Shown here: positions 1 to 64,000 of the stretch, piece by piece
Numbering within the stretch: the stretch's first letter is position 1
Layout: each line of letters starts with the position of its first letter
DNA from: a bacterium
GTDB lineage: Bacteria; Verrucomicrobiota; Verrucomicrobiia; Verrucomicrobiales; Akkermansiaceae
Assembly: GCA_018222765.1 (NCBI GenBank)
Contig: JAAEZT010000004.1
Location: 1-64,000 of the forward strand
Direction of reading: 5' to 3'
Length of the DNA stretch: 64,000 bases
The notes under the pieces: model-generated
The model's database searches: none
The model's input: only the letters and a program-made list of their open reading frames with translations
Told to the model about the DNA's origin: nothing
Program-made: the position numbers and the translations under genes

Positions 1-500
1 TGATGACAAGTGTTGGTGAGACTCTCGGTGATCTCAAAACATACGCGCCCAACTATAAGGGGCAGGGCTATGAGATTGCGGGCTTCGTCTGGTTTCAGGG
101 CTTCAACGACAAGTTCTCTGACCATTCCACAAGCACCTATCAGGAGAATATGGCGCATTTTATCAGAGATGTCCGCAAAGACTTAAAATCACCCAAGCTC
201 CCCTTTGTGATTGGAGCGATGGGTCATCAAGGCACCGCGCAAAAAGGAACGACCAAGATCCTCGCCGATGCACAAATCGCGACCGCGCAAATGCCTGAAT
301 TTAAAGGCAACGTCATCACCGTGAAGACCGCCGATTTTTGGGACTACGATGCCGGAAAAGCTTTCGAGAATAAAAACAAGGACCCCGATACCTGGGAAAA
401 ACTTGGGAGCAATAGAGCGTATCATTATTTCGGCAGCGCTGCTTTCTTTGAGAAAACAGGAGCTGCCTTCGCGAATGCGGTGATCGAATTAGGGAAGTAG
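1..500 (+). CDS. Sialate O-acetylesterase-like (SASA family) protein, 3' part only
   Basis: This is the C-terminal part of a secreted esterase of the SASA/sialate O-acetylesterase family (SGNH-like fold), which removes acetyl groups from sugars. The visible 165 residues carry the family block GYEIAGFVWFQG, and a late YHYFGSAAF region that probably holds the catalytic His. The nucleophile block GQSNM, seen in the two paralogs at 17036 and 25594, lies before the window start, so the ATG at position 3 is internal. The paralog at 17036 has an almost identical NYKGQGYEI block. It converges with the sulfatase at 548-2650. Substrate is unknown; a role in deacetylating polysaccharide is inferred from the sulfatase-rich context. 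Confidence 0.8.
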   Translation, partial: MTSVGETLGDLKTYAPNYKGQGYEIAGFVWFQGFNDKFSDHSTSTYQENMAHFIRDVRKDLKSPKLPFVIGAMGHQGTAQKGTTKILADAQIATAQMPEFKGNVITVKTADFWDYDAGKAFENKNKDPDTWEKLGSNRAYHYFGSAAFFEKTGAAFANAVIELGK

Positions 501-547
501 GGTAACCAAGCCCGGACTCACTCCCATATGACTTTCCGCCTAAGTCG

Positions 548-2650
548 CTAAAATGAGGGTGGCGGTCCCGCCGACTTGCCATCATCCTTTTTTAACGGAT
601 ATTTCGGCTTCCAGGTCGAATGTTTCTGGCCGAGCCAGGCATGGATCTTTTGGGAAAGCGGCGCGGCGATGGAGGTGTGGGTCTTAATGAGATTGGTGTT
701 CTCTCCGATATCGTGACTCAAATTGTAGAGTTCCCAATCGTCGGCTTCGTAAAAATAGAGAAGCTTGTAGCGTTGCCCCTCGATCTCGTCGATGGCAGCG
801 ACGGTTGGCTGGGCGCGTGAATCCATGTAGCCGGGGAAAAGGTAGAAGATCGGATCACGCATGCGGTCAGTATTCGGATTGAGCAGGACATCGACGAAGG
901 ATTCTCCATCGAGAGGATGTTCGGCTTCCGGGGGCATCCAACGATCGCCGGCGAATTGCAGGTAGGTTGGGTAGTAGTCGACCGTATGGACCATATGATC
1001 GGTGACTGTGTTGGCGGGGATGACACCCGGCCAGTAGGCGATCAAGGGAACGCGGATGCCGCCTTCGGTGAACATGCCTTTCTTTCCGCGCAGAGGGAGG
1101 TTGTCCTTGTGGGTGCCGCCATTGTCGGAGGTGAAGAGGATCAGGGTGTTTTCGGCGCAGCCGGTGTCATTCAAAACCTTCAGCAGACGACCGATGGTTA
1201 GATCAATGCTGGCAACGAAGCCGGCAAGTTCATCGCCGGTGCTTGCTTTTAGGTCCGGCCGTGAACGCACGGGACCGTGCACTGCATAGGGATGGAGTTG
1301 AAGATAGAAGGGCTTCTCGTCGTCGGCGAACTTGCCGATGGTCTCTTCCATGGCATCGGACAATGCGTCGCTTACATGCTTCGGCGTGCCAAGCAGAGAC
1401 AGCGGAAAGTTGTGCTGTTTCAAATACGACTTCGTGTAGGGTTCGGCGAAGCGGTCGAAGTGGCCGCGCCCGAGGTTCCTGAAGACCCAGTTGTCGCCAT
1501 CCTTGCTGGCAAAGCAGACCGGCTGATGTCCCTGCGTAAAGCCACCGATGTTGATATCGAAGCCGGCGTTTTCAGGAAGGGTCTCCTCACCTCCATGTCC
1601 GCCGACGTGGTATTTGCCGATATGCGCGGTTGCATAACCGTTCTTGCGCATTGCTTCAGCAACGGTGATTGCTTTGGCAGCCACATCTTCTGTCTGTTCC
1701 GGAGCGGTGAATTTTGCCTTCTCCTTTGAAATTCCTCCACGACCGTATCTGTTGAGGCTCCCGACACAGTAGACATCATTGTGGATGCGCGCAGGGTATT
1801 GTCCTGATAGCATGGCCGCGCGGGTTGGCGCACAGTTGGGCTGGGCATAGGCACTAGTGAAACTGAGCCCTCCGGCGGCGAGCTTCACCAGGTTTGGTGT
1901 GCGGTAGATTTTTGGATTCGTCCCCATCGTGCTCTGCTTAACACCAACCTGGTTCCAGCCGAGATCGTCTACCATCACGGTGACGATGTTCGGTTGACGC
2001 CTGATCTTGTTAAAGGTGACTGGAGTAAAGGGCGGGTTCGTATGACGAAGCAATTTGACCGGCGCCCCGGCTACCCCGGGCGCTTCTTGAGAAGCAGATT
2101 TACTCGCGGCTTCAATACCCAGTAGGCTGAAGGCGAAATCTCCGTCCTTTCCACCCGCACTGGCCCAACGGCCTTCGGAACTCTTGTTGTTACGGATCGC
2201 CCGACCACCGGCGTATCCGCGGCCCAGGGTGAAGCGCAGATCGGACTCCTTGGCGGAAAGCACCAAGGCATAGCTGCCTGTCTTGAGTTGCAACGGCGAT
2301 TCAAATTCAAGCTTGAGGGTGGCCGCGGCCGCGCCCTTGGGCAACCTTCCAGATTCCGAATGCAGCACATCACCGACCGGATAGTTATTCTCGGCGCGAT
2401 AGATACTGACCGTTAGATCGGCGGCGTTCACAATCCCAGCGGTCAGCACCAAAAGGCCCTCGAGTTTTCCGGTTTTCTTTACCGTGAACGTCTGCCCCTT
2501 CGAGTTGCCGGCGGCAACAATTGTCGATCCGACCTTGCCCCGTGGCGGTGAGAGTTTTTCCGCTCGATCGACAACGCTTAATTTCAGCGCTGCGCTAACA
2601 GGCAGGGCAATTAGCAAGGTTGCGGTAACGGCTGCGAAAGTCTTTTTCAT
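548..2650 (-). CDS. Secreted sulfatase with an extra N-terminal domain
   Basis: Type I sulfatase (alkaline phosphatase superfamily, S1) that hydrolyses sulfate esters. The protein has 700 residues: a signal peptide (about 1-20), an extra domain at about 22-185 of beta-rich look that I do not recognise, a linker, and the sulfatase domain from about 220. The metal-binding start is MVDDLGWN, and the formylglycine motif is C273-A-P-T-R, with Thr instead of the commoner Ser. A later block, FTSDNGG, supports the family. The Cys must be converted to formylglycine by a maturase that is not seen in this window. It is transcribed divergently from the PSD1/DUF1501 pair across a 287-base gap. Confidence 0.93.
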   Translation of the reverse strand: MKKTFAAVTATLLIALPVSAALKLSVVDRAEKLSPPRGKVGSTIVAAGNSKGQTFTVKKTGKLEGLLVLTAGIVNAADLTVSIYRAENNYPVGDVLHSESGRLPKGAAAATLKLEFESPLQLKTGSYALVLSAKESDLRFTLGRGYAGGRAIRNNKSSEGRWASAGGKDGDFAFSLLGIEAASKSASQEAPGVAGAPVKLLRHTNPPFTPVTFNKIRRQPNIVTVMVDDLGWNQVGVKQSTMGTNPKIYRTPNLVKLAAGGLSFTSAYAQPNCAPTRAAMLSGQYPARIHNDVYCVGSLNRYGRGGISKEKAKFTAPEQTEDVAAKAITVAEAMRKNGYATAHIGKYHVGGHGGEETLPENAGFDINIGGFTQGHQPVCFASKDGDNWVFRNLGRGHFDRFAEPYTKSYLKQHNFPLSLLGTPKHVSDALSDAMEETIGKFADDEKPFYLQLHPYAVHGPVRSRPDLKASTGDELAGFVASIDLTIGRLLKVLNDTGCAENTLILFTSDNGGTHKDNLPLRGKKGMFTEGGIRVPLIAYWPGVIPANTVTDHMVHTVDYYPTYLQFAGDRWMPPEAEHPLDGESFVDVLLNPNTDRMRDPIFYLFPGYMDSRAQPTVAAIDEIEGQRYKLLYFYEADDWELYNLSHDIGENTNLIKTHTSIAAPLSQKIHAWLGQKHSTWKPKYPLKKDDGKSAGPPPSF

Positions 2651-2937
2651 AACGGACTGACTGCTAAATAAGATGGGTTGTCAAGGACGGGGGGAACCCT
2701 TCAAGCTGGCAATTGTGATCAATGACGAAAAAATAAAATCCTACGACACAATCAAGCTCGGAATCGACGCCCGAAGGACTTGGTATTATGTGACCCGGCA
2801 ATTTGACGCGGTGCCTGATTTTTGAGTTACTCACAGTTAAAATTTTGCCTCCCAAACGGCAATAGTTTTGAAATCTGGAAATTGTTGCTTGGTGACTCGT
2901 ATCCACAGATACCATAATACATGCCGCTCCGAGGAAT
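2651..2937. other. Divergent intergenic region between sulfatase and PSD1 gene
   Basis: This 287-base gap must contain the promoters of both the sulfatase (leftward) and the PSD1/DUF1501 unit (rightward). It is more AT-rich than its flanks. A weak sigma70-like arrangement, TTGGTG and CATAAT about 18 bases apart, ends some 20 bases before the ATG at 2938, and a GAGGA Shine-Dalgarno-like stretch sits just before that ATG. I see no convincing operator or RNA. Confidence 0.35.
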
Positions 2938-5742
2938 ATGAGTTCTCATTCAGCTATTTGTCGTCTCGCTCTCGTCGTGGGATTACTTCTTTCCGCTCCG
3001 GGAGCATGGGCCAAACTGGAATTCAATCGGGATGTTCGGCCGATTCTTTCCGACAAATGCTTCGCGTGTCATGGGTTTGATGCGGAGACTCGGGAGGCCG
3101 GGTTGAGACTAGATACTGAGGAAGGAGCGTATTCTTTTAAGGATGGTGTGCAGGCGATCAAGCCGGGCGCTTTGCAAGAAAGCGAAGTCTGGCACCGCAT
3201 CACCCATTCGGATGAAGACGAATTAATGCCTCCACCGGAGAGTAATAAGAGTCTCACGGAAGGCGAAAAAGAAGTGCTCAAGCGTTGGATTGAGGATGGC
3301 GCAAAATACCAGCCGCACTGGGCTTTTGTGCCGCCAAAAAAGAGGGCGACTGAGGTGGTGTCGGGAGCGCGCAATCCCATTGATCAATTCATCGGAGCAC
3401 GTCTCAAAGAAGAGGAACTGTCGTTCTCGCCTGAGGCTGATCATACGACCTTGATTCGTCGGGTTACTTTGGATCTCACCGGTTTGCCGCCGACTCCGCA
3501 GCAATTGGATCAGTTTCTCGATGACGCGGCACCCGGAGCCTACGAACGATTAGTAGATCGCTTGATGGCGACCCGCGATTATGCCGAACGACGGGCGCAG
3601 GACTGGCTCGATCTGGCCCGCTACGCCGACACTCGGGGCTTTGCCGATGACAAGATGCGCGAGATTTGGCCCTATCGGGATTGGGTGGTGCGATCACTGC
3701 ATGACAACATGCCTTTTGATCAATTTACTATCGAGCAGCTGGCCGGAGACATGTTGCCCAACGCGACTGATGCACAACGGATCGCGACAGGTTTTCATCG
3801 CAATGCTCCCCAGGCCCGTGGTCAAACCTATCCGGTCGAGGAGTATCGCCTCAAAGGCGTCACCGACCGCGTCAATACGACGGGAAAAGTTTGGTTAGGT
3901 TTGACCCTGGAATGTGCGGAGTGCCACGACCATAAATTCGATCCGATTAGTCAGCGTGACTACTTCTCGCTCTTCGCGATTTTCAATAATACCGAGCACA
4001 GTGGCAAGGGGCATGGGCAGGGAGGTCCGACAATGAAGCATCACTACACGCGGGGCGGAAAGAGCGAGGATGAGCGAAAGAAGCTCGAAGCCGAGTTGAA
4101 TAAAGCCAGGGCAGCGCTGCCGGAACAACATTTGCTTGGCGATGATGGACTGCTGGGTCAGTGGGACCGGGTGCACCCCGATGCGGGGAACGAAAAGTTC
4201 AACCTCACCGGGGATCTTACCATCACCGCGCGAATCAAAACCCGTCAGAAAGTGGCCAGCGTGTTGTCGAAATACGATTGGCGTGGAAAGCAGCGCAGCT
4301 ATGTCTTTGGGATTGGTGGCGAGGGAGAGAAGGAAGCTGCCCCGGGGCATTTGTTCTTTTGGGTGTCTTCACGCACCGATCCCTTCGATGGAGTTTCTCT
4401 TTATGGAAGTCAGCCCGTGAATGACGGAGAGGAGCACCGGGTCTCGGTGGTATTTGAGGCGGGGAAGTCAGTGCGGCTTTTTGTGGATGGCGTGGAAGAT
4501 AAGTCTGCCCGGGTGATCGGGAAGGTGCCGGGAACGATTGCGATTTCAAATCGCCCGCTGGCAATTGGAGTGGGGTATCGGAATGATGCCGGAGCAAAGG
4601 CCTATCGATTCGAAGGAGATCTCAGGGATGTGCGGCTCTACGGTCGGGCACTCGGCAAAGAACTTGGCTCGGGTGAAGCGGGTGAGAGGGTGGCTGAATT
4701 GATGGCGGCTCTGGGGGGAGGGAAATCAGAGGGGAAAGAAGTAAGTGTTCCGGTGATGCGGGAAATGTCGAAGCCTCGTGACACCTTCATTCATCTGCGA
4801 GGAAGTTTTCTCAGTCGCGGTGACCAGGTCGGTCCTGCGGTGCCCCGCATTTTGGCCAATGAAGGCGAAGCGCAAGCGGGGAACCGGCTCGAGTTTGCCC
4901 GTTGGTTGGTGAATGGGAAAAATCCCCTCGTGGCCCGGGTTGTCGTGAATCGTTTTTGGCAAAGTTATTTCGGCCATGGGCTGGTGCGAACTTCGGATGA
5001 TTTTGGATCGCAAGGAACGCCGCCCACTCACCCGGACTTACTCGATTGGCTTGCTAGCGAGTTTGTCGAAAGCGGTTGGGACATGAAGCACATCAATCGC
5101 TTGATTGTGACTTCGGCGACTTATCGGCAAGCCGCCCGGATTTCCTCGGTTCATCGCGAGAAGGATCCGAATAACGAAATGTTTGCGCGAATGCCGCGTG
5201 TTCGTCTGCCGGCCGAGCAAATTAGGGATCAGGCGCTCGCGATTGGCGGATTGTTGAAGCCTCTGGCTGGTGGTCCGAGTGTCTTTCCTCCTCAACCGGA
5301 CAGGTATTGGGAGGATCGGGACCTGCCCGGCAAGTGGGTCGCGAGCAAGGACGATGATCGTTATCGCAAGAGTCTCTACACCTATTGGCGGCGGATGGCG
5401 CTGCATCCCACGATGGAGTTACTCGATGCCCCGGCTCGTGCGGTCTGCGTGTCGAAACGAACTACCGCAAATCTCCCGACTCAGGCGCTTGTGACTTTGA
5501 ATGCTCCGGTCTTTGTCGAATCCGCTGAAGGTTTAGTGAAGAGACTTCTTTTGGAGCCTGGGGATCTAAAGGCCCGCCTTGATCTCGCCTTCCGGCTTTG
5601 CCTCGGAAGACGTCCAGCTCCAGCCGAACAAATAAAGTTCATCGGCTTTCTGGAGAATCATCCGTCTAAATCCAAGGATGCGGCCTGGGTTAGTGTGGCG
5701 ACCATTCTTTTGAACCTCGACGAAACCATCACGCGACCATGA
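2938..5742 (+). CDS. PSD1 cytochrome c / DUF1549 / LamG / DUF1553 secreted protein
   Basis: A typical PVC-superphylum secreted protein of 934 residues whose biochemical role is still not established. A signal peptide (about 1-25) is followed by a planctomycete cytochrome c domain with heme motif C41-FAC-H45, a DUF1549 region (about 145-350) that carries a second CxxCH (C326-AEC-H330), a concanavalin/LamG-like insert (about 400-580) that may bind carbohydrate, and a DUF1553 region (about 630-900). The stop overlaps the start of the DUF1501 gene by four bases, so the two are translationally coupled. This pair is common in Planctomycetota and Verrucomicrobiota and is usually linked to polysaccharide or sulfatase loci; a redox role is inferred from the heme motifs. 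Confidence 0.93.
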   Translation: MSSHSAICRLALVVGLLLSAPGAWAKLEFNRDVRPILSDKCFACHGFDAETREAGLRLDTEEGAYSFKDGVQAIKPGALQESEVWHRITHSDEDELMPPPESNKSLTEGEKEVLKRWIEDGAKYQPHWAFVPPKKRATEVVSGARNPIDQFIGARLKEEELSFSPEADHTTLIRRVTLDLTGLPPTPQQLDQFLDDAAPGAYERLVDRLMATRDYAERRAQDWLDLARYADTRGFADDKMREIWPYRDWVVRSLHDNMPFDQFTIEQLAGDMLPNATDAQRIATGFHRNAPQARGQTYPVEEYRLKGVTDRVNTTGKVWLGLTLECAECHDHKFDPISQRDYFSLFAIFNNTEHSGKGHGQGGPTMKHHYTRGGKSEDERKKLEAELNKARAALPEQHLLGDDGLLGQWDRVHPDAGNEKFNLTGDLTITARIKTRQKVASVLSKYDWRGKQRSYVFGIGGEGEKEAAPGHLFFWVSSRTDPFDGVSLYGSQPVNDGEEHRVSVVFEAGKSVRLFVDGVEDKSARVIGKVPGTIAISNRPLAIGVGYRNDAGAKAYRFEGDLRDVRLYGRALGKELGSGEAGERVAELMAALGGGKSEGKEVSVPVMREMSKPRDTFIHLRGSFLSRGDQVGPAVPRILANEGEAQAGNRLEFARWLVNGKNPLVARVVVNRFWQSYFGHGLVRTSDDFGSQGTPPTHPDLLDWLASEFVESGWDMKHINRLIVTSATYRQAARISSVHREKDPNNEMFARMPRVRLPAEQIRDQALAIGGLLKPLAGGPSVFPPQPDRYWEDRDLPGKWVASKDDDRYRKSLYTYWRRMALHPTMELLDAPARAVCVSKRTTANLPTQALVTLNAPVFVESAEGLVKRLLLEPGDLKARLDLAFRLCLGRRPAPAEQIKFIGFLENHPSKSKDAAWVSVATILLNLDETITRP

Positions 5743-7151
5743 TCGATTCAACATTCTCCGCTGACCTCACACGGCGTGCCTTTCTTGGTCGCTCGGCGGG
5801 TGGGATTGGTTCCGTGGCACTTGCTTCATTGTTGAATGATCAACTTCAAGCAGGGCAAGGGAGTTTGCCGAATTTTCATCATGCTCCCAAGGCCAAGCGC
5901 GTGATCTTTCTTTTCATGGCGGGTGGGCCATCGCACATCGATCTCTTTGACCCCAAGCCCAAGTTGAATGAACTCGACGGTAAAAAAATTCCGCAGAAAC
6001 TTCTGAAGGATCACCAGCAGTTTGCTCTCATTCGTGGCACTCCAAATCTTAAAGGTTCGCCCTATACATTCAAAAAACACGGACAGTCCGGCACCGTGAT
6101 TTCCGAACTGCTGCCGCATCTCTCGAAGGTTGCCGACGAGTTAACGGTGATTCGTTCGATGCACACTGACACTAATGTGCACGATCCCGGTGTGAATTTC
6201 ATGAACTGCGGAACTTTGTTGGGTGACCGGCCGACTCTCGGTTCATGGATGTCCTACGGGCTGGGTTCCGATAACCAAGACCTGCCAGCCTACACCGTGT
6301 TGACTTCTGGCGTAAGCGACGGCCAGCCGCTCTTGCAAAGTTTTTGGGGCAATGGATTTCTCGATTCCCGTCATGCCGGGGTGCCTTTCCGAAATAGCGG
6401 AGCGCCTGTGCTGCATCTCGACAATCCAAAAGGGGTGAGCACTCAGGACCGGCGTCGTGAGTTGGATCTGATTCAGTGGATGAACGGACGCCAGCATGAA
6501 GCGCTGGGTGATTCAGAAATCACGACCCGGATTGCGTCTTACGAATTGGCATTCCGCATGCAGGCCAGCGTGCCGCAACTCGCCGACTTAAGCAAAGAGT
6601 CGGAGAAGACGATGGAGCAATATGGTGCGGATCGCGTGAAGCCCTCCTTCGCTCGAAACTGTCTCATGGCCCGTCGTCTCGTCGAGAGCGGGGTTCGCTT
6701 CGTGCAACTCTATGATCGAGGCTGGGATTCACACACCGACATGGATCGCGAACACCGACGTCAGTGCGGAGCCGCCGACCAACCGATTGCCGCGCTTATC
6801 GCTGATCTCAAGCAACGTGGTTTACTTGACGATACCCTTGTCATCTGGGGCGGCGAATTTGGTCGCACCCCGGTCGCTCAAGTGATGGGGAAAACCTGGG
6901 GACGTGATCATCACCCGCACGGCTTTACAATGTGGATGGCCGGCGGAGGAATGAAGCCCGGCCTCACCTACGGTGCCACCGATGACTTCGGCTATCACGC
7001 CACCGAGAATAAAGTTCACGTCCACGATCTCCACGCCACCATTCTTCACCAACTCGGCATCGACCACAAACGCCTCACCTTCCGCAGCCAGGGCCGCGAC
7101 TTCCGCCTCACTGATGTCCATGGCCATGTTGTTAAGGACCTCTTGGCATAG
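5739..7151 (+). CDS. DUF1501 family secreted protein
   Basis: Member of the DUF1501 family (470 residues), distantly related to the alkaline phosphatase/sulfatase fold. The N-terminus has a twin-arginine-like signal (LTRRAFLGRSAGG) with a hydrophobic stretch to about residue 32, so Tat export is likely. Family blocks visible are FLFMAGGPSHIDLFD, the GWDSH region, and WGGEFGRTP near the C-terminal third, followed by a histidine-rich RDHHPHG segment that could bind metal. It is coupled by an ATGA overlap to the PSD1 gene upstream, the standard partner in PVC genomes. The function is not known; the pair is thought to act in the periplasm or at the cell surface. Confidence 0.95.
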   Translation: MIDSTFSADLTRRAFLGRSAGGIGSVALASLLNDQLQAGQGSLPNFHHAPKAKRVIFLFMAGGPSHIDLFDPKPKLNELDGKKIPQKLLKDHQQFALIRGTPNLKGSPYTFKKHGQSGTVISELLPHLSKVADELTVIRSMHTDTNVHDPGVNFMNCGTLLGDRPTLGSWMSYGLGSDNQDLPAYTVLTSGVSDGQPLLQSFWGNGFLDSRHAGVPFRNSGAPVLHLDNPKGVSTQDRRRELDLIQWMNGRQHEALGDSEITTRIASYELAFRMQASVPQLADLSKESEKTMEQYGADRVKPSFARNCLMARRLVESGVRFVQLYDRGWDSHTDMDREHRRQCGAADQPIAALIADLKQRGLLDDTLVIWGGEFGRTPVAQVMGKTWGRDHHPHGFTMWMAGGGMKPGLTYGATDDFGYHATENKVHVHDLHATILHQLGIDHKRLTFRSQGRDFRLTDVHGHVVKDLLA

Positions 7152-7265
7152 GATGCCGGAAGTTTTCTTTTCCAGCCTTTGTTTCCTCGTATCCGTTTGG
7201 CGACGGAATCAGGGGAATGATGCAATCATAGTTGCCTGCGATTCCTCCGAGTAGAGTTGGAGCGC

Positions 7266-9893
7266 CTATTCCTCCGGGACGGGTGGGTTTCCTCCGCCAA
7301 TGATGGCGCGGAAGTGAGGATCCATACTTGCAGCAATCCGTTCCCGATCGAGGAAGGCGGCGGCTTTTTTGTCTGCTTGTTTGGTGCGGCGTGTGATCTC
7401 GGCTTGGAGTGTTTCGAGATAGCGCGCCTTCGCGTCTTGGAATTGTTCCTGATAGCCCTCCCACAATTTATTTTGTTTCTCGAGGGCATCCTCGTGGACA
7501 CTCCCGATGAAGCGACGGGCACGTTCGCTCCCAAGGTCGCCCGGAATCGAGCCGCTTTCCTTGATTCCCTTTGTGAAGGCTTCGATATATTCCTTGGCTT
7601 CGTTGCTGAATTGGCGGGCGACTTCGGTTTCTTTCTCGAGATCTTTGAGGAAATTATCTATATTCCTTTCGTTGCTCCGTTGGAAACGCCCATAAGACTC
7701 CTTTTCAGTGGCGGCGACTTTCCGGCGCGCCGCTGCGAGCCATTCTTCAACGTTGGCGAGGTTGCGGGCATCTTTGCCGGGCATATTGCGGCGGGAAGAG
7801 GCGGACCATTCGAGAAGGAGGGCTCCGACTTGATCGGATGAACTTGCTGAGTTGTGATAGCCGTATTTCCCTTCGGGTCCGCGTCGGATCTGAAGGACGG
7901 GTTGAGGAAGATCACCTTCGTCCGGTTGGCCGGGAGCCCATGTCATAAACTCGAAGAGTTCGCCGGTGACAAATGTCCACCGCTGCTCGGGTGGGGCCGA
8001 AAGGCTTGCTCCGACCCAGATCCCTTTCTGCCCTTCAACGAAGGACTGCATCGCTTGCATCATCCAGTTCCCTTCAGCTTGTGAGGAAGGGACGGCGAGG
8101 TGTCCCCCGGCGGCTGTGGCGAGGGCTGAAGCCTCATTCCAGGAGATGGATTCAGGAACGACCAGGAAACGCGAGCCTCCGACGTCGCGGGTGCCCGTCG
8201 GGAAAATGGGGATTTGCTTATTTTTAAAAGCGAAGGCGACCCGTTCGATCTGTCGTCTGAGTGAGCCCGGGTGATCGCCTGATTCGTGCCATTGGAGGAG
8301 GAAGGGGAGCTCCCGGGAAGCCGGCAGGTCCTCGAGGGATGGTCCGGGGAGAAGGGCTGCAAAATCTTCGCCATCCTGATTGTCGGGAGAGTCATCCGGT
8401 TGCCCGGGCGCCCAGAGTTTCGAATTGAGAGCGGTTCCATTGGCCCAGTGCCATTTTGATTCAGTGCCCGAGTCCGAGAGCCCCAGCCAGTGAGCGGATT
8501 TAAGAGCGAAGGTTTCGAGAGCCCAGTCGAGGTCTTCTTTGTTTTCCAATACCGCAAGTTGGGCCCCGTGGGCCTCTGCGAAGTGGGAGGCTCGATGCCA
8601 CGAGAGTGAGGTCGGGACCAAAAAGAAGTGAGAGCCGTTCCGGCTACGGGTTCCTTTTGGAAGTTCGCCAAAGTTGCCTTTCCTGAGCCTGGGCCGCAGA
8701 CGGGTCAGAGTGTCGAGAGGTCCTTCCACTTTATCCGGTTTGACAGTGGGCGCCGGGGTTGGCTTAGGCTTTGGGGGGGGGATTGTTCGCGGTTTTTCGT
8801 TGGGCTCGTCATTTTTTGTGACGCTTACTGGACGTTTTTCCGGAGTTTTTTCCTTCTCCTTTTCCGGTGCAATGCTCACCGGTGGGTCGGAGGGAGCAGC
8901 GGGGGTGGAGGAAATGTAGATGAATCCGCCAACGACTGCGAGTAGAGCGACGATTGCAACAGCTACCAGAGGCCCGGATTTTGGTTTGGAGGAGGCAAGA
9001 CCTTGTTGAATCGGGAGGCGTGAGGCCGGAGGAAGTGAGGCTCCGGCAGGTGAGGGCTGGTTGAAAGGGCCACTGGACAAGTTGGCCATGAGGCTGTCGA
9101 GGGCGTCCGCCATTTCCGAGGCGTTTTTGTAGCGCATTCCGGCCGCGGGATGCGTGGCCCGCCGAATGATCGCATCGAACCGGGGGTCACAGTTTGACAG
9201 GGTGGACGGGGGCTGCCACGGGGTGGCAGGAAGCTGGGCGGTCAGAAGTTGGTAGAGCAGCACGCCTACCGCAAAGATGTCAGTCCGTTGGTCGACCGAG
9301 TGAGGGTTCTCCAGAACTTCGGGCGCTGTGTAGCCGGGGGTCCCCCAAATGATCTCGTCGGGATTGTGCTCCTCGCTGGCCGGGCGGGCCAGGCCGAAGT
9401 CTCCGATCTTTGGGATTGCCTCGGGGCCAAGGAGGATATTGGCCGGCTTGATGTCGCGGTGGAGAATACCCGCTTGATGCGCATGGGCGAGCCCGCGACA
9501 GATTGCGGAGATGATTTCGGCCGCAGACATTTGATCGACCAGTTTGCCGTAGGCGGAGTGATGGAGGGATTTTCCCTCTACGAGCTCCATGACGATATAG
9601 AGCATTCCGTCCGCATCCCCGAAATCGTAGACCCCGATCAGGTTGGGGTGGTTGAGCTTGGCCATTGCTTTGGCCTCTGCTTCGAAGCTTGCCCGGAATT
9701 GGGGATCAGCTCCCAGTTGTCTGGGGAGGACCTTGATGGCCACCGGGCGATCAAGAGACTTCTGTTGGGCCGAATAGACGGCTCCCATTCCTCCCTGCGC
9801 GATGAAACCACCCAGTTCGTAGGCCGGAAAATACTGGCGAAGTTCCTCGATTTCAGGAGCCTGGAAGGTGGTTTGAGGGGCGGAAGAGTCCAT
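7266..9893 (-). CDS. Transmembrane Ser/Thr protein kinase with two C-type-lectin-like domains
   Basis: A PknB-like receptor kinase of 875 residues. The kinase domain (about 25-275) has a glycine loop (AQGGMGAVY), the ATP-binding K54, the HRD catalytic loop with D147, DFG at 165-167 and a TAPE activation-loop end. One membrane segment lies at about 309-328, followed by a Pro/Lys-rich linker to about 390. Two C-type-lectin-like domains follow (about 412-537 and 567-697), both with a WAPGQPD block; QPD is the galactose-type motif of sugar-binding lectins. A charged coiled coil occupies about 715-860. Kinase inside and lectins outside would make it a possible sugar sensor, which is inference. It stands alone on its strand. 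Confidence 0.93.
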   Translation of the reverse strand: MDSSAPQTTFQAPEIEELRQYFPAYELGGFIAQGGMGAVYSAQQKSLDRPVAIKVLPRQLGADPQFRASFEAEAKAMAKLNHPNLIGVYDFGDADGMLYIVMELVEGKSLHHSAYGKLVDQMSAAEIISAICRGLAHAHQAGILHRDIKPANILLGPEAIPKIGDFGLARPASEEHNPDEIIWGTPGYTAPEVLENPHSVDQRTDIFAVGVLLYQLLTAQLPATPWQPPSTLSNCDPRFDAIIRRATHPAAGMRYKNASEMADALDSLMANLSSGPFNQPSPAGASLPPASRLPIQQGLASSKPKSGPLVAVAIVALLAVVGGFIYISSTPAAPSDPPVSIAPEKEKEKTPEKRPVSVTKNDEPNEKPRTIPPPKPKPTPAPTVKPDKVEGPLDTLTRLRPRLRKGNFGELPKGTRSRNGSHFFLVPTSLSWHRASHFAEAHGAQLAVLENKEDLDWALETFALKSAHWLGLSDSGTESKWHWANGTALNSKLWAPGQPDDSPDNQDGEDFAALLPGPSLEDLPASRELPFLLQWHESGDHPGSLRRQIERVAFAFKNKQIPIFPTGTRDVGGSRFLVVPESISWNEASALATAAGGHLAVPSSQAEGNWMMQAMQSFVEGQKGIWVGASLSAPPEQRWTFVTGELFEFMTWAPGQPDEGDLPQPVLQIRRGPEGKYGYHNSASSSDQVGALLLEWSASSRRNMPGKDARNLANVEEWLAAARRKVAATEKESYGRFQRSNERNIDNFLKDLEKETEVARQFSNEAKEYIEAFTKGIKESGSIPGDLGSERARRFIGSVHEDALEKQNKLWEGYQEQFQDAKARYLETLQAEITRRTKQADKKAAAFLDRERIAASMDPHFRAIIGGGNPPVPEE

Positions 9894-10354
9894 AGGTGTG
9901 GCGTTGGCCCCTAGAATAGGCTTTGATCACCCATTCGGCAAGGCCTCGAATCAAACTTAAGCTGATCCAAGCTTCACCGCGCTCGATGCCAACCGAGGTT
10001 CTGGGCCCAGAGTTGAGAGGTGTGAATGAAAATCTCTGGAGAAAATCACCGTGAGGTGTGATCATCGCCTGCAGTATTTCCGTGCCAGTGGGGAAGGGGT
10101 CCTCAGGGGCCTCGTATTGATCGCCACTCTCACGGGCGTCTCCTTCGAATGGTTCATCTCCCGGAGAAATCTGTTGGCCGCCCCGGAGGGACGATTTTAC
10201 CTTACGATGCGGCCTTCAGGCTTGAAGAAGTCAGCGAACCCCAGTCAAATCCCTTCATTGAACGGGGTTTGCCCTCTGTATCCTTTCCTGCCCAGCCTAG
10301 TGGGCATCAAGGAAATATGGTTCGGAAAGGCAACTCCCCGGCAATCCTACGACT
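9894..10354. other. 461-base gap upstream of kinase and OCD-family genes
   Basis: This divergent spacer contains only short unconvincing reading frames on both strands. A direct repeat GAGGTGTGA occurs twice (10017-10025 and 10053-10061), 36 bases apart, within the region that should hold the kinase promoter. I see no tRNA, riboswitch, terminator or clear gene remnant. No Shine-Dalgarno sequence precedes the ATG at 10355. Confidence 0.4.
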
Positions 10355-11296
10355 ATGAAAATCATCTCAGCCGAAGAAGTCCACGCCGCCCTCAGTTATC
10401 CCGCCCTTGTTGATGCTCTCGAGGAGGCATATGCGGGCAAATTCAGCATGCCACCGAGGCAGGTCTTTCTGCTCGATCCGGAAGGCGGGAAGAACGATGC
10501 CTTCGCCGTGCTGCCTTCTTGGAGCGACGAGTTCATCGGCGTGAAATCCTTCACCTATTTTCCTGAGGCGACGGAGCCATATAAATCGCTTTATTCGAAG
10601 ATCATGCTCTTTGACCGGGAGCATGGAGAGCCACTCGCTTTGGTCGATGGCACGACCGTGACTTTCTGGCGGACGGCTGGCATTTCCGGACTGGCGACAC
10701 GTCTGCTCGCCCGGGAGGATGCCAGTTCTCTCCTCGTGTTGGGCACTGGAAATCTCTCCTCCTACATGATTCTCGCAAATGCCAGCGTGCGGCCCTTGAC
10801 GAAAGTCATGGTTTGGGGACGCAATCCGGAGAAGGCAGCAGCTGTGATTGCGCAAGTTTCGGGGCAGCTTCCGGATATCGAATTCTCCGTGGTCGAGGAT
10901 CGTGAAGAGGCTTGTGGGGAAGCTGACATTGTTGTCGCTGCGACGGGATCGCATGAGCCGGTTGTTCTCGGTGACTGGATCAAGCCGGGCACCCACACTG
11001 ATTTTATTGGAAACCATCACGCGACCAAGCGTGAGTGCGACACCGCCTTGATCACGAAATCAAAGGTCTATGCCGACAGTTACGTCAACGCGATGAAGGA
11101 GGCTGGCGAGATTCTGGTTCCAATCGAGGAGGGTGTCTTCACGAAGGACGACATCGTCGCTGAGCTCACGGAAATGTGTGCCGGGACGGCCACCTTGAGG
11201 GAGAGTGACGACGAGATCACTCTGTTCAAATCCGTTGGAATGGCGATGAGCGACCTTGTAGGCGCGGGGCTCGCCTACAAGACCTCATTGAAGTAA
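10355..11296 (+). CDS. Ornithine cyclodeaminase / mu-crystallin family protein
   Basis: NAD(P)-dependent enzyme of the OCD/mu-crystallin family (313 residues, normal length). Members act as ornithine cyclodeaminase, alanine dehydrogenase or delta1-pyrroline-2-carboxylate reductase. The Rossmann segment begins near LLVLGTGNLSSYM (about 128-140), and the region TVTFWRTAGISGLATRLLA matches the family's substrate and nucleotide face. The next gene, a DapA-family lyase, is convergent and only four bases away. Hydroxyproline catabolism uses enzymes from exactly these two families, so a pyrroline-2-carboxylate reductase role is a reasonable but unproven alternative to ornithine cyclodeaminase. Confidence 0.88.
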   Translation: MKIISAEEVHAALSYPALVDALEEAYAGKFSMPPRQVFLLDPEGGKNDAFAVLPSWSDEFIGVKSFTYFPEATEPYKSLYSKIMLFDREHGEPLALVDGTTVTFWRTAGISGLATRLLAREDASSLLVLGTGNLSSYMILANASVRPLTKVMVWGRNPEKAAAVIAQVSGQLPDIEFSVVEDREEACGEADIVVAATGSHEPVVLGDWIKPGTHTDFIGNHHATKRECDTALITKSKVYADSYVNAMKEAGEILVPIEEGVFTKDDIVAELTEMCAGTATLRESDDEITLFKSVGMAMSDLVGAGLAYKTSLK

Positions 11297-11300
11297 TTAT

Positions 11301-12200
11301 CTAGGAAGGCCGCGTCGCTGCGGAGTCCCGGATGATCTTGAGTGCTTCCTCGCGCTGCGCACCCACCAGCGGCATGCGCGGGGCGCGGACGGTCTCGGTT
11401 CCGTAGCCCATTTCGGCACAGGCGAGTTTGATATACTGGACGAGTTTTGGGTGTGAGTCGAAGTGCAGCATGGGCATGTACCAGCGGTAGATATCGAGTC
11501 CGCGTTTCCAATCGCCGGCTTCAGCCGCGTCCCACATCAGTCGGTTCTCGCGCGGGAAGGCGTCGACCAGTCCGGATATCCAGCCGACACAGCCGAGCAT
11601 GATGCTCTCCAGTGCGACGTCATCGAGTCCGGAGAAGATGAGGTAGCGGTCACCGAGTTTGTTAAATAGGTCGGTAATGCGTCGCGTGTCTCCAGCGGCC
11701 TCCTTGATGCAAACGATGGTCTCGACATCAGCGAGGTCCTCGAACATCTCGGGAGTGATATCGACACGATAGACCGGTGGGTTGTTGTAGCACATGATCG
11801 GGAGATCGGTTGCGGCGGCTACGGTGCGAAAGTGGTTTACGGTCTCGCGGCGGTCTGAATTGTAGACCATCCCCGGCATGAGCATAAATCCATCGACTCC
11901 TGCCCCTGCGGCAGCCTTTGCCGTTTCGCAGGCGCCAGCCGTGGTAAACTCGGCGATGCCATTGAGAAGGGGAACACTGTCGCCGCAGACCTCTTTGGTC
12001 GCCTTTAATACTTTCACCTTCTCGTCAAGCGAGAGCGAGCAGTTCTCACCAATGGTGCCGAGCATGATCAGGCCGTGGATTCCTTCTTCGAGTATTGCTT
12101 CGACATGTTTCTGGGTCGATTTCAGGTCGAGGCTGAAATCATCGTGGAACTGGGTGGGGACGGCCGGATAGACACCGTGCCAATCAACTTTTAAAGACAT
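11301..12200 (-). CDS. DapA/NAL family class I lyase (dihydrodipicolinate-synthase-like)
   Basis: A TIM-barrel Schiff-base enzyme of 299 residues from the DHDPS/N-acetylneuraminate lyase family. The lysine that binds the keto-acid is K166 in CIKEAAGD, the catalytic tyrosine is Y138 in CYNNPP, and the GTIGE loop (about 48-52) corresponds to the GTTGE loop of DHDPS. The arginine that follows the tyrosine in true DHDPS is missing (the sequence is YNNPPVYR), so a lysine-biosynthetic DapA is unlikely. Candidates are 1-pyrroline-4-hydroxy-2-carboxylate deaminase, a sugar-acid dehydratase or aldolase, or sialic acid lyase. Proximity to the OCD-family gene favours hydroxyproline use; the SASA esterases nearby leave sialic acid open. 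Confidence 0.9.
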   Translation of the reverse strand: MSLKVDWHGVYPAVPTQFHDDFSLDLKSTQKHVEAILEEGIHGLIMLGTIGENCSLSLDEKVKVLKATKEVCGDSVPLLNGIAEFTTAGACETAKAAAGAGVDGFMLMPGMVYNSDRRETVNHFRTVAAATDLPIMCYNNPPVYRVDITPEMFEDLADVETIVCIKEAAGDTRRITDLFNKLGDRYLIFSGLDDVALESIMLGCVGWISGLVDAFPRENRLMWDAAEAGDWKRGLDIYRWYMPMLHFDSHPKLVQYIKLACAEMGYGTETVRAPRMPLVGAQREEALKIIRDSAATRPS

Positions 12201-12494
12201 GGCGGGACTCTGCGGACTCTGATGACGAAATGCAATCCATAGGTGCCCTCAGCGGTGCACTTTCGGGATTTCCGGGGATCGGAATGTCGGATGATCTTTT
12301 TCTCCCCATGCGGATTTTAAACTGTTCTTCTTTCCGGGATGAATTTCCGGTCTTTTCGACTCCTGCTGATCCTGCGTCTTGTGACTTCACATATTTCCTC
12401 GGCGAAGCTGCGAACTGCAAATCTGGCTCAGTAACGGCGGGAAACCGATGGGCGCTCTCTTTGTCTACGTCTCGAAAAAGTGACCCAAGAGCCG
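12201..12494. other. Intergenic spacer of 294 bases, no feature seen
   Basis: This gap lies upstream of the DapA-family gene and downstream of the beta-propeller gene. Open frames cross it on both strands, but they run into the neighbouring gene in the wrong frame, lack a ribosome site and resemble nothing I know. No hairpin with a T-tract is visible. Confidence 0.35.
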
Positions 12495-13985
12495 CTACTT
12501 CGGAATTCGATTCAAGGTGTAGAAGGCGTCCGGATGATCGAGAGCTTGGCCGCGGGCTGATTGGATCCCTTTCGTTCTCAATTCATGCACGTAGAGTGGG
12601 CGTAGCTCCTTCACCTGAAACCGGACCTGCAAACCATCATCGGAAACTTCGATCCCACTGAGTTCGTGGGGTCTTGTTTGGATTTCGTCCCCGCCATACT
12701 TGTTTGAGTATTGGTAGGTGTAACTGCTGATCTCGAGCGCTCCCGCCCTGGTGATTGAGTCAGGATCGATGGGCTCGGTGAAGCGCAATTCAAATCCGTC
12801 CGGCTTCGCCCGCATTTCCTGAATGGCAAAGGGCGGCACTTTTGAAGGTACGACCCGGTGAAGTCCATAGGAGCGGTTTCCCAAGGAAGACCAACCTCGA
12901 TTCGTCATCCCGACGAAGAGCGATCCGTCCGGAGCAAAGCTCAGCCGAATGACGGCAGCTGGAAAGTCTTTGAGAAAGGGGAAACAAGCGCCTTGATACT
13001 CGCCATCGACTTTCTCGAGGAAGACCCGGTTCACCGAGGAGTTCGTGAATTCTCCAACGAGCAGCTGTCCATCGAAGGGGCCGAATTTTCCATTCTGGTC
13101 GATCACTTGAATGTCCGTCGCACTGCGGCCCATCTTGTTATAGGGGAGCCAAACCGCAGGCGGCACGAATTCCGGGCAACTTTGGAGGGCTTTCGGATAC
13201 GGCTGATTCGGTTTTGGAATTGCGCTCATTTGGAAGGGTAAGTCGGGCGACTTGAGGGTCCCCAACGACTCCTGGTTGCCATAAAAGACGCCGGGTCGCA
13301 GATGGTAGATTGGAGTGGTGGGGATCCACGTTCCCTGTTGATCTGAGAAGAACATGTCGCCTTCGCGATTCGCGCCCAAGCCGCTGGGCGACCGCATTCC
13401 GAATGACTTGGGCGTAAATTGTCCGTCTTCGCCGATGACTCCACCCCAACCACGCCAACCGATCGAGTTGTTTGCCAGCGGACCCATTCCAAGATTCAGG
13501 CTCACCCAAAGATTGCCCTCTCCGTCGCGCTCCGGACCATAGGTGTAGGCGTGATAATTTCCCGAGACATTCCAGCCATCGCACTCGGTGAGATAAGCGT
13601 CTGCGATTCCGTCTCCGTCGTTATCCTGAAGTCGCGTAATCTCCGCCCGCTGGGAGACCAGCAAATCCTTTCCGTCTAAAGTCAGTCCGAGCGGTTCATG
13701 TAATCCGGAAGCAAATAAGCGGTAGCTGATCTTGTCCCGGTCTTCGGAGAGTGGGTTGTCGATCATCCAGACCTCTCCTTTTCGAATCGCCACGGCGAGG
13801 GTGTCTCCGATCCATTCCATCCCGCTAACCTCCATGGGGATTCCGTCCCCCGGCTTCCATTCCTTTGATCGCGAATCAGTGGGCGAGCTGGCCGAGATCA
13901 ACTCTACGATGCGATAGGGAGGAGTTTCCTCCCCATTCGCTGATGAAAAAATGGCGATGGTTAATAACAGGTGTTTCACTTCCAT
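12495..13985 (-). CDS. Secreted beta-propeller protein, sugar dehydrogenase-like
   Basis: A secreted protein of 496 residues related to the glucose/sorbosone dehydrogenase-type beta-propellers found in PVC bacteria. A short signal peptide (about 1-18) is followed by repeated propeller motifs such as LGLTLDGKDLLVSQ, NDGDGIADAYL and APDGSLFVGMTNRGW. A CxxCH heme motif is absent from this protein, but its start overlaps by ten bases the stop of the pentaheme cytochrome gene, which could take its electrons. The C-terminal 110 residues form an Ig-like or FN3-like beta region (QEMRAKPDGFELRF). Whether it binds PQQ or oxidises sugar is inference. It is the last gene of a three-gene unit. Confidence 0.8.
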   Translation of the reverse strand: MEVKHLLLTIAIFSSANGEETPPYRIVELISASSPTDSRSKEWKPGDGIPMEVSGMEWIGDTLAVAIRKGEVWMIDNPLSEDRDKISYRLFASGLHEPLGLTLDGKDLLVSQRAEITRLQDNDGDGIADAYLTECDGWNVSGNYHAYTYGPERDGEGNLWVSLNLGMGPLANNSIGWRGWGGVIGEDGQFTPKSFGMRSPSGLGANREGDMFFSDQQGTWIPTTPIYHLRPGVFYGNQESLGTLKSPDLPFQMSAIPKPNQPYPKALQSCPEFVPPAVWLPYNKMGRSATDIQVIDQNGKFGPFDGQLLVGEFTNSSVNRVFLEKVDGEYQGACFPFLKDFPAAVIRLSFAPDGSLFVGMTNRGWSSLGNRSYGLHRVVPSKVPPFAIQEMRAKPDGFELRFTEPIDPDSITRAGALEISSYTYQYSNKYGGDEIQTRPHELSGIEVSDDGLQVRFQVKELRPLYVHELRTKGIQSARGQALDHPDAFYTLNRIPK

Positions 13986-16042
13986 GAGTAAAGAAAGGTG
14001 AGGGTGTTTTTCTTAGCGTTTTTTGCGACCTCGACTCCTTTGGGATGTGTCACGACTGGAGCGGTGCCTTCAGTCCAGGAAATCATGCGAGACAATTTCC
14101 CGTCGCTTACCGAAAAGTGTTCCTCGAGTTTTCTTCCTCCCGATTGAATCTGGAAAATGGGATTGCCCGAGGCGTCGAGTCGATAGCCACGAAAGCGTCC
14201 TTTGATCTCTGGTTTTGGAAACTCAAAGATCTCTTTGCCCAGTGGTTCCTCAAAGGGTGCGGCCCGTGTGAACCAGGTGTTGTAGGCGTCAAAGAAGCGT
14301 CCTTTCCAAACTAGCGAAGGATGGGCATTCAGTCCGTCGTAGGCGATGTGGATCTGGTCGGGGAAGCCCACGAGGATGGTCTTGGATCCTGCCTTCTTAA
14401 AAAACGTTCGCTGAATGATCGGGCGATCTTTCGGAACCAATTCGAATTTTCCTCCGCTGCGATCGGGAAACCCCGTGGGATGCCCTTTTCCATCTTTGAT
14501 GAATTCCCAAATGGCTGCGATTTGGCGCTCGGTATTTCCGTCGAGGATGTCGGGGATCGACGAGTGTCCTTCTGGCCAGAGGGAAGGCATGAGGGTGCCG
14601 GGTCGATAGGTGGCGGGGTCGAGAAGGTAGGAACGAAACCACTCGGGCTGAAGGCGTCGGTTGAGTGAACTGATGTCGAGAGCGGGGATCCCCAGTGATT
14701 TTTTGTCACCCCAATGATGGCAGGTGATGCAGTTGACACCGCCTTGGGTGCCGAGGAGTTTTCGGCCTTCTTCGAGATCTTTGGGGTTCGACAGAATCGG
14801 TTTCGCCCCGGTGATGGAATCGAGTTGGCCCAACCACGTCGTGAGAGTTTCCGCATGAGCCGGATAAGCGGGCATGCGGGTTTTCAGGTAAGGACGGACA
14901 AGATGGTCCGGTTGTCCCGAGAGCACACCTTTCAGCCAGTCGTGCTGAAGCTTGTGGCCAATCCCGGTCAGCGGAGGCGGAATGCGGCCGGAGTCACCGA
15001 GGCTTTTATCGCCGATAAAGAAGGCATTGCTCTCTGGAGTTGGTCCGCCGATGCCATTGCGACTATGGCAGGCATAACAATTCATAGCCGCGAAAGTCAG
15101 GTGTCCTTTTTGGGAACTCTGACCCTTGGGTTTTTGGTTACTGAGATAGGCGATGAGGGAAGCTCGTTGCTTTTCGGAGAGCTGGTAGTGGGGGTGATTT
15201 TTGGTAGGGTGAATTGAAATGCAGGACCCTTTACCGAGTTGGGATAATTGGGTGATGGAGGAGAGTTCTTTTTTTTGAATGCCGGAAAAGTCGTGGCAGG
15301 AAGCGCAGTTCATTTTTGTAACGAGCGCCCTTCCTTGTTCGACCATTTCCTTTTCCGGCTGCGGCCAGGCTTTGAGATCGGGGGCTTGTCGGGGATCGCT
15401 CGATTGGTAGCCGAGCAAGTGGGCCGCAATGTCGATGGCTTCCTGCTTGTCGAGCGCCAGATGAGGCATGCGACCATCGGGTCGATATTTTGAGGGGTTG
15501 GAGAGGAAATACTCCAGCGAGACGAGATCAGTCTTCTCATTGAGATTTGGAAGGGCGACTGCGAGCTTCGACTCCAGTTTTTTTTCAGGGGCGTGGCACG
15601 CCACACAACCTTTCTCGTGATACAAAGCGCTGCCTCGTTCGGCGTTCGCGTGACGGGATTTTTTAAAGTTGAGTTCCTTCCCAAGCGTGCCGAGGTAAGC
15701 CGTGATGGCATTGATCTCCAAGGGAGCGAGACCATGCATCATGTGGGGCATGGTCGATCCTTCGCGACCGGCGTTGGGATCTTTGAGGAACTTGACGACC
15801 CAGTCACGGTCAACGCGGCTGGAGAGGTTTTCGAGGGAAGGTCCTTTCCGGGGAATGGCCACCTGGGAGTTGCCGTGGCAATTGGCGCAGCCGAGTTCGG
15901 AATAGAGAAGGGCCCCTCCTTCAGCGGAGGGAGTCTGCGAGTGGAAGCGTTCGTAGCCCACGACATGGGGCTCGGCTTGAGCAGGCAGCCAGAGCAAGAG
16001 TAGAAATGTCGGGAGGTGAACCTTCATGACTTTTTGAGACAT
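13976..16042 (-). CDS. Secreted pentaheme c-type cytochrome
   Basis: A 688-residue secreted multiheme protein. After a signal peptide (about 1-23) come five CxxCH heme motifs: C52-ANC-H56, C146-VAC-H150, C246-ASC-H250, C322-YAC-H326 and C438-ITC-H442. These lie in successive cytochrome c-like domains. The remaining 200 residues are a heme-free beta-rich domain with an aromatic-rich region (FFDAYNTWFTRAAPF). Domains of this type occur beside dehydrogenase propellers in Verrucomicrobiota. The start overlaps the isomerase-like gene by 19 bases and the end overlaps the propeller gene by ten, so the three are one transcript. A periplasmic electron carrier for the propeller partner is the likely role. 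Confidence 0.88.
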   Translation of the reverse strand: MSQKVMKVHLPTFLLLLWLPAQAEPHVVGYERFHSQTPSAEGGALLYSELGCANCHGNSQVAIPRKGPSLENLSSRVDRDWVVKFLKDPNAGREGSTMPHMMHGLAPLEINAITAYLGTLGKELNFKKSRHANAERGSALYHEKGCVACHAPEKKLESKLAVALPNLNEKTDLVSLEYFLSNPSKYRPDGRMPHLALDKQEAIDIAAHLLGYQSSDPRQAPDLKAWPQPEKEMVEQGRALVTKMNCASCHDFSGIQKKELSSITQLSQLGKGSCISIHPTKNHPHYQLSEKQRASLIAYLSNQKPKGQSSQKGHLTFAAMNCYACHSRNGIGGPTPESNAFFIGDKSLGDSGRIPPPLTGIGHKLQHDWLKGVLSGQPDHLVRPYLKTRMPAYPAHAETLTTWLGQLDSITGAKPILSNPKDLEEGRKLLGTQGGVNCITCHHWGDKKSLGIPALDISSLNRRLQPEWFRSYLLDPATYRPGTLMPSLWPEGHSSIPDILDGNTERQIAAIWEFIKDGKGHPTGFPDRSGGKFELVPKDRPIIQRTFFKKAGSKTILVGFPDQIHIAYDGLNAHPSLVWKGRFFDAYNTWFTRAAPFEEPLGKEIFEFPKPEIKGRFRGYRLDASGNPIFQIQSGGRKLEEHFSVSDGKLSRMISWTEGTAPVVTHPKGVEVAKNAKKNTLTFLYSWK

Positions 16043-16935
16043 TCGGTGAGATAGGCTCTCGAGGTGTTGATAGCCTTGGTGATTTCGGCAGCTGAACCAA
16101 GCATTGGAATTCCCCTGGGAACGGGATGGCCGAAGATCTCAGCGAGTCCGGAGAATTTGATGTCACGGAGCGCTCGCAAGATCGGGACATAGTCGAGAGT
16201 GCCAAATCCGGGGAGCTGCTTGAGTTGTTCTTGCTCGGACATTTTCTTTTTTGAGGAGGGATGATGTTCCTGAAAATAGATGAAGGGAATTTGCCCGTTG
16301 CCACCTTCTTTGATGAGGGCGGGGATGTCGCCGATGGCGTTGTAGAGATGATGGGGTGCAAAGGCGACGCCGACGTTTTTGGAGGGATTCAATTCATAGA
16401 AGTATCGAATCGAATCTGGCGAGGAGAGCATCGAATTCTTATGGTTTTCGATGGCCATGGTGACGCCCAATTCCTCGGCGAGTTCGTAGTGTGGTTTCAA
16501 TTTTTCAAAGAAGGCCTTCACCTGTCTCTTCGCTTCCATTCCGACGGGGTCTTTCGGTCCCATCCCTCCGGATCCGCAGACGGTCATCCTTCCTCCGTTC
16601 TTCCTGGCCCATCGCATCTCATCGTCCTGCCTGAATGGCCCGAGCGGATAGCAAGTCGAAATAGACATCTTGGTTTGATGTTTCTTGAGGAGTTTCTGGA
16701 AGGCCTCGTCACCGATCTTACTAATCTGCTCGCGATGTGTGGCATGCACTTTTCTCCAAATGTCAATGGACGCGCTTCCAGACTTTCCTACCTCTTTCAG
16801 GACTACTTCAAGCGGCATGTTGCCATACATCGCAGACGACAGGACGTAGCTGGGAGCCCACTCTTTGTCCGCACCCTGAGCTGAGCTGGCGAGAGCCGCT
16901 CCGCCGACGATTTTTGAAAAGCCCCTCCGATTCAT
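16024..16935 (-). CDS. Sugar phosphate isomerase/epimerase-like TIM barrel, Tat-exported
   Basis: A 303-residue protein of the xylose isomerase-like TIM barrel family. The N-terminus MNRRGFSKIVGG has the twin-arginine pattern and a hydrophobic tail to about residue 20, so it is probably exported. Family-like blocks include MTVCGSGGMG, GVTMAIENHKNS with the glutamate expected to bind metal, VGVAFAPHHLYNA and the late GLAEIFGHP. It opens an operon with a 19-base overlap into the pentaheme cytochrome and then the propeller protein. Together they may convert and oxidise a sugar outside the cytoplasm. PVC genomes contain many exported members with unknown substrate. Confidence 0.85.
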   Translation of the reverse strand: MNRRGFSKIVGGAALASSAQGADKEWAPSYVLSSAMYGNMPLEVVLKEVGKSGSASIDIWRKVHATHREQISKIGDEAFQKLLKKHQTKMSISTCYPLGPFRQDDEMRWARKNGGRMTVCGSGGMGPKDPVGMEAKRQVKAFFEKLKPHYELAEELGVTMAIENHKNSMLSSPDSIRYFYELNPSKNVGVAFAPHHLYNAIGDIPALIKEGGNGQIPFIYFQEHHPSSKKKMSEQEQLKQLPGFGTLDYVPILRALRDIKFSGLAEIFGHPVPRGIPMLGSAAEITKAINTSRAYLTECLKKS

Positions 16936-17017
16936 TTCGGAAGAATAGTGAGCTGGTTAGAGGTGGCGAGGATTTCTTTGTCAGTCAAATCAAGGGAGGT
17001 GTTGACCTAGGGAGGAG

Positions 17018-17039
17018 GATGGCAAGAGTAGCGCTATGA
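17018..17039 (+). other. Possible six-codon leader ORF overlapping the SASA gene start
   Basis: A purine-rich GGGAGGAGG ends directly before an ATG that would encode MARVAL and stop at TGA, sharing ATGA with the ATG at 17036. The Shine-Dalgarno sequence is too close to the leader ATG and rather far (18 bases) from the main ATG, so translational coupling through this mini-ORF is possible but weakly supported. Confidence 0.25.
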
Positions 17040-19558
17040 AATGCTCACGACTAATTTCAAGAGCCGTATTGAAGAGGGTGTTGAAGATTGCGGTTACTTT
17101 TGGGTGTTCTTCGGCCATTGCTGCCGAGGTGCCTGAGAATCTTCCGCGACCAGATTTGACTACGCCGTCTCAAGGTAAAGTGAAGGTCTACATTCTCGCC
17201 GGGCAGTCGAACATGGTGGGTTTTGGGTATCTCAAGGATTCACGTCCGGTGTATCCGAGCATTTTTCTTTCGGCTGATCCGGGGATCAAAGTCGGTCGCA
17301 TGCCTGTTGGCCCCTCAGCGCTTCTCAAGCATGGTGTTTATCAATCGGCTGACAAAGGAGCCCCTGCGGGAGCCAAGATTGAGATCCATCCAGGAGCTTA
17401 CGAGGCAGGCACAACCTATGATACCCTTGAACCAATCAAGAGAACGACCGTCGCCCTGGGCTCGGTAGAGGCCCAGTTGCCAACTATTGAAGGGCCTCAC
17501 ACCGTGGTGGCCAAGACTTTCATTGATGTGCCCATGAGCGGGATCCACGAAATCCACGCGGGATTTGAAAGTTCGACTTATGCAATCGCTTCCATTGATG
17601 GCAAAGAGGTTTATCGTCGGGACCTCGGGAAGGACGCGGTGATTACGCCGGTCGCTCTCGAGCGGGGAAAGCGCTATCCGATGACGATTACTTATTTGAA
17701 AGGTGGCTCGGCGGCTTTGTGGCTTAAGCACATCGAGCTGAAGGGCAAGGGCGATCTCGCTACCCTGAACCAGGAAGGTAAGTATTCCTGGTTTGCTGAT
17801 GAGGAAGGTAAGTGGACCGTTCGTAATGACGTGACTTACTGGGAGACCCGAGTTTCCAAAGAGGAAGGCGGCAGCGGCGGGCCGCTCACCACGACTTCCA
17901 ACGGTAAATTTATCGGCCCGGAAGTTCCCTTTGGCTATGTCATGGGGACTTATCACGACGAACCGGTCTTGCTGATCGAGTCGTCGATGGGGAACCGCGC
18001 CTTGAGCTTCGATTTTCGTCCGCCTTCCAGTGGTAAGACCGAGGAAGAGAAGAGTAACAAGTATTGTGGTTTTGAATACAACGCGATGATCGAAGGAGTT
18101 CACAGAACGCTCAAGAGCATCGATAAGGTCGTGCCAAATTATAAAGGGCAGGGCTACGAGATTTCCGGCTTCGTTTGGTTCCAGGGGCATAAGGACAAGG
18201 GCGTGCCCAAGAAGGAATACGAGAGGCACCTGGTTAACTTGATCAAAGATGTGCGGAAGGAATTCAAGACGCCCAAAATGCCGGCGGTGGTTGCCACGGT
18301 GGGATTTGGCGGGATGGATATGGATCCGGGGCACTTGATGACCTGGGAGGCCCAGATGGCAGTTGGCGATCCCAGGCAGCATCCTGAATTTGCAGGCAAT
18401 GTGGCGAGCGTCGACACGCGCCCCTTTTGGCGGTCACGTGGAGAGTCACCCACCAATACGGGTTACCATTACAACCACAACGCCGAGACCTATGTTCTCA
18501 CCGGCGATGCTCTGGGACGAGCGATGGTTGAGTTGCACGGAGGCAAGGCGGAGAAGCTGTCGGTCGAGACGCAGGTGGAACACCATCCAGATGTGAAGAA
18601 GATCTTCTCTGATGAAGTGACCGGGAATTTTAACAAGAAAGGTCCGCATTATCCTCCCGAGTATTACCGTGAGATGGGCTCGGCACTTAAGCCGATCATC
18701 ATGGAGGAAATGGTCCCGGCGTTTTTGGAGACTGCCTTTGCGGAGAACAGCCGGAGCAACCTGCAGGGGATTGTCCTCGGTGAGAAGCCGAAGAGACTGC
18801 CGTCTGATATTCGCAGCGATCTCGACACCTTGATCGACTACTACGACATGGCGGGGGTCTCGGAATATGGGTGGAGCGCCTTCGGCCCGAAAATGCGTAG
18901 GGCGAGCTGGTCATACTTCAGTTTTGATCCTCCCGAAAAACAGGAAGCGGGGAAAAGCGATCGTTATCGCAAGATCACTTTTCCGAAAGGCATGGAGAAT
19001 TGGTTCGCGGTTGACTTTGATTCGATTCAGGCTGGCTGGAAAACAGGTCAGGCTCCCTTTGGAAGAATGGGAGATAAACTCGACCGTCGGCGACCCACTT
19101 GCAATGGATCACATTGTGGATGCTCTGAGATTCCTGCCACGCTTTGGGAAAAAGAAGTACTTTTGATGCGCCAGACTTTCGATGTTCCGGCGATGAAGAA
19201 AGGGCATGCTTATCGCCTGATTCTGGGCGGGGCAGGTTGTGATCGCTCCGGTGAGGGGTTTGCGATCTATGTAAACGGAAAACTCTTAACCCAGGCCAAC
19301 GGTGGCTTCTACCGCTACTCCGGGATCCGTGGAGGGTATGTTTTCGATGACATCCTGCCTGAATTCCAGGGAGGTAAAGTGACCATCGCGGTGATCAATT
19401 TCCTGCGCTACACCCACTTCCGGAATGTCACTCACTACCACGGCCCGCACCCTGATTTTCGGGGCAAGGAAGTGCCTCCGAATGGTCACGTCAGTCTGTG
19501 GATGGAGGAAGCCAAGCTGTCTCCAGATACGCTTAAAGCGACAGAAGCGAAGAGGTGA
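17036..19558 (+). CDS. Large SASA-family esterase with inserted and C-terminal binding domains
   Basis: An 840-residue secreted esterase of the sialate O-acetylesterase family. A signal peptide (about 1-30) precedes the nucleophile block AGQSNM (S58). The catalytic domain is interrupted at about residues 85-235 by an insert that looks like a PA14 or jelly-roll binding domain (blocks FIDVPMSGIHEIHAGF and YLKGGSAALWL), then resumes with GPEVPFGYVMG and GYEISGFVWFQG, and ends with a His-rich GYHYNHNAE. Beyond about 520 lies a long tail with a beta-galactosidase-like jelly roll (DRSGEGFAIYVNGKLL). The compact paralog at 25594 lacks the insert and the tail. The gene is convergent with the next one. 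Confidence 0.85.
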   Translation: MKCSRLISRAVLKRVLKIAVTFGCSSAIAAEVPENLPRPDLTTPSQGKVKVYILAGQSNMVGFGYLKDSRPVYPSIFLSADPGIKVGRMPVGPSALLKHGVYQSADKGAPAGAKIEIHPGAYEAGTTYDTLEPIKRTTVALGSVEAQLPTIEGPHTVVAKTFIDVPMSGIHEIHAGFESSTYAIASIDGKEVYRRDLGKDAVITPVALERGKRYPMTITYLKGGSAALWLKHIELKGKGDLATLNQEGKYSWFADEEGKWTVRNDVTYWETRVSKEEGGSGGPLTTTSNGKFIGPEVPFGYVMGTYHDEPVLLIESSMGNRALSFDFRPPSSGKTEEEKSNKYCGFEYNAMIEGVHRTLKSIDKVVPNYKGQGYEISGFVWFQGHKDKGVPKKEYERHLVNLIKDVRKEFKTPKMPAVVATVGFGGMDMDPGHLMTWEAQMAVGDPRQHPEFAGNVASVDTRPFWRSRGESPTNTGYHYNHNAETYVLTGDALGRAMVELHGGKAEKLSVETQVEHHPDVKKIFSDEVTGNFNKKGPHYPPEYYREMGSALKPIIMEEMVPAFLETAFAENSRSNLQGIVLGEKPKRLPSDIRSDLDTLIDYYDMAGVSEYGWSAFGPKMRRASWSYFSFDPPEKQEAGKSDRYRKITFPKGMENWFAVDFDSIQAGWKTGQAPFGRMGDKLDRRRPTCNGSHCGCSEIPATLWEKEVLLMRQTFDVPAMKKGHAYRLILGGAGCDRSGEGFAIYVNGKLLTQANGGFYRYSGIRGGYVFDDILPEFQGGKVTIAVINFLRYTHFRNVTHYHGPHPDFRGKEVPPNGHVSLWMEEAKLSPDTLKATEAKR

Positions 19559-19575
19559 TAAAGAATTGCTCTAAA

Positions 19576-22455
19576 TTATGGAGTTTCCACGAGGACGCGG
19601 AAGAAACGCTTCTGGAGACCATTATTCAACAAGGTCTCGACCATGAGTGCGTCTGTTCCGACGCGTAGCCCTGTTGGGCTGTCGATCCAGGAGGCCGTTT
19701 CGAGATCGGTGGTCGATTGAAGTCGATAGGACCGGTTGCTGCTGGAAAACCATTGAATCGTGTATCTGTCCGTTCCATCGATCATTTGGAGATCTAGTCT
19801 GGAACTGGGATCATTGGGAAGAGTATCGAAGAGGAACTCTTCGTAATTGTTGGAGCCATCTGTATCGGAGTCACTGTCTCCCCCTTGAGTGGCCAGGCTA
19901 GCAAAGTGGGTCAACTCCCAGGCGTCCGGCAGTTGGTCATTGTCAGAGTCAAGCGGATTGTCGGAGATTACCCGGATGGTGAAAGTTCGTTCGAAAAAGT
20001 CTCCGGCGGGATCGGTTGTTCTGATGGTGAGATCAAGAGAGCTTCCGGATAATTCGTTGGCATTGGCGAAGGTCGCGGTCGTGCGAATTTCGTTACCATT
20101 GACGATTTCGAAATACTGCTTGGCGAATGCGTCGGTCAGTCCGACGAAAGAGAGGTCGAAATTGAGGTCACTGCTGTTGGGAGACGCTTGGTGGACTTCC
20201 GCAGCCAGCAGGTTGTTGCCGGCAATGAGATCTTCAGGAGCGACGTTGAAGATGACGGGGGTTGTCTCATCGTCATCACTGACGGTAGCGGTGGCAAGGG
20301 TGGAAGCGTCGAAAACTTCGGGAAGGTTGTCTTTTCCTACTTCGCTTCCGTTGAGGTAGACGGCGACACCATCGTCTCGTTGGACCAGAAGACGATAGCC
20401 TTCGTAATTTCCGGGGTTGGTAACTTGAACAGGACGCCGGAAATAAGTAGTGATGTGCCTGTTGGCGGAATCGGGTCCGGAGTCGACCAAGGTCGTCGGG
20501 GAATCACCATAACCGAAGCTGCCATTGCCTGATTTCCAGAGGGAATCATTGAAGGCCACGCTCTTCCAGAGACTACCGGGGTCACTGTTGTCATCGAGGA
20601 AGCGCCACTCGTTGCCAAAGCTGAAAAGCTCTGCCTGGGTTTGGACCGAAGAGATGGAATAGAGATGTGTCTCGCCGATATCAAGGTCCTCGGTTGCCAG
20701 GGTGCCAAGCAAAGTGCCGGCCGGGGCGTTGCTGTTGAGAGTGAGGCTGAGGCCATTTAGGCTGAGGTCGGTTGGGGGATTGTTGAATTCGACAATGGTA
20801 ATGGTGAGGGGGGACTCAATGGTGAAGCCGGAGCGATCGGTGGCGCGGACGCGTACGGTGGCGGAAGTTTGGAGCGAGGCATCAAGAGGCGCTCTGGTCA
20901 CGAGGCGGGTTCCCAGCACTTCGAAGAGGGCATTGTCGTTATCTCCGGCTCCGCTTACGAGTTCAAAGAGGTGGAGATCTCCGGTATCAGTATCGGTGGC
21001 CGTAAGCTCGCCAACTAACGAGCCTTCGGATCGTCCGTCGCTGATGCGGGCGGGGGTGAGGATGATCGAGGTGGGTGGCAGGAGGGAGTCTGCGACTGCG
21101 GTGATGGTGAATTTTTTGGTGAGGGAGTTTCCGCCTTCGTCGCTCGACTGGATGTTGACAGTCCAGGAGTTGTCAGGAGCAACAGGGACTGAAGGGCCTG
21201 ATTGGGCGAACAGCAGTTGATCGCCGGAAATAGTGAAGAGAGCGTTATCGAACTCGTCGGCGACGGTGTCGGCGGTTAATTCGAGATCGAAGCTGGCATC
21301 GCTGCTGCTGAGAAGCACTTGGTGGATTTCAACAGCGAGGACGTTCTCACCCTCGACGAGCTGGTTGGAGTCGATGTTGAAGGTGTGAAACAGTTGGCCG
21401 TCGTCTGGCGCCGAGGAGGCAGGCGTGTTGAAGGCGATCACGCCGCCGGATAGATTCTCGCGGACAATTTCGTTGCCGTTAAGATAGACCACCGCGCCAT
21501 CGTCACGCTTTAGCTTGAGAGAGAGCCTCGAAATATCGGCGAGCCCACCGGCATCGAGGATGAAGCGGTGGCGAAAGTAGTTGGTGAAATGGGTTCCCTG
21601 TCCGGCAATGGCGCTGAGTTCATCTCCTTCCCCGTAGCCCAGTTCGGCGGAGCCGGATGCCCAGGTGCTATCGTCAAAGACGGGTTGCCTCCAGGCCGTT
21701 CCCTGGTCCGATCCGTCATCGAGAAAACTCCAGGTGGACTGGAGAGGGACGAGCGTCTCGATGACTGTTTTTCCGACGAGGTCGTAGGTGTGGGAGGCAC
21801 CGGGGTTGTCGTCGGTGTTGAGGATACCACTGATTCCGCCGCCGGGCGCATTGAGCGGATAGGTTCCGGGGGTCAGGTGGAGGTTGGTCGGGGCCGGGTC
21901 ATTGAAAGTAAGTTCGGCACCATCCAGGAGAGTGCCGTAATGCCCGGCCCAATATTCGGCGTCATCCCCTCCGTCCTGCCAGAAGATTTCGCGCACGCCG
22001 GCCGGATAGTTTTCGAAGATGTGTTCCTGAACTTCCCAGACTCCCGTGGCGGTGAGAGGGTTGGTTTGGTTGCCAGCTTCCCAGGATTGCAGGACGACGC
22101 CATTTTCATTGCGAAGCTCGACCCGGAGAAAGTAGGAATCGGAGACGTTGTTTACACCTTTAAAATATTCCCGAACGAGGATCGGCGGAGAGGAGTCGAG
22201 GAACTCCGGAGTGTAGCCTTTGGCGATGAGATCAATCGTTTGCGTTCGGGTGCACCAGTCGTAGGAGGTCAGGAAACTAGCCCCATCTGCATCGACTGAG
22301 TCAGGGCGGGTGGTCCAGCCGTCGCCGCCATTGACCACGGACCATCCTGTGGTGGCGCCTCCTTGAGCGGACGGGTTGGTGAGGAGATTGACGCCGGCGT
22401 GGGCGGCCGTTTGCAGCACGAGAGCGAGGAAAATGGGGAGTCTTGAGCTATTCAT
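19576..22455 (-). CDS. Giant secreted protein with two jelly-roll repeats and cadherin-like domains
   Basis: A surface or secreted protein of about 959 residues. I chose the ATG at 22455 because it begins a clean signal peptide (MNSSRLPIFLALVLQTAAHA); the frame is open 93 bases further upstream. Two related repeats of about 165 residues contain WSFLDDGSDQG or WRFLDDNSDPG, RDDGAVVYLNG or RDDGVAVYLNG, and NVLAVEIHQ or NLLAAEVHQ, a galactose-binding-like jelly roll. Cadherin-like stretches (DTDTGDLHLFEL, DLDIGETHLYSI) alternate with them. Near the end an acidic LDSDNDQLPDAWE segment resembles thrombospondin type 3 calcium sites, followed by a C-terminal module ending RFFRVLVE, shared with three other proteins here. 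Probably binds surface polysaccharide; no enzyme domain seen. Confidence 0.82.
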   Translation of the reverse strand: MNSSRLPIFLALVLQTAAHAGVNLLTNPSAQGGATTGWSVVNGGDGWTTRPDSVDADGASFLTSYDWCTRTQTIDLIAKGYTPEFLDSSPPILVREYFKGVNNVSDSYFLRVELRNENGVVLQSWEAGNQTNPLTATGVWEVQEHIFENYPAGVREIFWQDGGDDAEYWAGHYGTLLDGAELTFNDPAPTNLHLTPGTYPLNAPGGGISGILNTDDNPGASHTYDLVGKTVIETLVPLQSTWSFLDDGSDQGTAWRQPVFDDSTWASGSAELGYGEGDELSAIAGQGTHFTNYFRHRFILDAGGLADISRLSLKLKRDDGAVVYLNGNEIVRENLSGGVIAFNTPASSAPDDGQLFHTFNIDSNQLVEGENVLAVEIHQVLLSSSDASFDLELTADTVADEFDNALFTISGDQLLFAQSGPSVPVAPDNSWTVNIQSSDEGGNSLTKKFTITAVADSLLPPTSIILTPARISDGRSEGSLVGELTATDTDTGDLHLFELVSGAGDNDNALFEVLGTRLVTRAPLDASLQTSATVRVRATDRSGFTIESPLTITIVEFNNPPTDLSLNGLSLTLNSNAPAGTLLGTLATEDLDIGETHLYSISSVQTQAELFSFGNEWRFLDDNSDPGSLWKSVAFNDSLWKSGNGSFGYGDSPTTLVDSGPDSANRHITTYFRRPVQVTNPGNYEGYRLLVQRDDGVAVYLNGSEVGKDNLPEVFDASTLATATVSDDDETTPVIFNVAPEDLIAGNNLLAAEVHQASPNSSDLNFDLSFVGLTDAFAKQYFEIVNGNEIRTTATFANANELSGSSLDLTIRTTDPAGDFFERTFTIRVISDNPLDSDNDQLPDAWELTHFASLATQGGDSDSDTDGSNNYEEFLFDTLPNDPSSRLDLQMIDGTDRYTIQWFSSSNRSYRLQSTTDLETASWIDSPTGLRVGTDALMVETLLNNGLQKRFFRVLVETP

Positions 22456-22648
22456 GGGAGAATGAGGAGAGGTTGAGGCGAAGCCTGAGGAGGAGTTTGA
22501 GGATGCCAGCGCGGGCGGAACGAAAGCAAGGCGCAAGTTCAAGGGCACGCAGTTTTCGAGCCAGGCAGGAAATTTTATCGAGGAGATTGAGGAGGAGTGA
22601 TAAAAGGGCTTCTAAGCATCAGTAGCTAATCCTCAGTCTTTAATCCTC
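22456..22648. other. Divergent spacer, purine-rich, with a direct repeat at the DUF4407 start
   Basis: The spacer has purine-rich blocks made of GAGGAG and TTGAGG words at about 22459-22505 and 22578-22603. TAATCCTC occurs twice (22627-22634 and 22641-22648), the second copy touching the ATG at 22649. The 14-base spacing could be an operator or chance. Confidence 0.3.
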
Positions 22649-24337
22649 ATGTTCCATTCTATCAAACACATTTTCTTTTGGCTGTCTGGAGCAGGCGCCC
22701 AAGCTCTCGAGCAATGTCCCAACTGGGAGCAGCGAAAATACGTCGCGTTCGGGGCCACGGTCTTGGTTCCCTGCGCTTTTGCTTTCATTGCTTGTTCCTA
22801 CGCGCTTTCAACGATTACCGATCGCGCCTTGGTGATTTTTCCGGTGGCCTTGGTTTGGGCGTTCATCATCCTGACCATCGACCGAGCGCTCCTGGCTGGC
22901 TATCGGCCGTTCCTTTCTTGGACCCGCAAGCTTTCCCAGTTTTCCCTCCGGCTGTGTGTAGCCATTCTCATGGGGCTGACAATTGCCCACCCTCTGGTTC
23001 TGCTTCTATTCAGCGATACGATCAGTTCGGTGATTGAGGAAGACCGTGCTGCCGAAATTGAAGTGGTGCGGGCCGAGTTCGGCGAAACCAAGACGGGAGT
23101 GAGAACCGAGATCACCCGTCTCGATAATGCCGTGGCAGTTCAGCGGGAAAAGTGGACCGAAAGTTTTCAGGCCCGCTTTATCATTCAGGATCCCAATACC
23201 GTTGATGAAGCGATCCCCGGCCTGACTGCAGCGCAGCAAACGGAATTCGATGCCGCGATCGCGGAGGCGACTGCACCCTTCAATGATCGTCTTGTTATTG
23301 TTCAGCAGCAGTTTGATGAACTCTCGCCCCAGTATACCAAACTCCAGACCGAGCTCTCGTATTGGCAGGCCGAGTTTGAGCGTGAACTCAACGGCCAGCG
23401 CTCTGGTCTGGTCGGAGAAGGGCCGCGTGCCAGGTCCATCAAATCGGATCAACTCGAACCGCGCCGGGCCGAGTCGCAGCGGCTCGGGGGATTACTGGAG
23501 CATCTCAGTGGAGAGAAAGCGATGCTGCAAACGCAGGTCCGGACTGCCGAAGCGAGTGCGATCGAGGCCTATGAAGGAAAGCTTGCCGAAATCGAAGATG
23601 CCAATCGCGCGGAAGAGGAACGGGTTTTGGCGTTGAAGCGACAGGTTGAAGAGGATCAGGCGGGGGCTTTTGTAACCCAGCAAAATGCGCTGCGCGAAAC
23701 GATCAAGCTACAGATTGATTCACTGCTCGCCGAACAAGATCTCGCCAAGGAGGAGTTGGCCTCAGTGGGTAAAGAGGAACGTGAACGTCTTGCTGAAATT
23801 AAGAATGAGCCGCGCCGCGACATTCTCACCCAGACCCTCGCCCTGCATCATTTGTTTGAAGCGGGTGCGGAAGGAGGGGAGTTTGCGTTCTACACTTATG
23901 TCATTCTCACCGCGCTTTTCATGCTAGTCGATACGATCCCTCTGGTGGTGAAGTTTTTCACCAAGCCGGGACCCTATGACACCCTCGTGGATCGTGACGA
24001 AATTACCTTTGATGCCGAGCATAAGGAATTCAAGACCCACAAGGGTCGCTACAAAGAAAAGCTCCCTGATGGCAATGTGATTTCAGTGACCCGGAATAAA
24101 TATCTGGAGGATGCGCTGGTCGACGGTGTCGAACATTCCCAAGCCGCCCGTCAGTTTCTGGACTCACTCACCGCCATGGAACGTTCTTTCGCCGAGAAAA
24201 TGCGCCTTGAGGAAGAAGCAAATGCTGAAGCGGGTCCGGAGAAACTCGCCATGATCGAGAAAATGAAGATGAACTTCTACGAAGATCTTCAAGTGCGCAT
24301 GGAGACCTTTTTCAAAAAGGAAGCGACCCAAAGTTGA
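22649..24337 (+). CDS. DUF4407 membrane protein with long coiled coil
   Basis: A 562-residue integral membrane protein of the DUF4407 family. The opening SGAGAQALEQCPNWEQRKY is the family signature and is followed by two hydrophobic hairpins (about 30-75 and 88-118). A long charged coiled coil spans about 135-385, rich in Glu, Arg and Gln, and a third membrane region lies near 405-425 (FAFYTYVILTALFMLVDT). The C-terminal 130 residues are soluble and charged. The family is widespread in Bacteroidota and related groups but its function is unknown. It is convergent with purC one base away and does not look like part of an operon. Confidence 0.88.
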   Translation: MFHSIKHIFFWLSGAGAQALEQCPNWEQRKYVAFGATVLVPCAFAFIACSYALSTITDRALVIFPVALVWAFIILTIDRALLAGYRPFLSWTRKLSQFSLRLCVAILMGLTIAHPLVLLLFSDTISSVIEEDRAAEIEVVRAEFGETKTGVRTEITRLDNAVAVQREKWTESFQARFIIQDPNTVDEAIPGLTAAQQTEFDAAIAEATAPFNDRLVIVQQQFDELSPQYTKLQTELSYWQAEFERELNGQRSGLVGEGPRARSIKSDQLEPRRAESQRLGGLLEHLSGEKAMLQTQVRTAEASAIEAYEGKLAEIEDANRAEEERVLALKRQVEEDQAGAFVTQQNALRETIKLQIDSLLAEQDLAKEELASVGKEERERLAEIKNEPRRDILTQTLALHHLFEAGAEGGEFAFYTYVILTALFMLVDTIPLVVKFFTKPGPYDTLVDRDEITFDAEHKEFKTHKGRYKEKLPDGNVISVTRNKYLEDALVDGVEHSQAARQFLDSLTAMERSFAEKMRLEEEANAEAGPEKLAMIEKMKMNFYEDLQVRMETFFKKEATQS

Positions 24338-24338
24338 G

Positions 24339-25391
24339 CTAAAGCAGCGCGTCTAGAATTAGATTTGTCGATTCGACAATCCGTTGGTCGCGTGGGCGTA
24401 GGTCCGGGGTGAAGGTTTCGCCGGTGAGGTGTTGCAACCCTTGGATGTAGCGCACGGCGATTTCGGCGGCTTGTTCGTCGGAGAATTGTTGTCCTTGCTC
24501 CTTCACCATACCGCGGGCGAATTCCTTGGAGAAGGAAACTGGCTTGCCATCGCGGGTTTGGATCTTTCCGTCATCGTCGAGGGCCCAAAAGCGCGACGAA
24601 TCCATGGTATAAAGTTCGTCTGCCGCGACAATGTTTCCATCGACATTGATGCCGTGTTCGGTCTTGGTGTCCACGAGGATCATTCCTCTTTCAGCGAGGT
24701 TTTGAGAAACGATGCCGAAGGCCATCAGGGAGGAGTTGCGAATCTGGGTATATTGCTCTTCGGTGCAGATGCCGTTCTCAACGAGGAAGTCCGCATCGAT
24801 GGTGCGATCGACGGCCTCTTTGGTGCTCGGTGTATCCATAAGGTAGGGAAGGCGGCCGTTGGACTCGAGTTCGGAGATTGTTAGTTCGTGGCCGGCGTAT
24901 TTTAAAATGTCTTGTCCTGCTTCCTTGGCGGCGAGCCAATGTTGGTAGAGGGAAGTGGAGGTCGAGCTCTCCGCCATGTAGAGGCGAAGGACGTTTTCCA
25001 GTTTCACCAGACTGAGATTTTCCGCGGGGATCACCGTCGAGCTGGGGATAAGGCCATCGACTTCGAATTGCGAGGAGCCGAGGACATGCTTCACCAGGCG
25101 GAGCATGTGGTCGTGGTTGAAGGCGAGGACCTGGTCCTTGAAGGGAATGGCGCCCCGGTTGACATCGTGGGTGGAGATCCGGTTGTTGCGGAACATCAGG
25201 CGAATCGACTTTCCGGCGGGCGTTTTCAGGGCATCGCCGAAGACGGAATCGGACACTTTGCCCTCCAGAACCGTGCAGCCTTGCAACCGCGGGAGGTCGC
25301 CGTCTTCGATCAATTGTCTGATGGGACGTCCCTCGTTCACGGCTGCTCCGTGAGCTGCCACCAATTCGCGAATTTCCTGTTCGTTGAGCAT
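24339..25391 (-). CDS. purC: Phosphoribosylaminoimidazole-succinocarboxamide (SAICAR) synthase
   Basis: Catalyses the ATP-dependent joining of aspartate to CAIR in purine biosynthesis. The 350-residue protein belongs to the longer PurC form. Visible family blocks are EGKVSDSV near the start, the STHDV region that binds substrate, DTKTEHGINVDG for nucleotide and metal, and the hallmark TMDSSRFW. The N-terminal 30 residues are an extra helix. The upstream region holds a perfect 14-base palindrome (25476-25489) and, beyond it, a terminator from the gene behind it. It is a single-gene housekeeping unit, convergent with the DUF4407 gene. Confidence 0.93.
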   Translation of the reverse strand: MLNEQEIRELVAAHGAAVNEGRPIRQLIEDGDLPRLQGCTVLEGKVSDSVFGDALKTPAGKSIRLMFRNNRISTHDVNRGAIPFKDQVLAFNHDHMLRLVKHVLGSSQFEVDGLIPSSTVIPAENLSLVKLENVLRLYMAESSTSTSLYQHWLAAKEAGQDILKYAGHELTISELESNGRLPYLMDTPSTKEAVDRTIDADFLVENGICTEEQYTQIRNSSLMAFGIVSQNLAERGMILVDTKTEHGINVDGNIVAADELYTMDSSRFWALDDDGKIQTRDGKPVSFSKEFARGMVKEQGQQFSDEQAAEIAVRYIQGLQHLTGETFTPDLRPRDQRIVESTNLILDALL

Positions 25392-25475
25392 GTGTGAGTG
25401 TCTGCACGTATTGCTACTACCAGATTGGGCCGGTGGGGAGTCGAAACTTTAGGGATGGTGGGATCGAGCCCCCCA

Positions 25476-25489
25476 GGGAATCGATTCCC
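25476..25489. promoter_or_regulatory. Perfect palindrome upstream of purC, candidate operator
   Basis: The 14-base sequence GGGAATCGATTCCC is its own reverse complement. It lies 85 bases upstream of the purC ATG and before the terminator of the next gene, so it belongs to the purC control region. A dimeric regulator could bind it, but nothing identifies which one. Confidence 0.4.
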
Positions 25490-25504
25490 GAGAGATGAAG
25501 CCCA

Positions 25505-25539
25505 AAAAAGTCGGGGAGATTCATTCTCCCCGACTTTTT
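25505..25539. terminator. Rho-independent terminator, bidirectional
   Basis: A perfect 15-base stem AAAAAGTCGGGGAGA pairs with its complement across the five-base loop TTCAT. A-rich and T-rich ends flank it, so it works in both directions; in the leftward direction it ends transcription from the SASA esterase gene at 25594. Confidence 0.88.
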
Positions 25540-25593
25540 GCTGCGAGAGTGGTGAAGGTTGCCGCCCTGGGGCCACCGGAGGGCCGGGGATCC

Positions 25594-26661
25594 CTAGTTT
25601 TTGAGGAGATCAACCATGGCTTGGCCCATAGCGAGGCCAACGTTCATGTAGGTCTTGGCATTGCCTCCGTAGTGGCTGTTTGAGGCCCCACCTTGGGAAA
25701 GGGGATGAGTGTAGACGGTGGCAGCTTCTCCTTTGTGGGCTGCGGCGAAGGCGAACATGCCGTCGATGATGAGCTTCTCGTTGCCCTTGGCGTTATCCTT
25801 GTCGGTTTGACCGAGGGTGGCGACGACCATCTTGGCTTTTGGGGCATTGAATTCCTTGCGAAGGGCTTTAAGGAGGCTGCCAAGATTTTTTTCATACATC
25901 GCGGCGTGTCCCTCGTTGTAGCGATCCTTGTCGCCTTGCCACCAGAAGAATCCGGCAACTTCATATCCCTTCCCGCCGGGGTAGTGTTTCTCGAGATCGG
26001 CGAGGACTTTCTTGGCGCGGTCAATGTCGCCGTCATATTGCACACCGGCCTTCCAGCCGATGGGCTTGGGCTCGGTGCCTTTTTCCCATTTCAACGGGGA
26101 TTCTCCATATCCGGCGTAGATCATGGTCTTCTTGTTGCCTTTCTTGTCGGTCTCTTCGTATTCATAGGAAGGACTTCCGGGAGCGAGAATATCCCATCCT
26201 AGACTGCGGTTGCCGATACAGCTCTTGAGAATGAGAACTGGTTCGCTGTGGAGGTTACCCATGTGATGGCCGATGCCGATTTCCGGACCGATCTTGCCGC
26301 CGCTGATATTGAGCCATCCGCTTTTCTTAACGCCACCGCCGGGGCCGCCGCTTCCCATTGTGAAGACATTGCGGACGTCCTGCCGCTCAATCCAATTGCC
26401 CTGGTCATCGGTGAGGAAAGGGTAGAGGTTTTCCTTTTTGACGGCATTTTCGAGTGTGCCGTCTTTGTCTCCGGCAACCTTGCCGAAGCCGAGCATGTTG
26501 GATTGTCCCATGAGGATGTAGACTTTCACGGGCTTGCTCATGTCGGCGGGCTTGCCGTCGGGGTCGGGCAGAGTGTCTTGAGCCGTCGCGAGATGGGACA
26601 TTCCGAAGCACAGAGTGGCGAGAAGAGAGGAGGTTTTGGTCATTTTCATAAGCTGTTTCAT
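25594..26661 (-). CDS. SASA-family (sialate O-acetylesterase-like) esterase, compact form
   Basis: A 355-residue secreted carbohydrate esterase. A signal peptide runs to about residue 27 (cleavage near ATAQD). The nucleophile Ser is in LMGQSNMLGFG (about 50-60), followed by the GPEIGIGHHMG block, LKSCIGNRSLG, GYEVAGFFWWQGDKD and a C-terminal SNSHYGGNAKTYM with the probable catalytic His. It shares order and motifs with the genes at 1-500 and 17036, but lacks the 150-residue insert of the latter. A strong terminator follows at 25505-25539. Acts outside the cytoplasm, probably removing acetyl groups from polysaccharide; the target sugar is not determinable. Confidence 0.9.
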   Translation of the reverse strand: MKQLMKMTKTSSLLATLCFGMSHLATAQDTLPDPDGKPADMSKPVKVYILMGQSNMLGFGKVAGDKDGTLENAVKKENLYPFLTDDQGNWIERQDVRNVFTMGSGGPGGGVKKSGWLNISGGKIGPEIGIGHHMGNLHSEPVLILKSCIGNRSLGWDILAPGSPSYEYEETDKKGNKKTMIYAGYGESPLKWEKGTEPKPIGWKAGVQYDGDIDRAKKVLADLEKHYPGGKGYEVAGFFWWQGDKDRYNEGHAAMYEKNLGSLLKALRKEFNAPKAKMVVATLGQTDKDNAKGNEKLIIDGMFAFAAAHKGEAATVYTHPLSQGGASNSHYGGNAKTYMNVGLAMGQAMVDLLKN

Positions 26662-26774
26662 CTGCCGATAGAGCTGTCACATCCGCGTTGGGATGGCGAC
26701 CATTTTCCTTGCTTCGGCCTGCTTATTTGGGAGCAGGATCTTTAGAGGAGGAGCTTGAATTTAATAATGGTGCC

Positions 26775-27503
26775 CTACAGGAAACTCGCTCCCAAACCAA
26801 TCAATCCTCCGCAGACCCCGCCCCAGACGACGAGCCAGCCGAGGTGTTGTCGGATCATTTGCTGGATGATTTCTTTGACCAACTGAGGCGTAAGCTCCTC
26901 GAGTCGTTTCTCGACGATGACATTGACCCGGTCAAGGAGATGGGAATGATCGCCTACTCCGCTCATCAGGGTCGGGAGCTTCTTTTGGAATTCTTCGGCC
27001 GAAACGATGTCCTTCACTGCGGCTCTCATCTTGTCGATAAAGCCGGGCTTGATGGGGTCGAGGGCTTCGGCCCCTCCAAACATAGCGAGGGTCGCCCCGA
27101 ATTTGGATTCCATGACTGCTGTCTGGAGAGCCTCGAAGCTGGGATTTAGATCCACCGAATCGATCAAGGTTGAGAGGTCGATTTTGGAATCGGTTGAGCC
27201 ATCACCGCCCTCGAAAAAACGCGAAATATTTTCCTTCGTGAAAAACTGCCGCATGATGAGTTGGTGAATCCCCTTTTTAAAATCCTCGAAGCGCGCGGGA
27301 ATGACACCGGAGCCACAGAAGCCCGGGACCTTTTCAAAAAGCATGTGAATGGCGAGCCAGTTCGTCAGGGCTCCCGAAAAGGCGAAGAGCCCGATGCTAA
27401 GGACGGGCTGGCGATAGGGGGCTTCTAGAAAGTAGCCAACACCTGTCAGGAAGATCGCAATGAAATTCGTGACCAGACTCTTGTCAAAGAATCGGCTCTG
27501 CAT
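26775..27503 (-). CDS. DUF445 family membrane protein
   Basis: A protein of about 242 residues from the DUF445 (YheB/YjiN-like) family. The ATG at 27503 gives a protein that starts just before the first membrane segment (LVTNFIAIFLTGVGYFL); the frame is open 63 bases upstream to another ATG. The family block GALTNWLAIHMLFEKVPG is followed by IPARFEDFKKGIHQLIMRQF, and the last hydrophobic segment WLVVWGGVCGGLIGLGASF is at the very C-terminus. Two terminal membrane anchors flank a long helical middle. Function is unknown; it has no evident partner here, and is divergent from the TTT transporter genes. Confidence 0.87.
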   Translation of the reverse strand: MQSRFFDKSLVTNFIAIFLTGVGYFLEAPYRQPVLSIGLFAFSGALTNWLAIHMLFEKVPGFCGSGVIPARFEDFKKGIHQLIMRQFFTKENISRFFEGGDGSTDSKIDLSTLIDSVDLNPSFEALQTAVMESKFGATLAMFGGAEALDPIKPGFIDKMRAAVKDIVSAEEFQKKLPTLMSGVGDHSHLLDRVNVIVEKRLEELTPQLVKEIIQQMIRQHLGWLVVWGGVCGGLIGLGASFL

Positions 27504-27681
27504 TCGCGTGTTTTCGGGGTCGCTCACTCTGCCCGAAGATTCAGGTAGGCTTGAGCAGTCGAGCAATCACGAAATTTTATTTCTTAGGATGAATCTTGGG
27601 TGATTCCTTTTTTGGTTCGGCATTCCAGATAAGGCCTCTATAACAAGAGGCATCACGTTTTCACCACTGTTTCTGAAATAG

Positions 27682-28986
27682 ATGCGGCTCCTCAAATCAG
27701 TATTTTCCATTGTCGCAATCGCGGTGGTGTTGACTTCGTGTGATGATGGCCGGGAGGTCAGTGAGGGAGTATTTCCGCGCAAGGCGATCAAGGTGGTGGT
27801 GCCCTTTGGGCCGGGAGGGGATAGCGATACCTTTGCACGCATCATGCAGAAGACGATTCGCGATCACGAATTGCTGTCGGAGCCCCTGGTAATTCTCAAT
27901 GTTCCAGGAGCCGGCGGGACGATCGGGAGCCGGCGAGTCCGCGATGCCGCGCCCGATGGCTATACCATTCTCAATCTTCACGAGGGAATTCTGACTTCAA
28001 AATACGCGGGTCGGGTTTCCTATGGCCCTGAGGCATTTCGTCCCATCGCGGCGACTGCGATGTCGAACCTGGTCATCTGCGTGCGGGAGGATTCGCCGTT
28101 TGAGAATCTGCGCGATCTTCTCGAAGCGGCGGCGGAAAAGCCCGATGCCATTTTGTTTGGGATGGCGCAGGGAACGCCGACGCATTTTGCCGGTCGTCGT
28201 TTGGAGAAGGCCGGAGGTGAGGTGAGGTTTCGCATGGTCGCCAGTGGTGGTGGCGCAAAACGTCGCAACGATCTAGTGGGCGAGCATGTTGATGTCACGC
28301 CGTTTTCTCTCTCGGAGTATATGGGTTTCGAAGAAAGCGGAGTTCGAGCGGTGGCCTACTTGGCGGCAGAACGTCATCCGGAATTGCCCGAAGTGCCCAC
28401 CGCGCGTGAATTGGGTTACGAGGTGGTGATGCCGCACGTGCATTATTGGTGGGCTCCGAAATCGACTCCGGATGCGGCAGTGGAAAAAATAGCCGATGTC
28501 CTAGAGGCGGCGATGGAGACAGATTACCTACGCGGAAAGCTCGCCGAAACCAAGACCGAGCCACTCTTCTTGCGGGGCGCGGCCTTGGAAAAACACCTCG
28601 TAGAGCGGGAGGGCGAATTTCAGGACATCGCGCTCGTGAGCTACGAAGGGTTGCCCGATCCGGTCATGCCGATGCTGGTCATTGTCGTGGTCTTGGGTGG
28701 GGTGATTGCATTTCGTTGGTTGAAAGGAAGAGTCAGCTCGGTTAACGCGCCGGTCGTTTGGCGACACGGCGCTCTGAGTTGTCTCGTTCTCACGCTCTAT
28801 GTGATTTCGATGCAAGTCGCCGGAGTGTCTTACGTCTTCGCGACGATGGCCTTCATCCCGGCTCTCGCTTTTATGGGCGGGGCGCGTTCCAAGCGATCAA
28901 TCGCGACCGTGGCGGTGTTCGGGATGGTTCTGGCTTGCGCATGCTTTTTCATCTTCACCAAGGTCCTCGTGATCGATCTCCCGTAG
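27682..28986 (+). CDS. TctC-type binding lipoprotein fused to a TctB-like membrane subunit
   Basis: A fusion of 434 residues within a tripartite tricarboxylate transporter (TTT). Residues 1-20 are a signal with lipobox LTSC, so the binding domain is likely lipidated. Residues about 28-310 are a Bug/TctC periplasmic solute-binding domain with the family blocks PFGPGGDSDTFARIM, NVPGAGGTIGS and APDGYTIL. The last 110 residues contain four hydrophobic segments starting at PVMPMLVIVVVLGG, the size and topology of the small subunit TctB. No separate tctB is present between this gene and tctA, three bases downstream. In known TTT systems the three proteins are separate. The carboxylate substrate is unknown. 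Confidence 0.88.
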   Translation: MRLLKSVFSIVAIAVVLTSCDDGREVSEGVFPRKAIKVVVPFGPGGDSDTFARIMQKTIRDHELLSEPLVILNVPGAGGTIGSRRVRDAAPDGYTILNLHEGILTSKYAGRVSYGPEAFRPIAATAMSNLVICVREDSPFENLRDLLEAAAEKPDAILFGMAQGTPTHFAGRRLEKAGGEVRFRMVASGGGAKRRNDLVGEHVDVTPFSLSEYMGFEESGVRAVAYLAAERHPELPEVPTARELGYEVVMPHVHYWWAPKSTPDAAVEKIADVLEAAMETDYLRGKLAETKTEPLFLRGAALEKHLVEREGEFQDIALVSYEGLPDPVMPMLVIVVVLGGVIAFRWLKGRVSSVNAPVVWRHGALSCLVLTLYVISMQVAGVSYVFATMAFIPALAFMGGARSKRSIATVAVFGMVLACACFFIFTKVLVIDLP

Positions 28987-28989
28987 CCG

Positions 28990-30450
28990 ATGATTTTAGA
29001 AGTCATCTCATCACCAAGCCTCGTCTTTCTTGTTCTGCTTGGAACGGCGCTTGGGATCACCGTGGGTGCCATTCCGGGACTGACCGGTGCGATGTTGATT
29101 TCGCTTTCGCTCCCGCTGACTTTCGGGATGGACGGGCAGAGCGCGCTGGCTTTTCTGGTGGCAATGTATGTCGGTTCGGTGAGTGGAGGTTTGATCACGG
29201 CGACTCTTCTGCGCATGCCGGGAACGCCGGCATCGATCATCACAACACTCGATGGTTACCCTATGGCGCAATCCGGGAAAGCCGGCCGCGCGCTCGGGCT
29301 GGGGATTGGCGCGTCATTCATTGGCGGGATTCTTTCCTGGATCGCGCTCGCGCTGGTGGCGAGACCGATTGCGGAATTGTCGACGGTGCTTGGGCCGTGG
29401 GAATTCTTCGCGCTGGTTCTGATGTCGTTAGTCTTGGTAGTTGGCGTTAGCGGGAAGTCCCTCACCCGCGGTGCGCTCTCGTGTGCGCTGGGAATTCTCT
29501 GCGCTTTGCCCGGGACGGCTCCCGGGAGCGGGGAACTGAGACTGACCTTTGGCTTCAGCGCGATGGATGATGGCTTCAAATTGTTACCCGTTCTCATTGG
29601 TCTCTTTGCCCTGAGCCGCGTCATTGCCACGCCGCCGCAGAGTGCTTTGAAGCAAGGAAAGGTAGAGGGCCGAATCGTCATTAAATTACGAGAGTGGAAA
29701 ACTCATTGGCTCAACCTCTTGCGCTCGTCGACGATTGGAACGGGCGTAGGAATTCTCCCGGGGATCGGGGCTAACATCGGGTCGCTGATCGCCTACTCGA
29801 CTTCGCGGGCGACCTCTAAAACTCCGGAGAAATTCGGAACCGGTTGCGAGGAGGGCGTGGTGGCATCCGAGTCGGCCAACAATGCCACCGTGGGTGGAGC
29901 GCTGGTGCCGCTCATTGCACTCGGGATTCCGGGAAGTGTTATTGATGCCATTTTACTGGGCGCCTTTGTCATTCATGGTTTGCAGCCCGGGCCGATGCTT
30001 TTTGCCAATGAACCGAAAATCGTCGGAACCATCATTTCATCCTACCTGTGGGCAAATGTCGCCATGGTGATCATCATGCTCATGAGCGCCCGCTGGATTT
30101 CCAAGCTGGCGCGGATTAAACATCATATCCTTATCCCTATCGTGGCAGCCTTTTGTGTGCTGGGGTCGTATTCCCTGGCGAATCGCTTTTTTGATGTCTG
30201 GGTGATGATCGGTTTCGGAATCGCCGGATGCTTTCTGGAGCGCTGGCGAATTCCGTTGGCGCCTTTTGTGATCGGGTTTGTTCTCACGCCGCTGGGTGAG
30301 GATTCAATGGTCGCCGCTCTGATGAGTTCCGGGGGAGGATGGGCTCCTTTGTTCACGCGTCCGATGTCGCTATGCTTCCTCGTGCTGGCGGCGATACTTT
30401 TGTTCTGGTCGCTGCGTCAACGTCGTGCCATTTCTCCGCAGTCCGAATGA
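28990..30450 (+). CDS. TctA large membrane subunit of a TTT transporter
   Basis: The large subunit of a tripartite tricarboxylate transporter, 486 residues with about 11-12 hydrophobic segments. The family's conserved regions are seen as GTALGITVGAIPGLTGAM near the start and, in the second half, TGVGILPGIGANIGSLIAYS, the internal repeat of the same motif. It follows the TctC-TctB fusion by three bases and overlaps the sulfatase start by four (ATGA), so all three genes are co-translated. The Na+ or proton-driven uptake of an organic acid, perhaps one released from or attached to a sulfated compound, is inferred from this context. Confidence 0.93.
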   Translation: MILEVISSPSLVFLVLLGTALGITVGAIPGLTGAMLISLSLPLTFGMDGQSALAFLVAMYVGSVSGGLITATLLRMPGTPASIITTLDGYPMAQSGKAGRALGLGIGASFIGGILSWIALALVARPIAELSTVLGPWEFFALVLMSLVLVVGVSGKSLTRGALSCALGILCALPGTAPGSGELRLTFGFSAMDDGFKLLPVLIGLFALSRVIATPPQSALKQGKVEGRIVIKLREWKTHWLNLLRSSTIGTGVGILPGIGANIGSLIAYSTSRATSKTPEKFGTGCEEGVVASESANNATVGGALVPLIALGIPGSVIDAILLGAFVIHGLQPGPMLFANEPKIVGTIISSYLWANVAMVIIMLMSARWISKLARIKHHILIPIVAAFCVLGSYSLANRFFDVWVMIGFGIAGCFLERWRIPLAPFVIGFVLTPLGEDSMVAALMSSGGGWAPLFTRPMSLCFLVLAAILLFWSLRQRRAISPQSE

Positions 30451-31856
30451 GCGAAAAACGACCACCCAACATTCTTTGGTATTGCACCGACCAGCAACGC
30501 TTTGACACCATCGGGGCCCTAGGCAACCCGCATGTCAAAACCCCGGCGATTGACGCGCTCGTGGAAGGCGGCACGGCTTTCACCCATGCCTATTGTCAAA
30601 GCCCGATCTGCACACCAAGTCGTACGAGTTTCATGACCGGGCTCTATCCGACGCGGGCGCACAACACGCGCAATGGCAACGAGACCTTCGAAGGGCATCC
30701 GCCGCTCATCAGCAAGCTGGTCGCCGAAGCCGGATATCACTGCGGGTTAATTGGGAAGTTTCACTTACAGAGTTCCGGCTTGCGAACGGAACCGCGGCTC
30801 GACGATGGCTTTTCCTTTTGGAAATTCAGTCACGCTCCCCGCGACGATTGGGAAGAAGGCCACGACTATGCTGATTGGGTGAAGGAGAAGGGCGGCGATC
30901 TCACCGCGATGCGCGAGAGTGAGGACAATGTCAGCGCCGAGTACCACCAGACGACCTGGGCGACCGAGCGGGCGTTGGAATTTCTCGATGAAGCGGAATC
31001 GATCGATAAACCGTGGATGCTCAATATCAACCCCTACGATCCGCATCCTCCTTTCATCCCGCCGAAGAAATACGCCGAGAAGTTCGACGCTGACTCCATG
31101 CCTGGACCCCACTTCCGGGAGTCTGATTACGAGGCGCAGGCGAAGCTTGGTCCAGTTGATTTTCAAACCGAGGCCCAGTCCCCGGAGGAGCGCGGGGCCA
31201 AGAAAATTCAGGCGCTTTACTACGCCATGATCGCTCTTATCGACGATCAGCTGGCGCGGATCATTCAGCGTCTCGACGAGACCGGTCAGCGCGAAAACAC
31301 TGTGATCATCTTCACAAGTGATCATGGGGAATCATTGGGAGATCACGGTTTATTGTATAAAGGCTGCCGCTTCTACGACGGCCTCGTTCGGGTGCCTTTG
31401 ATCTTTAATTGTCCCGGCGGCATCGAAAGCGGGCTACAGAGTGAGGCTCTTGTTGAATTACTCGATATGAGTGCGACGATTCTTGATTTTGCCGGAGTCG
31501 AGCGCCCGGAGTATTTCCAGGGTGATTCCTTGCGGCCCATACTCTCTGGAGCGACCTCGCCGGAGCATCACCGCGAGAGCATTCGCTCGGAGTATTTTGA
31601 TGCGCTCGATAAAAAGTTCTGCAACGGCAATGCGTCATTCGCGACGATGTATCGCACCCGACGATACAAGATTTCCGTTTATCACCGAGACAATCTCGGT
31701 GAACTTTTCGACTTGGAGAATGACCCTCACGAGTTCGATAACCTGTGGGATGATCCTGCTTATGAGGAGATCAAGAATCAGCTCATCCTCGAAAGCTTCA
31801 ATGATCACGTCTTGAAAACCACTGACGTTGGAAGTCGTCGCATTGCTCCGATGTGA
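30447..31856 (+). CDS. Sulfatase coupled to the TTT transporter
   Basis: A type I sulfatase of 469 residues. The start at 30447 is chosen because it overlaps the tctA stop by four bases and immediately precedes the conserved RPPNILWYCTDQQRFD; the longer frame would lie inside tctA. The formylglycine motif is C55-TPSR with the rest of the signature (TSFMTG), and TSDHGESLGDHG binds the second metal site. No signal peptide is visible, so unlike the other sulfatases of the window it should be cytoplasmic and act on an imported compound. That fits its position beside a transporter. The IINPYDPHPPF-like block resembles small-molecule and glycosaminoglycan sulfatases. Confidence 0.92.
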   Translation: MSEKRPPNILWYCTDQQRFDTIGALGNPHVKTPAIDALVEGGTAFTHAYCQSPICTPSRTSFMTGLYPTRAHNTRNGNETFEGHPPLISKLVAEAGYHCGLIGKFHLQSSGLRTEPRLDDGFSFWKFSHAPRDDWEEGHDYADWVKEKGGDLTAMRESEDNVSAEYHQTTWATERALEFLDEAESIDKPWMLNINPYDPHPPFIPPKKYAEKFDADSMPGPHFRESDYEAQAKLGPVDFQTEAQSPEERGAKKIQALYYAMIALIDDQLARIIQRLDETGQRENTVIIFTSDHGESLGDHGLLYKGCRFYDGLVRVPLIFNCPGGIESGLQSEALVELLDMSATILDFAGVERPEYFQGDSLRPILSGATSPEHHRESIRSEYFDALDKKFCNGNASFATMYRTRRYKISVYHRDNLGELFDLENDPHEFDNLWDDPAYEEIKNQLILESFNDHVLKTTDVGSRRIAPM

Positions 31857-31974
31857 CCTGATTCTTCCCTGTGGGATTTTGGGCTCAGTAATGAGAGTTT
31901 CCTCCCGATCTTGCTACCAAGAAGATCACGATTGTGCCCTAGATCTAGCGTGTTTCCGGAGGGGATTCCCGTTT

Positions 31975-32124
31975 ATGAGGGTTTCGTGTATGGGGGAGCG
32001 CCGCCTCAGATATGGAAACTACGAGATGCGACGGGCGACCATTTTACGGATGAGCGCCATTTTCCTTAGCGGATATTTCGTAGCTGGAAGTGTTCTCATT
32101 ATCTGCTTTTCTCTCCTCACATGA
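31975..32124 (+). CDS. Possible 49-residue membrane peptide upstream of M24 peptidase
   Basis: A short frame that ends in an ATGA overlap with the peptidase gene at 32121. It is preceded by GGAGGGG about ten bases before the ATG. The predicted peptide has a basic N-terminal half (ERRLRYG, MRRATILRM) and one hydrophobic segment of about 21 residues at the C-terminus (SAIFLSGYFVAGSVLIICFSL). This is what a single-pass small membrane protein looks like, but the frame is also open further upstream and no homolog is known to me, so it may be a coincidence. Confidence 0.3.
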   Translation: MRVSCMGERRLRYGNYEMRRATILRMSAIFLSGYFVAGSVLIICFSLLT

Positions 32125-33275
32125 GTTCCAAACGCACTACCGTCCTCGCCGGCATTGCCGCGAATAACGCTTCGCTGTTTCATCGGGTTCAATTCAGCGT
32201 GGGGGATGCAATGGTGATGATCGACTTTGCTGACAAGCCGTCTGTTTTGATTGTCCGGGATCTTGAAATGGACCGGGCTCGCCAGATTGCGAAGGCCGAC
32301 CGGGTTTGTTGTGCAGCCGACTTTACTCCAGAGGGCGGGCTTTCGGGCGACCGGGATTCCGCGCTGGCGGAAGCGGCGGCGGAATGCCTTCGCCGGGCCG
32401 GCGAGACTGCGGTCACCGTTGATCGGACGCTGCCTTATCTTTACGCTCACTTTATGATGAAGGCTGGTATTAAAATAGAATACTCGGCGGATTTCGGAGT
32501 GAAAGAACGTCGCACTAAGAATGCCGAAGAGATCGAGCATTTGCGTCATGCCCAAAAAGTGACCGGTGAAGCGATGACCTTTGCTTGTCGATTAATCGCG
32601 AATGCGACTGCGGATGGGGAAGGGGTTCTTCATCATGAGGGAAGCGTAATTACTTCCGAGCGGGTTCGCGCGATGATCACCGCTTTTTTGGTTGAGCGAA
32701 ATTTTTCTAATGCCCACGATTCAATCGTCGTGACCGTTCCTCATGTCGCTGACTGCCATCATTTTGGGACAGGTCCTTTGAAGGTGAATATGCCGGTGAT
32801 CGTGGATATTTTCCCGATGGATAACGCAACGCGTTATAACGGCGACATGACCCGAACGGTGGTTTGTGGCGAACCGAACGATGAGTTTAAGAAAATGCAT
32901 GCCACGGTTTGCGAGGCCAAGGCTGCCGGGTGCGAGGCCCTGAAGGCGGGCATGACGGGGGAGGCGGTGCATCTCGCGACTGCGGCGGTGGTTGAGAAAC
33001 ATGGCTACTCGATGGTGCGTGGCGACGCCCGTCACGATGAGGGCGTGCCCACGATGCGTCACGGAACCGGCCATGGAATTGGTTTGGAAGTTCACGAACC
33101 GATTTTGTTAGATTACGGTGGCGGTGAAATATTCGCCGGCGAGGTCTTTACGGTGGAACCCGGTTTGTATTCTTCGGTGATCGGTGGCGTCCGGATCGAG
33201 GACATGGTCCTCGTCACGGAGACGGGTCACGAGGTTCTCTCTCCGGTGCCGGAAGGGTTGAATTGGAGGGACTGA
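32121..33275 (+). CDS. M24 family metallopeptidase (Xaa-Pro aminopeptidase-like)
   Basis: A creatinase-fold M24 peptidase of 384 residues. The N-terminal half (1-125) is the pita-bread-associated substrate domain, and the catalytic half carries all five metal ligands: D229 in VDIFPMD, D242 in NGDMTR, H318 in GTGHGIG, E346 in TVEPGLY and E360 in VRIEDM. Members remove N-terminal residues before proline. It lacks a signal peptide and is cytoplasmic. It follows the sulfatase gene by 264 bases on the same strand and overlaps a small possible ORF. Together with the OCD/DapA pair, a proline or hydroxyproline-peptide use in this organism is conceivable. Confidence 0.92.
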   Translation: MSSKRTTVLAGIAANNASLFHRVQFSVGDAMVMIDFADKPSVLIVRDLEMDRARQIAKADRVCCAADFTPEGGLSGDRDSALAEAAAECLRRAGETAVTVDRTLPYLYAHFMMKAGIKIEYSADFGVKERRTKNAEEIEHLRHAQKVTGEAMTFACRLIANATADGEGVLHHEGSVITSERVRAMITAFLVERNFSNAHDSIVVTVPHVADCHHFGTGPLKVNMPVIVDIFPMDNATRYNGDMTRTVVCGEPNDEFKKMHATVCEAKAAGCEALKAGMTGEAVHLATAAVVEKHGYSMVRGDARHDEGVPTMRHGTGHGIGLEVHEPILLDYGGGEIFAGEVFTVEPGLYSSVIGGVRIEDMVLVTETGHEVLSPVPEGLNWRD

Positions 33276-33306
33276 TCGATCTCGTGGAGTGACGACGTAA
33301 AAAGAT

Positions 33307-34116
33307 TTGATGATTAAAATTCGTTTCATTGATAAAGCTCTGTTGTTGATGTGTCTTTTGGCGGGCGCCGCGACTGCCACTCCCAATAAGCTGGCCCCCG
33401 AAGTTTTGAAACGCGCGAGTGAGATTCATGCGGGGTTCAAAGGAGAGAAAGGTCGTGTAGCACAGTTCGGCGATTCGATTACCTACTCGATGGCATTCTG
33501 GTCGGTGATGAGTTGGTCTGATCCCAGCAAATTTCTTCCAGATGATGAGATGCCAAAAACACCGAAAGACAAACAATGGAAGAGTGTGATCAAAGGAGCG
33601 CGGGATAAGGGGCCAAAGTTTGCCAACTACTCTGGATGGAAGGTCGGGAATCTTCTAAAGTCAATTGATGCCGTCTTGGTGCGCGATAAACCGGAGGTGG
33701 CGATCATTATGATCGGGACGAATGACATCAATGGGGAAAAGGTTCCCAAAGGTTACCGGGCCGGACTTGAGCAAGTGGTTTCCAAATGTCTCGCGGCCCA
33801 ATGTGTTCCAATTCTCAATACCATTCCGCCACGCCTTGGTCACGATGAAGCGGTTGCTGGAGTGAATGAAATCATCCGTGAAGTGGCCGCCAAAGGGAAT
33901 TTACCGCTCGCGGATTTTCATGCCGAGTGCTTGCGTCTTCGACCGGACAAATCCTGGGTGGGCACAATCATCTCGAAAGACGGCGTGCATCCTTCGGGAG
34001 GGAAGACGAATCTATATGATGAAAAAAATCTCAAAGATTGCGGATATGCCCTTCGTAATTGGCTGAACTTCCAAATTTATCGTCAGCTCTATTTTAAAGT
34101 ATTTGAGGCGAAGTAG
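33307..34116 (+). CDS. Secreted SGNH/GDSL hydrolase
   Basis: An esterase of 269 residues. A signal peptide (about 1-23) is followed by block I AQFGDSITYS with the nucleophile S56, block III IGTNDIN and the C-terminal D-G-V-H-P-S catalytic Asp/His block. It probably deacylates a carbohydrate or lipid outside the cytoplasm. It lies 31 bases after the M24 peptidase and 191 before the alpha/beta esterase, with the sulfatase further downstream, all on the same strand. The family cannot be narrowed further by eye, but the verrucomicrobial context favours a polysaccharide esterase. Confidence 0.87.
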   Translation: MMIKIRFIDKALLLMCLLAGAATATPNKLAPEVLKRASEIHAGFKGEKGRVAQFGDSITYSMAFWSVMSWSDPSKFLPDDEMPKTPKDKQWKSVIKGARDKGPKFANYSGWKVGNLLKSIDAVLVRDKPEVAIIMIGTNDINGEKVPKGYRAGLEQVVSKCLAAQCVPILNTIPPRLGHDEAVAGVNEIIREVAAKGNLPLADFHAECLRLRPDKSWVGTIISKDGVHPSGGKTNLYDEKNLKDCGYALRNWLNFQIYRQLYFKVFEAK

Positions 34117-34307
34117 GTTCCGCGAGAATTAAGGGCGAATTTTTGTCCCCAAGTGCGATTCTTTATAAAAAATGGCCTACCCCGAGAGGCCCCCGTTTTC
34201 ATTGCGAGCGAGGGCCCTCTGCTGGCTGGGAGGTCGGGTGTTCACCCGATAGATGGACATTGTCGAAATAAGCAGTATGCCGGTGTCGTTACCTTGTCCC
34301 CGTCTTT
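34117..34307. other. Intergenic region with hairpin before the esterase operon
   Basis: This spacer holds an AT-rich TTTATAAAAAAT stretch at about 34160-34172, which could be a -10 element, and a TCGGGT-GTTC-ACCCGA hairpin (34234-34249) some 58 bases before the ATG. It lacks a T-tract, so it is more likely a 5' leader structure than a terminator. Confidence 0.35.
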
Positions 34308-36176
34308 ATGAAATCCCTGCTGTTGATCTCGGTTCTGTTCCAATTGGCAATGCCTGTCTCTGGGGCAGAAACGTTAGGTGCGCTGCGACCGGGGGAGGAG
34401 GCTCCCAAGACCTTCGAGGAAATGTGGGCTGGGTTCGATCCGCGGGCTGAGCCATTGGAGGTCGAAATGCTGAAGGAGTGGGAGGAAGACGGCGTGGTAA
34501 TGAGGGTGTTGCGGTATCGGGCCGGGATCTTCAAAGGAAAGAAAGCGATGATCGCGGCGGTGTATGGCTATCCGAAGGTTGGGAGCAAGTTGCCCGGCCT
34601 GGTGCAAATCCACGGAGGGGGCCAGTATGCCGATTACAAGGCGGTGCTTACGAATGCAAAACGCGGATATGCCACGATTTCCATCGCCTGGGCGGGTCGG
34701 ATTTCCGCTCCTGACTATTTGGTCAATCCGGAGGTGGTGAAACTTTTCTGGGAAGGGAAAACGAAAGACTCCGGATATCGAGTCACGACAGATTGGGGAG
34801 CCTTGGATGGCTATCATGCTCCCTGCCGAAACAAGGGGAATGCCTTTGCGCATGTTTCACCTCATCCATGGACACTCGATGCGGTGGATTCGCCTCGAAA
34901 CAACCCTTGGTTTCTCGCCACTTTGGCAGCGCGGAGGGCCTTGACGTTTTTGGAGCAGCAACCCCAAGTCGACCCGGAAAAGTTGGGTGTCTATGGACAC
35001 TCAATGGGTGGGAAGCTCACTATCTTTACGGCGGCTTCCGATGGCCGGGTCAAAGCGGCCGCGCCCTCCTGCGGCGGCATTAGCGACCGCGACAGCAAGT
35101 ATGAGATTTATCAAGATACCATCGCGGACTCCACCATTCTCACTCATGTGAAGTGTCCGGTATTCTTCCTGAATCCCGCCAATGATTTCCATGGTCGCGT
35201 GGGGGATTTGGATAAGGTGATCGATGAGATCCAAAGCAAGAACTGGCGCATCAGCAGTGCGGCGCATCATAATCATCAGGATACGGCTCCCTATGAGGTC
35301 GCGACACAACTCTGGTTTGACGAGCAGTTGAAAGGTAACTTCAATGTGCCAACGACTCCGAAGACGGAGCTGAAGCTTTCGGGAACTCCCGAAATTACCG
35401 CGATTCCTGATGCCTCACGAAGAATCCTCTCGGTGGATTTTTTCTATACCCAGGAAGGTAAGGCGAAGGAGACGAGCAAGGATCGTGATTTGGTGGTGAA
35501 TCGATTTTGGCATCATCGTTCGGGCAAGATGGTGAATGGGCAGGCCAAGGCGACCTTGCCATTATTGAGTCGGGGAAAGCCGCTTTGGGTCTACGCAAAC
35601 GTTCGCTACGAGTTGGACAAGCCGGTCGAAGGAGCGGGCTACTATTACCGGACCTATCAGGCGAGGAATTTTAATGTCTCTTCACTGATTAAAAAGATTA
35701 CGGTGGAGCAGTTGAAAGCGGCGGGAGCAAATGCTACTGATAAACCTTCCTTGGTCGTTGAAAATTTCCGGGGTGAGTGGCGCAAGAATTGGTTTAGCTA
35801 CCAACCGGATCGCGATTGGTCGCTCACGACACACAAGATCAATGATCCCAAATGGGCTCCACCCAAGGAGGCTTATTTGATCTTGGCGGTGCAGTCTCAA
35901 CAGAGGAACAAGCTGGTGGTCCGGGTCGACGATTATTTTGCCGAGGTTCAGTTGACGGGAGGCTCGCATGATCAAGCGATCGTTTTGCAAGAGTCGTCAT
36001 TTCAGAATGTGGAGGGTGAGAGGAATCTGAGTTGGGCAACGGCGAAGGAACTGGAGTTGAGTCCACAGGAAATTTTCAGAGGAAAAAAAGATCGCAAGAA
36101 AACGTATCAGGCCGGAGCGGAGTGGCGAGAGGATCCGCCGGTCTTCAAACTACTGCAATGGAAGCCTCGAAAGTAA
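34308..36176 (+). CDS. Secreted alpha/beta hydrolase, acetyl xylan esterase-like
   Basis: A 622-residue secreted esterase. A signal peptide (1-20) precedes an N-terminal cap, then the alpha/beta hydrolase fold with oxyanion region LVQIHGGG, nucleophile S232 in VYGHSMGG, an acidic residue in NPANDFHG and a likely His in AAHHNHQD. Residues from about 345 to 622 form a beta-rich tail without recognisable enzyme motif. PVC and Bacteroidota genomes have similar proteins beside sulfatases, usually deacetylating xylan or algal glycans. It overlaps the next small ORF by one base (TAATG), which in turn overlaps the sulfatase, so it starts a three-gene coupled unit. Confidence 0.85.
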   Translation: MKSLLLISVLFQLAMPVSGAETLGALRPGEEAPKTFEEMWAGFDPRAEPLEVEMLKEWEEDGVVMRVLRYRAGIFKGKKAMIAAVYGYPKVGSKLPGLVQIHGGGQYADYKAVLTNAKRGYATISIAWAGRISAPDYLVNPEVVKLFWEGKTKDSGYRVTTDWGALDGYHAPCRNKGNAFAHVSPHPWTLDAVDSPRNNPWFLATLAARRALTFLEQQPQVDPEKLGVYGHSMGGKLTIFTAASDGRVKAAAPSCGGISDRDSKYEIYQDTIADSTILTHVKCPVFFLNPANDFHGRVGDLDKVIDEIQSKNWRISSAAHHNHQDTAPYEVATQLWFDEQLKGNFNVPTTPKTELKLSGTPEITAIPDASRRILSVDFFYTQEGKAKETSKDRDLVVNRFWHHRSGKMVNGQAKATLPLLSRGKPLWVYANVRYELDKPVEGAGYYYRTYQARNFNVSSLIKKITVEQLKAAGANATDKPSLVVENFRGEWRKNWFSYQPDRDWSLTTHKINDPKWAPPKEAYLILAVQSQQRNKLVVRVDDYFAEVQLTGGSHDQAIVLQESSFQNVEGERNLSWATAKELELSPQEIFRGKKDRKKTYQAGAEWREDPPVFKLLQWKPRK

Positions 36177-36439
36177 TGATATTTCGTGCGACATTAACCG
36201 CGTGTTTGAGCATGGTGATTTCAAGCCCGGCAGCGAAAATCGCTGATCTGGCTCCCCATGAAAAAGATCAGGGTCAGATTTGGTGGGGTGATGAGCGTTT
36301 GCTGGACCAGAGCGCTCAAGAATATGATTTCTGGCAGTGCAACTATGACCGGGCGAAAAAATGCTGGAGTCAGACGTCCAATCTTCCTCTTTCTCAAAAA
36401 ATCCAGACCATCAAATTCAGTTCTCAAAAATTGTTATGA
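36176..36439 (+). CDS. Small secreted protein of 87 residues between esterase and sulfatase
   Basis: I do not recognise this protein. Its start overlaps the esterase stop by one base (TAATG) and its stop overlaps the sulfatase start by four (ATGA), so it is translationally coupled on both sides. The N-terminus MIFRATLTACLSMVISSPAAK is a credible signal peptide. The mature part of about 65 residues is hydrophilic, with an aromatic IWWGDERLL segment and two cysteines (CNYDRAKKC) that could bond. The C-terminus is basic and featureless, as if truncated. It could be a small partner of the enzymes or the residue of a decayed gene kept for coupling. Confidence 0.6.
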   Translation: MIFRATLTACLSMVISSPAAKIADLAPHEKDQGQIWWGDERLLDQSAQEYDFWQCNYDRAKKCWSQTSNLPLSQKIQTIKFSSQKLL

Positions 36440-37812
36440 AAAGAATCAAGTTTTTCGCCTTTCTCCTAACCTACGTTGCCATCGCCAAGGGAGGAGCCGC
36501 TTCTCCCAATATCGTGTTCATCTTTGCTGATGATTGGGGTTGGGGGGATCTCAGCTGTCACGGACATCCCTATGTTAAAACGCCGAACATTGATCGCCTC
36601 GCAAAGGAAGGGACGGACTTTCATCGCTTCACGGTGGCGAGTGGAGTGTGTTCGCCGAGTCGCACCGCGGTGATGACGGGGCACTTTCCAGCGCGCTACA
36701 ATATCGATGGCCACTTCGCCTGGGTGCCGAGCAATGCCAAGCGTGGAATGCCTGATTGGCTCGATCCCGAGGCTCCGCTGATGACCCGCTTTCTGCAAAA
36801 AGCGGGATACCGCACGGCGCACTATGGGAAGTGGCATTTGGCGAACAATATGATTCCTGATTCGCCTTTACCGAAGGTCTACGGCTACGACCGGGCCTGG
36901 GCGTTTAACTGCGCCGGCGAGCAAATGCCCGTGCATGAAGATTCCAAGCACGCCGTGAAATTTATCGAAGATTGCCATGAAGAAGGAAAGCCCTTCTTCC
37001 TTAACCTCTGGGTGCACGAACCGCATACGCCTTTTCACACCGTGCCGAAGTATCGCTGGCGTTTTCGAGACCTGCCTGAAGCCGACAACATTTATGCTTC
37101 GGTTCTTTCCCACGCCGATGATCGCATCGGTGAAGTGCTCGATGCACTTGATCGCCTGAAGCTGACTGAAAATACCCTCGTTGTTTTCAGCTCCGACAAC
37201 GGCCCGGCCCGCGCAAGCAAGCCGACGGAGTTAGCTCTGAATCACGACACGGCCACCGGCGCAGGTTATGGTATCGGCGCGGCCAAGGGCATTACCGGAG
37301 GTCGCCGGGGATACAAAGGTGCGCTTTTCGAGGGAGGGATCGGAGTCCCCTTTATCGCCCGTTGGCCGGGGAAAATCGCGGCTGGAAAAGTGGACGCTGA
37401 CTCCTTGATTTCAGCGGTAGATCTTCTCCCGACCTTTTGCGAGGTCGCCGGAGTGACTTTGCCCGCGAGTTACAAAGCCGACGGAGTGAGTCAGGTGGCA
37501 ACTCTCAAAGGCAAGCCTGTCCCCTTGCGTCGGAAGCCTCTGTTTTGGAAAATGGGCGGAAACAAAAACCGCGCCGACCACTGGGTGAACTACGCCGTGG
37601 TATACCAGCATTGGAAGTTGGTCACAAATAACGATACCAGCCGGGTCGAACTCTACGACCTCGCTGCCGACCTTGCGGAGAAGGTCGATGTCGGCACAAA
37701 GAACCCCGGGGTGGTTACCACGATGCTCAAACAATTAAAAACCTGGCAATCCACTCTTCCCAAGATGCCAACAGGTGATGTTTTCTCTGCCGAAAGAAAT
37801 GCAAAGAAGTAA
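36436..37812 (+). CDS. Secreted sulfatase
   Basis: A type I sulfatase of 458 residues that begins at the ATG at 36436, overlapping the small ORF by four bases; the longer frame lacks a signal. A signal peptide (about 1-21) precedes SPNIVFIFADDWGWGDLSC with the metal-binding DD, and the formylglycine motif C72-SPSR with signature TAVMTG. The block FSSDNGPA and a lysine-rich GGRRGYKGALFEGG region support the S1 family. It shares the look of N-acetylgalactosamine-6/arylsulfatases. The gene ends a three-gene unit with the esterase and small ORF, so desulfation and deacetylation of the same glycan is likely. Confidence 0.93.
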   Translation: MKRIKFFAFLLTYVAIAKGGAASPNIVFIFADDWGWGDLSCHGHPYVKTPNIDRLAKEGTDFHRFTVASGVCSPSRTAVMTGHFPARYNIDGHFAWVPSNAKRGMPDWLDPEAPLMTRFLQKAGYRTAHYGKWHLANNMIPDSPLPKVYGYDRAWAFNCAGEQMPVHEDSKHAVKFIEDCHEEGKPFFLNLWVHEPHTPFHTVPKYRWRFRDLPEADNIYASVLSHADDRIGEVLDALDRLKLTENTLVVFSSDNGPARASKPTELALNHDTATGAGYGIGAAKGITGGRRGYKGALFEGGIGVPFIARWPGKIAAGKVDADSLISAVDLLPTFCEVAGVTLPASYKADGVSQVATLKGKPVPLRRKPLFWKMGGNKNRADHWVNYAVVYQHWKLVTNNDTSRVELYDLAADLAEKVDVGTKNPGVVTTMLKQLKTWQSTLPKMPTGDVFSAERNAKK

Positions 37813-37850
37813 TTTCCCTTCTGTTGTAAGGAACTGGGTGAGGTGCTGAA

Positions 37851-40800
37851 TCAACGATTTACCTGAAGGCGGAAGAAGTGGTGATCAGTAATGACTCCTG
37901 CGAATTCAATGGTGACTTTGTGGAGGGAGGGCGCGAAGAAATTTTCATCAATGGTGAGGTTCCCATCAACACCGGCGATCTGATCTTGCCATGTTTCGAG
38001 ATCATCGGAGAATTGAGGCCTTGGACTGAGGTAACTTGCCTGGGCGGCGAGTGGGAAAGAGGCAAGGGTGTTTCCATTGGAAAACTCAAATAGGAGAGGC
38101 GGGTTTTGATCGGGCGTGGCGGGATTGGTTCCGAGGATAAATTCGATACTATTGGGAAGTTTGTCTTTGTCGGGATCGGCGTCAAAGCCAGCATCTTCAC
38201 CGGTGAGGCCATGGGTAGTTTTGGACCAGAAGCTGAATGGATCGGTATCGCTGATCAGGGCGATTCTGCTGCCGCCAAAGGCGTAGTCGATGGAATATCC
38301 GGCGGGGAGGTTGTTGATGTTGGTAAAGGTTCCAGTAAGGGAGCCATACGAAGCGATGGTATAGATGGGCTCGGTCAGACCACCGCCAAGGTCGGCTAGG
38401 TTGAGGGTTGCTCCAGTGATGTCGAGGGAACCGGTAACGTCAAATCGGTCATTGGAGGGGCCGTCGACTTCGATGAGAAGGGCGCCGATTTTGGCATCGT
38501 TTGTTGCGGTGAGAGCTCCGGTGGATTGACCTGGAGAGATTGTCCCGCTGCCGACAATTTCCGCGCCGATGCTTCCGTTGCCGCCGATGGTGCCATCGGG
38601 TCCAATCATGATCTGGGAACTTGTGGAGAGGTTAACCTGGTCCCCGATGGTGAGTTGACCTTCGGTGATTGAAGTGATCCCGGTGTAGGTCGGGCTGGTG
38701 GTGAGGTGAAGATGGGAGGTTCCGGCTTTGGTGAGATTGGCTGGATTAAGATATTCGCTGATTTCTCCATTGAGGGTAAAGGTGGCAGTTCCATCACCGT
38801 CGATAGTGAGATCGTGATAGAGGATGAAGGGATTACTGATTTCGTAACTAAAGTCAGGACCGTTGCTCCCGAGAGACAAGCTTGGGGGCGTGCCGGAGAG
38901 GTCGTTGGAGAAGAGCAATTCGTTTCCAGCGATGGTGGCCGATTGGGGATTGGTTCCAATGAAATCACCGGTCATCTTGAGGGAATTCAACATGAAGGTG
39001 AGGCCGGTAGGGCGCATCATGTTGTTATTGGCGGTGTAGGAAAAGTTGTCGGTGGTCGGGAATTCGAGGACGCACCCAGCAAAGGCGTCGAGACTGAGCA
39101 AGGTGTCCTGCGATGCGGTGTCGGGATCGGTCCAGGCATTTTGGGCAGACCAATTGAGGGCGACCGGAAGGTTGGCGCCGCCGCCGCCGTCGATTGTTCC
39201 GCGATCGAGCGTAAAGTCGTCGAGCCGGGCAAAGCCGGATCCGGTTTGGGCCGAGTTGAGTGAGATAAATAATTTTTTACCGTTAGCTGAAGCAGGGATG
39301 GGTGGAAATAAGGCAATCTCGGTTTGGTAAGAGCTATCCAGTAACGAGAGCTCTGAATCGAGGGACGCAAGAATTGTTGGTGTGCCCGAGAGGCTGTCGT
39401 CGGACGTGGTAAATAGGCTCACTCTGATTTTGTCACCGGTGTCATTCCAGTTTGAGGCATCGCGCCATTGATAGGTTGCTTGGAAGATTTCGCCGGTAGC
39501 CAGAGTGTGATTGGTTTCGAGCCCGAATTCTCTGGTGGCGCTTTCCGCGATGATGGCGTTTCGGGTGCCGTTGGCATCGAGGGAAGTTTGAGTGGCGTTG
39601 AGGCTTCCCGCTCCGGTGCCAATATTTTGCCAGGTGGGGGTTTGATCAAAGGTCTGTGCTCCGGATCCTCCCCCGGCATTGAAATCGCCATTGAGGAGAG
39701 CCTCCCCAATCAGAGTTAGGTTGGAGGTGAATGGTCCGAGATCAACCGGTTGAGGGTTTAGGATAAAACGGTCGTTCAAATTAATGGAACCCGGTGATTT
39801 GTTGAGCCCGGCGTGACGCGGTTTATCTGCTCCAACTTCGAAGGCGGTGAAGTCCTTGAGGAGCTCCTCGACGATTTCAGGATTGGCATTGGCGAGATTG
39901 GTGGACTCGCTAATGTCACTGGAAAGGTCGAAGAGAGAGAATGGGGCAGCGGTGCTGTTGCTGGTGAGTTTCCATTTGCCTTTGCGCACTCCGACTTTGG
40001 ATTCGCTGCGAATGGTGAGCACTTCGTGAGGAGGTTCGGTTGTGGTCCCTTTTAGGTGGGGGATCAGGCTAACGCCATCGATGTCAGCAGGAGGAGTGGC
40101 GCCGGCGGCTTCCAGGCAGGTGGGGAGGATGTCGATGGAGTGGATGGGCTCGTGGTAAGTGTCATTTTCGGGAAGTCCGGGACCCGCGATAATCATGGGA
40201 ACTCGGGTGCCGCCTTCATAGACGGATCCTTTATAATTATTGAGAGGAGCATTGACGGTTCCGATACCATTGGCGCCACCATTGTCATTGATAAAAATCA
40301 CGAGGGTGTTGTCGGTAAGAGAGATCGATCCGTCGCCGGCCGGGTCATCGAGTTTATTGAGAATATTGCCAATTTCTTTGTCCATGGTGAGGACCATGGA
40401 GGCATAATCTTTTCGTCTGTCAGTAAGGCCGGCGAGACGTGGGTCATCGATATCGGGAGACGGGCCGATGGGGCCATGCGGAGCGGTGAAGGAGACGTAG
40501 AGGAAGAAGGGGTCGGGATCAACGTAGTGTCGATCAATAAAATCCACGGCTCCGATTCCAAAGGCGTTGGTCACGTAGTTGTTGGTGGTATTCCAGGGAG
40601 CGGTTGTTTCAAGAACGGTATCGGAAAATGGAGAAGTGATCGTCTCCCGGAGTTCGCCAGATCCAGTCACCGATCCGATGGTGTAATTGCGAGAGCCTTT
40701 CCAGATTCCAAAAAACTCGTCGACGCCCTGATTTTCAGGACGGTTGCCCAAGCCATTGTCGTTTGCGCGGGCGCCGATGTGCCATTTGCCAATGACTCCG

Positions 40801-41195
40801 GTGGTGTAGCCCTCGGCCCCCATGCGGTCGAAGATGGTGGTGGTATCCGGTGAGAGGCCATCGATCGCGGTGGCTCCCGTGAGATTGTTAATGTTGTATT
40901 CGTAGCCGACACGTTGCTGATAGGATCCGGTGACAATGGCGGCTCGGGAGGGGGAGCAGACGGCCGCAGTATAGGCGTTGGTTAGAAGGGTGCCGCGCCC
41001 GCGCAGGGCATTGAGATTCGGGGTGGGTACCGGACTTGGGGCTTGACCGGGGTTAAGGGTCTGGAGGTATTCGTCCATGAATTCCCAGTCGGCGTAACCC
41101 GCATCGTCCGAAATGATCACGACGACGTTTGGTTTTTGAGCAAAAACGGGGGAGACGAGGAGGAGAAGGGCAATCGGAAGATACTGGAGCGACAT
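37851..41195 (-). CDS. Sulfatase fused to an adhesin-like beta-helix tail
   Basis: A 1114-residue protein when started at the ATG at 41195, which begins a signal peptide (MSLQYLPIALLLLVSPVFAQ); an upstream in-frame ATG gives 1130. Residues 21-470 form a type I sulfatase with VVIISDDAGYAD and C80-SPSR. A second half of about 600 residues contains a sugar-binding-like jelly roll, an autotransporter-associated strand repeat (LTKAGTSHLHL, TSITEGQLTIG, GTIGGNGSIG), an acidic DADPDKDKLPNSIE calcium-like segment and the C-terminal module ending HHFFRLQV. Sulfatases normally end near 500 residues, so this is a true fusion; it should keep the enzyme on the cell surface. Confidence 0.88.
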   Translation of the reverse strand: MSLQYLPIALLLLVSPVFAQKPNVVVIISDDAGYADWEFMDEYLQTLNPGQAPSPVPTPNLNALRGRGTLLTNAYTAAVCSPSRAAIVTGSYQQRVGYEYNINNLTGATAIDGLSPDTTTIFDRMGAEGYTTGVIGKWHIGARANDNGLGNRPENQGVDEFFGIWKGSRNYTIGSVTGSGELRETITSPFSDTVLETTAPWNTTNNYVTNAFGIGAVDFIDRHYVDPDPFFLYVSFTAPHGPIGPSPDIDDPRLAGLTDRRKDYASMVLTMDKEIGNILNKLDDPAGDGSISLTDNTLVIFINDNGGANGIGTVNAPLNNYKGSVYEGGTRVPMIIAGPGLPENDTYHEPIHSIDILPTCLEAAGATPPADIDGVSLIPHLKGTTTEPPHEVLTIRSESKVGVRKGKWKLTSNSTAAPFSLFDLSSDISESTNLANANPEIVEELLKDFTAFEVGADKPRHAGLNKSPGSINLNDRFILNPQPVDLGPFTSNLTLIGEALLNGDFNAGGGSGAQTFDQTPTWQNIGTGAGSLNATQTSLDANGTRNAIIAESATREFGLETNHTLATGEIFQATYQWRDASNWNDTGDKIRVSLFTTSDDSLSGTPTILASLDSELSLLDSSYQTEIALFPPIPASANGKKLFISLNSAQTGSGFARLDDFTLDRGTIDGGGGANLPVALNWSAQNAWTDPDTASQDTLLSLDAFAGCVLEFPTTDNFSYTANNNMMRPTGLTFMLNSLKMTGDFIGTNPQSATIAGNELLFSNDLSGTPPSLSLGSNGPDFSYEISNPFILYHDLTIDGDGTATFTLNGEISEYLNPANLTKAGTSHLHLTTSPTYTGITSITEGQLTIGDQVNLSTSSQIMIGPDGTIGGNGSIGAEIVGSGTISPGQSTGALTATNDAKIGALLIEVDGPSNDRFDVTGSLDITGATLNLADLGGGLTEPIYTIASYGSLTGTFTNINNLPAGYSIDYAFGGSRIALISDTDPFSFWSKTTHGLTGEDAGFDADPDKDKLPNSIEFILGTNPATPDQNPPLLFEFSNGNTLASFPLAAQASYLSPRPQFSDDLETWQDQIAGVDGNLTIDENFFAPSLHKVTIEFAGVITDHHFFRLQVNR

Positions 41196-41283
41196 GGAGG
41201 ACTGCGTGAGTATTTCAGATGAATTGAGAGATGTCTCTGTCAATTCTCCAATGCGCGGCCCATTTCCGAGCGGGAGCGGCGGT

Positions 41284-41904
41284 TCATTCGGGTCCGCGTT
41301 GAAAAGCGATAAGTTGCTTGATCTTCATCTTGCGGAATTTGACCCAGCCGGCGTGGTTTTCGGCGCCGTAGGTTTGGATGGCGAGGTGGCCCGGAGCAAG
41401 GTGCTTGGCGAGGCGCTTCGCATCTTGGTAGTCGACGATCTTTTTGCTGTTGAGCCAGACTTCAATGTGTGGGCCGAGAGCTTTGATACGGAGGGAATTC
41501 CACTCCCTGGGTTTGCGGTATTCGTCTTTGGCGTCGCCCTTGTCGAGCCAGTTATCGAGGTAGAGCCCGACTGGTTCGTCGGCTGCTCCCCGGCCGATGT
41601 TCACTTGCAGGCGGTCGCCTTTCTGTTTCAGTCCGTAGCGCAGATAGATCCCGCTGTTGTATTTTCCGTGCTCATCGATTTTGAATTCGAGGCTGAGATC
41701 GAAGTCCTGAAATTTTTCCTTGGTGAGCAGAAGACCTGAGCGTTTGGGATCACCATCCTGACCGCCGGAGAGAATGCCGTTTTGGTAGGTCCATTTGGCG
41801 CTGCCCCGGGAGGTCCAATCGTCGAGGGAATTGGACGGGAAAAGGGAGAGTTCTTCGGAATGAAGAAGATGGGTGGCAAAAAGGAAAATGAGCAGGCGGA
41901 ACAT
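41284..41904 (-). CDS. DUF1080 (3-keto-disaccharide hydrolase-like) secreted protein
   Basis: A 206-residue protein of the DUF1080 family, with a concanavalin-like jelly-roll fold; some members are now known to be 3-keto-disaccharide hydrolases. I use the ATG at 41904, which begins a signal peptide (MFRLLIFLFATHLLHS). Family blocks are LDDWTSRGSAKWTYQNGIL, DFDLSLEFKI and NSGIYLRY, and the C-terminal HAGWVKFRKMKIKQL. It lies between the sulfatase fusion and the next secreted protein, 80-90 bases from each, all on the same strand, so the three may form one transcript. Sequence alone does not prove 3-keto activity. Confidence 0.86.
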   Translation of the reverse strand: MFRLLIFLFATHLLHSEELSLFPSNSLDDWTSRGSAKWTYQNGILSGGQDGDPKRSGLLLTKEKFQDFDLSLEFKIDEHGKYNSGIYLRYGLKQKGDRLQVNIGRGAADEPVGLYLDNWLDKGDAKDEYRKPREWNSLRIKALGPHIEVWLNSKKIVDYQDAKRLAKHLAPGHLAIQTYGAENHAGWVKFRKMKIKQLIAFQRGPE

Positions 41905-41984
41905 GGCAGGGATGGGACAATCAGTTCGGGACACTGGATAAATGAAAAAGAGGAGGTGCTTTTGTGTCCGGGCTTCCGGTTCCG

Positions 41985-42953
41985 CTAATTAGAGACGATA
42001 CGATAATAGCGGATGGAAGGGCCCGCGGGGTCGGTGAAGGTGAGGAGGCTGTTGTCCGGGACGTTGTTGAAGGTGGAATCGGGGAGATCGCTGAACCAGT
42101 TTGTAAGGTCGTCGGAATATTCGACTTGGTAGCTTTTGCCGGTGACGCCATTCCAGGTGAGGGTCGTGGCGGTTCCCCCATCGTGGGTGAGAGTGGGAGT
42201 GGGTGCGACGAGGCCGGCAGGGTCGTAGGAATTGACAGCATAGTCGGCGATGAGGAGGAAGTTATCACCGTGTCGAGACACGAGCGGGGAAGAGACCTGC
42301 CACTCAAAACCGACGTAACCAAGATTGATGTCGGCTGGGTTGGCGGCGGTGGTGAAGGTGGCGTCTTCGAAAAGAGGGAGGCCGGAGAGTGAGGCGGACC
42401 AGGTATTGCTAGTGAGGTTGATGGAGATGAAGAGTTCGTCGAGTTCTTCATGGATGAAGTCGGTGAGAGTATCGAACTGTGTCGATGTATTGCTATCGAT
42501 GTTCGCTTGTTCCCGCCAGATGCCAAATTGAGTGTTCAGGGCTTCCGAATCCTGGTTATCAAAGCGGATGGTGGCCATTCGTTTCGCGTTGGCATTAAAA
42601 AAGGAGAGGTAGAAGTCGTCGTAATTGTCGTTGTTGGAATCTCGGATGGATATGAGGGCGTCGATTCGGATGATGGATTCCCCGGTGGTGGTGTGGTCGT
42701 GTAGGATTTGTTTCAGGACACTGACCCGGCGGGTAGTTGGTTGCCCGAGGCCGAGAGCAGCGTAGTTTCCGAGAGCACCGCCAAATCCGGTGTTGTCGAT
42801 GAAGCTGATTCCGCTGGCGCTGTCCGTGATGACCCATCCGTCGGTTCCAGCCCATTGGTCATCTCCAACAGTGAAGTTGTCAAAATCGGTGGAGTAGAGA
42901 GGGGCGGCCTGTGCGGAATGGAAGATGAACCAAAGAGCCAGAGGGAGTTTCAT
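41985..42953 (-). CDS. Secreted protein with a lectin-like domain and shared C-terminal module
   Basis: A 322-residue secreted protein with a signal peptide (1-16, cut near SAQA). Residues about 20-240 look like a concanavalin/laminin-G-type sandwich, with FDNFTVGDDQWAGTDGW near the start and DFYLSFFNANAKRMATIRFD in the middle. No catalytic motif is visible. The C-terminal 60 residues repeat the module seen in three other proteins here, with YQVEYSDDLTNWFSD and the ending RYYRIVSN. The protein resembles many verrucomicrobial secreted proteins of unknown function. It probably starts the transcript that continues with the DUF1080 protein and the sulfatase fusion. Confidence 0.75.
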   Translation of the reverse strand: MKLPLALWFIFHSAQAAPLYSTDFDNFTVGDDQWAGTDGWVITDSASGISFIDNTGFGGALGNYAALGLGQPTTRRVSVLKQILHDHTTTGESIIRIDALISIRDSNNDNYDDFYLSFFNANAKRMATIRFDNQDSEALNTQFGIWREQANIDSNTSTQFDTLTDFIHEELDELFISINLTSNTWSASLSGLPLFEDATFTTAANPADINLGYVGFEWQVSSPLVSRHGDNFLLIADYAVNSYDPAGLVAPTPTLTHDGGTATTLTWNGVTGKSYQVEYSDDLTNWFSDLPDSTFNNVPDNSLLTFTDPAGPSIRYYRIVSN

Positions 42954-42988
42954 GTTGTGTCGGCCTGATTAGACTCAGGGCAAATAAA

Positions 42989-43019
42989 AAAGAGGCAAGC
43001 CTTGAAAACTTGCCTCTTT
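42989..43019. terminator. Rho-independent terminator after the EF-hand gene
   Basis: An 11-base stem AAAGAGGCAAG pairs perfectly with CTTGCCTCTTT over a nine-base loop. In leftward direction a T-rich run follows, so it ends the sigma-factor operon after the EF-hand gene. It is also A/T-flanked on the other side. Confidence 0.85.
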
Positions 43020-43043
43020 GTAAAAGATGGTTGAGTTAATTTT

Positions 43044-43694
43044 CTACTCGTCAGCAGGTGGCTCTTCGCCTCCAGGTCCCTCAGGTCGCGGTTTTGGTCC
43101 GGGCTTGGGTCCCCAGTGTCCGGGCTTACCCCCGTGTCCGGGCTCATCCCCGTGTCCGGGCTTATCCCCATGTCCGGGCTTACCTCCATGTCCGGGTTTC
43201 GGTCCAGGCTTGGGTTTGTGATGATGGCGGCGGAGGCGGTTGTTGAACTCTTCGAGTGTCACGTCGCCGCTTTCGTCGGCGTCGAGGCGGGCAAACATGG
43301 CGTCGGCGACTTCTGCAGAAACGTCGGCGAGTGCGGGGATTGCGCAGAATTCTGCACGAGTGAGGAGTCCGTCCTCTCCGGCAATTTCGGCGAAATGCTC
43401 GGCGCGGCGATCTTCGATACGCTCACGGATGGCTGCATGTGCGGCTTTCTTTTCTTCACCAGAGATTTTTCCGTCGCCGTCTGTGTCGATAGCGTCGCGG
43501 CGTTCCTTGCGACGCTCATCGCGAAGTTCTTTGATGGCCTGGCGCTCTTCAGTGTCGATTTTTCCGTCCTCATTCGTGTCAAACTGCTGGAGGAATTCGG
43601 GAAGGGTTCCGTCTCCGACTCTCTTGTCACCAGCCTGGGCGGCGGTGATGGAGCCAACGAGGGCCGTTACGATTGCGACTTTTGTTAGTTTCAT
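43044..43694 (-). CDS. Secreted EF-hand protein with a His/Gly/Pro-rich repeat tail
   Basis: A 216-residue exported protein. A signal peptide (about 1-21) precedes three clear EF-hand loops: DTNEDGKIDTEE, DTDGDGKISGEE and DADESGDVTLEE, with a fourth degenerate one (GEDGLLTRAE). They alternate with highly charged helices. The C-terminal 55 residues are a low-complexity tail built from KPGHG-type hexapeptides, rich in histidine and able to bind metals. The coding DNA contains a matching 18-base tandem repeat. It is the last gene downstream of an ECF sigma factor, and calcium or transition-metal sensing is a plausible role. The tail is likely to vary in length between strains. Confidence 0.87.
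   Translation of the reverse strand: MKLTKVAIVTALVGSITAAQAGDKRVGDGTLPEFLQQFDTNEDGKIDTEERQAIKELRDERRKERRDAIDTDGDGKISGEEKKAAHAAIRERIEDRRAEHFAEIAGEDGLLTRAEFCAIPALADVSAEVADAMFARLDADESGDVTLEEFNNRLRRHHHKPKPGPKPGHGGKPGHGDKPGHGDEPGHGGKPGHWGPKPGPKPRPEGPGGEEPPADE
43121..43192. repeat. 18-base tandem repeat, four units, coding for KPGHG hexapeptides
   Basis: Units begin at 43121, 43139, 43157 and 43175, each starting CGGGCT and ending GTC, with two or three differences between copies. The repeat lies in the C-terminal coding part of the EF-hand gene and keeps its frame because 18 is a multiple of three. Partial units flank it. Confidence 0.85.
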
Positions 43695-43785
43695 AGGATT
43701 GATTGTTTTCCGGTTACAAGGGGAGTGACGCGGGGAATTTGCTCTTGGTTACAAAAAAGGGACTTATTTTTGTTGAGGCCGCAGG

Positions 43786-44466
43786 TTAGGGCTCTTTCTG
43801 TGTTTTGAAAAGGTTATTGAGGTCAATGTCGGGATTTTCGATCTCTTCACCGTCACCAGGAGCTGGAGTATCGTTGTCCGAAGCGGGTTCGATGGTCGGG
43901 ATGAGCTCTCCTGTGGAGATAGCTTCGTCCAGATCTTCGCGGAGCTGACTGATGATTTCACTCCACCATTCGTCGTCGGCAAGGGCATCGTCTTCCAGAT
44001 CTTCCTTTTGCTCTTCATCGAGGAGAGGGTAGATCGCGCTTTCGAGGCTGGAGGTGGGTCTTTGCGCAGGAATTGAGCTGCCATTGATCACCAGGCCTTC
44101 TTGAAATTGCGGGTGTCGGGCGGCGATGAGAGGGAAAATCCCCCGGCGCTGTGAAGTGGTGAGATCGTATCGCTCGGTGAGGGCTTCAAGTTTCTGAAGT
44201 GATTCCTCTTGAACAAGGTCGGCGACGTTGAGGAGATTGCGGTCGCTGACGGTGACTTCGTAAAAGGTGCGGTCTCTGCGGGACGAGGAATCCATTCCTC
44301 GTGTGGGGCTCGTTTGACGAACGCGGGTGGGTGATGCTCCCTTGGAGTTTTGCGCCACGACTGGATCAGCGTTGGGTTGGTCGTCGTTCTCAAAGGAGAT
44401 GGTAAAGGTCAGGGTCGCCGATACCACGAGGAGGGCGATTCCCAGGATAAATTGTGATCTGCTCAT
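43786..44466 (-). CDS. Membrane-anchored protein of the sigma-factor operon, Spy/LTXXQ-like region
   Basis: A protein of about 226 residues from the ATG at 44466, where a hydrophobic anchor (FILGIALLVVSATLTFTISF) begins; the frame is open 21 bases upstream. A Ser/Thr/Arg-rich linker and a helical region follow, with an RYDLTTSQRRGIFPLI segment that resembles the LTxxQ motif of periplasmic Spy/CpxP-type proteins. The C-terminal 70 residues are very acidic. I know no named family. Its position 49 bases after a second LTxxQ-like protein and before the EF-hand gene suggests an envelope role regulated with the sigma factor. Confidence 0.65.
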   Translation of the reverse strand: MSRSQFILGIALLVVSATLTFTISFENDDQPNADPVVAQNSKGASPTRVRQTSPTRGMDSSSRRDRTFYEVTVSDRNLLNVADLVQEESLQKLEALTERYDLTTSQRRGIFPLIAARHPQFQEGLVINGSSIPAQRPTSSLESAIYPLLDEEQKEDLEDDALADDEWWSEIISQLREDLDEAISTGELIPTIEPASDNDTPAPGDGEEIENPDIDLNNLFKTQKEP

Positions 44467-44514
44467 GGTGGGTGTGGATGGAGGCAATAGGTTCGAGAAT
44501 ACTAACTAAAGCCG

Positions 44515-44907
44515 CTATTTGAGTCTTCGTCGCAGGTTTTCTTGATCTTTTTTCAAGATCTTCTGCTGTTCGGAGGTGAGATGGGGGCGAATTCGATCGT
44601 GTAGGTCGAGAAGGCTCCGGAGAGTTTCGTTGTGGCTTTTGCTGATTTGCTTGGAAATGAAAGCAATTTCCTTCTCAACGGCTGCCTCCTGCTCGGCGTT
44701 GAGCGAGAGGGTTTGTTGGAGGCGGTTAAGGGTACGTTTTTCCCAAGGCTGGGTGCTGTTCTCTGAACTCTGGATGAGCGGAATGGTGGACGGCGCGAGT
44801 TTGCGTCCTTTCTTTTCGCCGATGAGATGTCCCAAGCCGTAGCCCGAGAGAAAGATCGCCACAAGTGCCATCAGGATGGTGAGGTAATCGCGAAGTTTCG
44901 GTTTCAT
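44515..44907 (-). CDS. Spy/CpxP-like periplasmic sensor, membrane-anchored
   Basis: A 130-residue protein with one N-terminal membrane segment (YLTILMALVAIFLSGYGLGHLIG, about 8-30) and a helical periplasmic domain. The pattern LSLNAEQEAAVEKEI, followed after a coiled region by LTSEQQKILKK, is the repeated LTxxQ arrangement of Spy/CpxP and heavy-metal-sensor proteins, which in enterobacteria control envelope stress sensing. The start overlaps the preceding gene by four bases, so it is translationally coupled to the putative anti-sigma. It could sense metal or envelope stress for the operon; no metal-binding cluster is visible. Confidence 0.72.
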   Translation of the reverse strand: MKPKLRDYLTILMALVAIFLSGYGLGHLIGEKKGRKLAPSTIPLIQSSENSTQPWEKRTLNRLQQTLSLNAEQEAAVEKEIAFISKQISKSHNETLRSLLDLHDRIRPHLTSEQQKILKKDQENLRRRLK

Positions 44908-45194
44908 GGCGTTGTTAAGGTGTCGTTGGGATCGGCTTGGATCATAGGTTCGCGAGCCGGTTCGGGTTCGTCATCGCGGACGATATAGAAGCAGATAAGG
45001 AAAGCGAGACCAGCAAGAAGGGCCGCCAAAAGCGACCAACGACGCCAGGTCAAGGTGAGGGCCAGGGCCTGTACGGTCTCGCGAAGTTGGTCAATTTTCC
45101 CTGAAAATGACTTGGAGGGAGGAGCGGTTGGCTCTTCCGGATTTTTCCTAGCGACCTCGACAAGGCGCTTCCATTGGTCGTCGTTGGGTTCCAT
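44904..45194 (-). CDS. Small single-pass membrane protein, putative anti-sigma factor
   Basis: A 96-residue protein three bases downstream of the sigma factor gene and overlapping the next gene by four bases. It has a charged cytoplasmic part of about 50 residues, a basic WRR stop, and one membrane segment (SLLAALLAGLAFLICFYIV, about 54-73). The position and topology are those of an anti-sigma factor, but the zinc-binding HxxxCxxC motif of the ZAS domain is absent, so it would be a different type of anchor. It could alternatively be an assembly or accessory protein. Confidence 0.6.
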   Translation of the reverse strand: MEPNDDQWKRLVEVARKNPEEPTAPPSKSFSGKIDQLRETVQALALTLTWRRWSLLAALLAGLAFLICFYIVRDDEPEPAREPMIQADPNDTLTTP

Positions 45195-45197
45195 GGT

Positions 45198-45779
45198 TTA
45201 GTGATCAGTTTCGAGCTTATGAAGGAGATTCCGGAGTTTTTTCCGGGCTCTCATGGCTGTGACTTTGATTTTAGAGGCTCCCCAACCGGTGAGTTCAGCG
45301 ACATCTTGGACGCTTTTTTCTTCGAGGTCGAGGAGGCGGATGACGATTTGCTCGCGGGGTTTGAGAGAGGAGATGAGGCGGTCGAGGAGGGCGCGCATTG
45401 AGGCGATGCTTTCTTTTTGCTCCAGCTGATCGCCGGCGAGGGTTTTTTCGAGAATTTCGGCTTCTTTCTCGTCGAGTTCGGAGTAGCTCACGAGCGGACG
45501 AGCCTTGCGTTTTCGGAGCCAGTCGTAGCAGGTGTTGATGGTGAGGCGGGACACCCAGTGGCGGAAAGGTTGTTTGCCGGCAAACTGGTCGAGCTTGAGG
45601 AAGATCTTGGTGAAGGCCTCCTGGGCAATGTCGTCGTGATCGGAGGTGGCGCGGATTTGATTGCGGACAATGCCAAAGACCTGGGGAGAGAGTTGCTTCA
45701 CGAGATCCTGCCAAGCCGACTCGGTTCCCGCCCGCACTTGTGCGAGGAGGTTCTTATCGATGGCCGGAGGTTCTTCCAT
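45198..45779 (-). CDS. ECF-type RNA polymerase sigma-70 factor
   Basis: A 193-residue extracytoplasmic-function sigma factor. Region 2 contains HDDIAQEAFTKIFLKL and the WVSRLTINTCYDWLRKR strand-opening helix; region 4 at about 130-190 contains the helix-turn-helix PREQIVIRLLDLEEKSVQDVAELTGW and the recognition helix KIKVTAMRARKKL. It directs polymerase to special promoters, usually its own operon. Behind it come a small membrane protein, two LTxxQ-like periplasmic proteins and an EF-hand protein, which form one transcript. The signal is unknown; metal or envelope stress is the likely type. A near-palindromic GGGAATT/AATTC..CC pair lies in the upstream spacer. Confidence 0.93.
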   Translation of the reverse strand: MEEPPAIDKNLLAQVRAGTESAWQDLVKQLSPQVFGIVRNQIRATSDHDDIAQEAFTKIFLKLDQFAGKQPFRHWVSRLTINTCYDWLRKRKARPLVSYSELDEKEAEILEKTLAGDQLEQKESIASMRALLDRLISSLKPREQIVIRLLDLEEKSVQDVAELTGWGASKIKVTAMRARKKLRNLLHKLETDH

Positions 45780-45913
45780 GGGGTAAGCCGAACACTAGGG
45801 AGGAGGGAAAATCGGGGCAATGAGCTTTTTGTTAAGAGTCGGTAAGGGAATTTCCGGTAATTCTCCCTGATCCTCGTTGAAAAAGTTTTTTAGGTAGGCA
45901 GAATCGCCCTCTT
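45780..45913. other. Divergent spacer of sigma factor and sulfatase genes
   Basis: This 134-base gap separates the sigma gene (leftward) from the sulfatase (rightward). A near-inverted pair GGGAATT-TCCGGT-AATTCTCCC lies at about 45847-45868. TTGAAA and AGAATC, 17 bases apart, end about ten bases before the GTG at 45914; if real, the transcript would be almost leaderless. No Shine-Dalgarno sequence is seen before the GTG. Confidence 0.35.
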
Positions 45914-47320
45914 GTGAAATTCCTGCCTCTTGTTTGTAGCCTCGTTCTGCCTCTTGCCGCGGCAGATAAGCCCAATGTTCTCTTTATCTTTGCGGATGAC
46001 ATGACGCACGCTGCCGTGGGTGCTCTCGGGCATCCGGAGGTGAAGACGCCTAATCTTGATAAGCTCTTCGCGAGCGGAACGACCTTTACTCATGCCTATA
46101 ATCCGGGTGGATGGAATGGTGCGATCTGTGTTGCAAGCCGGAACATGCTAATGACGGGACGGCGTCTTTGGTTTGCAAAAAAAGAAGAGCCGCAGTTGAA
46201 GAAGGAAGTGGTGCCAGCGGGGAAAACCTGGCCGCAAATCATGAAGAAGGCGGGATACACCACCTACATGACGGGTAAGTGGCACGTCAGAGCGGATGCG
46301 GGGTCGATGTTTGACCATGTCGGAGATGTGCGTCCTGGAATGCCCAACCAAGTGAAGGAAGGCTATCTTCGTCCGGTTAAAGGACAACCCGACAAGTGGG
46401 ACCCCGCTGATCCGAAGCACGGTGGATTTTGGAAAGGAGGCAAGCACTGGTCCGAGGTTGAAGCGGATACCGCCGTCAAGTTCCTCGCTCAGGCCAAGAA
46501 GGATACCAAGCCATTTTTCTTTTATCTCTCATTCAATGCGCCGCACGATCCCCGACAAGCTCCGCAGAAGTATCTCGATATGTATCCAGTGGATAAGGTG
46601 AGCGTCCCGGCGAATTTCCTCCCGGAATACCCTCACAACAAAGTGATGAAAGCTCCGCATGGATTGCGTGATGAGAAATTGATCCCGATGCCCCGAACGC
46701 CTTATGCGGTGCAAGTCAATCGCAGGGAGTACTTTGCGATCATCACACATCTCGATGCGCAGATCGGAAAGGTGCTCGATGCTCTCGATGCCAATGGCCA
46801 GCGTGAGAATACTTTGATCGTCTTCACGGCGGATCACGGGCTTTCGGTCGGTCGTCATGGACTCGTTGGAAAACAGAACATGTATGATCACAGCATTCGT
46901 GTTCCTTATGTCATCTCCGGATTGAATATTGAAAAAGGAAAGAAGGTCACCTCGCCGATTTACCTGCAGGATTCCATTCCGACTATTCTTGAGATGACGA
47001 ATGTAAGCGTGCCCAAGCATATTCAGTTCGATAGTTTCGTGCCGGTTTTGGAAGGAAAGGCTAAAGGGCATACCCAGATTTATTCCGCTTATGTCGACTC
47101 GCAACGCGCCTTCACCAAGGATGGTTACAAGTTGATTCTCTACCCCGGAGGGAAAATCGCCCGTCTCTTTAACCTCAAGAAAGATCCCCTTGAGAGAGTC
47201 GACCTTCTTGAAAATGGAAAGGGAAAAAATAAGGCAAAAGAACTTCTGGCTGCCCTCAAAGCGGAAGCAAAAGAGTGGGGCGATACCTTGGATTTGGGGG
47301 AATATCCCAAGTTGAAATAG
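45914..47320 (+). CDS. Secreted sulfatase with a C-x-A-x-R motif
   Basis: A type I sulfatase of 468 residues starting at GTG (45914), which begins a signal peptide (MKFLPLVCSLVLPLAAA, cleaved near ADK). DD of FIFADDMTH binds metal; the formylglycine motif is C72-VASR, i.e. Ala in place of the usual Pro, a variant found in iduronate-type families. TADHGLSVGRHG and the final Lys-rich blocks are typical. The fold looks complete. It follows an ECF sigma gene divergently and is followed, convergently, by an azurin-like gene. A role in desulfating a uronic-acid-containing glycan is inferred. Confidence 0.92.
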   Translation: MKFLPLVCSLVLPLAAADKPNVLFIFADDMTHAAVGALGHPEVKTPNLDKLFASGTTFTHAYNPGGWNGAICVASRNMLMTGRRLWFAKKEEPQLKKEVVPAGKTWPQIMKKAGYTTYMTGKWHVRADAGSMFDHVGDVRPGMPNQVKEGYLRPVKGQPDKWDPADPKHGGFWKGGKHWSEVEADTAVKFLAQAKKDTKPFFFYLSFNAPHDPRQAPQKYLDMYPVDKVSVPANFLPEYPHNKVMKAPHGLRDEKLIPMPRTPYAVQVNRREYFAIITHLDAQIGKVLDALDANGQRENTLIVFTADHGLSVGRHGLVGKQNMYDHSIRVPYVISGLNIEKGKKVTSPIYLQDSIPTILEMTNVSVPKHIQFDSFVPVLEGKAKGHTQIYSAYVDSQRAFTKDGYKLILYPGGKIARLFNLKKDPLERVDLLENGKGKNKAKELLAALKAEAKEWGDTLDLGEYPKLK

Positions 47321-47526
47321 TTCATTATTCAAAGAGCGATGAAGGTGGGTCCCTCGTTGGGAGTGATCTTTTGCGTGAAATTTCTTCCTTGAGATCAGAC
47401 TGGAGAACTGGATGAGTTTTTATATGGCCCAGGAAGGCCGGCATCTTTTGAATGGTGCGATAGAAGGAATAAAAAACGCGGCCTCCGGAGAGGGCCGCGC
47501 TCTTGAAAACTATTAATTCGAATGAA
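47321..47526. other. Convergent spacer with terminator
   Basis: Region between the sulfatase and the azurin-like gene. It contains the terminator at 47477-47499 and, nearer the sulfatase, a weak TCCC/GGGA hairpin followed by TTTT at about 47350-47374. Nothing else is recognised. Confidence 0.35.
47477..47499. terminator. Rho-independent terminator of the azurin-like gene
   Basis: A 7-base GC stem CGCGGCC/GGCCGCG with a nine-base loop is followed, in the leftward direction, by a run of T. It lies 28 bases after the stop codon of the cupredoxin gene, as expected for its terminator. Confidence 0.82.
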
Positions 47527-47973
47527 TTACTTCACCGTGATTTTCCCTTGCATGAGGCCGAAGTGCCCGGGGAAGGAGCAGAGATAGTTGTAAACGCCAG
47601 CTTCTGCGAAGGTGACGGTGATAGTATCGGTTTCGCCGGGTCCGAGAAGTTTGCTGTAAGCCAGAATCTTACCCTTGGTGGCATCATCGGCAGGGATGAA
47701 GTCGGTGTCTTTGGCGGTCATGGCCTTCATGGCGAAGGCGGGGACTTCTTCATCTTTTTTCAGGATAACGAGGTTGTGGCCCATAGCGACTTTGGGAAGC
47801 TTGCCGATGTTTTTAAGAGTGATCTTCACTTCTTCTCCGACTTTGACTTCGAAGGCTTTTTTATCGAACTGCATTTGGTCGTTGCAGTTGACAGTGACTT
47901 CCTGCTGGGCAAGAAGAGAAGCGGGAGCGAGCGCGAGGGCTGCGGCGAGAAAGGTAGGAACAAGTAACTTCAT
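47527..47973 (-). CDS. Azurin-type blue copper protein
   Basis: A periplasmic cupredoxin of 148 residues, a small one-electron carrier. The signal peptide ends near residue 22 (LAQQ). All four azurin copper ligands are present with correct spacing: H66 in MGHNLV, C132, H137 in LCSFPGH and M141 in GLMQG (66, 5 and 4 residues apart, as in azurin). The flanking azurin-specific block VNCNDQMQFD at the N-terminus also fits. It could accept electrons from the multiheme and dehydrogenase proteins in the same window and pass them to an oxidase. It has its own terminator and no obvious operon partner. Confidence 0.94.
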   Translation of the reverse strand: MKLLVPTFLAAALALAPASLLAQQEVTVNCNDQMQFDKKAFEVKVGEEVKITLKNIGKLPKVAMGHNLVILKKDEEVPAFAMKAMTAKDTDFIPADDATKGKILAYSKLLGPGETDTITVTFAEAGVYNYLCSFPGHFGLMQGKITVK

Positions 47974-48048
47974 TGCGTGGTTAAGTTGCGCACTTGTGAC
48001 GGATCTGCAAGTGCGAATATTTCATGCAAAGGGAAAAAACGACTTGTC

Positions 48049-48612
48049 CTACCGAATGCGGAAGGTGCGGCCTTTTCCGGAGTCCCAGGCGCGATAGACC
48101 GAGCCGAAGAGGGCACCGAGTTCTTGTTCGGTGAGGATTCGGTATTCAATGGTCTTGGCGTGGGTCGTGTGAGGATAGGTTTTTTGGGCAAGTTCGTCGA
48201 TTTTGGTACCGCTGTATTCTCCGGCTTTTTCTTGGGCTTTTCCGAGGGAGGCCTGAAGTCGTTGAACCACGTTGAATTTGGAGTCGGCAGAGATTGGTTC
48301 GATAAAGTAAAAACGAGCGAGGGAGTTTCCGGTGGTGTCGATGGTGACCTCGGAGACGTAAAGGGTGCCGTCAAGAACGTAGGAATGCTTGCTGATGGCG
48401 GTGATGGAGCCAAGGCCCACGTGGTAGGCTCCTCCGGGAAGAAAGGCATGCCACCGGCGTTTCTTGTTTTCTTCGTCCGAGGTGTTTTCGGGCGGCTCGG
48501 CATTTTGGTTATTGGAGCTGTTTCCTTGTCCACTCTGATTGGCTTGGCGGGTAGGGCTGGTCTGGGCGGTGAGAGGAAGGGCGAGGGCGAGGAGAAGTAG
48601 GTAGACTTTCAT
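48049..48612 (-). CDS. Secreted protein of unknown function
   Basis: I do not recognise this 187-residue protein. The ATG at 48612 begins a clear signal peptide (MKVYLLLLALALPLTAQ); an upstream in-frame ATG adds 13 residues. The next 40 residues are low complexity (Gln, Asn, Ser, Pro), then a compact region begins with RWHAFLPGGAYHVGLG and contains DGTLYVSEVTIDTTGNS and a C-terminal GKGRTFRIR. It lies after the azurin-like gene on the same strand, 75 bases away, and divergent from the nudix gene. No cysteine or catalytic motif stands out. Confidence 0.6.
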   Translation of the reverse strand: MKVYLLLLALALPLTAQTSPTRQANQSGQGNSSNNQNAEPPENTSDEENKKRRWHAFLPGGAYHVGLGSITAISKHSYVLDGTLYVSEVTIDTTGNSLARFYFIEPISADSKFNVVQRLQASLGKAQEKAGEYSGTKIDELAQKTYPHTTHAKTIEYRILTEQELGALFGSVYRAWDSGKGRTFRIR

Positions 48613-48638
48613 GATGTCGGAGACTATCGCCGGATCAT

Positions 48639-49157
48639 TTGGTGTCGTCAAAGTTTGATTTTGGGGGATCTTGGGGTGAATCTCCGGTTGTGGAGCAGTT
48701 TCGATCCAATGTGGCAGCGTTAATGGTGGATGAAAAGGGGCGGGTTTTGGTCTGCGAGCGCTTCCGCGTGCCCGGAGCGTGGCAGTTTCCGCAAGGCGGG
48801 GTGGATGAGGGCGAGGAGCACGACAAGGCCTTACTTAGAGAGGTTGAGGAGGAAGTGGGGTTCTTGCCGGAGCACTATTCAGTGGCGAAATCAAAGGGGG
48901 GATATCGCTATAAATTCCCCTCGTGGGTGAGCAAACCGGCTCACAAGAGGCATTTTGTGGGTCAGGAGCAGACCTATTATCTTTGTCGGATGAATCCGGG
49001 GGCTCCGCCGGTAAATTTAATGCAGGAACCGCGGGAATTTTCGCAATCGCGTTGGATTTATCCTGAGGAATTCTCGCTGGCGTGGCTCCCAGAGTTCAAA
49101 CGGGAGACTTATCAGGCCGTGATGAAGGATTTCTTTGGGGTGGAATTGAGCGAATAA
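48639..49157 (+). CDS. Nudix hydrolase of the RppH type
   Basis: A 172-residue Nudix enzyme. The box runs from GGVDEGEEHDKALLREVEEEVG (about 50-71) with the G-x5-E-x7-REVxEE pattern that coordinates magnesium. The blocks VPGAWQFPQGG before it and GQEQTYYLCRM after it match RppH, which removes pyrophosphate from the 5' end of mRNA, or hydrolyses Ap4A-type compounds. No signal peptide, so cytoplasmic. The protein is of usual length. A bidirectional terminator follows the stop. Confidence 0.87.
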   Translation: MVSSKFDFGGSWGESPVVEQFRSNVAALMVDEKGRVLVCERFRVPGAWQFPQGGVDEGEEHDKALLREVEEEVGFLPEHYSVAKSKGGYRYKFPSWVSKPAHKRHFVGQEQTYYLCRMNPGAPPVNLMQEPREFSQSRWIYPEEFSLAWLPEFKRETYQAVMKDFFGVELSE

Positions 49158-49195
49158 AAAACCCGCCACTCTGTTGAGCGACGGGCTTTTTTGAG
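49157..49195. terminator. Bidirectional terminator between nudix and peroxiredoxin genes
   Basis: An imperfect hairpin AAAAAACCCGCCACTC / GAGCGACGGGCTTTTTT with a TGTT loop starts at the nudix stop codon. The A- and T-runs at the ends serve both the rightward nudix gene and the leftward peroxiredoxin gene, which are convergent. Confidence 0.85.
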
Positions 49196-49207
49196 GATTG
49201 GAAGAAA

Positions 49208-49705
49208 TTAGGAGGCGAGCTCGGCAAGCTTGGCCTGAATGGCCTCGAAGTCGGGAAGGTCGCCCGGTGAGTCGTTGACTTGAGCGAATTGCACCACGCC
49301 TGCCTTATCGATGAGGAAAGCTGAGCGCTTGGGAACACCACCCATAATGAGGTTTTTCTCAGGGAGGAATTGCTCGTAGGCGATTCCGTAGGCTTCGCTG
49401 GCCTGGTGGTCGTAGTCGGAGAGGAGTGGGAGGCTGATGCCTTCTTTCTCGGCCCAGGCGGCTTGCGCGAAGGGGTTGTCTCCGGAAATACCATAGACCT
49501 TGCAGTTGAGGTCGGTGTATGCTCCGAGTCCGGCGGAGATCTCGCAGAACTCAGTCGTGCAGACGCCAGTGAAGGCCATTGGAACGAAGAGGAGTAGGAT
49601 GTTTTGCTCTCCGGTTTGCTCGGAGAGCTTCACGACTTCGGGTCCGTTCTCGCCGAGTGCGACGAGGGAAAAATCAGGGGCTTGATCGCCAACGTTGATG
49701 CTCAT
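49208..49705 (-). CDS. Peroxiredoxin, AhpE/BCP-like
   Basis: A cytoplasmic thiol peroxidase of 165 residues that reduces hydrogen peroxide and organic peroxides. The catalytic cysteine is C49 in FTGVCTTEFC, with a second cysteine five residues on (C54), the CX4C pair of the PrxQ/BCP atypical 2-Cys type. The Pro-x3-Thr part of the site is shown by VPMAFTGVCT. The rest (GISGDNPFAQAAWAEKEG, SDYDHQASEAYG) is typical of AhpE/BCP. It is a lone gene with a shared terminator downstream. Confidence 0.93.
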   Translation of the reverse strand: MSINVGDQAPDFSLVALGENGPEVVKLSEQTGEQNILLLFVPMAFTGVCTTEFCEISAGLGAYTDLNCKVYGISGDNPFAQAAWAEKEGISLPLLSDYDHQASEAYGIAYEQFLPEKNLIMGGVPKRSAFLIDKAGVVQFAQVNDSPGDLPDFEAIQAKLAELAS

Positions 49706-49751
49706 GGTGGCGGGAGTATATGAGCGGTTTTAAAGCGGTCAAGAGAGGACC

Positions 49752-50621
49752 TTACAGGAAGACAAGGACAACGGCGGCGCTGAGGCAGATCGCCCCGATA
49801 AGGCGGGCTCTGAAGACGGTGCCGCCTTGCGTTCGTTCGGTGTTGGCGAACCAGTGGCCGAAAAACCAGACGGCGAGAACGCTCCAGAGGCCGCGGGTGC
49901 TGTAAATGACATTGATGGCGGTTGCCTCGCCATAAATCCCGAGGGCGGAGACGAGGATGAGGGCTTGTAACGCGATGAAGAAGGCCCCGAAGTAGAGCTG
50001 GCGATGGGATCTGCGGTTTTCGTCGGGTTGTTGCTTTTTGGAAAAGGGAAGGAAGGTGATCGAGAGGAGAGCGCTCATGATCATCACGAGCGGGAGAAAA
50101 CGTCCGACACCCCATTTTGGCGCCCAGTCCATGACAAGGACATCGAAGACAGCGTAGGAGGCTGCCGCAGTCAGGGCGAGCCAGACAGTTCGGAGAACGT
50201 GCTCGTGGCGGGATTGGCCTTTTTGGTTTAGGAAGGCGATTCCCACGGCGCTTAGGACTGCAGCAATCCAAAGGGAGGCTGGGACGGAGCCTGCACCGAG
50301 AATGGTGGTGAAGAGAGCAACCAGGATGACCTTGGATCCCATGACCGGAATGGCAACGGAGACATCACCGATTTTGAGAGCGACGAAACTGAGGAGTTGG
50401 GCGAGCACAAAGAAGAGAGCCACCACGAGAGGTTGCCAGAGAAGTTGTCCTTGAATGGGCTCGCCACCGAGCGGCCAAAGAATGAGGAAGAGGATGGAGG
50501 TCGCGGCGTTGCAAACAAACGCGGTGCGCCAGATATCGATTCCTTTTGCCGCAGCCTGTTTCAGGAAGAGTGCGGCAATGACGTAGAGGATGCTACTGGC
50601 CAGCGGGAAGAGAAGATACAC
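49752..50621 (-). CDS. EamA/DMT-type membrane transporter
   Basis: An integral membrane protein of 289 residues with about ten hydrophobic segments in two halves, as in the drug/metabolite transporter (EamA) family. The first segment follows the start directly (YLLFPLASSILYVIAALFLKQAAAKG), and GDVSVAIPVMGSKVILVA and WIAAVLSAVGIAFL are family-like. The second half repeats the pattern (ALILVSALGIYGEATAINVIYSTRGLWSVL). Substrate unknown; members export amino acids, nucleosides or sugars. It follows gatB on the same strand by 32 bases, though cotranscription is uncertain. Confidence 0.85.
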   Translation of the reverse strand: MYLLFPLASSILYVIAALFLKQAAAKGIDIWRTAFVCNAATSILFLILWPLGGEPIQGQLLWQPLVVALFFVLAQLLSFVALKIGDVSVAIPVMGSKVILVALFTTILGAGSVPASLWIAAVLSAVGIAFLNQKGQSRHEHVLRTVWLALTAAASYAVFDVLVMDWAPKWGVGRFLPLVMIMSALLSITFLPFSKKQQPDENRRSHRQLYFGAFFIALQALILVSALGIYGEATAINVIYSTRGLWSVLAVWFFGHWFANTERTQGGTVFRARLIGAICLSAAVVLVFL

Positions 50622-50653
50622 CTCGGAAACCTATCGGGATGGGACAGAGTTTC

Positions 50654-52117
50654 CTAGAGGATCTTTGCCTTGAGTGCGTCGGTGGCAAGCTTGGGGTTGG
50701 CCTTGCCTTTGGAAGCTTTCATGACTTGGCCGGTAAGAAAGTTGAGGAGCTTTTCATTTCCGCCCTGGATTTCGGCGACTTTGTCGGGGTTGGAGGCGAT
50801 GACTTCATCGACGATGGCATCAATGGCTCCGCTGTCGGCTGGTTCGAATCCCATTTCCTTGGCGAGAGTGGCAGGGTCCTTTTCCGGAGTTTCCCAGAGG
50901 GCGGCGAAGAGATCCTTGGCTTGGCTGTTGGAAATGGTGCCTGCTTCGATGAGATCAAGGATGCCTCCAAGGGTTTTGGCGGTGATGGGCGAATCGGAAA
51001 TCTCGAGCGACTTTTCGTTAAGGAGGCCGAGGAGATTGTTGATGATCCAGTTCGCGATTTTCTTGCCGGGAGCTTTAGTGGATTCCGCGGCTCGTTCAAA
51101 GTAGCACGCGAGATGGACGTCGGAGGTGATGACCGAGGCGTCGTATTCGGTGAGACCGAGGTCGGCTTGGTATCGGGTGGACTTTTCGTGGGGGAGCTCC
51201 GGAACAAGCGGTCGAACTTTTTCAATATAAGCAGCGGTTGTTACCGGGAGAAGGTCAGGGTCAGGAAAGTAACGGTAATCATGCGCGTCCTCCTTGGTTC
51301 GCATTTCCTGGGTTTCTTCAAGCTCGTCACTCCATCGACGGGTCGACTGCACGAGTGGCTCGCCGGTATCGAGGGCTTCGCATTGGCGGGCTACTTCATA
51401 GTGAATGGCGCGGCGCACGGCGGAGGTTGAGTTCATGTTCTTGAGCTCGATTTTGGTGCCAAGCGGGTCGCTCTCGTTTTTTCGAACCGAGATGTTGACG
51501 TCGCAACGCATCTGACCTTTTTCCATGTCGGCATCGGAAATGCCGCCGGCGATGAGGATCTGCTGGAGTGACTTGAGATAAGCAAAGGTTTCCTCGGCCG
51601 AGGCGATGTCGGGCTCGGAGACGATCTCCATGAGAGGTGTGCCGGCGCGGTTGAAGTCGATGAGGGTGGAATTGGCAAGGTGGGTCGACTTGGCAACGTC
51701 TTCCTCAAGGTGAATTCGGTTAAGTTCCACTACCTTGCCGGGATTGACGATATTTTTCTGAGCGTCCTTGGGGTAGGTATGCGAGTAGAGGGGCACGCCG
51801 CCACCGAGGCAGAGGGGAAGATCCATTTGAGTGATCTGGTAGTCTTTGGGCATGTCGGGATAGAAGTAGTTTTTCCGGTCCCAAACGACAGTCGGAGGGG
51901 TGGAACAACCGAGGAGCATGCCGGAGAGAATGGTGCGTTCGATGGCAAATTCGTTGAGAACGGGGAGTGCGCCGGGCAGGCCGAGACAGGTCGGGCAGGT
52001 ATGGGTGTTCGGTTCGTCGGCGAAGGAAGTTTCGCAGCCACAGAACATCTTGGTGTTCGTTTTGATCTGGCAGTGAACTTCGAGTCCGATGGTGACGATA
52101 TAGTCTGAAACAGGCAC
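50654..52117 (-). CDS. gatB: Asp/Glu-tRNA amidotransferase subunit B
   Basis: GatB carries out the amidotransferase step, converting Glu-tRNA(Gln) or Asp-tRNA(Asn) with GatA and GatC. The 487-residue protein has the N-terminal hallmark TIGLEVHCQI, zinc-type cysteines C26, C28, C41 and C44 (FCGC..CPTC), the LNRIHLEEDVA and DFNRAGTPLMEIVSEPD blocks, and a C-terminal YqeY-like helical tail ending in KPL-type regions (LTGQVMKASKGKANP). gatA and gatC are not in the window. A decayed second copy of its 5' region sits 3.9 kb further on (56003-56200). Confidence 0.97.
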   Translation of the reverse strand: MPVSDYIVTIGLEVHCQIKTNTKMFCGCETSFADEPNTHTCPTCLGLPGALPVLNEFAIERTILSGMLLGCSTPPTVVWDRKNYFYPDMPKDYQITQMDLPLCLGGGVPLYSHTYPKDAQKNIVNPGKVVELNRIHLEEDVAKSTHLANSTLIDFNRAGTPLMEIVSEPDIASAEETFAYLKSLQQILIAGGISDADMEKGQMRCDVNISVRKNESDPLGTKIELKNMNSTSAVRRAIHYEVARQCEALDTGEPLVQSTRRWSDELEETQEMRTKEDAHDYRYFPDPDLLPVTTAAYIEKVRPLVPELPHEKSTRYQADLGLTEYDASVITSDVHLACYFERAAESTKAPGKKIANWIINNLLGLLNEKSLEISDSPITAKTLGGILDLIEAGTISNSQAKDLFAALWETPEKDPATLAKEMGFEPADSGAIDAIVDEVIASNPDKVAEIQGGNEKLLNFLTGQVMKASKGKANPKLATDALKAKIL

Positions 52118-52212
52118 GGGGGGATCTAAGCGGGAAAATCGAAAATCGAAAATCCTAAATCGCGGCCACTTGCGATTCCTTGAAACGGTGGCCAGCTCGA
52201 AGTTTGACGGTA
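52118..52212. other. gatB upstream region with short direct repeat
   Basis: This 95-base region between the PEP-CTERM gene and gatB contains three near-copies of AAAATCG (52137-52158) and a GGCCAC/GTGGCC pair at about 52163-52192 with an 18-base loop. No T-tract follows. It probably holds the gatB promoter. Confidence 0.35.
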
Positions 52213-52860
52213 TTAACGCCGACGGCGCATCAGACCGAGGCTGGCGAGTCCAAGTAAAGCGATGCTGCTGGGTTCCGGGATGGCAGTGGCGAGGGTATAG
52301 CTGATGGGGTCGGAAACATCTCCAGCGCCAGCGTCAGTCCAAATGAGGATGTCGAAATCAGGGTCGTCAAAGACATTTGAGCCATCTTCATTAAAAGTAA
52401 TATCGAGTGAAATGGCCCACTCTTTCTGAGCGACATCACCGGAGGATGAAATCAGAGCAGCTCCAGACCCAAAGAAATCGCCGCTCATTCCAAGGCCATT
52501 ATTGAAAGCTCCGGTGCCGTTTGTGAAGGGGAAATCATTTTGCCAGGAAGCCTCTACTCCGACCAAGCCAACTGAAAATATATCGAAACCGGTTGCGGTA
52601 TTGCTGTCCGAATCGATGGAGATGAACGTGGGAGCTGAGAGGGTGTTTGGATAGGTGACTGAAATATAGAGGAAATTATCGTCATTGGCGATTTGGACAT
52701 TCCCGATATCGACGGAACCCGCGTTGTCTCCTCCGTCGGCACTCAGCACTGGAACTCCTGCCCATTCTGCGAAGCTGCCATCAACAGTGGCAGTGAGGAA
52801 AGTTCCGGCTTGGGCATTCGAGCCAAGAAGAGCGGCGATGAGGCAGAGAGATTTTTTCAT
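52213..52860 (-). CDS. PEP-CTERM secreted protein with a CBM9/DOMON-like domain
   Basis: A 215-residue secreted protein. The N-terminal signal (1-18) is followed by a domain that starts TATVDGSFAEWAG and contains VQIANDDNFLYISV and IDSDSNTATGFD. The same pattern (xVDGxFxxWxGI, ANDxxFLYxR, FIDxDxxxxTGF) occurs twice in the next gene, so the two share a domain type, similar to CBM9/DOMON folds. The C-terminus IPEPSSIALLGLASLGLMRRRR is a complete PEP-CTERM sorting signal: PEP, hydrophobic segment, basic tail. An exosortase is required and is not in the window. It is probably exported to the surface or exopolysaccharide. Confidence 0.88.
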   Translation of the reverse strand: MKKSLCLIAALLGSNAQAGTFLTATVDGSFAEWAGVPVLSADGGDNAGSVDIGNVQIANDDNFLYISVTYPNTLSAPTFISIDSDSNTATGFDIFSVGLVGVEASWQNDFPFTNGTGAFNNGLGMSGDFFGSGAALISSSGDVAQKEWAISLDITFNEDGSNVFDDPDFDILIWTDAGAGDVSDPISYTLATAIPEPSSIALLGLASLGLMRRRR

Positions 52861-52885
52861 GTTGGAAGGAAAGGTGGTGAAGACC

Positions 52886-55800
52886 TTATTCTAGAACTTT
52901 GAGCCTGAGAAAGAAACGTATATTTTCAGAGATTATAGAATTATGCCGAATTTCGACTCGTTCGAAACCATTTCCCAAATCAGTGAGTGAGACTTGGGTG
53001 AACGCATTAGGATCATCATCCCAGCTCAATAGATCACCGGAAGTCTCGATTAGGAAAGTGAGCCCGCTTCCGGCAATTCGGTCATATCGGAGGCCGGGGT
53101 AGTCTTGCCCTCCATCGGAAATGATGATGCCTTGTGGGAGTTTTTCCGGATCGGAGAGCAGCGGGATCATTCCCAGAGCAAACTCTAACAAGTTTCCCGC
53201 TCCATCCAAATCAGGATCGGCAAAATCACCGCTGATAGTTGGATCTGCAAGTTGGGCCGGGGCAAACTGCTCGGTTTTCCAAAGTTCGTAGACAGTGTTT
53301 GGTCCCGCGAAGGAAAATTCTACGCCCGAATCACCTGCGAGAGAATCACCTCGGTTGTCTTGAAGAAGAAGGCGAAGCGTTTCTCCGGGGCTGTCGAAAA
53401 CTGGAAAGATATCTGCATAAAGAGCGGTGCGGGAGATTCGAAATTCAAAGTCCTGCGCATTGCCAGTTGGTGAAATTGCCCAATCGAGACCGCTGATTGC
53501 GCCTTCGTTGAATCCTCCGTTTCGTTGGTCAAACCCATTTCCTGATTCAACAAAAGCCTCAGACCCAAAAGAGGAGGCGGTTGGAGTGAAGCCAGTCGCG
53601 GGGCTCCCGTCGGTGTCGATGAAAAGGTGCGTATTAAAATCCGAAAACGGAGCAGCAGAACTGTGCAGCGTAAAACGTCCGTAGAGAAATTGGTTGTCGT
53701 TTGCGAAGAAGACATCTTTAAAGTCGATAGCCTTTCCTGTGGATGGGAGGCTGAGCTTCGGGGAGATCCCGGCCCAATCAGAGAGGTCACCATCGATGAC
53801 GATATTCGCGAAAACCGCGGCGGGAGGGGCAGCCGGATCTTCCTCGATGATGTATTCGAAACCTTCGACGCCTGAGATTTCATCGTTTCGATTATCTTGG
53901 AGCAGAAGCCTGATTGTCTGTCCGGAAAAGATCGGAGTGGAATCTGGAAAGAGAGCGTCCAGTGAAACTCTAATCTCAAATTCGTTGGCTGGTCCGGCGG
54001 GGCTTAACTGCCAACCTGTTCCTAAAATTGAGCCTTCGTTGAATCCTCCATTTCGCTGATCGAAACCATTCCCGAGTTCGATCATGAACTCCGATCCGAA
54101 ACCAGAAGTTGGCGGGATGAATCCGGTTGTATTATTGTTGTCGGAGTCGATGAAAAGGTGCGTGTTGAAATCCGAAAACGGACTCGCAGAGTTCGCCAGA
54201 GCGAAGCGCAGGTAGAGAAAATTGCCATCATTCGCGACCCAGATGTTTGTGAAATCCACTGGAGTCCCTTCGGCTGGATCTTCAAAGCGCGGAGTGATTC
54301 CGTCCCAGTCTGTAAAATCCCCATCGATGCTGATCGTTGCAAAATCACCTCCCAGTTCTGCTTTTGGGGTGGCCGTCAAAATGGTCGTGTTACTGTCTTC
54401 GTTGGAAGGACTTGCGCTGTCTTCCGCGCGCACTGCGAACAAATAGACTTCTTCATTTTCCAAACCGGTGACGGTGGCTTCATATGCATATTTACCAGTG
54501 CCAGTTCCGGACAGATAGGACGATGGGGTGCTCGTGACAATATTGCTCAACTTGGTTGCGGTGTTAAAATCAAGGGTTGCGAAATCGGTGTAGTATATAT
54601 GATAGCGGATCGGACCGGTTTGATCACGGGCGACATCCCAACGCAATGTCACGGCGCCATCGAGAGCCTCGACTTCTTGCAAGCCGACTCTGGCGACCGG
54701 CGGTTGATTGCCCGGCGTCGCGAAATCAGAGTCGGCGGATGTGGCGGCAGTGCTGTCCCAAACGGGAGCATTGCTGTCTGTATTAAGATCCACCCACAAT
54801 TCGGCTTCGTTGTTGAATGGTGTATTGAGTAAGCCGTTTGTCCGATAGAGTGGCCATCCCTGGATCTGCATGGATTCGATGAAATCCTGATCCTTCACCG
54901 ATTGGGGAATGCTGATTGGATGATCATAGCCCAGACTGAAGATTGTGAATCCGTCCGTACGATTTGCTTCGGCATTGAGCTTGGGTGCCCAGTTGAATTT
55001 ATTGTCGTCGAAAAACGGACTGAAAGAATTCACGTCACTACTATCGGTATAGTAGCTCTCGAAGAGGATGGCATTCAGGTAAGGTCTCAAGGTGAATTCA
55101 TATTGCTTGAGGTTGGGGTTGTAGAAAAAGATGCCGCGATTTCCGAGGATGAGCTTGTTAGGATAATCGGTGCTGATGTTTTGCAGCAGAGTTTGAAATC
55201 CCGGAGCGGTCCATTCGAAGAGAGTAGCGCCGAAGCTGTTCGGCGCGGGTGTGTCGAGGGTATCAAGGAAAACTCCGTCACATCCGTAGCCATTCCCTTC
55301 AGTGGTCGTGAGGATTTCTTGCAAGCCCGATGCTCCATCGACATCTTTTTCATTGTTTAAGATCACCTGATACCATGCGGGATCACCGGCATTGACGAAG
55401 GGGCCTCCAAAGATGGAGTTGGTATCCGGTTGGCCGTCGGGGGTGGTGTCATCGAGGTAGTAAGAGGCAAATCCTGTGCCATTTGGCGAAGCATCTCCGA
55501 GAGGATTGATGCCAGCCAGCGCTTCGGCATCTGACGACCTCGGATCCACCCGGGGTCCACTGCCATTGCCCACGACGGGCGCGGCGGTTCGATCATCTTC
55601 GCCAACTGAGATGTAGGCCACGACCAGAACATCATCGCTTGTCCCTGCGATGTTGTCCGTGCCACGTTTGATTTGTGCAATGTCGGTAGCAGTGATGTTG
55701 CTGACGGGATGTAGAATTACGAGCTGATAGTTAGTTCGGGCAAGCTCGACTTGAGCGGGGCTCCAATTGCCATAGTAAATGAGATAAGGTGTTGTCGTGT

Positions 55801-55888
55801 TGATTCCCGGAATTGGTCCACGTTGGGCGACTGCATTGAGTATCAGAGAGGACAAAAATGTCAGAGCGAGGAATGGAAAACGAAACAT
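52886..55888 (-). CDS. Secreted GH114-like hydrolase with FN3 and two CBM9/DOMON-like repeats
   Basis: About 1000 residues. I use the ATG at 55888, giving a signal peptide (MFRFPFLALTFLSSLILNAVAQ); an ATG 18 bases upstream also works, and an open frame continues into a gatB remnant. Residues about 25-370 form a GH114/spherulin-4-like TIM barrel (YLIYYGNWSPAQVELA, LVVAYISVGEDDR, GCDGVFLDTLD); known relatives cleave galactosaminoglycans. A fibronectin III domain follows (ALDGAVTLRWDVARDQ, about 415-510), then two repeats of about 155 residues, nearly identical in parts (FSDFNTHLFIDSD or TD, NGFDQRNGGFNEG), and a C-terminal module ending IRFFLRLKV. A fragment of its domain pattern recurs in the PEP-CTERM neighbour. 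Confidence 0.82.
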   Translation of the reverse strand: MFRFPFLALTFLSSLILNAVAQRGPIPGINTTTPYLIYYGNWSPAQVELARTNYQLVILHPVSNITATDIAQIKRGTDNIAGTSDDVLVVAYISVGEDDRTAAPVVGNGSGPRVDPRSSDAEALAGINPLGDASPNGTGFASYYLDDTTPDGQPDTNSIFGGPFVNAGDPAWYQVILNNEKDVDGASGLQEILTTTEGNGYGCDGVFLDTLDTPAPNSFGATLFEWTAPGFQTLLQNISTDYPNKLILGNRGIFFYNPNLKQYEFTLRPYLNAILFESYYTDSSDVNSFSPFFDDNKFNWAPKLNAEANRTDGFTIFSLGYDHPISIPQSVKDQDFIESMQIQGWPLYRTNGLLNTPFNNEAELWVDLNTDSNAPVWDSTAATSADSDFATPGNQPPVARVGLQEVEALDGAVTLRWDVARDQTGPIRYHIYYTDFATLDFNTATKLSNIVTSTPSSYLSGTGTGKYAYEATVTGLENEEVYLFAVRAEDSASPSNEDSNTTILTATPKAELGGDFATISIDGDFTDWDGITPRFEDPAEGTPVDFTNIWVANDGNFLYLRFALANSASPFSDFNTHLFIDSDNNNTTGFIPPTSGFGSEFMIELGNGFDQRNGGFNEGSILGTGWQLSPAGPANEFEIRVSLDALFPDSTPIFSGQTIRLLLQDNRNDEISGVEGFEYIIEEDPAAPPAAVFANIVIDGDLSDWAGISPKLSLPSTGKAIDFKDVFFANDNQFLYGRFTLHSSAAPFSDFNTHLFIDTDGSPATGFTPTASSFGSEAFVESGNGFDQRNGGFNEGAISGLDWAISPTGNAQDFEFRISRTALYADIFPVFDSPGETLRLLLQDNRGDSLAGDSGVEFSFAGPNTVYELWKTEQFAPAQLADPTISGDFADPDLDGAGNLLEFALGMIPLLSDPEKLPQGIIISDGGQDYPGLRYDRIAGSGLTFLIETSGDLLSWDDDPNAFTQVSLTDLGNGFERVEIRHNSIISENIRFFLRLKVLE

Positions 55889-56002
55889 CACTGCTAAAAA
55901 AAACATTTTTGAAGGGGGAACAAAATCTAAACGTTTAACATTCAGAGCAGTGGTCTTCTGCCTAAGATAGTCAACGGTTTCGCTATTATTGCTTTTTGAA
56001 AG

Positions 56003-56200
56003 CACCGAAGCAGAGGGGAAGATCCATTTGAGTGATCTGATAGTCCTTGGGCATGCCGTGGAATTTGGTGCGCTCGATGGCGAATTCGTTGATAACGGTG
56101 AGTGCGCCGGGTAGGCCGAGACAGGTCGGGCAGGTGTGGGTGTTGGGTCCTTCGGTGAGAGAAGTTTCGCGGCCGCAGAGCGTCTTAGTGTTGGTTTTGG
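56003..56200 (-). pseudogene. gatB: Decayed gatB fragment
   Basis: On the minus strand this stretch reads as the N-terminal part of GatB. The translation KTNTKTLCGRETSL continues through PNTHTCPTCLGLPGALTVINEFAIERT, joins directly to MPKDYQITQMDLPLCFG, and then stops. It matches the intact gatB of 50654-52117 closely (roughly 80-85 percent by eye), but one zinc-type cysteine is replaced by Arg, about 26 residues are deleted between the two parts, and the start and the following 420 residues are missing. It cannot make a working subunit. It also explains the spurious N-terminal extension of the GH114-like reading frame. Confidence 0.85.
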
Positions 56201-56277
56201 GGTATTGAACATTTCGATTTTCAATTTGCCCGCCTAGTTCTCCCCACTGACTTGCGTTTCTTCAAGGTGGGACCATG

Positions 56278-56682
56278 CTACCGCATGCTCTGACTAATTG
56301 GTAAAGCTGCCGAGAAGAAATCCGGTCGGATTGTCCTCGGTGTAATCGTGTTGGTAATTGTCGTCTTGATCGTGAAAAGCAAGACGGGCAGCGAAATAAG
56401 CCAACAAAAGCCGGAAGGGAACCTTCCCTTGGCGAACACGTATACTGGTGCCGAAGCCTCGGGAGCGATGCTGTTCGATGCGTGATTCCCAGAAGTCGCG
56501 GGTATTTTCCGGCCCGATATTTCCAAAAGGACGACTTTGTCCTCAGAGCTTTTGTCAGATATCAGGTTTGGGCCGTTTGAATGGTCACCCCAGCAAGTTT
56601 CTTGGACCCTCACTGCGTTCACCGGCCGAGCGGCAGAGAGAAGGAAAACCAGCGGGAGAAAGATTCTGTGATAACAATCTCC
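56278..56682 (-). pseudogene. Possible degraded secreted thioredoxin/TlpA-like gene
   Basis: On the minus strand, just after the stop of the heme protein, a frame encodes RIFLPLVFLLSAARPVNA, a clear signal-peptide core, then VQETCWGDHSNGP and SSEDKVVLLEISGR, as in TlpA-like redoxins where the CxxC would follow. There is no ATG; only GTG codons inside the signal. The next helix (DFWESRIEQHRSRGF) is found in another frame, so a frameshift is likely. The catalytic CxxC is not visible. An alternative on the plus strand at 56301-56485 (KSGRIVLGVIVLVIVVLIVK) looks like a membrane segment. I hold the redoxin reading as tentative. Confidence 0.35.
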
Positions 56683-59655
56683 TCATTTTTTCAGCGGCAC
56701 TTGTTGTGGGTGCATGAGATAAGCGATGAGGTCGCGGATTTGCCGGGGGGTGAGGGAGCTGAGTAGGCCTGCGGGCATGATGGAGCTGGGAAGTTGTTTC
56801 GTTTCGGCGACCCCGGATTTTTCGAGGGTGGTTTCTTGGGAGAGACTGCGCAGGGTGACAGTTCGCTCCGTGGAAGAGGCGATGACTCCGGTGAGAGAGC
56901 GACCGTCTTTCAGTTTGAGAATGGTCATACGGTATTCGGAGGGAACGACGGCGCTGGGATCTACGATATTTTCCAACAAGTAGCCGAGGTCGGCGCGGCC
57001 GGAGCCGGTAAGGTCGGGGCCGAGTTTGCCGCCTTCGCCGTATAGGATGTGACAGGTAGCACAGAGATTTTGGAAGAGGACACGCCCGGCTGGGAGATCG
57101 GCTTTGTCGCGGAAGTCTTTGCCGAGAGCTTGATGAAGTTCTTCGATGCGTTTCTTTTTGGCGGCATCGGATTGGCGAAGGTCGCCCCAGACTTCTTTGA
57201 GGCGGGCGGTGAGCTTCTCATCGTTCAAGGCGAGGGCCTGACGGGCGTGAAAGGGCGTGAGATCGTTGCGCGGGATAATGGTATCTTTGATTTTGGAAAG
57301 GAGGGCGTCGGCCCAGGCGGGTCGCGCGACGATAACATTCATCACGGTGCGTTTTTCATCAGGTCGAAGATTGGGGTAGTGATTGAGGAGCGTCTTCGCG
57401 ATGGCGGGATCGTCGAAGGTGGCGAGCCCGCGGATGGCGGTTTTGTTGAGGTAGCGGACTCGAAGAAGCTTTTCGCAAATGGTGCGGAGATCGTCAGGGC
57501 GGGCATCGATGAGGCCCTGTAGTGCGGTTTGGCGGTCGTCGAAGGCCGCGTTGTTGTCGAGGGCGATCTTCTTCAGGGAATCCATGGCGCGACCATTGCC
57601 GAAGAGTACGGAAAGATCGCGGATGAGCTCGGGGTTGTCGGCGGAAAGTTTGTCGACGGCGGCGGTCCAGTTTTTCGGAAGGGGAGCTTTTCGCCAGCCT
57701 TTGAAGCCCTCGGTAAGTCCCTTGAGGATGTGCGAAGCTTTGGAGGGTTGCTTGATGGCGAGGTCGATGATGGCGTCTGGATTCGGTGCCAGCGCGCGGG
57801 AGATGTAGCGAAGAAGGTCGGGCCACTCGGTGGCTTCGGCGACATCGATGAGTTTGTCGGGATGGTCTTTGAGAAGCGGAGTGAGTCCGAACCAGATGAG
57901 CTTGGGAAGGTTGTGGTCGTCCGCGGAGTCTCCTATTGCAAGAGTTGCTGCCACTGCTGCCCTTCTTTCAAGGGGGATCCTTTGAAGAGCAGAGGCGATT
58001 GTGAGCTTCGCGGGTAAAGTTGGTCTCGCACCAGCGACTTGAAGTAGGAAAGGAATCGCTGACATCGACTCGGATGAGGCTTGCGGGTGAGGGCCGTAGA
58101 CGTGATCGATGGGGAAAGAATCGGTGATGATTCTTAAGGTCCATGCCAGCGTGTGATTGTCTTCAGTTGTGAGAGACAAGACCGCCTTGATTGCCTCGAC
58201 GTGAGAGAGTTCGTTCAGCGCCCAAAGAGCACGTAGGCGGGTCACCGTGTTCTCCGACATGCTTAGGGTTTTGGCTTTTTCGATCAGTTTTGGATCCGCC
58301 TCGATGATCCGCCTCGCCTGCCGCTCATACCATGCGTTGGGGTGCTTGATGATTTTGTCGAGCTTGTCGGCATCGATGTTTTGAAGAAGATGAAGGTCCG
58401 ACTGCGGTGTTTTGCCGTGCGAGAAACGATAGATTCTTCCGGAAGTTCGGTGCACACCGGTGTGGTCGTGGCATTCGCCGGTATCGGACCAGTCGAGGCC
58501 GTAGAGGGCGCCGTCAGGTCCGGTGCGAATGTCGAGCCCGCGGAACCATTTGTCGCCGGAGATCATAGCGTCGGGTTCGTGGCGGGCGACGTATCCGCTG
58601 CCCTGCCGTTCGAGTCGTTCGACATTGAGGCGTTTACCGTGTTGGTTCCAAGTGAGGAGTTTGCCGTTCCAGTATTCGGGAAGGTGTCCGCCTTGATAGA
58701 TGCACATCCCGATGTGGGAGTGGCCGCCGCCGAAGTCGTTGGCGGCTCCGTTACGGGATTTGGTCCAACTGCCAGCGCGATCGAAGTGCCAGTGGTCGGC
58801 GTGCATTTGAATGGGTTCGAAGACGAGCTTGTTGGGTGAGGGCGCGAAGGGACGTTCGAAGTGGGCGCCGGGAATCATGTGCCAGAGGTGTCCGTTGACA
58901 GTGTTGATATGGAAAAGTTCGCCGTGTTTATCCCAATCGTGCCCCCAGGGATTGGTCGTGCCGTGGGTGAGGACTTCGAAGGTCTTGCGGTCGGGATGAA
59001 AACGCCAGATGCCTCCCTCGATAGGAACGCGTTGGGCTTCGGTCGACCCGGGAACGCCGACATTGCCGGGGCAGGATCCTCCGCAGCGGCCGTAAAGCCA
59101 ACCATCGGGGCCCCAGCGGAGGCCGTTGGCAAAGTTGTGGTAGTTGTTCTTGGCGACGGTGAAGCCATCGAGAACGACTTCGGGTTTGCCATCGGGAATA
59201 TCGTCCTTATTGCGGTCGGGAATGAAGAGGAGTTGTGGAGGGCACATGGCCCAAACCCCGCCGCGTCCCAGTTCGACGCTGGTGAGCATCTGCAGCTTGT
59301 CGGTGAAGATCTTGCGGGTGTCGGACTCTCCGTCGTGGTCTTCGTCGTGAAGAATGATAATGCGATCGCGCAGATTCAGGTCGAAGCGCCTCCCTCGCTC
59401 GGCGTAGGTGTAGTTTTCGGCGACCCACATACGCCCTTTGTGATCCCAGGTCATCGCGATGGGATTCTGGACCTCGGGCTCGGCTGCCAAGACGGTCACC
59501 TGAAATCCCTCGGGGAGTTTGAATGAGGCGGCCGCTTCTTCGGGAGAGGGCGGGTTGGCGGTCTTGTCTTTTTCGCTGTTGTAGGGTGTGGGGAATTCAG
59601 CGGCGGTGAGAAGGGAGGCCGAGAAAGCGAGGAAAGTGACGATACCGGAAGTCAT
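56683..59655 (-). CDS. PVC-type membrane-bound dehydrogenase-like protein with cytochrome c domain
   Basis: A 990-residue secreted protein of a family abundant in Planctomycetota and Verrucomicrobiota. A signal peptide (1-18) is followed by a six-bladed propeller of the glucose/sorbosone dehydrogenase look (LPEGFQVTVLAAEPEVQNPIA, WDHKGRMWVAENYTY, GPDGWLYGRCGGS; about 40-420), a HEAT-like helical region (about 430-820) and a C-terminal cytochrome c domain with C865-ATC-H869. The last part, LKDGRSLTGVIASST, is a beta-barrel common to such proteins. A sugar or alcohol dehydrogenase that passes electrons to its own heme is the common guess. It neighbours sulfatases and the partial paralog at 63475. 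Confidence 0.9.
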   Translation of the reverse strand: MTSGIVTFLAFSASLLTAAEFPTPYNSEKDKTANPPSPEEAAASFKLPEGFQVTVLAAEPEVQNPIAMTWDHKGRMWVAENYTYAERGRRFDLNLRDRIIILHDEDHDGESDTRKIFTDKLQMLTSVELGRGGVWAMCPPQLLFIPDRNKDDIPDGKPEVVLDGFTVAKNNYHNFANGLRWGPDGWLYGRCGGSCPGNVGVPGSTEAQRVPIEGGIWRFHPDRKTFEVLTHGTTNPWGHDWDKHGELFHINTVNGHLWHMIPGAHFERPFAPSPNKLVFEPIQMHADHWHFDRAGSWTKSRNGAANDFGGGHSHIGMCIYQGGHLPEYWNGKLLTWNQHGKRLNVERLERQGSGYVARHEPDAMISGDKWFRGLDIRTGPDGALYGLDWSDTGECHDHTGVHRTSGRIYRFSHGKTPQSDLHLLQNIDADKLDKIIKHPNAWYERQARRIIEADPKLIEKAKTLSMSENTVTRLRALWALNELSHVEAIKAVLSLTTEDNHTLAWTLRIITDSFPIDHVYGPHPQASSESMSAIPFLLQVAGARPTLPAKLTIASALQRIPLERRAAVAATLAIGDSADDHNLPKLIWFGLTPLLKDHPDKLIDVAEATEWPDLLRYISRALAPNPDAIIDLAIKQPSKASHILKGLTEGFKGWRKAPLPKNWTAAVDKLSADNPELIRDLSVLFGNGRAMDSLKKIALDNNAAFDDRQTALQGLIDARPDDLRTICEKLLRVRYLNKTAIRGLATFDDPAIAKTLLNHYPNLRPDEKRTVMNVIVARPAWADALLSKIKDTIIPRNDLTPFHARQALALNDEKLTARLKEVWGDLRQSDAAKKKRIEELHQALGKDFRDKADLPAGRVLFQNLCATCHILYGEGGKLGPDLTGSGRADLGYLLENIVDPSAVVPSEYRMTILKLKDGRSLTGVIASSTERTVTLRSLSQETTLEKSGVAETKQLPSSIMPAGLLSSLTPRQIRDLIAYLMHPQQVPLKK

Positions 59656-59932
59656 AGAGAGGGGGCATCATTGCAGGCTTCTCGAGACCGGTCCAAGACC
59701 AATTCGTGGTGGAGTGGAACTTAGCCTCAACCTGCCGAGTTGGAGCTCGGCGCTCCCGGTGGAGGGGCGATGCCTTTTTCTTTTTCCGGTCCGGCTTTGG
59801 CGGGGACCTCGACGAGATCTTTCCGGGCCACGGGTTCGACGAAGAGGGTGGAGAGAAACCATGCTGGCACATGCCAGGGCTTTGAGCCTCTGTATGCCGC
59901 TGAATACGGCGGGTTGAGGCGTAGTGTTTCTC
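59656..59932. other. Structured intergenic region with three hairpins
   Basis: Between the heme protein and the sulfatase lie a GCCGAG/CTCGGC hairpin (59734-59751), a CTGGCA/TGCCAG hairpin (59864-59877) and a weaker GCCG/CGGC (59896-59910). None has a T-tract. The composition differs from the coding regions and would fit a repetitive intergenic element. The reading frame that crosses it does not look real. Confidence 0.45.
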
Positions 59933-61684
59933 CTAGTTCCTTCCGGGGCTCCATTTTGTGGAACCCTTCTTGTCGGTGAGAGTGATTTGATCGATTTCGA
60001 CAGGATGGTTGGGAAGGTGGAAGCGGAGATGAATGGCGGTTCCGTCGCAGGGAATTTTCAGAGTGACCTCTTGCCAGTCGGGAGTGGTTGAGAGTGGAGC
60101 GCTCACGCGGCCGGAGCCGAAGTCCTGTTCGTCGTTCTTGCGGAATGCCACACCCAGAGCGCCTCCCTTGGGGCTGCGGATTTTGATGGTGGCGGTGAAG
60201 TCGCCGTTGAGTTTGACGCCATTTTTTACAAGGAAGGGAGCTTGTTTTCCATTGGGTGTTATTTGGAGCATACCCTTGGCGCTTTTGTTCGTGGCTCCCC
60301 GGGTAGTTGCTTTGGAAGACGGGGTAACTTTGTGGGGTGACTTTCGAACTCTGGGAGGAGCGACTTTTTTTCCATCGAGGTAGAAGTCGTAGTAATTTTC
60401 CCAAGTGGGAGACATGGCTCCATTGGTGAGCCCGGCGGGGCTCAGGGTGTTGGACCAAGTGGTGAGTTCTTCGCGGAGGAATTTGGCGGTCTCGGGGTTT
60501 TCATTAACGAGGTTTTTCATTTCGCCGGGATCGGTTTCAAGGTCGAAGAGGTATTGTCGTTTACCACCGACAAGGAATTTCCAGTTATCTTTGCGAATGG
60601 CGGCTTGGGCAACCCAACGCCATTTGAGGGAGCGGTTTGGCGCGGTGTTTTCCTTGAGATGAGAGATAATATTGATCCCATCAAGGGAAGGTTCTTCAAT
60701 TCCGGCAAGTGAGATTGCGGTGGCGGTGGCGTCGAGAGCAATGATCGGATGGTGATAGGTTGTGGCGGGCAGCGTGCCGGGCCAGGAGATGAGGAAAGGA
60801 ACACGGATACCACCTTCGGCAAGCATGCCCTTTTCCCCGTTCATCGGTTTGTTGAGCGAGCCGTCCCAACCGGGGCCACCGCCGGGAGCATCGAGCTTGT
60901 GAATTTTGAGCGGAGCTCCGTTGTCACCAATGTAGAAGATGAGGGTCTGCTCGGTAAGATTGAGCTTTTTGAGTTCGGCAACAATGGCTCCGACGCCGTC
61001 GTCCATGGACGCGATCATGGCGAGGGCCTGACGCCGCCGCTCGGGCATTTCACCCGGGAAGCGGTCGAGATGATGCTTGGGAGCATCGAGGGGAACGTGT
61101 GGAGCGCGGTAGGCGAGGTAGAGGAAGAAGGGATTGTCTTTTTGCTTCCGAATGAAGGAGAGCGCATATTTGGAACAATCGTCGAGATGAAAAATGGTGT
61201 GGGGGACGGGGCGAGTGGGGACCAGTTCTCCGGCGAGGTTGAAATTTGCGTGGCAGGGCGCGTTGCGGTTTTTGTTGTAGAAATAGTCGAATCCGTGTTG
61301 GTCGATGGCATTGCCGGGGCCGAGATGCCACTTGCCGATTTGGCCGGTGGTGTAGCCCACTTTTTTGAGACGTTCGGCGATGGTGAGTTCCTTGTTGAAT
61401 CCGATGAGGTCTGTACGATTGGATTCCACACCAAAGCGGTTTTGGTATTTCCCGGTGAGCAGTCCGGCTCGCGAGGGGATGCACTGGGGAGCGGAGGAAT
61501 AGCCATTGGTGGCACGGACGCCGGAGGCGGCAAGAGCATCGAGGTGGGGCGTTTTCAGGTCATCATAAATCCCCGCCGTTCCGATGTCGGGCCAGCCGTG
61601 GTCGTCGGTGTAGATGAGGATGATATTGGGCTTCTTTGCAGCGAGCGGAAGCAGGAGAGCGAAGAGGATCGGAATGAATTTCAT
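59933..61684 (-). CDS. Secreted sulfatase with C-terminal beta domain
   Basis: A 583-residue type I sulfatase. The signal peptide (MKFIPILFALLLPLAAK) precedes PNIILIYTDDHGW; the formylglycine motif is C68-IPSR with signature AGLLTGKYQ. A catalytic domain of about 440 residues is followed by a 130-residue beta-rich tail beginning near RKSPHKVTPSSKA and containing FTATIKIRSPKGG and a WQEVTLKIP strand, probably a carbohydrate-binding jelly roll. Most family members stop near 480, so the tail is an addition. It lies four bases after the next sulfatase (61689), co-transcribed in tandem, which suggests two sulfate positions of one glycan are attacked together. Confidence 0.93.
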   Translation of the reverse strand: MKFIPILFALLLPLAAKKPNIILIYTDDHGWPDIGTAGIYDDLKTPHLDALAASGVRATNGYSSAPQCIPSRAGLLTGKYQNRFGVESNRTDLIGFNKELTIAERLKKVGYTTGQIGKWHLGPGNAIDQHGFDYFYNKNRNAPCHANFNLAGELVPTRPVPHTIFHLDDCSKYALSFIRKQKDNPFFLYLAYRAPHVPLDAPKHHLDRFPGEMPERRRQALAMIASMDDGVGAIVAELKKLNLTEQTLIFYIGDNGAPLKIHKLDAPGGGPGWDGSLNKPMNGEKGMLAEGGIRVPFLISWPGTLPATTYHHPIIALDATATAISLAGIEEPSLDGINIISHLKENTAPNRSLKWRWVAQAAIRKDNWKFLVGGKRQYLFDLETDPGEMKNLVNENPETAKFLREELTTWSNTLSPAGLTNGAMSPTWENYYDFYLDGKKVAPPRVRKSPHKVTPSSKATTRGATNKSAKGMLQITPNGKQAPFLVKNGVKLNGDFTATIKIRSPKGGALGVAFRKNDEQDFGSGRVSAPLSTTPDWQEVTLKIPCDGTAIHLRFHLPNHPVEIDQITLTDKKGSTKWSPGRN

Positions 61685-61688
61685 AAGG

Positions 61689-63074
61689 CTACTTGCGTTC
61701 GGACTTCAGTTTGAAGTTAGGATGAACCGAAGGGGTGCGGGAATCATCCATGAGCTTGGTAAGAGCGGCCACTTTGTCGGGGTGTTTCGCGGCGAGGTTA
61801 TTCTTTTCCGCGAGGTCTTGGTCGATGTTGAAGAGCTCCGCTTTGGGTGTGAGCGTCTTGTTGGTGTTGAAAAGAATGAGTTTCCATGATCCCCGGATGA
61901 TGGCGCGCTTACCGCCGCCTTCAAAGAATTCCCAGTAGAGGGAGTCGTGCTTTTTCTGGATTCCTTTGCCGAGGAGGGTGGGAACGAGGGAGAGTCCGTC
62001 GGTGTCAGATTGGGCCTTTGCACCTGCGAGTTCACGGAAGGTCGGGGAGAGATCCCAGAAGGCGGACGGATGCGCGGAGGTCTGGGCAGCTTTGATTTTC
62101 CCAGGCCACCAGGCGATGGTGGGCACGCGGATCCCACCTTCATAAAGGTCGCGCTTTCCACCGCGGAGTTTTCCACTTGAATTGAAGCTGTCGCGTCGAT
62201 GTCCGCCTTCCTGCATCGCTCCGTTGTCGCTAGAAAATATGACGAGGGTGTTGTCGGCGATGCCGAGTTCGTCGAGTTTTTTGAGAAGGAGTCCGACGTT
62301 GTGATCCATGTAGGAAATCATAGCGGCGAAGGTCGTCTTGGGTTCGCGCTCGTAGGAATAGTGGGGATGCTTGTCGCGGGCTGGGAGAAGTTCCTCTTTG
62401 AGGATAGGGCGGTATTTTTCCTTCCACTCTTCCTTGGCGCGCAGACTGGCATGCGGGACTTGCAGGGCGAGGTGGAGGAAGAAGGGGCCGTCCTTTTGCT
62501 TTTCGAGATACTGGAGGGCTTCGGCGGTGACGACGGTGGAAGAGTAGTTGTCGCCGTCGTGGAGAGTATTTTTGGGGTAGGGGACTTTGTCGTGATTCCG
62601 CCAGAGGTAGTTAGGATAGTAAAAGTGGGCCGCAGTGTGGGAGGTGAAGCCGAAGAAGTAATCAAAGCCCTTTTTGCCGGGGAGCGTGGAGTCGTCGGTA
62701 TTACAGCCGAGGCCGGACTTCCCAATCATCGCGGTGTGGTAGCCTGCTTCCTTCATCGCGCGGGGAAGAATTGGCTCATGCGGATCTTCACGCATCTGAA
62801 GGCTGCCATTCCCACGGACGTAAATGTGTCCGGTGTGTTTGCCTTCGAGAAAGCAGCTCCGAGATGGTGCGCAAACGGTACTCCCGGCATAGTGACGGGT
62901 GAATTTCATCCCCTCGGCCGCCATGCGATCGAGGTTGGGGGTTTTGATGACCTTCTGTCCGTAACACCCGAGATCACCGTAGCCGAGATCGTCAGCGAGG
63001 ATGTAAATGATATTGGGCTTCTTGGCTGGGGCCGGGAGGGCAAAAAGGAAGAAGATGGCGAAAAGGCGAGTCAT
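61689..63074 (-). CDS. Secreted sulfatase, first of a tandem pair
   Basis: A type I sulfatase of 461 residues. I use the ATG at 63074, which begins a signal peptide (MTRLFAIFFLFALPAPAK); a longer frame upstream (to 63188) would run across a hairpin and lacks a signal. The formylglycine motif is C68-APSR, and ILADDLGYGDLGCYG holds the metal-binding DD. The block IFSSDNGAMQEGG and RDLYEGGIRVP are typical of arylsulfatase/N-sulfoglucosamine-type enzymes. The gene is followed by a second sulfatase four bases away. With the upstream partial heme protein it forms a probable catabolic cluster. Confidence 0.93.
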   Translation of the reverse strand: MTRLFAIFFLFALPAPAKKPNIIYILADDLGYGDLGCYGQKVIKTPNLDRMAAEGMKFTRHYAGSTVCAPSRSCFLEGKHTGHIYVRGNGSLQMREDPHEPILPRAMKEAGYHTAMIGKSGLGCNTDDSTLPGKKGFDYFFGFTSHTAAHFYYPNYLWRNHDKVPYPKNTLHDGDNYSSTVVTAEALQYLEKQKDGPFFLHLALQVPHASLRAKEEWKEKYRPILKEELLPARDKHPHYSYEREPKTTFAAMISYMDHNVGLLLKKLDELGIADNTLVIFSSDNGAMQEGGHRRDSFNSSGKLRGGKRDLYEGGIRVPTIAWWPGKIKAAQTSAHPSAFWDLSPTFRELAGAKAQSDTDGLSLVPTLLGKGIQKKHDSLYWEFFEGGGKRAIIRGSWKLILFNTNKTLTPKAELFNIDQDLAEKNNLAAKHPDKVAALTKLMDDSRTPSVHPNFKLKSERK

Positions 63075-63474
63075 GGGGGGGCTACGTTCGTTGAGGGTGA
63101 AATTATTCGGGAAAAGGGAATTATTCAGGTCGATTTCTCGAATCTTCAATGCAAGCTTGGAAGAGTTAACTTTTGTTGCGCTCGGCAATTTTGAATTGCC
63201 GAGCGATGACTGGTTAAGGGTGTGTTTCCCAGTCGTTTGTCAGGAGTTCGTCGATCCTTCGTAAGGTTTCATTGCCGAACTCCAACGAATTCGGGGACAA
63301 AATATCATCGGATGTAGTTTCAGTGATCGGAGCGAGCCATGAACTGACGGAAGGTTTTTTTAATGGCAACTGCTGGTGACGCCGAGCTATTGACAGACAA
63401 ATGGGCATAGTGGTGCAAATAAACTCTCCAAGCGTTTCCGCGCCGGCCTTTTGAGGGGGTTGGGTTGGTACGCC
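63075..63474. other. Intergenic region with perfect hairpin
   Basis: This 400-base spacer lies upstream of the sulfatase pair. It contains a 10-base perfect stem CTCGGCAATT-TTG-AATTGCCGAG (63181-63203) without a T-tract, about 107 bases before the sulfatase start. A 64-codon leftward frame (63214-63408) has no ribosome site and no recognisable features, and I do not call it a gene. The remainder shows nothing clear. Confidence 0.4.
63181..63203. promoter_or_regulatory. Perfect hairpin upstream of the sulfatase pair
   Basis: The 10-base arms CTCGGCAATT and AATTGCCGAG are separated by TTG. It lies in the presumed 5' region of the leftward sulfatase genes and could be an operator for a dimeric regulator, or an RNA leader structure. 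There is no T-run, so it is not an obvious terminator. Confidence 0.4.
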
Positions 63475-64000
63475 TTACTTCGCGAACATATGGTGCTTGG
63501 GGTCGCCCGCGGAGAGGACGTAGGCGGTGAGGTCAAGGATGTCTTCGTCGCTCAGGGTGTTGAGGAGACCCGGAGGCATCATGGAGATTTTTGAGGGCTC
63601 GACGGATTTGACTTTTTTGCTGTCGATGATTGTCATTTCGCCGGGGGCAAAGAGATTGGTAATGATGCGGTAGTCGTCGCCTTTGAGGTTGGCGATGCGG
63701 CCGACGATGATGGAACCGTCTTTCATGGTGAAGGTCATGGAGCCATATTGATCGCTAATCTCCTTATTGGGCTCGATGATTTGCTCGAGAAAATCATGCG
63801 GGCTGAACTTGCCGGCGGCGCTGGTGAGGTCGGGACCGATGGCTCCACCTTCCTGGCCGAAGCGGTGGCAGGCGAAGCAGGTGGTCTGGCCGAAAGCGTC
63901 GCGTCCGTTCTTGAAGTTTCGCCCGCCTTCGAGTCCGGAAGCCAAGAGTGGCTTGAGATCAGCCATGGTCCAGTTTCGGACAAACTTACGCGGCTTAGCG
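63475..64000 (-). CDS. PVC-type heme-containing protein, C-terminal part only
   Basis: The frame is open to the right edge of the window, and the ATG at 63966 is preceded in frame by RKFVRNWT, so the gene is cut and its N-terminal part lies outside. The visible 175 residues hold a cytochrome c motif C-FAC-H within TTCFACHRFGQEGGAIGPDLT, followed by the same beta region as in the protein at 56683 (MTFTMKDGSIIVGRIANLKG). It is a paralog of that protein's C-terminal domain. A dehydrogenase or HEAT-repeat domain is expected upstream. A polysaccharide-oxidation context with the sulfatase pair is inferred. Confidence 0.88.
   Translation of the reverse strand, partial: AKPRKFVRNWTMADLKPLLASGLEGGRNFKNGRDAFGQTTCFACHRFGQEGGAIGPDLTSAAGKFSPHDFLEQIIEPNKEISDQYGSMTFTMKDGSIIVGRIANLKGDDYRIITNLFAPGEMTIIDSKKVKSVEPSKISMMPPGLLNTLSDEDILDLTAYVLSAGDPKHHMFAK

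Follow-up and report, generated by a model that had tools for sequence, protein, structure and literature searches.

The cps island of the meningococcus is proposed to have arisen by illegitimate insertion into a housekeeping gene, which left a truncated galE2 remnant, while the intact copy of the gene is carried on the island itself (PMC5349592). Homology-facilitated illegitimate recombination is a process which has also been applied to Vibrio T6SS modules (PMC5361080). The locus described here, which lies within a window of 64,000 nucleotides (the whole stretch of DNA that was analysed), resembles the galE2 case in that an island entered a resident gene, gatB, a truncated remnant was left behind, and an intact copy is believed to have come with the island; as with galE2, what is left of the gene groups with the allele that preceded the insertion (PMC5349592). 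The two cases differ in scale and layout, since the meningococcal cps island measures 24 kb and is associated with an inverted repeat, whereas the insert at gatB is 3.9 kb long, the copies are in direct orientation, the 5′ part of the gene was kept and the remnant has been shredded by deletions. With homology-facilitated illegitimate recombination the locus would share one homologous end, one illegitimate joint and displaced resident sequence (PMC3240628), as judged here from the product. As in the merodiploids that follow transformation of Streptococcus pneumoniae, a partial duplication flanks the new DNA and the essential gene is intact; the pneumococcal duplications, unlike that at gatB, span approximately 100 to 900 kb and make use of repeats (PMC3784515). 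The gatB stub is an ordinary displaced-gene remnant produced by a known kind of event, for which the comparative evidence is unusually good.

The gatB remnant and its counterparts in related genomes

The gatB product belongs to the amidotransferase by which Gln/Asn-tRNA is completed. Its intact copy occupies positions 50654 to 52117 of the window (minus strand). A 198-base stretch 3.9 kb away and in the same orientation, which the earlier note had taken to be derived from gatB, was confirmed as such, with homology that extends, after refinement of its bounds, from 56199 to 56003 (minus strand) and corresponds to gatB nt 54 to 202 and nt 269 to 316. Two blocks were aligned on the minus strand (56199 to 56051 against gatB 52064 to 51916, 84.6% identity over 149 nt, and 56058 to 56003 against gatB 51857 to 51802, 92.9% over 56 nt), with a local alignment score of 238.5 compared to a maximum of 34 among 200 shuffles. 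As the blocks overlap by 8 nt within the fragment, the in-frame loss comes to 66 nt (22 codons), which refines the figure of about 70 bases given previously. The gatB frame is open throughout the fragment, as had been stated, and the lost cysteine is Cys28, now arginine, one of 13 replaced residues. A dispersed-repeat origin, which the earlier note had named as grounds for rejecting its reading, was ruled out, as the intact gatB is the sole other match of the fragment in the 4.3-Mb genome.

The fragment has diverged by 13%, with changes distributed 9/4/13 over the three codon positions, in contrast to 5/2/55 between the intact gatB genes of this genome (G000) and of a same-genus relative, G001; dN is 0.105 for the stub versus 0.006 for intact gatB in the G000-G001 comparison. 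Constraint on the stub is relaxed, and its significant match to the gatB of its own genome, its lost coding constraint and its position in the lineage of the intact gene are those of a gatB pseudogene.

A search of 27 same-genus genomes yielded three that were informative. G014 possesses the uninterrupted site, consisting of flank, leader and gatB, in which the upstream flank (window 56657 to 56244, 81% identity) runs directly into the gatB leader; the native flank at 56246 to 56680 of the window is, accordingly, continuous with gatB in this relative. G014 lacks at this site the fragment and both the GH114-like and PEP-CTERM genes that separate the two gatB copies in the window, which bears out the earlier proposal that these genes were brought in by the rearrangement. 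The synteny comparison that the earlier note had suggested extends to G001, a metagenome bin (TMED86, NHEN01000135.1), which harbors the same 3.9-kb insertion, here termed X, at 95% identity, with an identical stub/X junction (TTTTCAAAAAGCAA) and a remnant of its own. This remnant retains the leader and gatB nt 1 to 18, 271 to approximately 419, and 953 to 986, and the loss of one base has introduced a frameshift.

Because the G001 remnant keeps other parts of gatB, up to nt 986, the ancestral stub ran from the leader to approximately codon 329 (nt ~986), the two lineages having lost different pieces. Description of the fragment as a decayed duplicate of the gatB 5′ region thus stands as regards gatB derivation and decay, but understates the original stub, which comprised about two thirds of the gene. 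Nor does the preserved frame signal a recent event, as the earlier note had supposed: the sister remnant carries a one-base frameshift and other deletions, and substitutions in the window copy are spread over all codon positions, so its open frame is a matter of luck.

In both carriers gatB homology appears to break off sharply against X at nt ~986, and no further copy of X at gatB was found within the gatB loci retrieved from the genus. Direct repeats of 4 to 9 bases are present at four deletion points, GACTAC and CAAG in G001 and CATGC and GCCTCGGTG in this genome, where the 66-nt deletion lies at the CATGC repeat and the 3′ end of the stub was deleted to the insert border at the GCCTCGGTG repeat; the chance of a match of at least 4 nt at a random junction is approximately 0.016 for each. 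A literature search on microhomology in bacterial pseudogenes returned nothing on point. To the remnant proper also belongs, as its 5′ end, a piece of the resident gatB leader of 34 to 42 bases (approximately 56204 to 56245, plus strand), which is inverted in this genome and in direct orientation in G001 and G014.

The locus thus displays the stages of cargo insertion into a housekeeping gene, namely, an empty site, a common junction and a stub eroded independently by two lineages, and provides a clean natural example of how bacteria can acquire genes at an essential locus with no mobile element involved.

Beyond the native flank, a c-type cytochrome gene (56683 to 59655, minus strand) contains a segment of approximately 500 bases (window 57900 to 58450) which is only 55 to 58% identical to G001 and G014, compared to mostly ~80 to 95% in its flanks; this dip reflects either local allele replacement or an alignment gap.

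Probable resident and incoming gatB copies

When the two stubs were placed in a tree with 16 intact gatB genes, both clustered with G000, G001 and G014 at 100/100, and within G000 plus G001 at 87/92. The lineage comparison proposed in the earlier note therefore places the fragment with gatB of its own lineage, and transfer from a distant lineage was ruled out. The stubs carry lineage-specific derived states at 6/7 and 5/8 diagnostic sites. The coding sequence fails to separate donor from resident, the intact gatB being just as close to G014 (96 to 97% in nt 1 to 986), and the tree weakly suggests a position of the stubs with G000 and G001, not with G014. A breakpoint scan of sliding identity along gatB was noisy at the stub end, and the 3′ part of the G014 gene is itself divergent. 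From nt ~1050 onward, gatB of G014 (L055) differs from that of G000 and G001 by 9 to 10%, versus 3 to 4% in the first 986 nt, possibly owing to recombination in G014.

A distinction, to be taken with caution, is offered by the leader of the intact gene (52118 to 52212, minus strand), whose allele differs from the resident leader of the remnant and G014; the insert border lies in or above this leader. The motif CGCAAGT, near position -57, is common to several gatB leaders in the genus, and is followed by CAGTGGTATTTAAC and CAGTGGTATTCAAC in G014 and the G001 stub, respectively, versus GGCCGCGATTTAGG in both intact copies. Two leader haplotypes can be defined on this basis, CAGTGGTATTYAAC being common to the G001 stub and G014 and GGCCGCGATTTAGG to the intact copies, with 8/21 sites differing between positions -57 and -37. 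The GGCCGCGATTTAGG leader is homologous to leaders of other species (anchored shuffles, p of approximately 0.005 or less) and, like that of G011, keeps AGG at a site that reads AAC in the resident type; it is, therefore, not derived from the resident type. Since the intact copy has the leader of another allele, the stub is likely the resident gatB and the intact copy a newcomer, a reading drawn from a short leader difference (21 to 28 nt). Of the two origins envisaged in the earlier note, replacement of an older gatB fits better than recent tandem duplication, since the stub retains its native flank and a leader of the resident type, while the leader of the intact copy is another allele. A further leader motif, GATTTTCGATTTTC, was considered as a recombination repeat and rejected, being found at gatB only.

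On balance, we consider it somewhat probable that the 198-base stretch is the remnant of a resident gatB displaced by X together with the leader and complete gatB of a close relative (leader′ and gatB′), and the best reading of the mechanism is homology-facilitated illegitimate insertion of X-leader′-gatB′ into the resident gene. The common ancestor of this genome and G001 would have taken up DNA consisting of X followed by the leader and gatB of a close relative. The gatB end of this DNA would have recombined by homology, and its other end would have been joined illegitimately within the resident gatB near codon 329, to give the order flank, leader, gatB (nt 1 to 986), X, leader′ and complete gatB′. 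Homologous exchange on the gatB side, together with illegitimate joining at codon ~329, would explain this layout in one step. With a complete gatB supplied by the insert itself, Gln/Asn-tRNA amidation would never have been lost, and the stub would then have been free to decay, the lineages losing different parts through deletions at 4- to 9-base direct repeats and a micro-inversion. The empty site in a close relative that such recombination implies is present in G014, and a donor-type leader is observed on the intact gatB, although the scan for an exchange point within gatB was noisy; the donor, homologous exchange at the right end and uptake by a transformation-like route are inferred.

The same layout, an A-B-X-B-C order, is the expected product of a single crossover involving a circular or sister-chromosome intermediate which carried X and the lineage's own gatB 5′ part (Campbell-like or interchromatid unequal exchange), in which case both copies would be local and no foreign gatB would be involved. 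The coding parts of both gatB copies do fall in one clade, and merodiploids formed by alternative pairing are known (PMC3784515). Such an origin is nonetheless rather unlikely, though it deserves consideration, as the leader of the intact copy is another allele, with the ancestral AGG where resident leaders have the derived AAC, and X is devoid of a replicon, an integrase and terminal repeats. The final layout is also compatible with two events, a tandem duplication of the 5′ two thirds of gatB followed by an unrelated insertion of X between the copies. We regard this as improbable, since in both carriers X occupies precisely the interval from the end of the stub to the leader, and none of the gatB loci obtained from the genus showed the duplication by itself.

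Retention of the fragment for a function, in which it might, for example, serve the GH114-like gene as promoter region or 5′ leader or else regulate gatB as an RNA, would accord with its location 115 bases upstream of that gene, in a region expected to hold the old gatB promoter; this seems very unlikely, as the parts kept by the two lineages are almost non-overlapping, the changes are spread over codon positions and no promoter-like site was found within the fragment. Finally, an assembly artefact is conceivable where genomes are metagenome bins (TMED86), but hardly credible when two separate bins share a junction while differing in their internal deletions and a third has the empty site.

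Insert X and its genes

Returning to the proposed insertion of X-leader′-gatB′, X itself comprises 3.9 kb and two genes, with a GC content of 48 to 53% as opposed to 55 to 60%. Each gene has an open reading frame and shows purifying selection when G000 and G001 are compared. The first (52886 to 55888, minus strand; dN/dS of 0.24 versus G001) specifies a large secreted-type protein with a GH114-like N-terminal half and two repeats. As its score against Pfam GH114 (PF03537) was 12.6 bits, below the gathering cut-off of 27, and its identity to an annotated endo alpha-1,4 polygalactosaminidase was 28% (tblastn), it is referred to as GH114-like only, and the label is to be taken as suggestive. Its best relatives occur at distant GH114-like loci of other Verrucomicrobiota, none of them near gatB. 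The second gene (52213 to 52860, minus strand; dN/dS of 0.16 versus G001) encodes a PEP-CTERM protein that shares homology with the repeat domain of the first gene's product, so that X represents one module; this homology suggests that the PEP-CTERM gene may be a repeat which split off and bears a sorting signal of its own.

No transposase, integrase, replicon or terminal repeats were identified in X, and the associated duplication amounts to approximately 1 kb, unlike the short target duplication expected of a mobile element. Carriage by a plasmid, phage or other mobile element was rejected, as terminal repeats are absent, a single distant plasmid match was obtained and no phage match was found. 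No candidate donor, having X upstream of its gatB, came to light.

A candidate micro-selenoprotein gene in the native flank

The native flank harbors, divergent from gatB, a candidate micro-selenoprotein gene (56285 to 56485, plus strand), whose start reads ATG CTC TGA CTA ATT GGT AAA and which is accompanied by a bSECIS-like hairpin. The micro-ORF is located just upstream of gatB, in divergent orientation, in approximately 10 genomes of the genus, and 27 relatives were detected in six genera among 244 genomes of the family. The in-frame TGA is kept as ATG-NNN-TGA in 26 of the 27, with coding sequence after the TGA; an ordinary start downstream of it was ruled out, as the next codons (CTA, CTC, CTG, CAA, GTG and others) include none that is constant. 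The TGA is followed, at a distance of 30 nt in 24 cases and of 25 nt in 2, by the start of a hairpin with a GGUC loop. It folds at -11.6 to -23.4 kcal/mol, and in a few cases the minimum-energy structure pairs other bases. Across its top five pairs, 98.3% of cells are standard and eight compensatory (two-sided) changes were counted, which was reached in 0/500 shuffles; in G062 and G079 the hairpin is shifted relative to the protein, with loop and stem kept. These values agree with published bSECIS rules (PMC13188914).

Both SelB (272 bits, cut-off 242) and tRNA-Sec (54 bits, cut-off 47) were identified in this genome. Outside the genus, SelB is present in 7/7 carriers of the micro-ORF (G051 included) versus 11/34 non-carriers (p = 0.0014); within the genus, the carrier G009, which is 88% complete, has no SelB above the cut-off. 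The micro-ORF resembles known bacterial selenoproteins with bSECIS elements (PMC13188914), including those of marine sets (PMC1088965, PMC2398784), in its in-frame UGA, its hairpin with G at the start of the loop, its 25- to 30-nt spacing, the presence of SelB and tRNA-Sec in the genome and the UxxC motif found in many family members; it differs from them in its size of ~35 residues, its single predicted membrane helix and a predicted Sec as early as codon 3. Searches of Pfam, NCBIfam and Rfam gave no family that fits the micro-ORF, no clear Cys form was found, and a literature search on tiny bacterial selenoproteins returned nothing on point.

It is, in our estimation, quite probable that the micro-ORF (~35 codons; 66 in this species) encodes a previously undescribed membrane micro-selenoprotein with Sec at codon 3 and a SECIS hairpin conserved in at least five genera of the family, and UxxC in many members would suggest a redox role for the predicted product. 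Selenoproteins of ~35 residues with near-initial Sec are absent from the family libraries used here, and normal annotation would miss such genes because they look like ATG-Leu-stop. If confirmed, the micro-ORF would matter more than the gatB remnant, being the more surprising part of the locus.

In the 27th relative, G051 (L124, match 1501 to 1587), the TGA is located elsewhere, a frame slip is apparent, the hairpin has a GGUA loop and a Cys-containing N-terminus (LCGIVCKAAEK) is read in another frame, which may represent either a Cys form or a decayed gene. The CGCAAGT motif noted above (window 52118 to 52212, at approximately -57 of gatB) sits between gatB and the micro-ORF, and could possibly act as a promoter or operator shared by the two.
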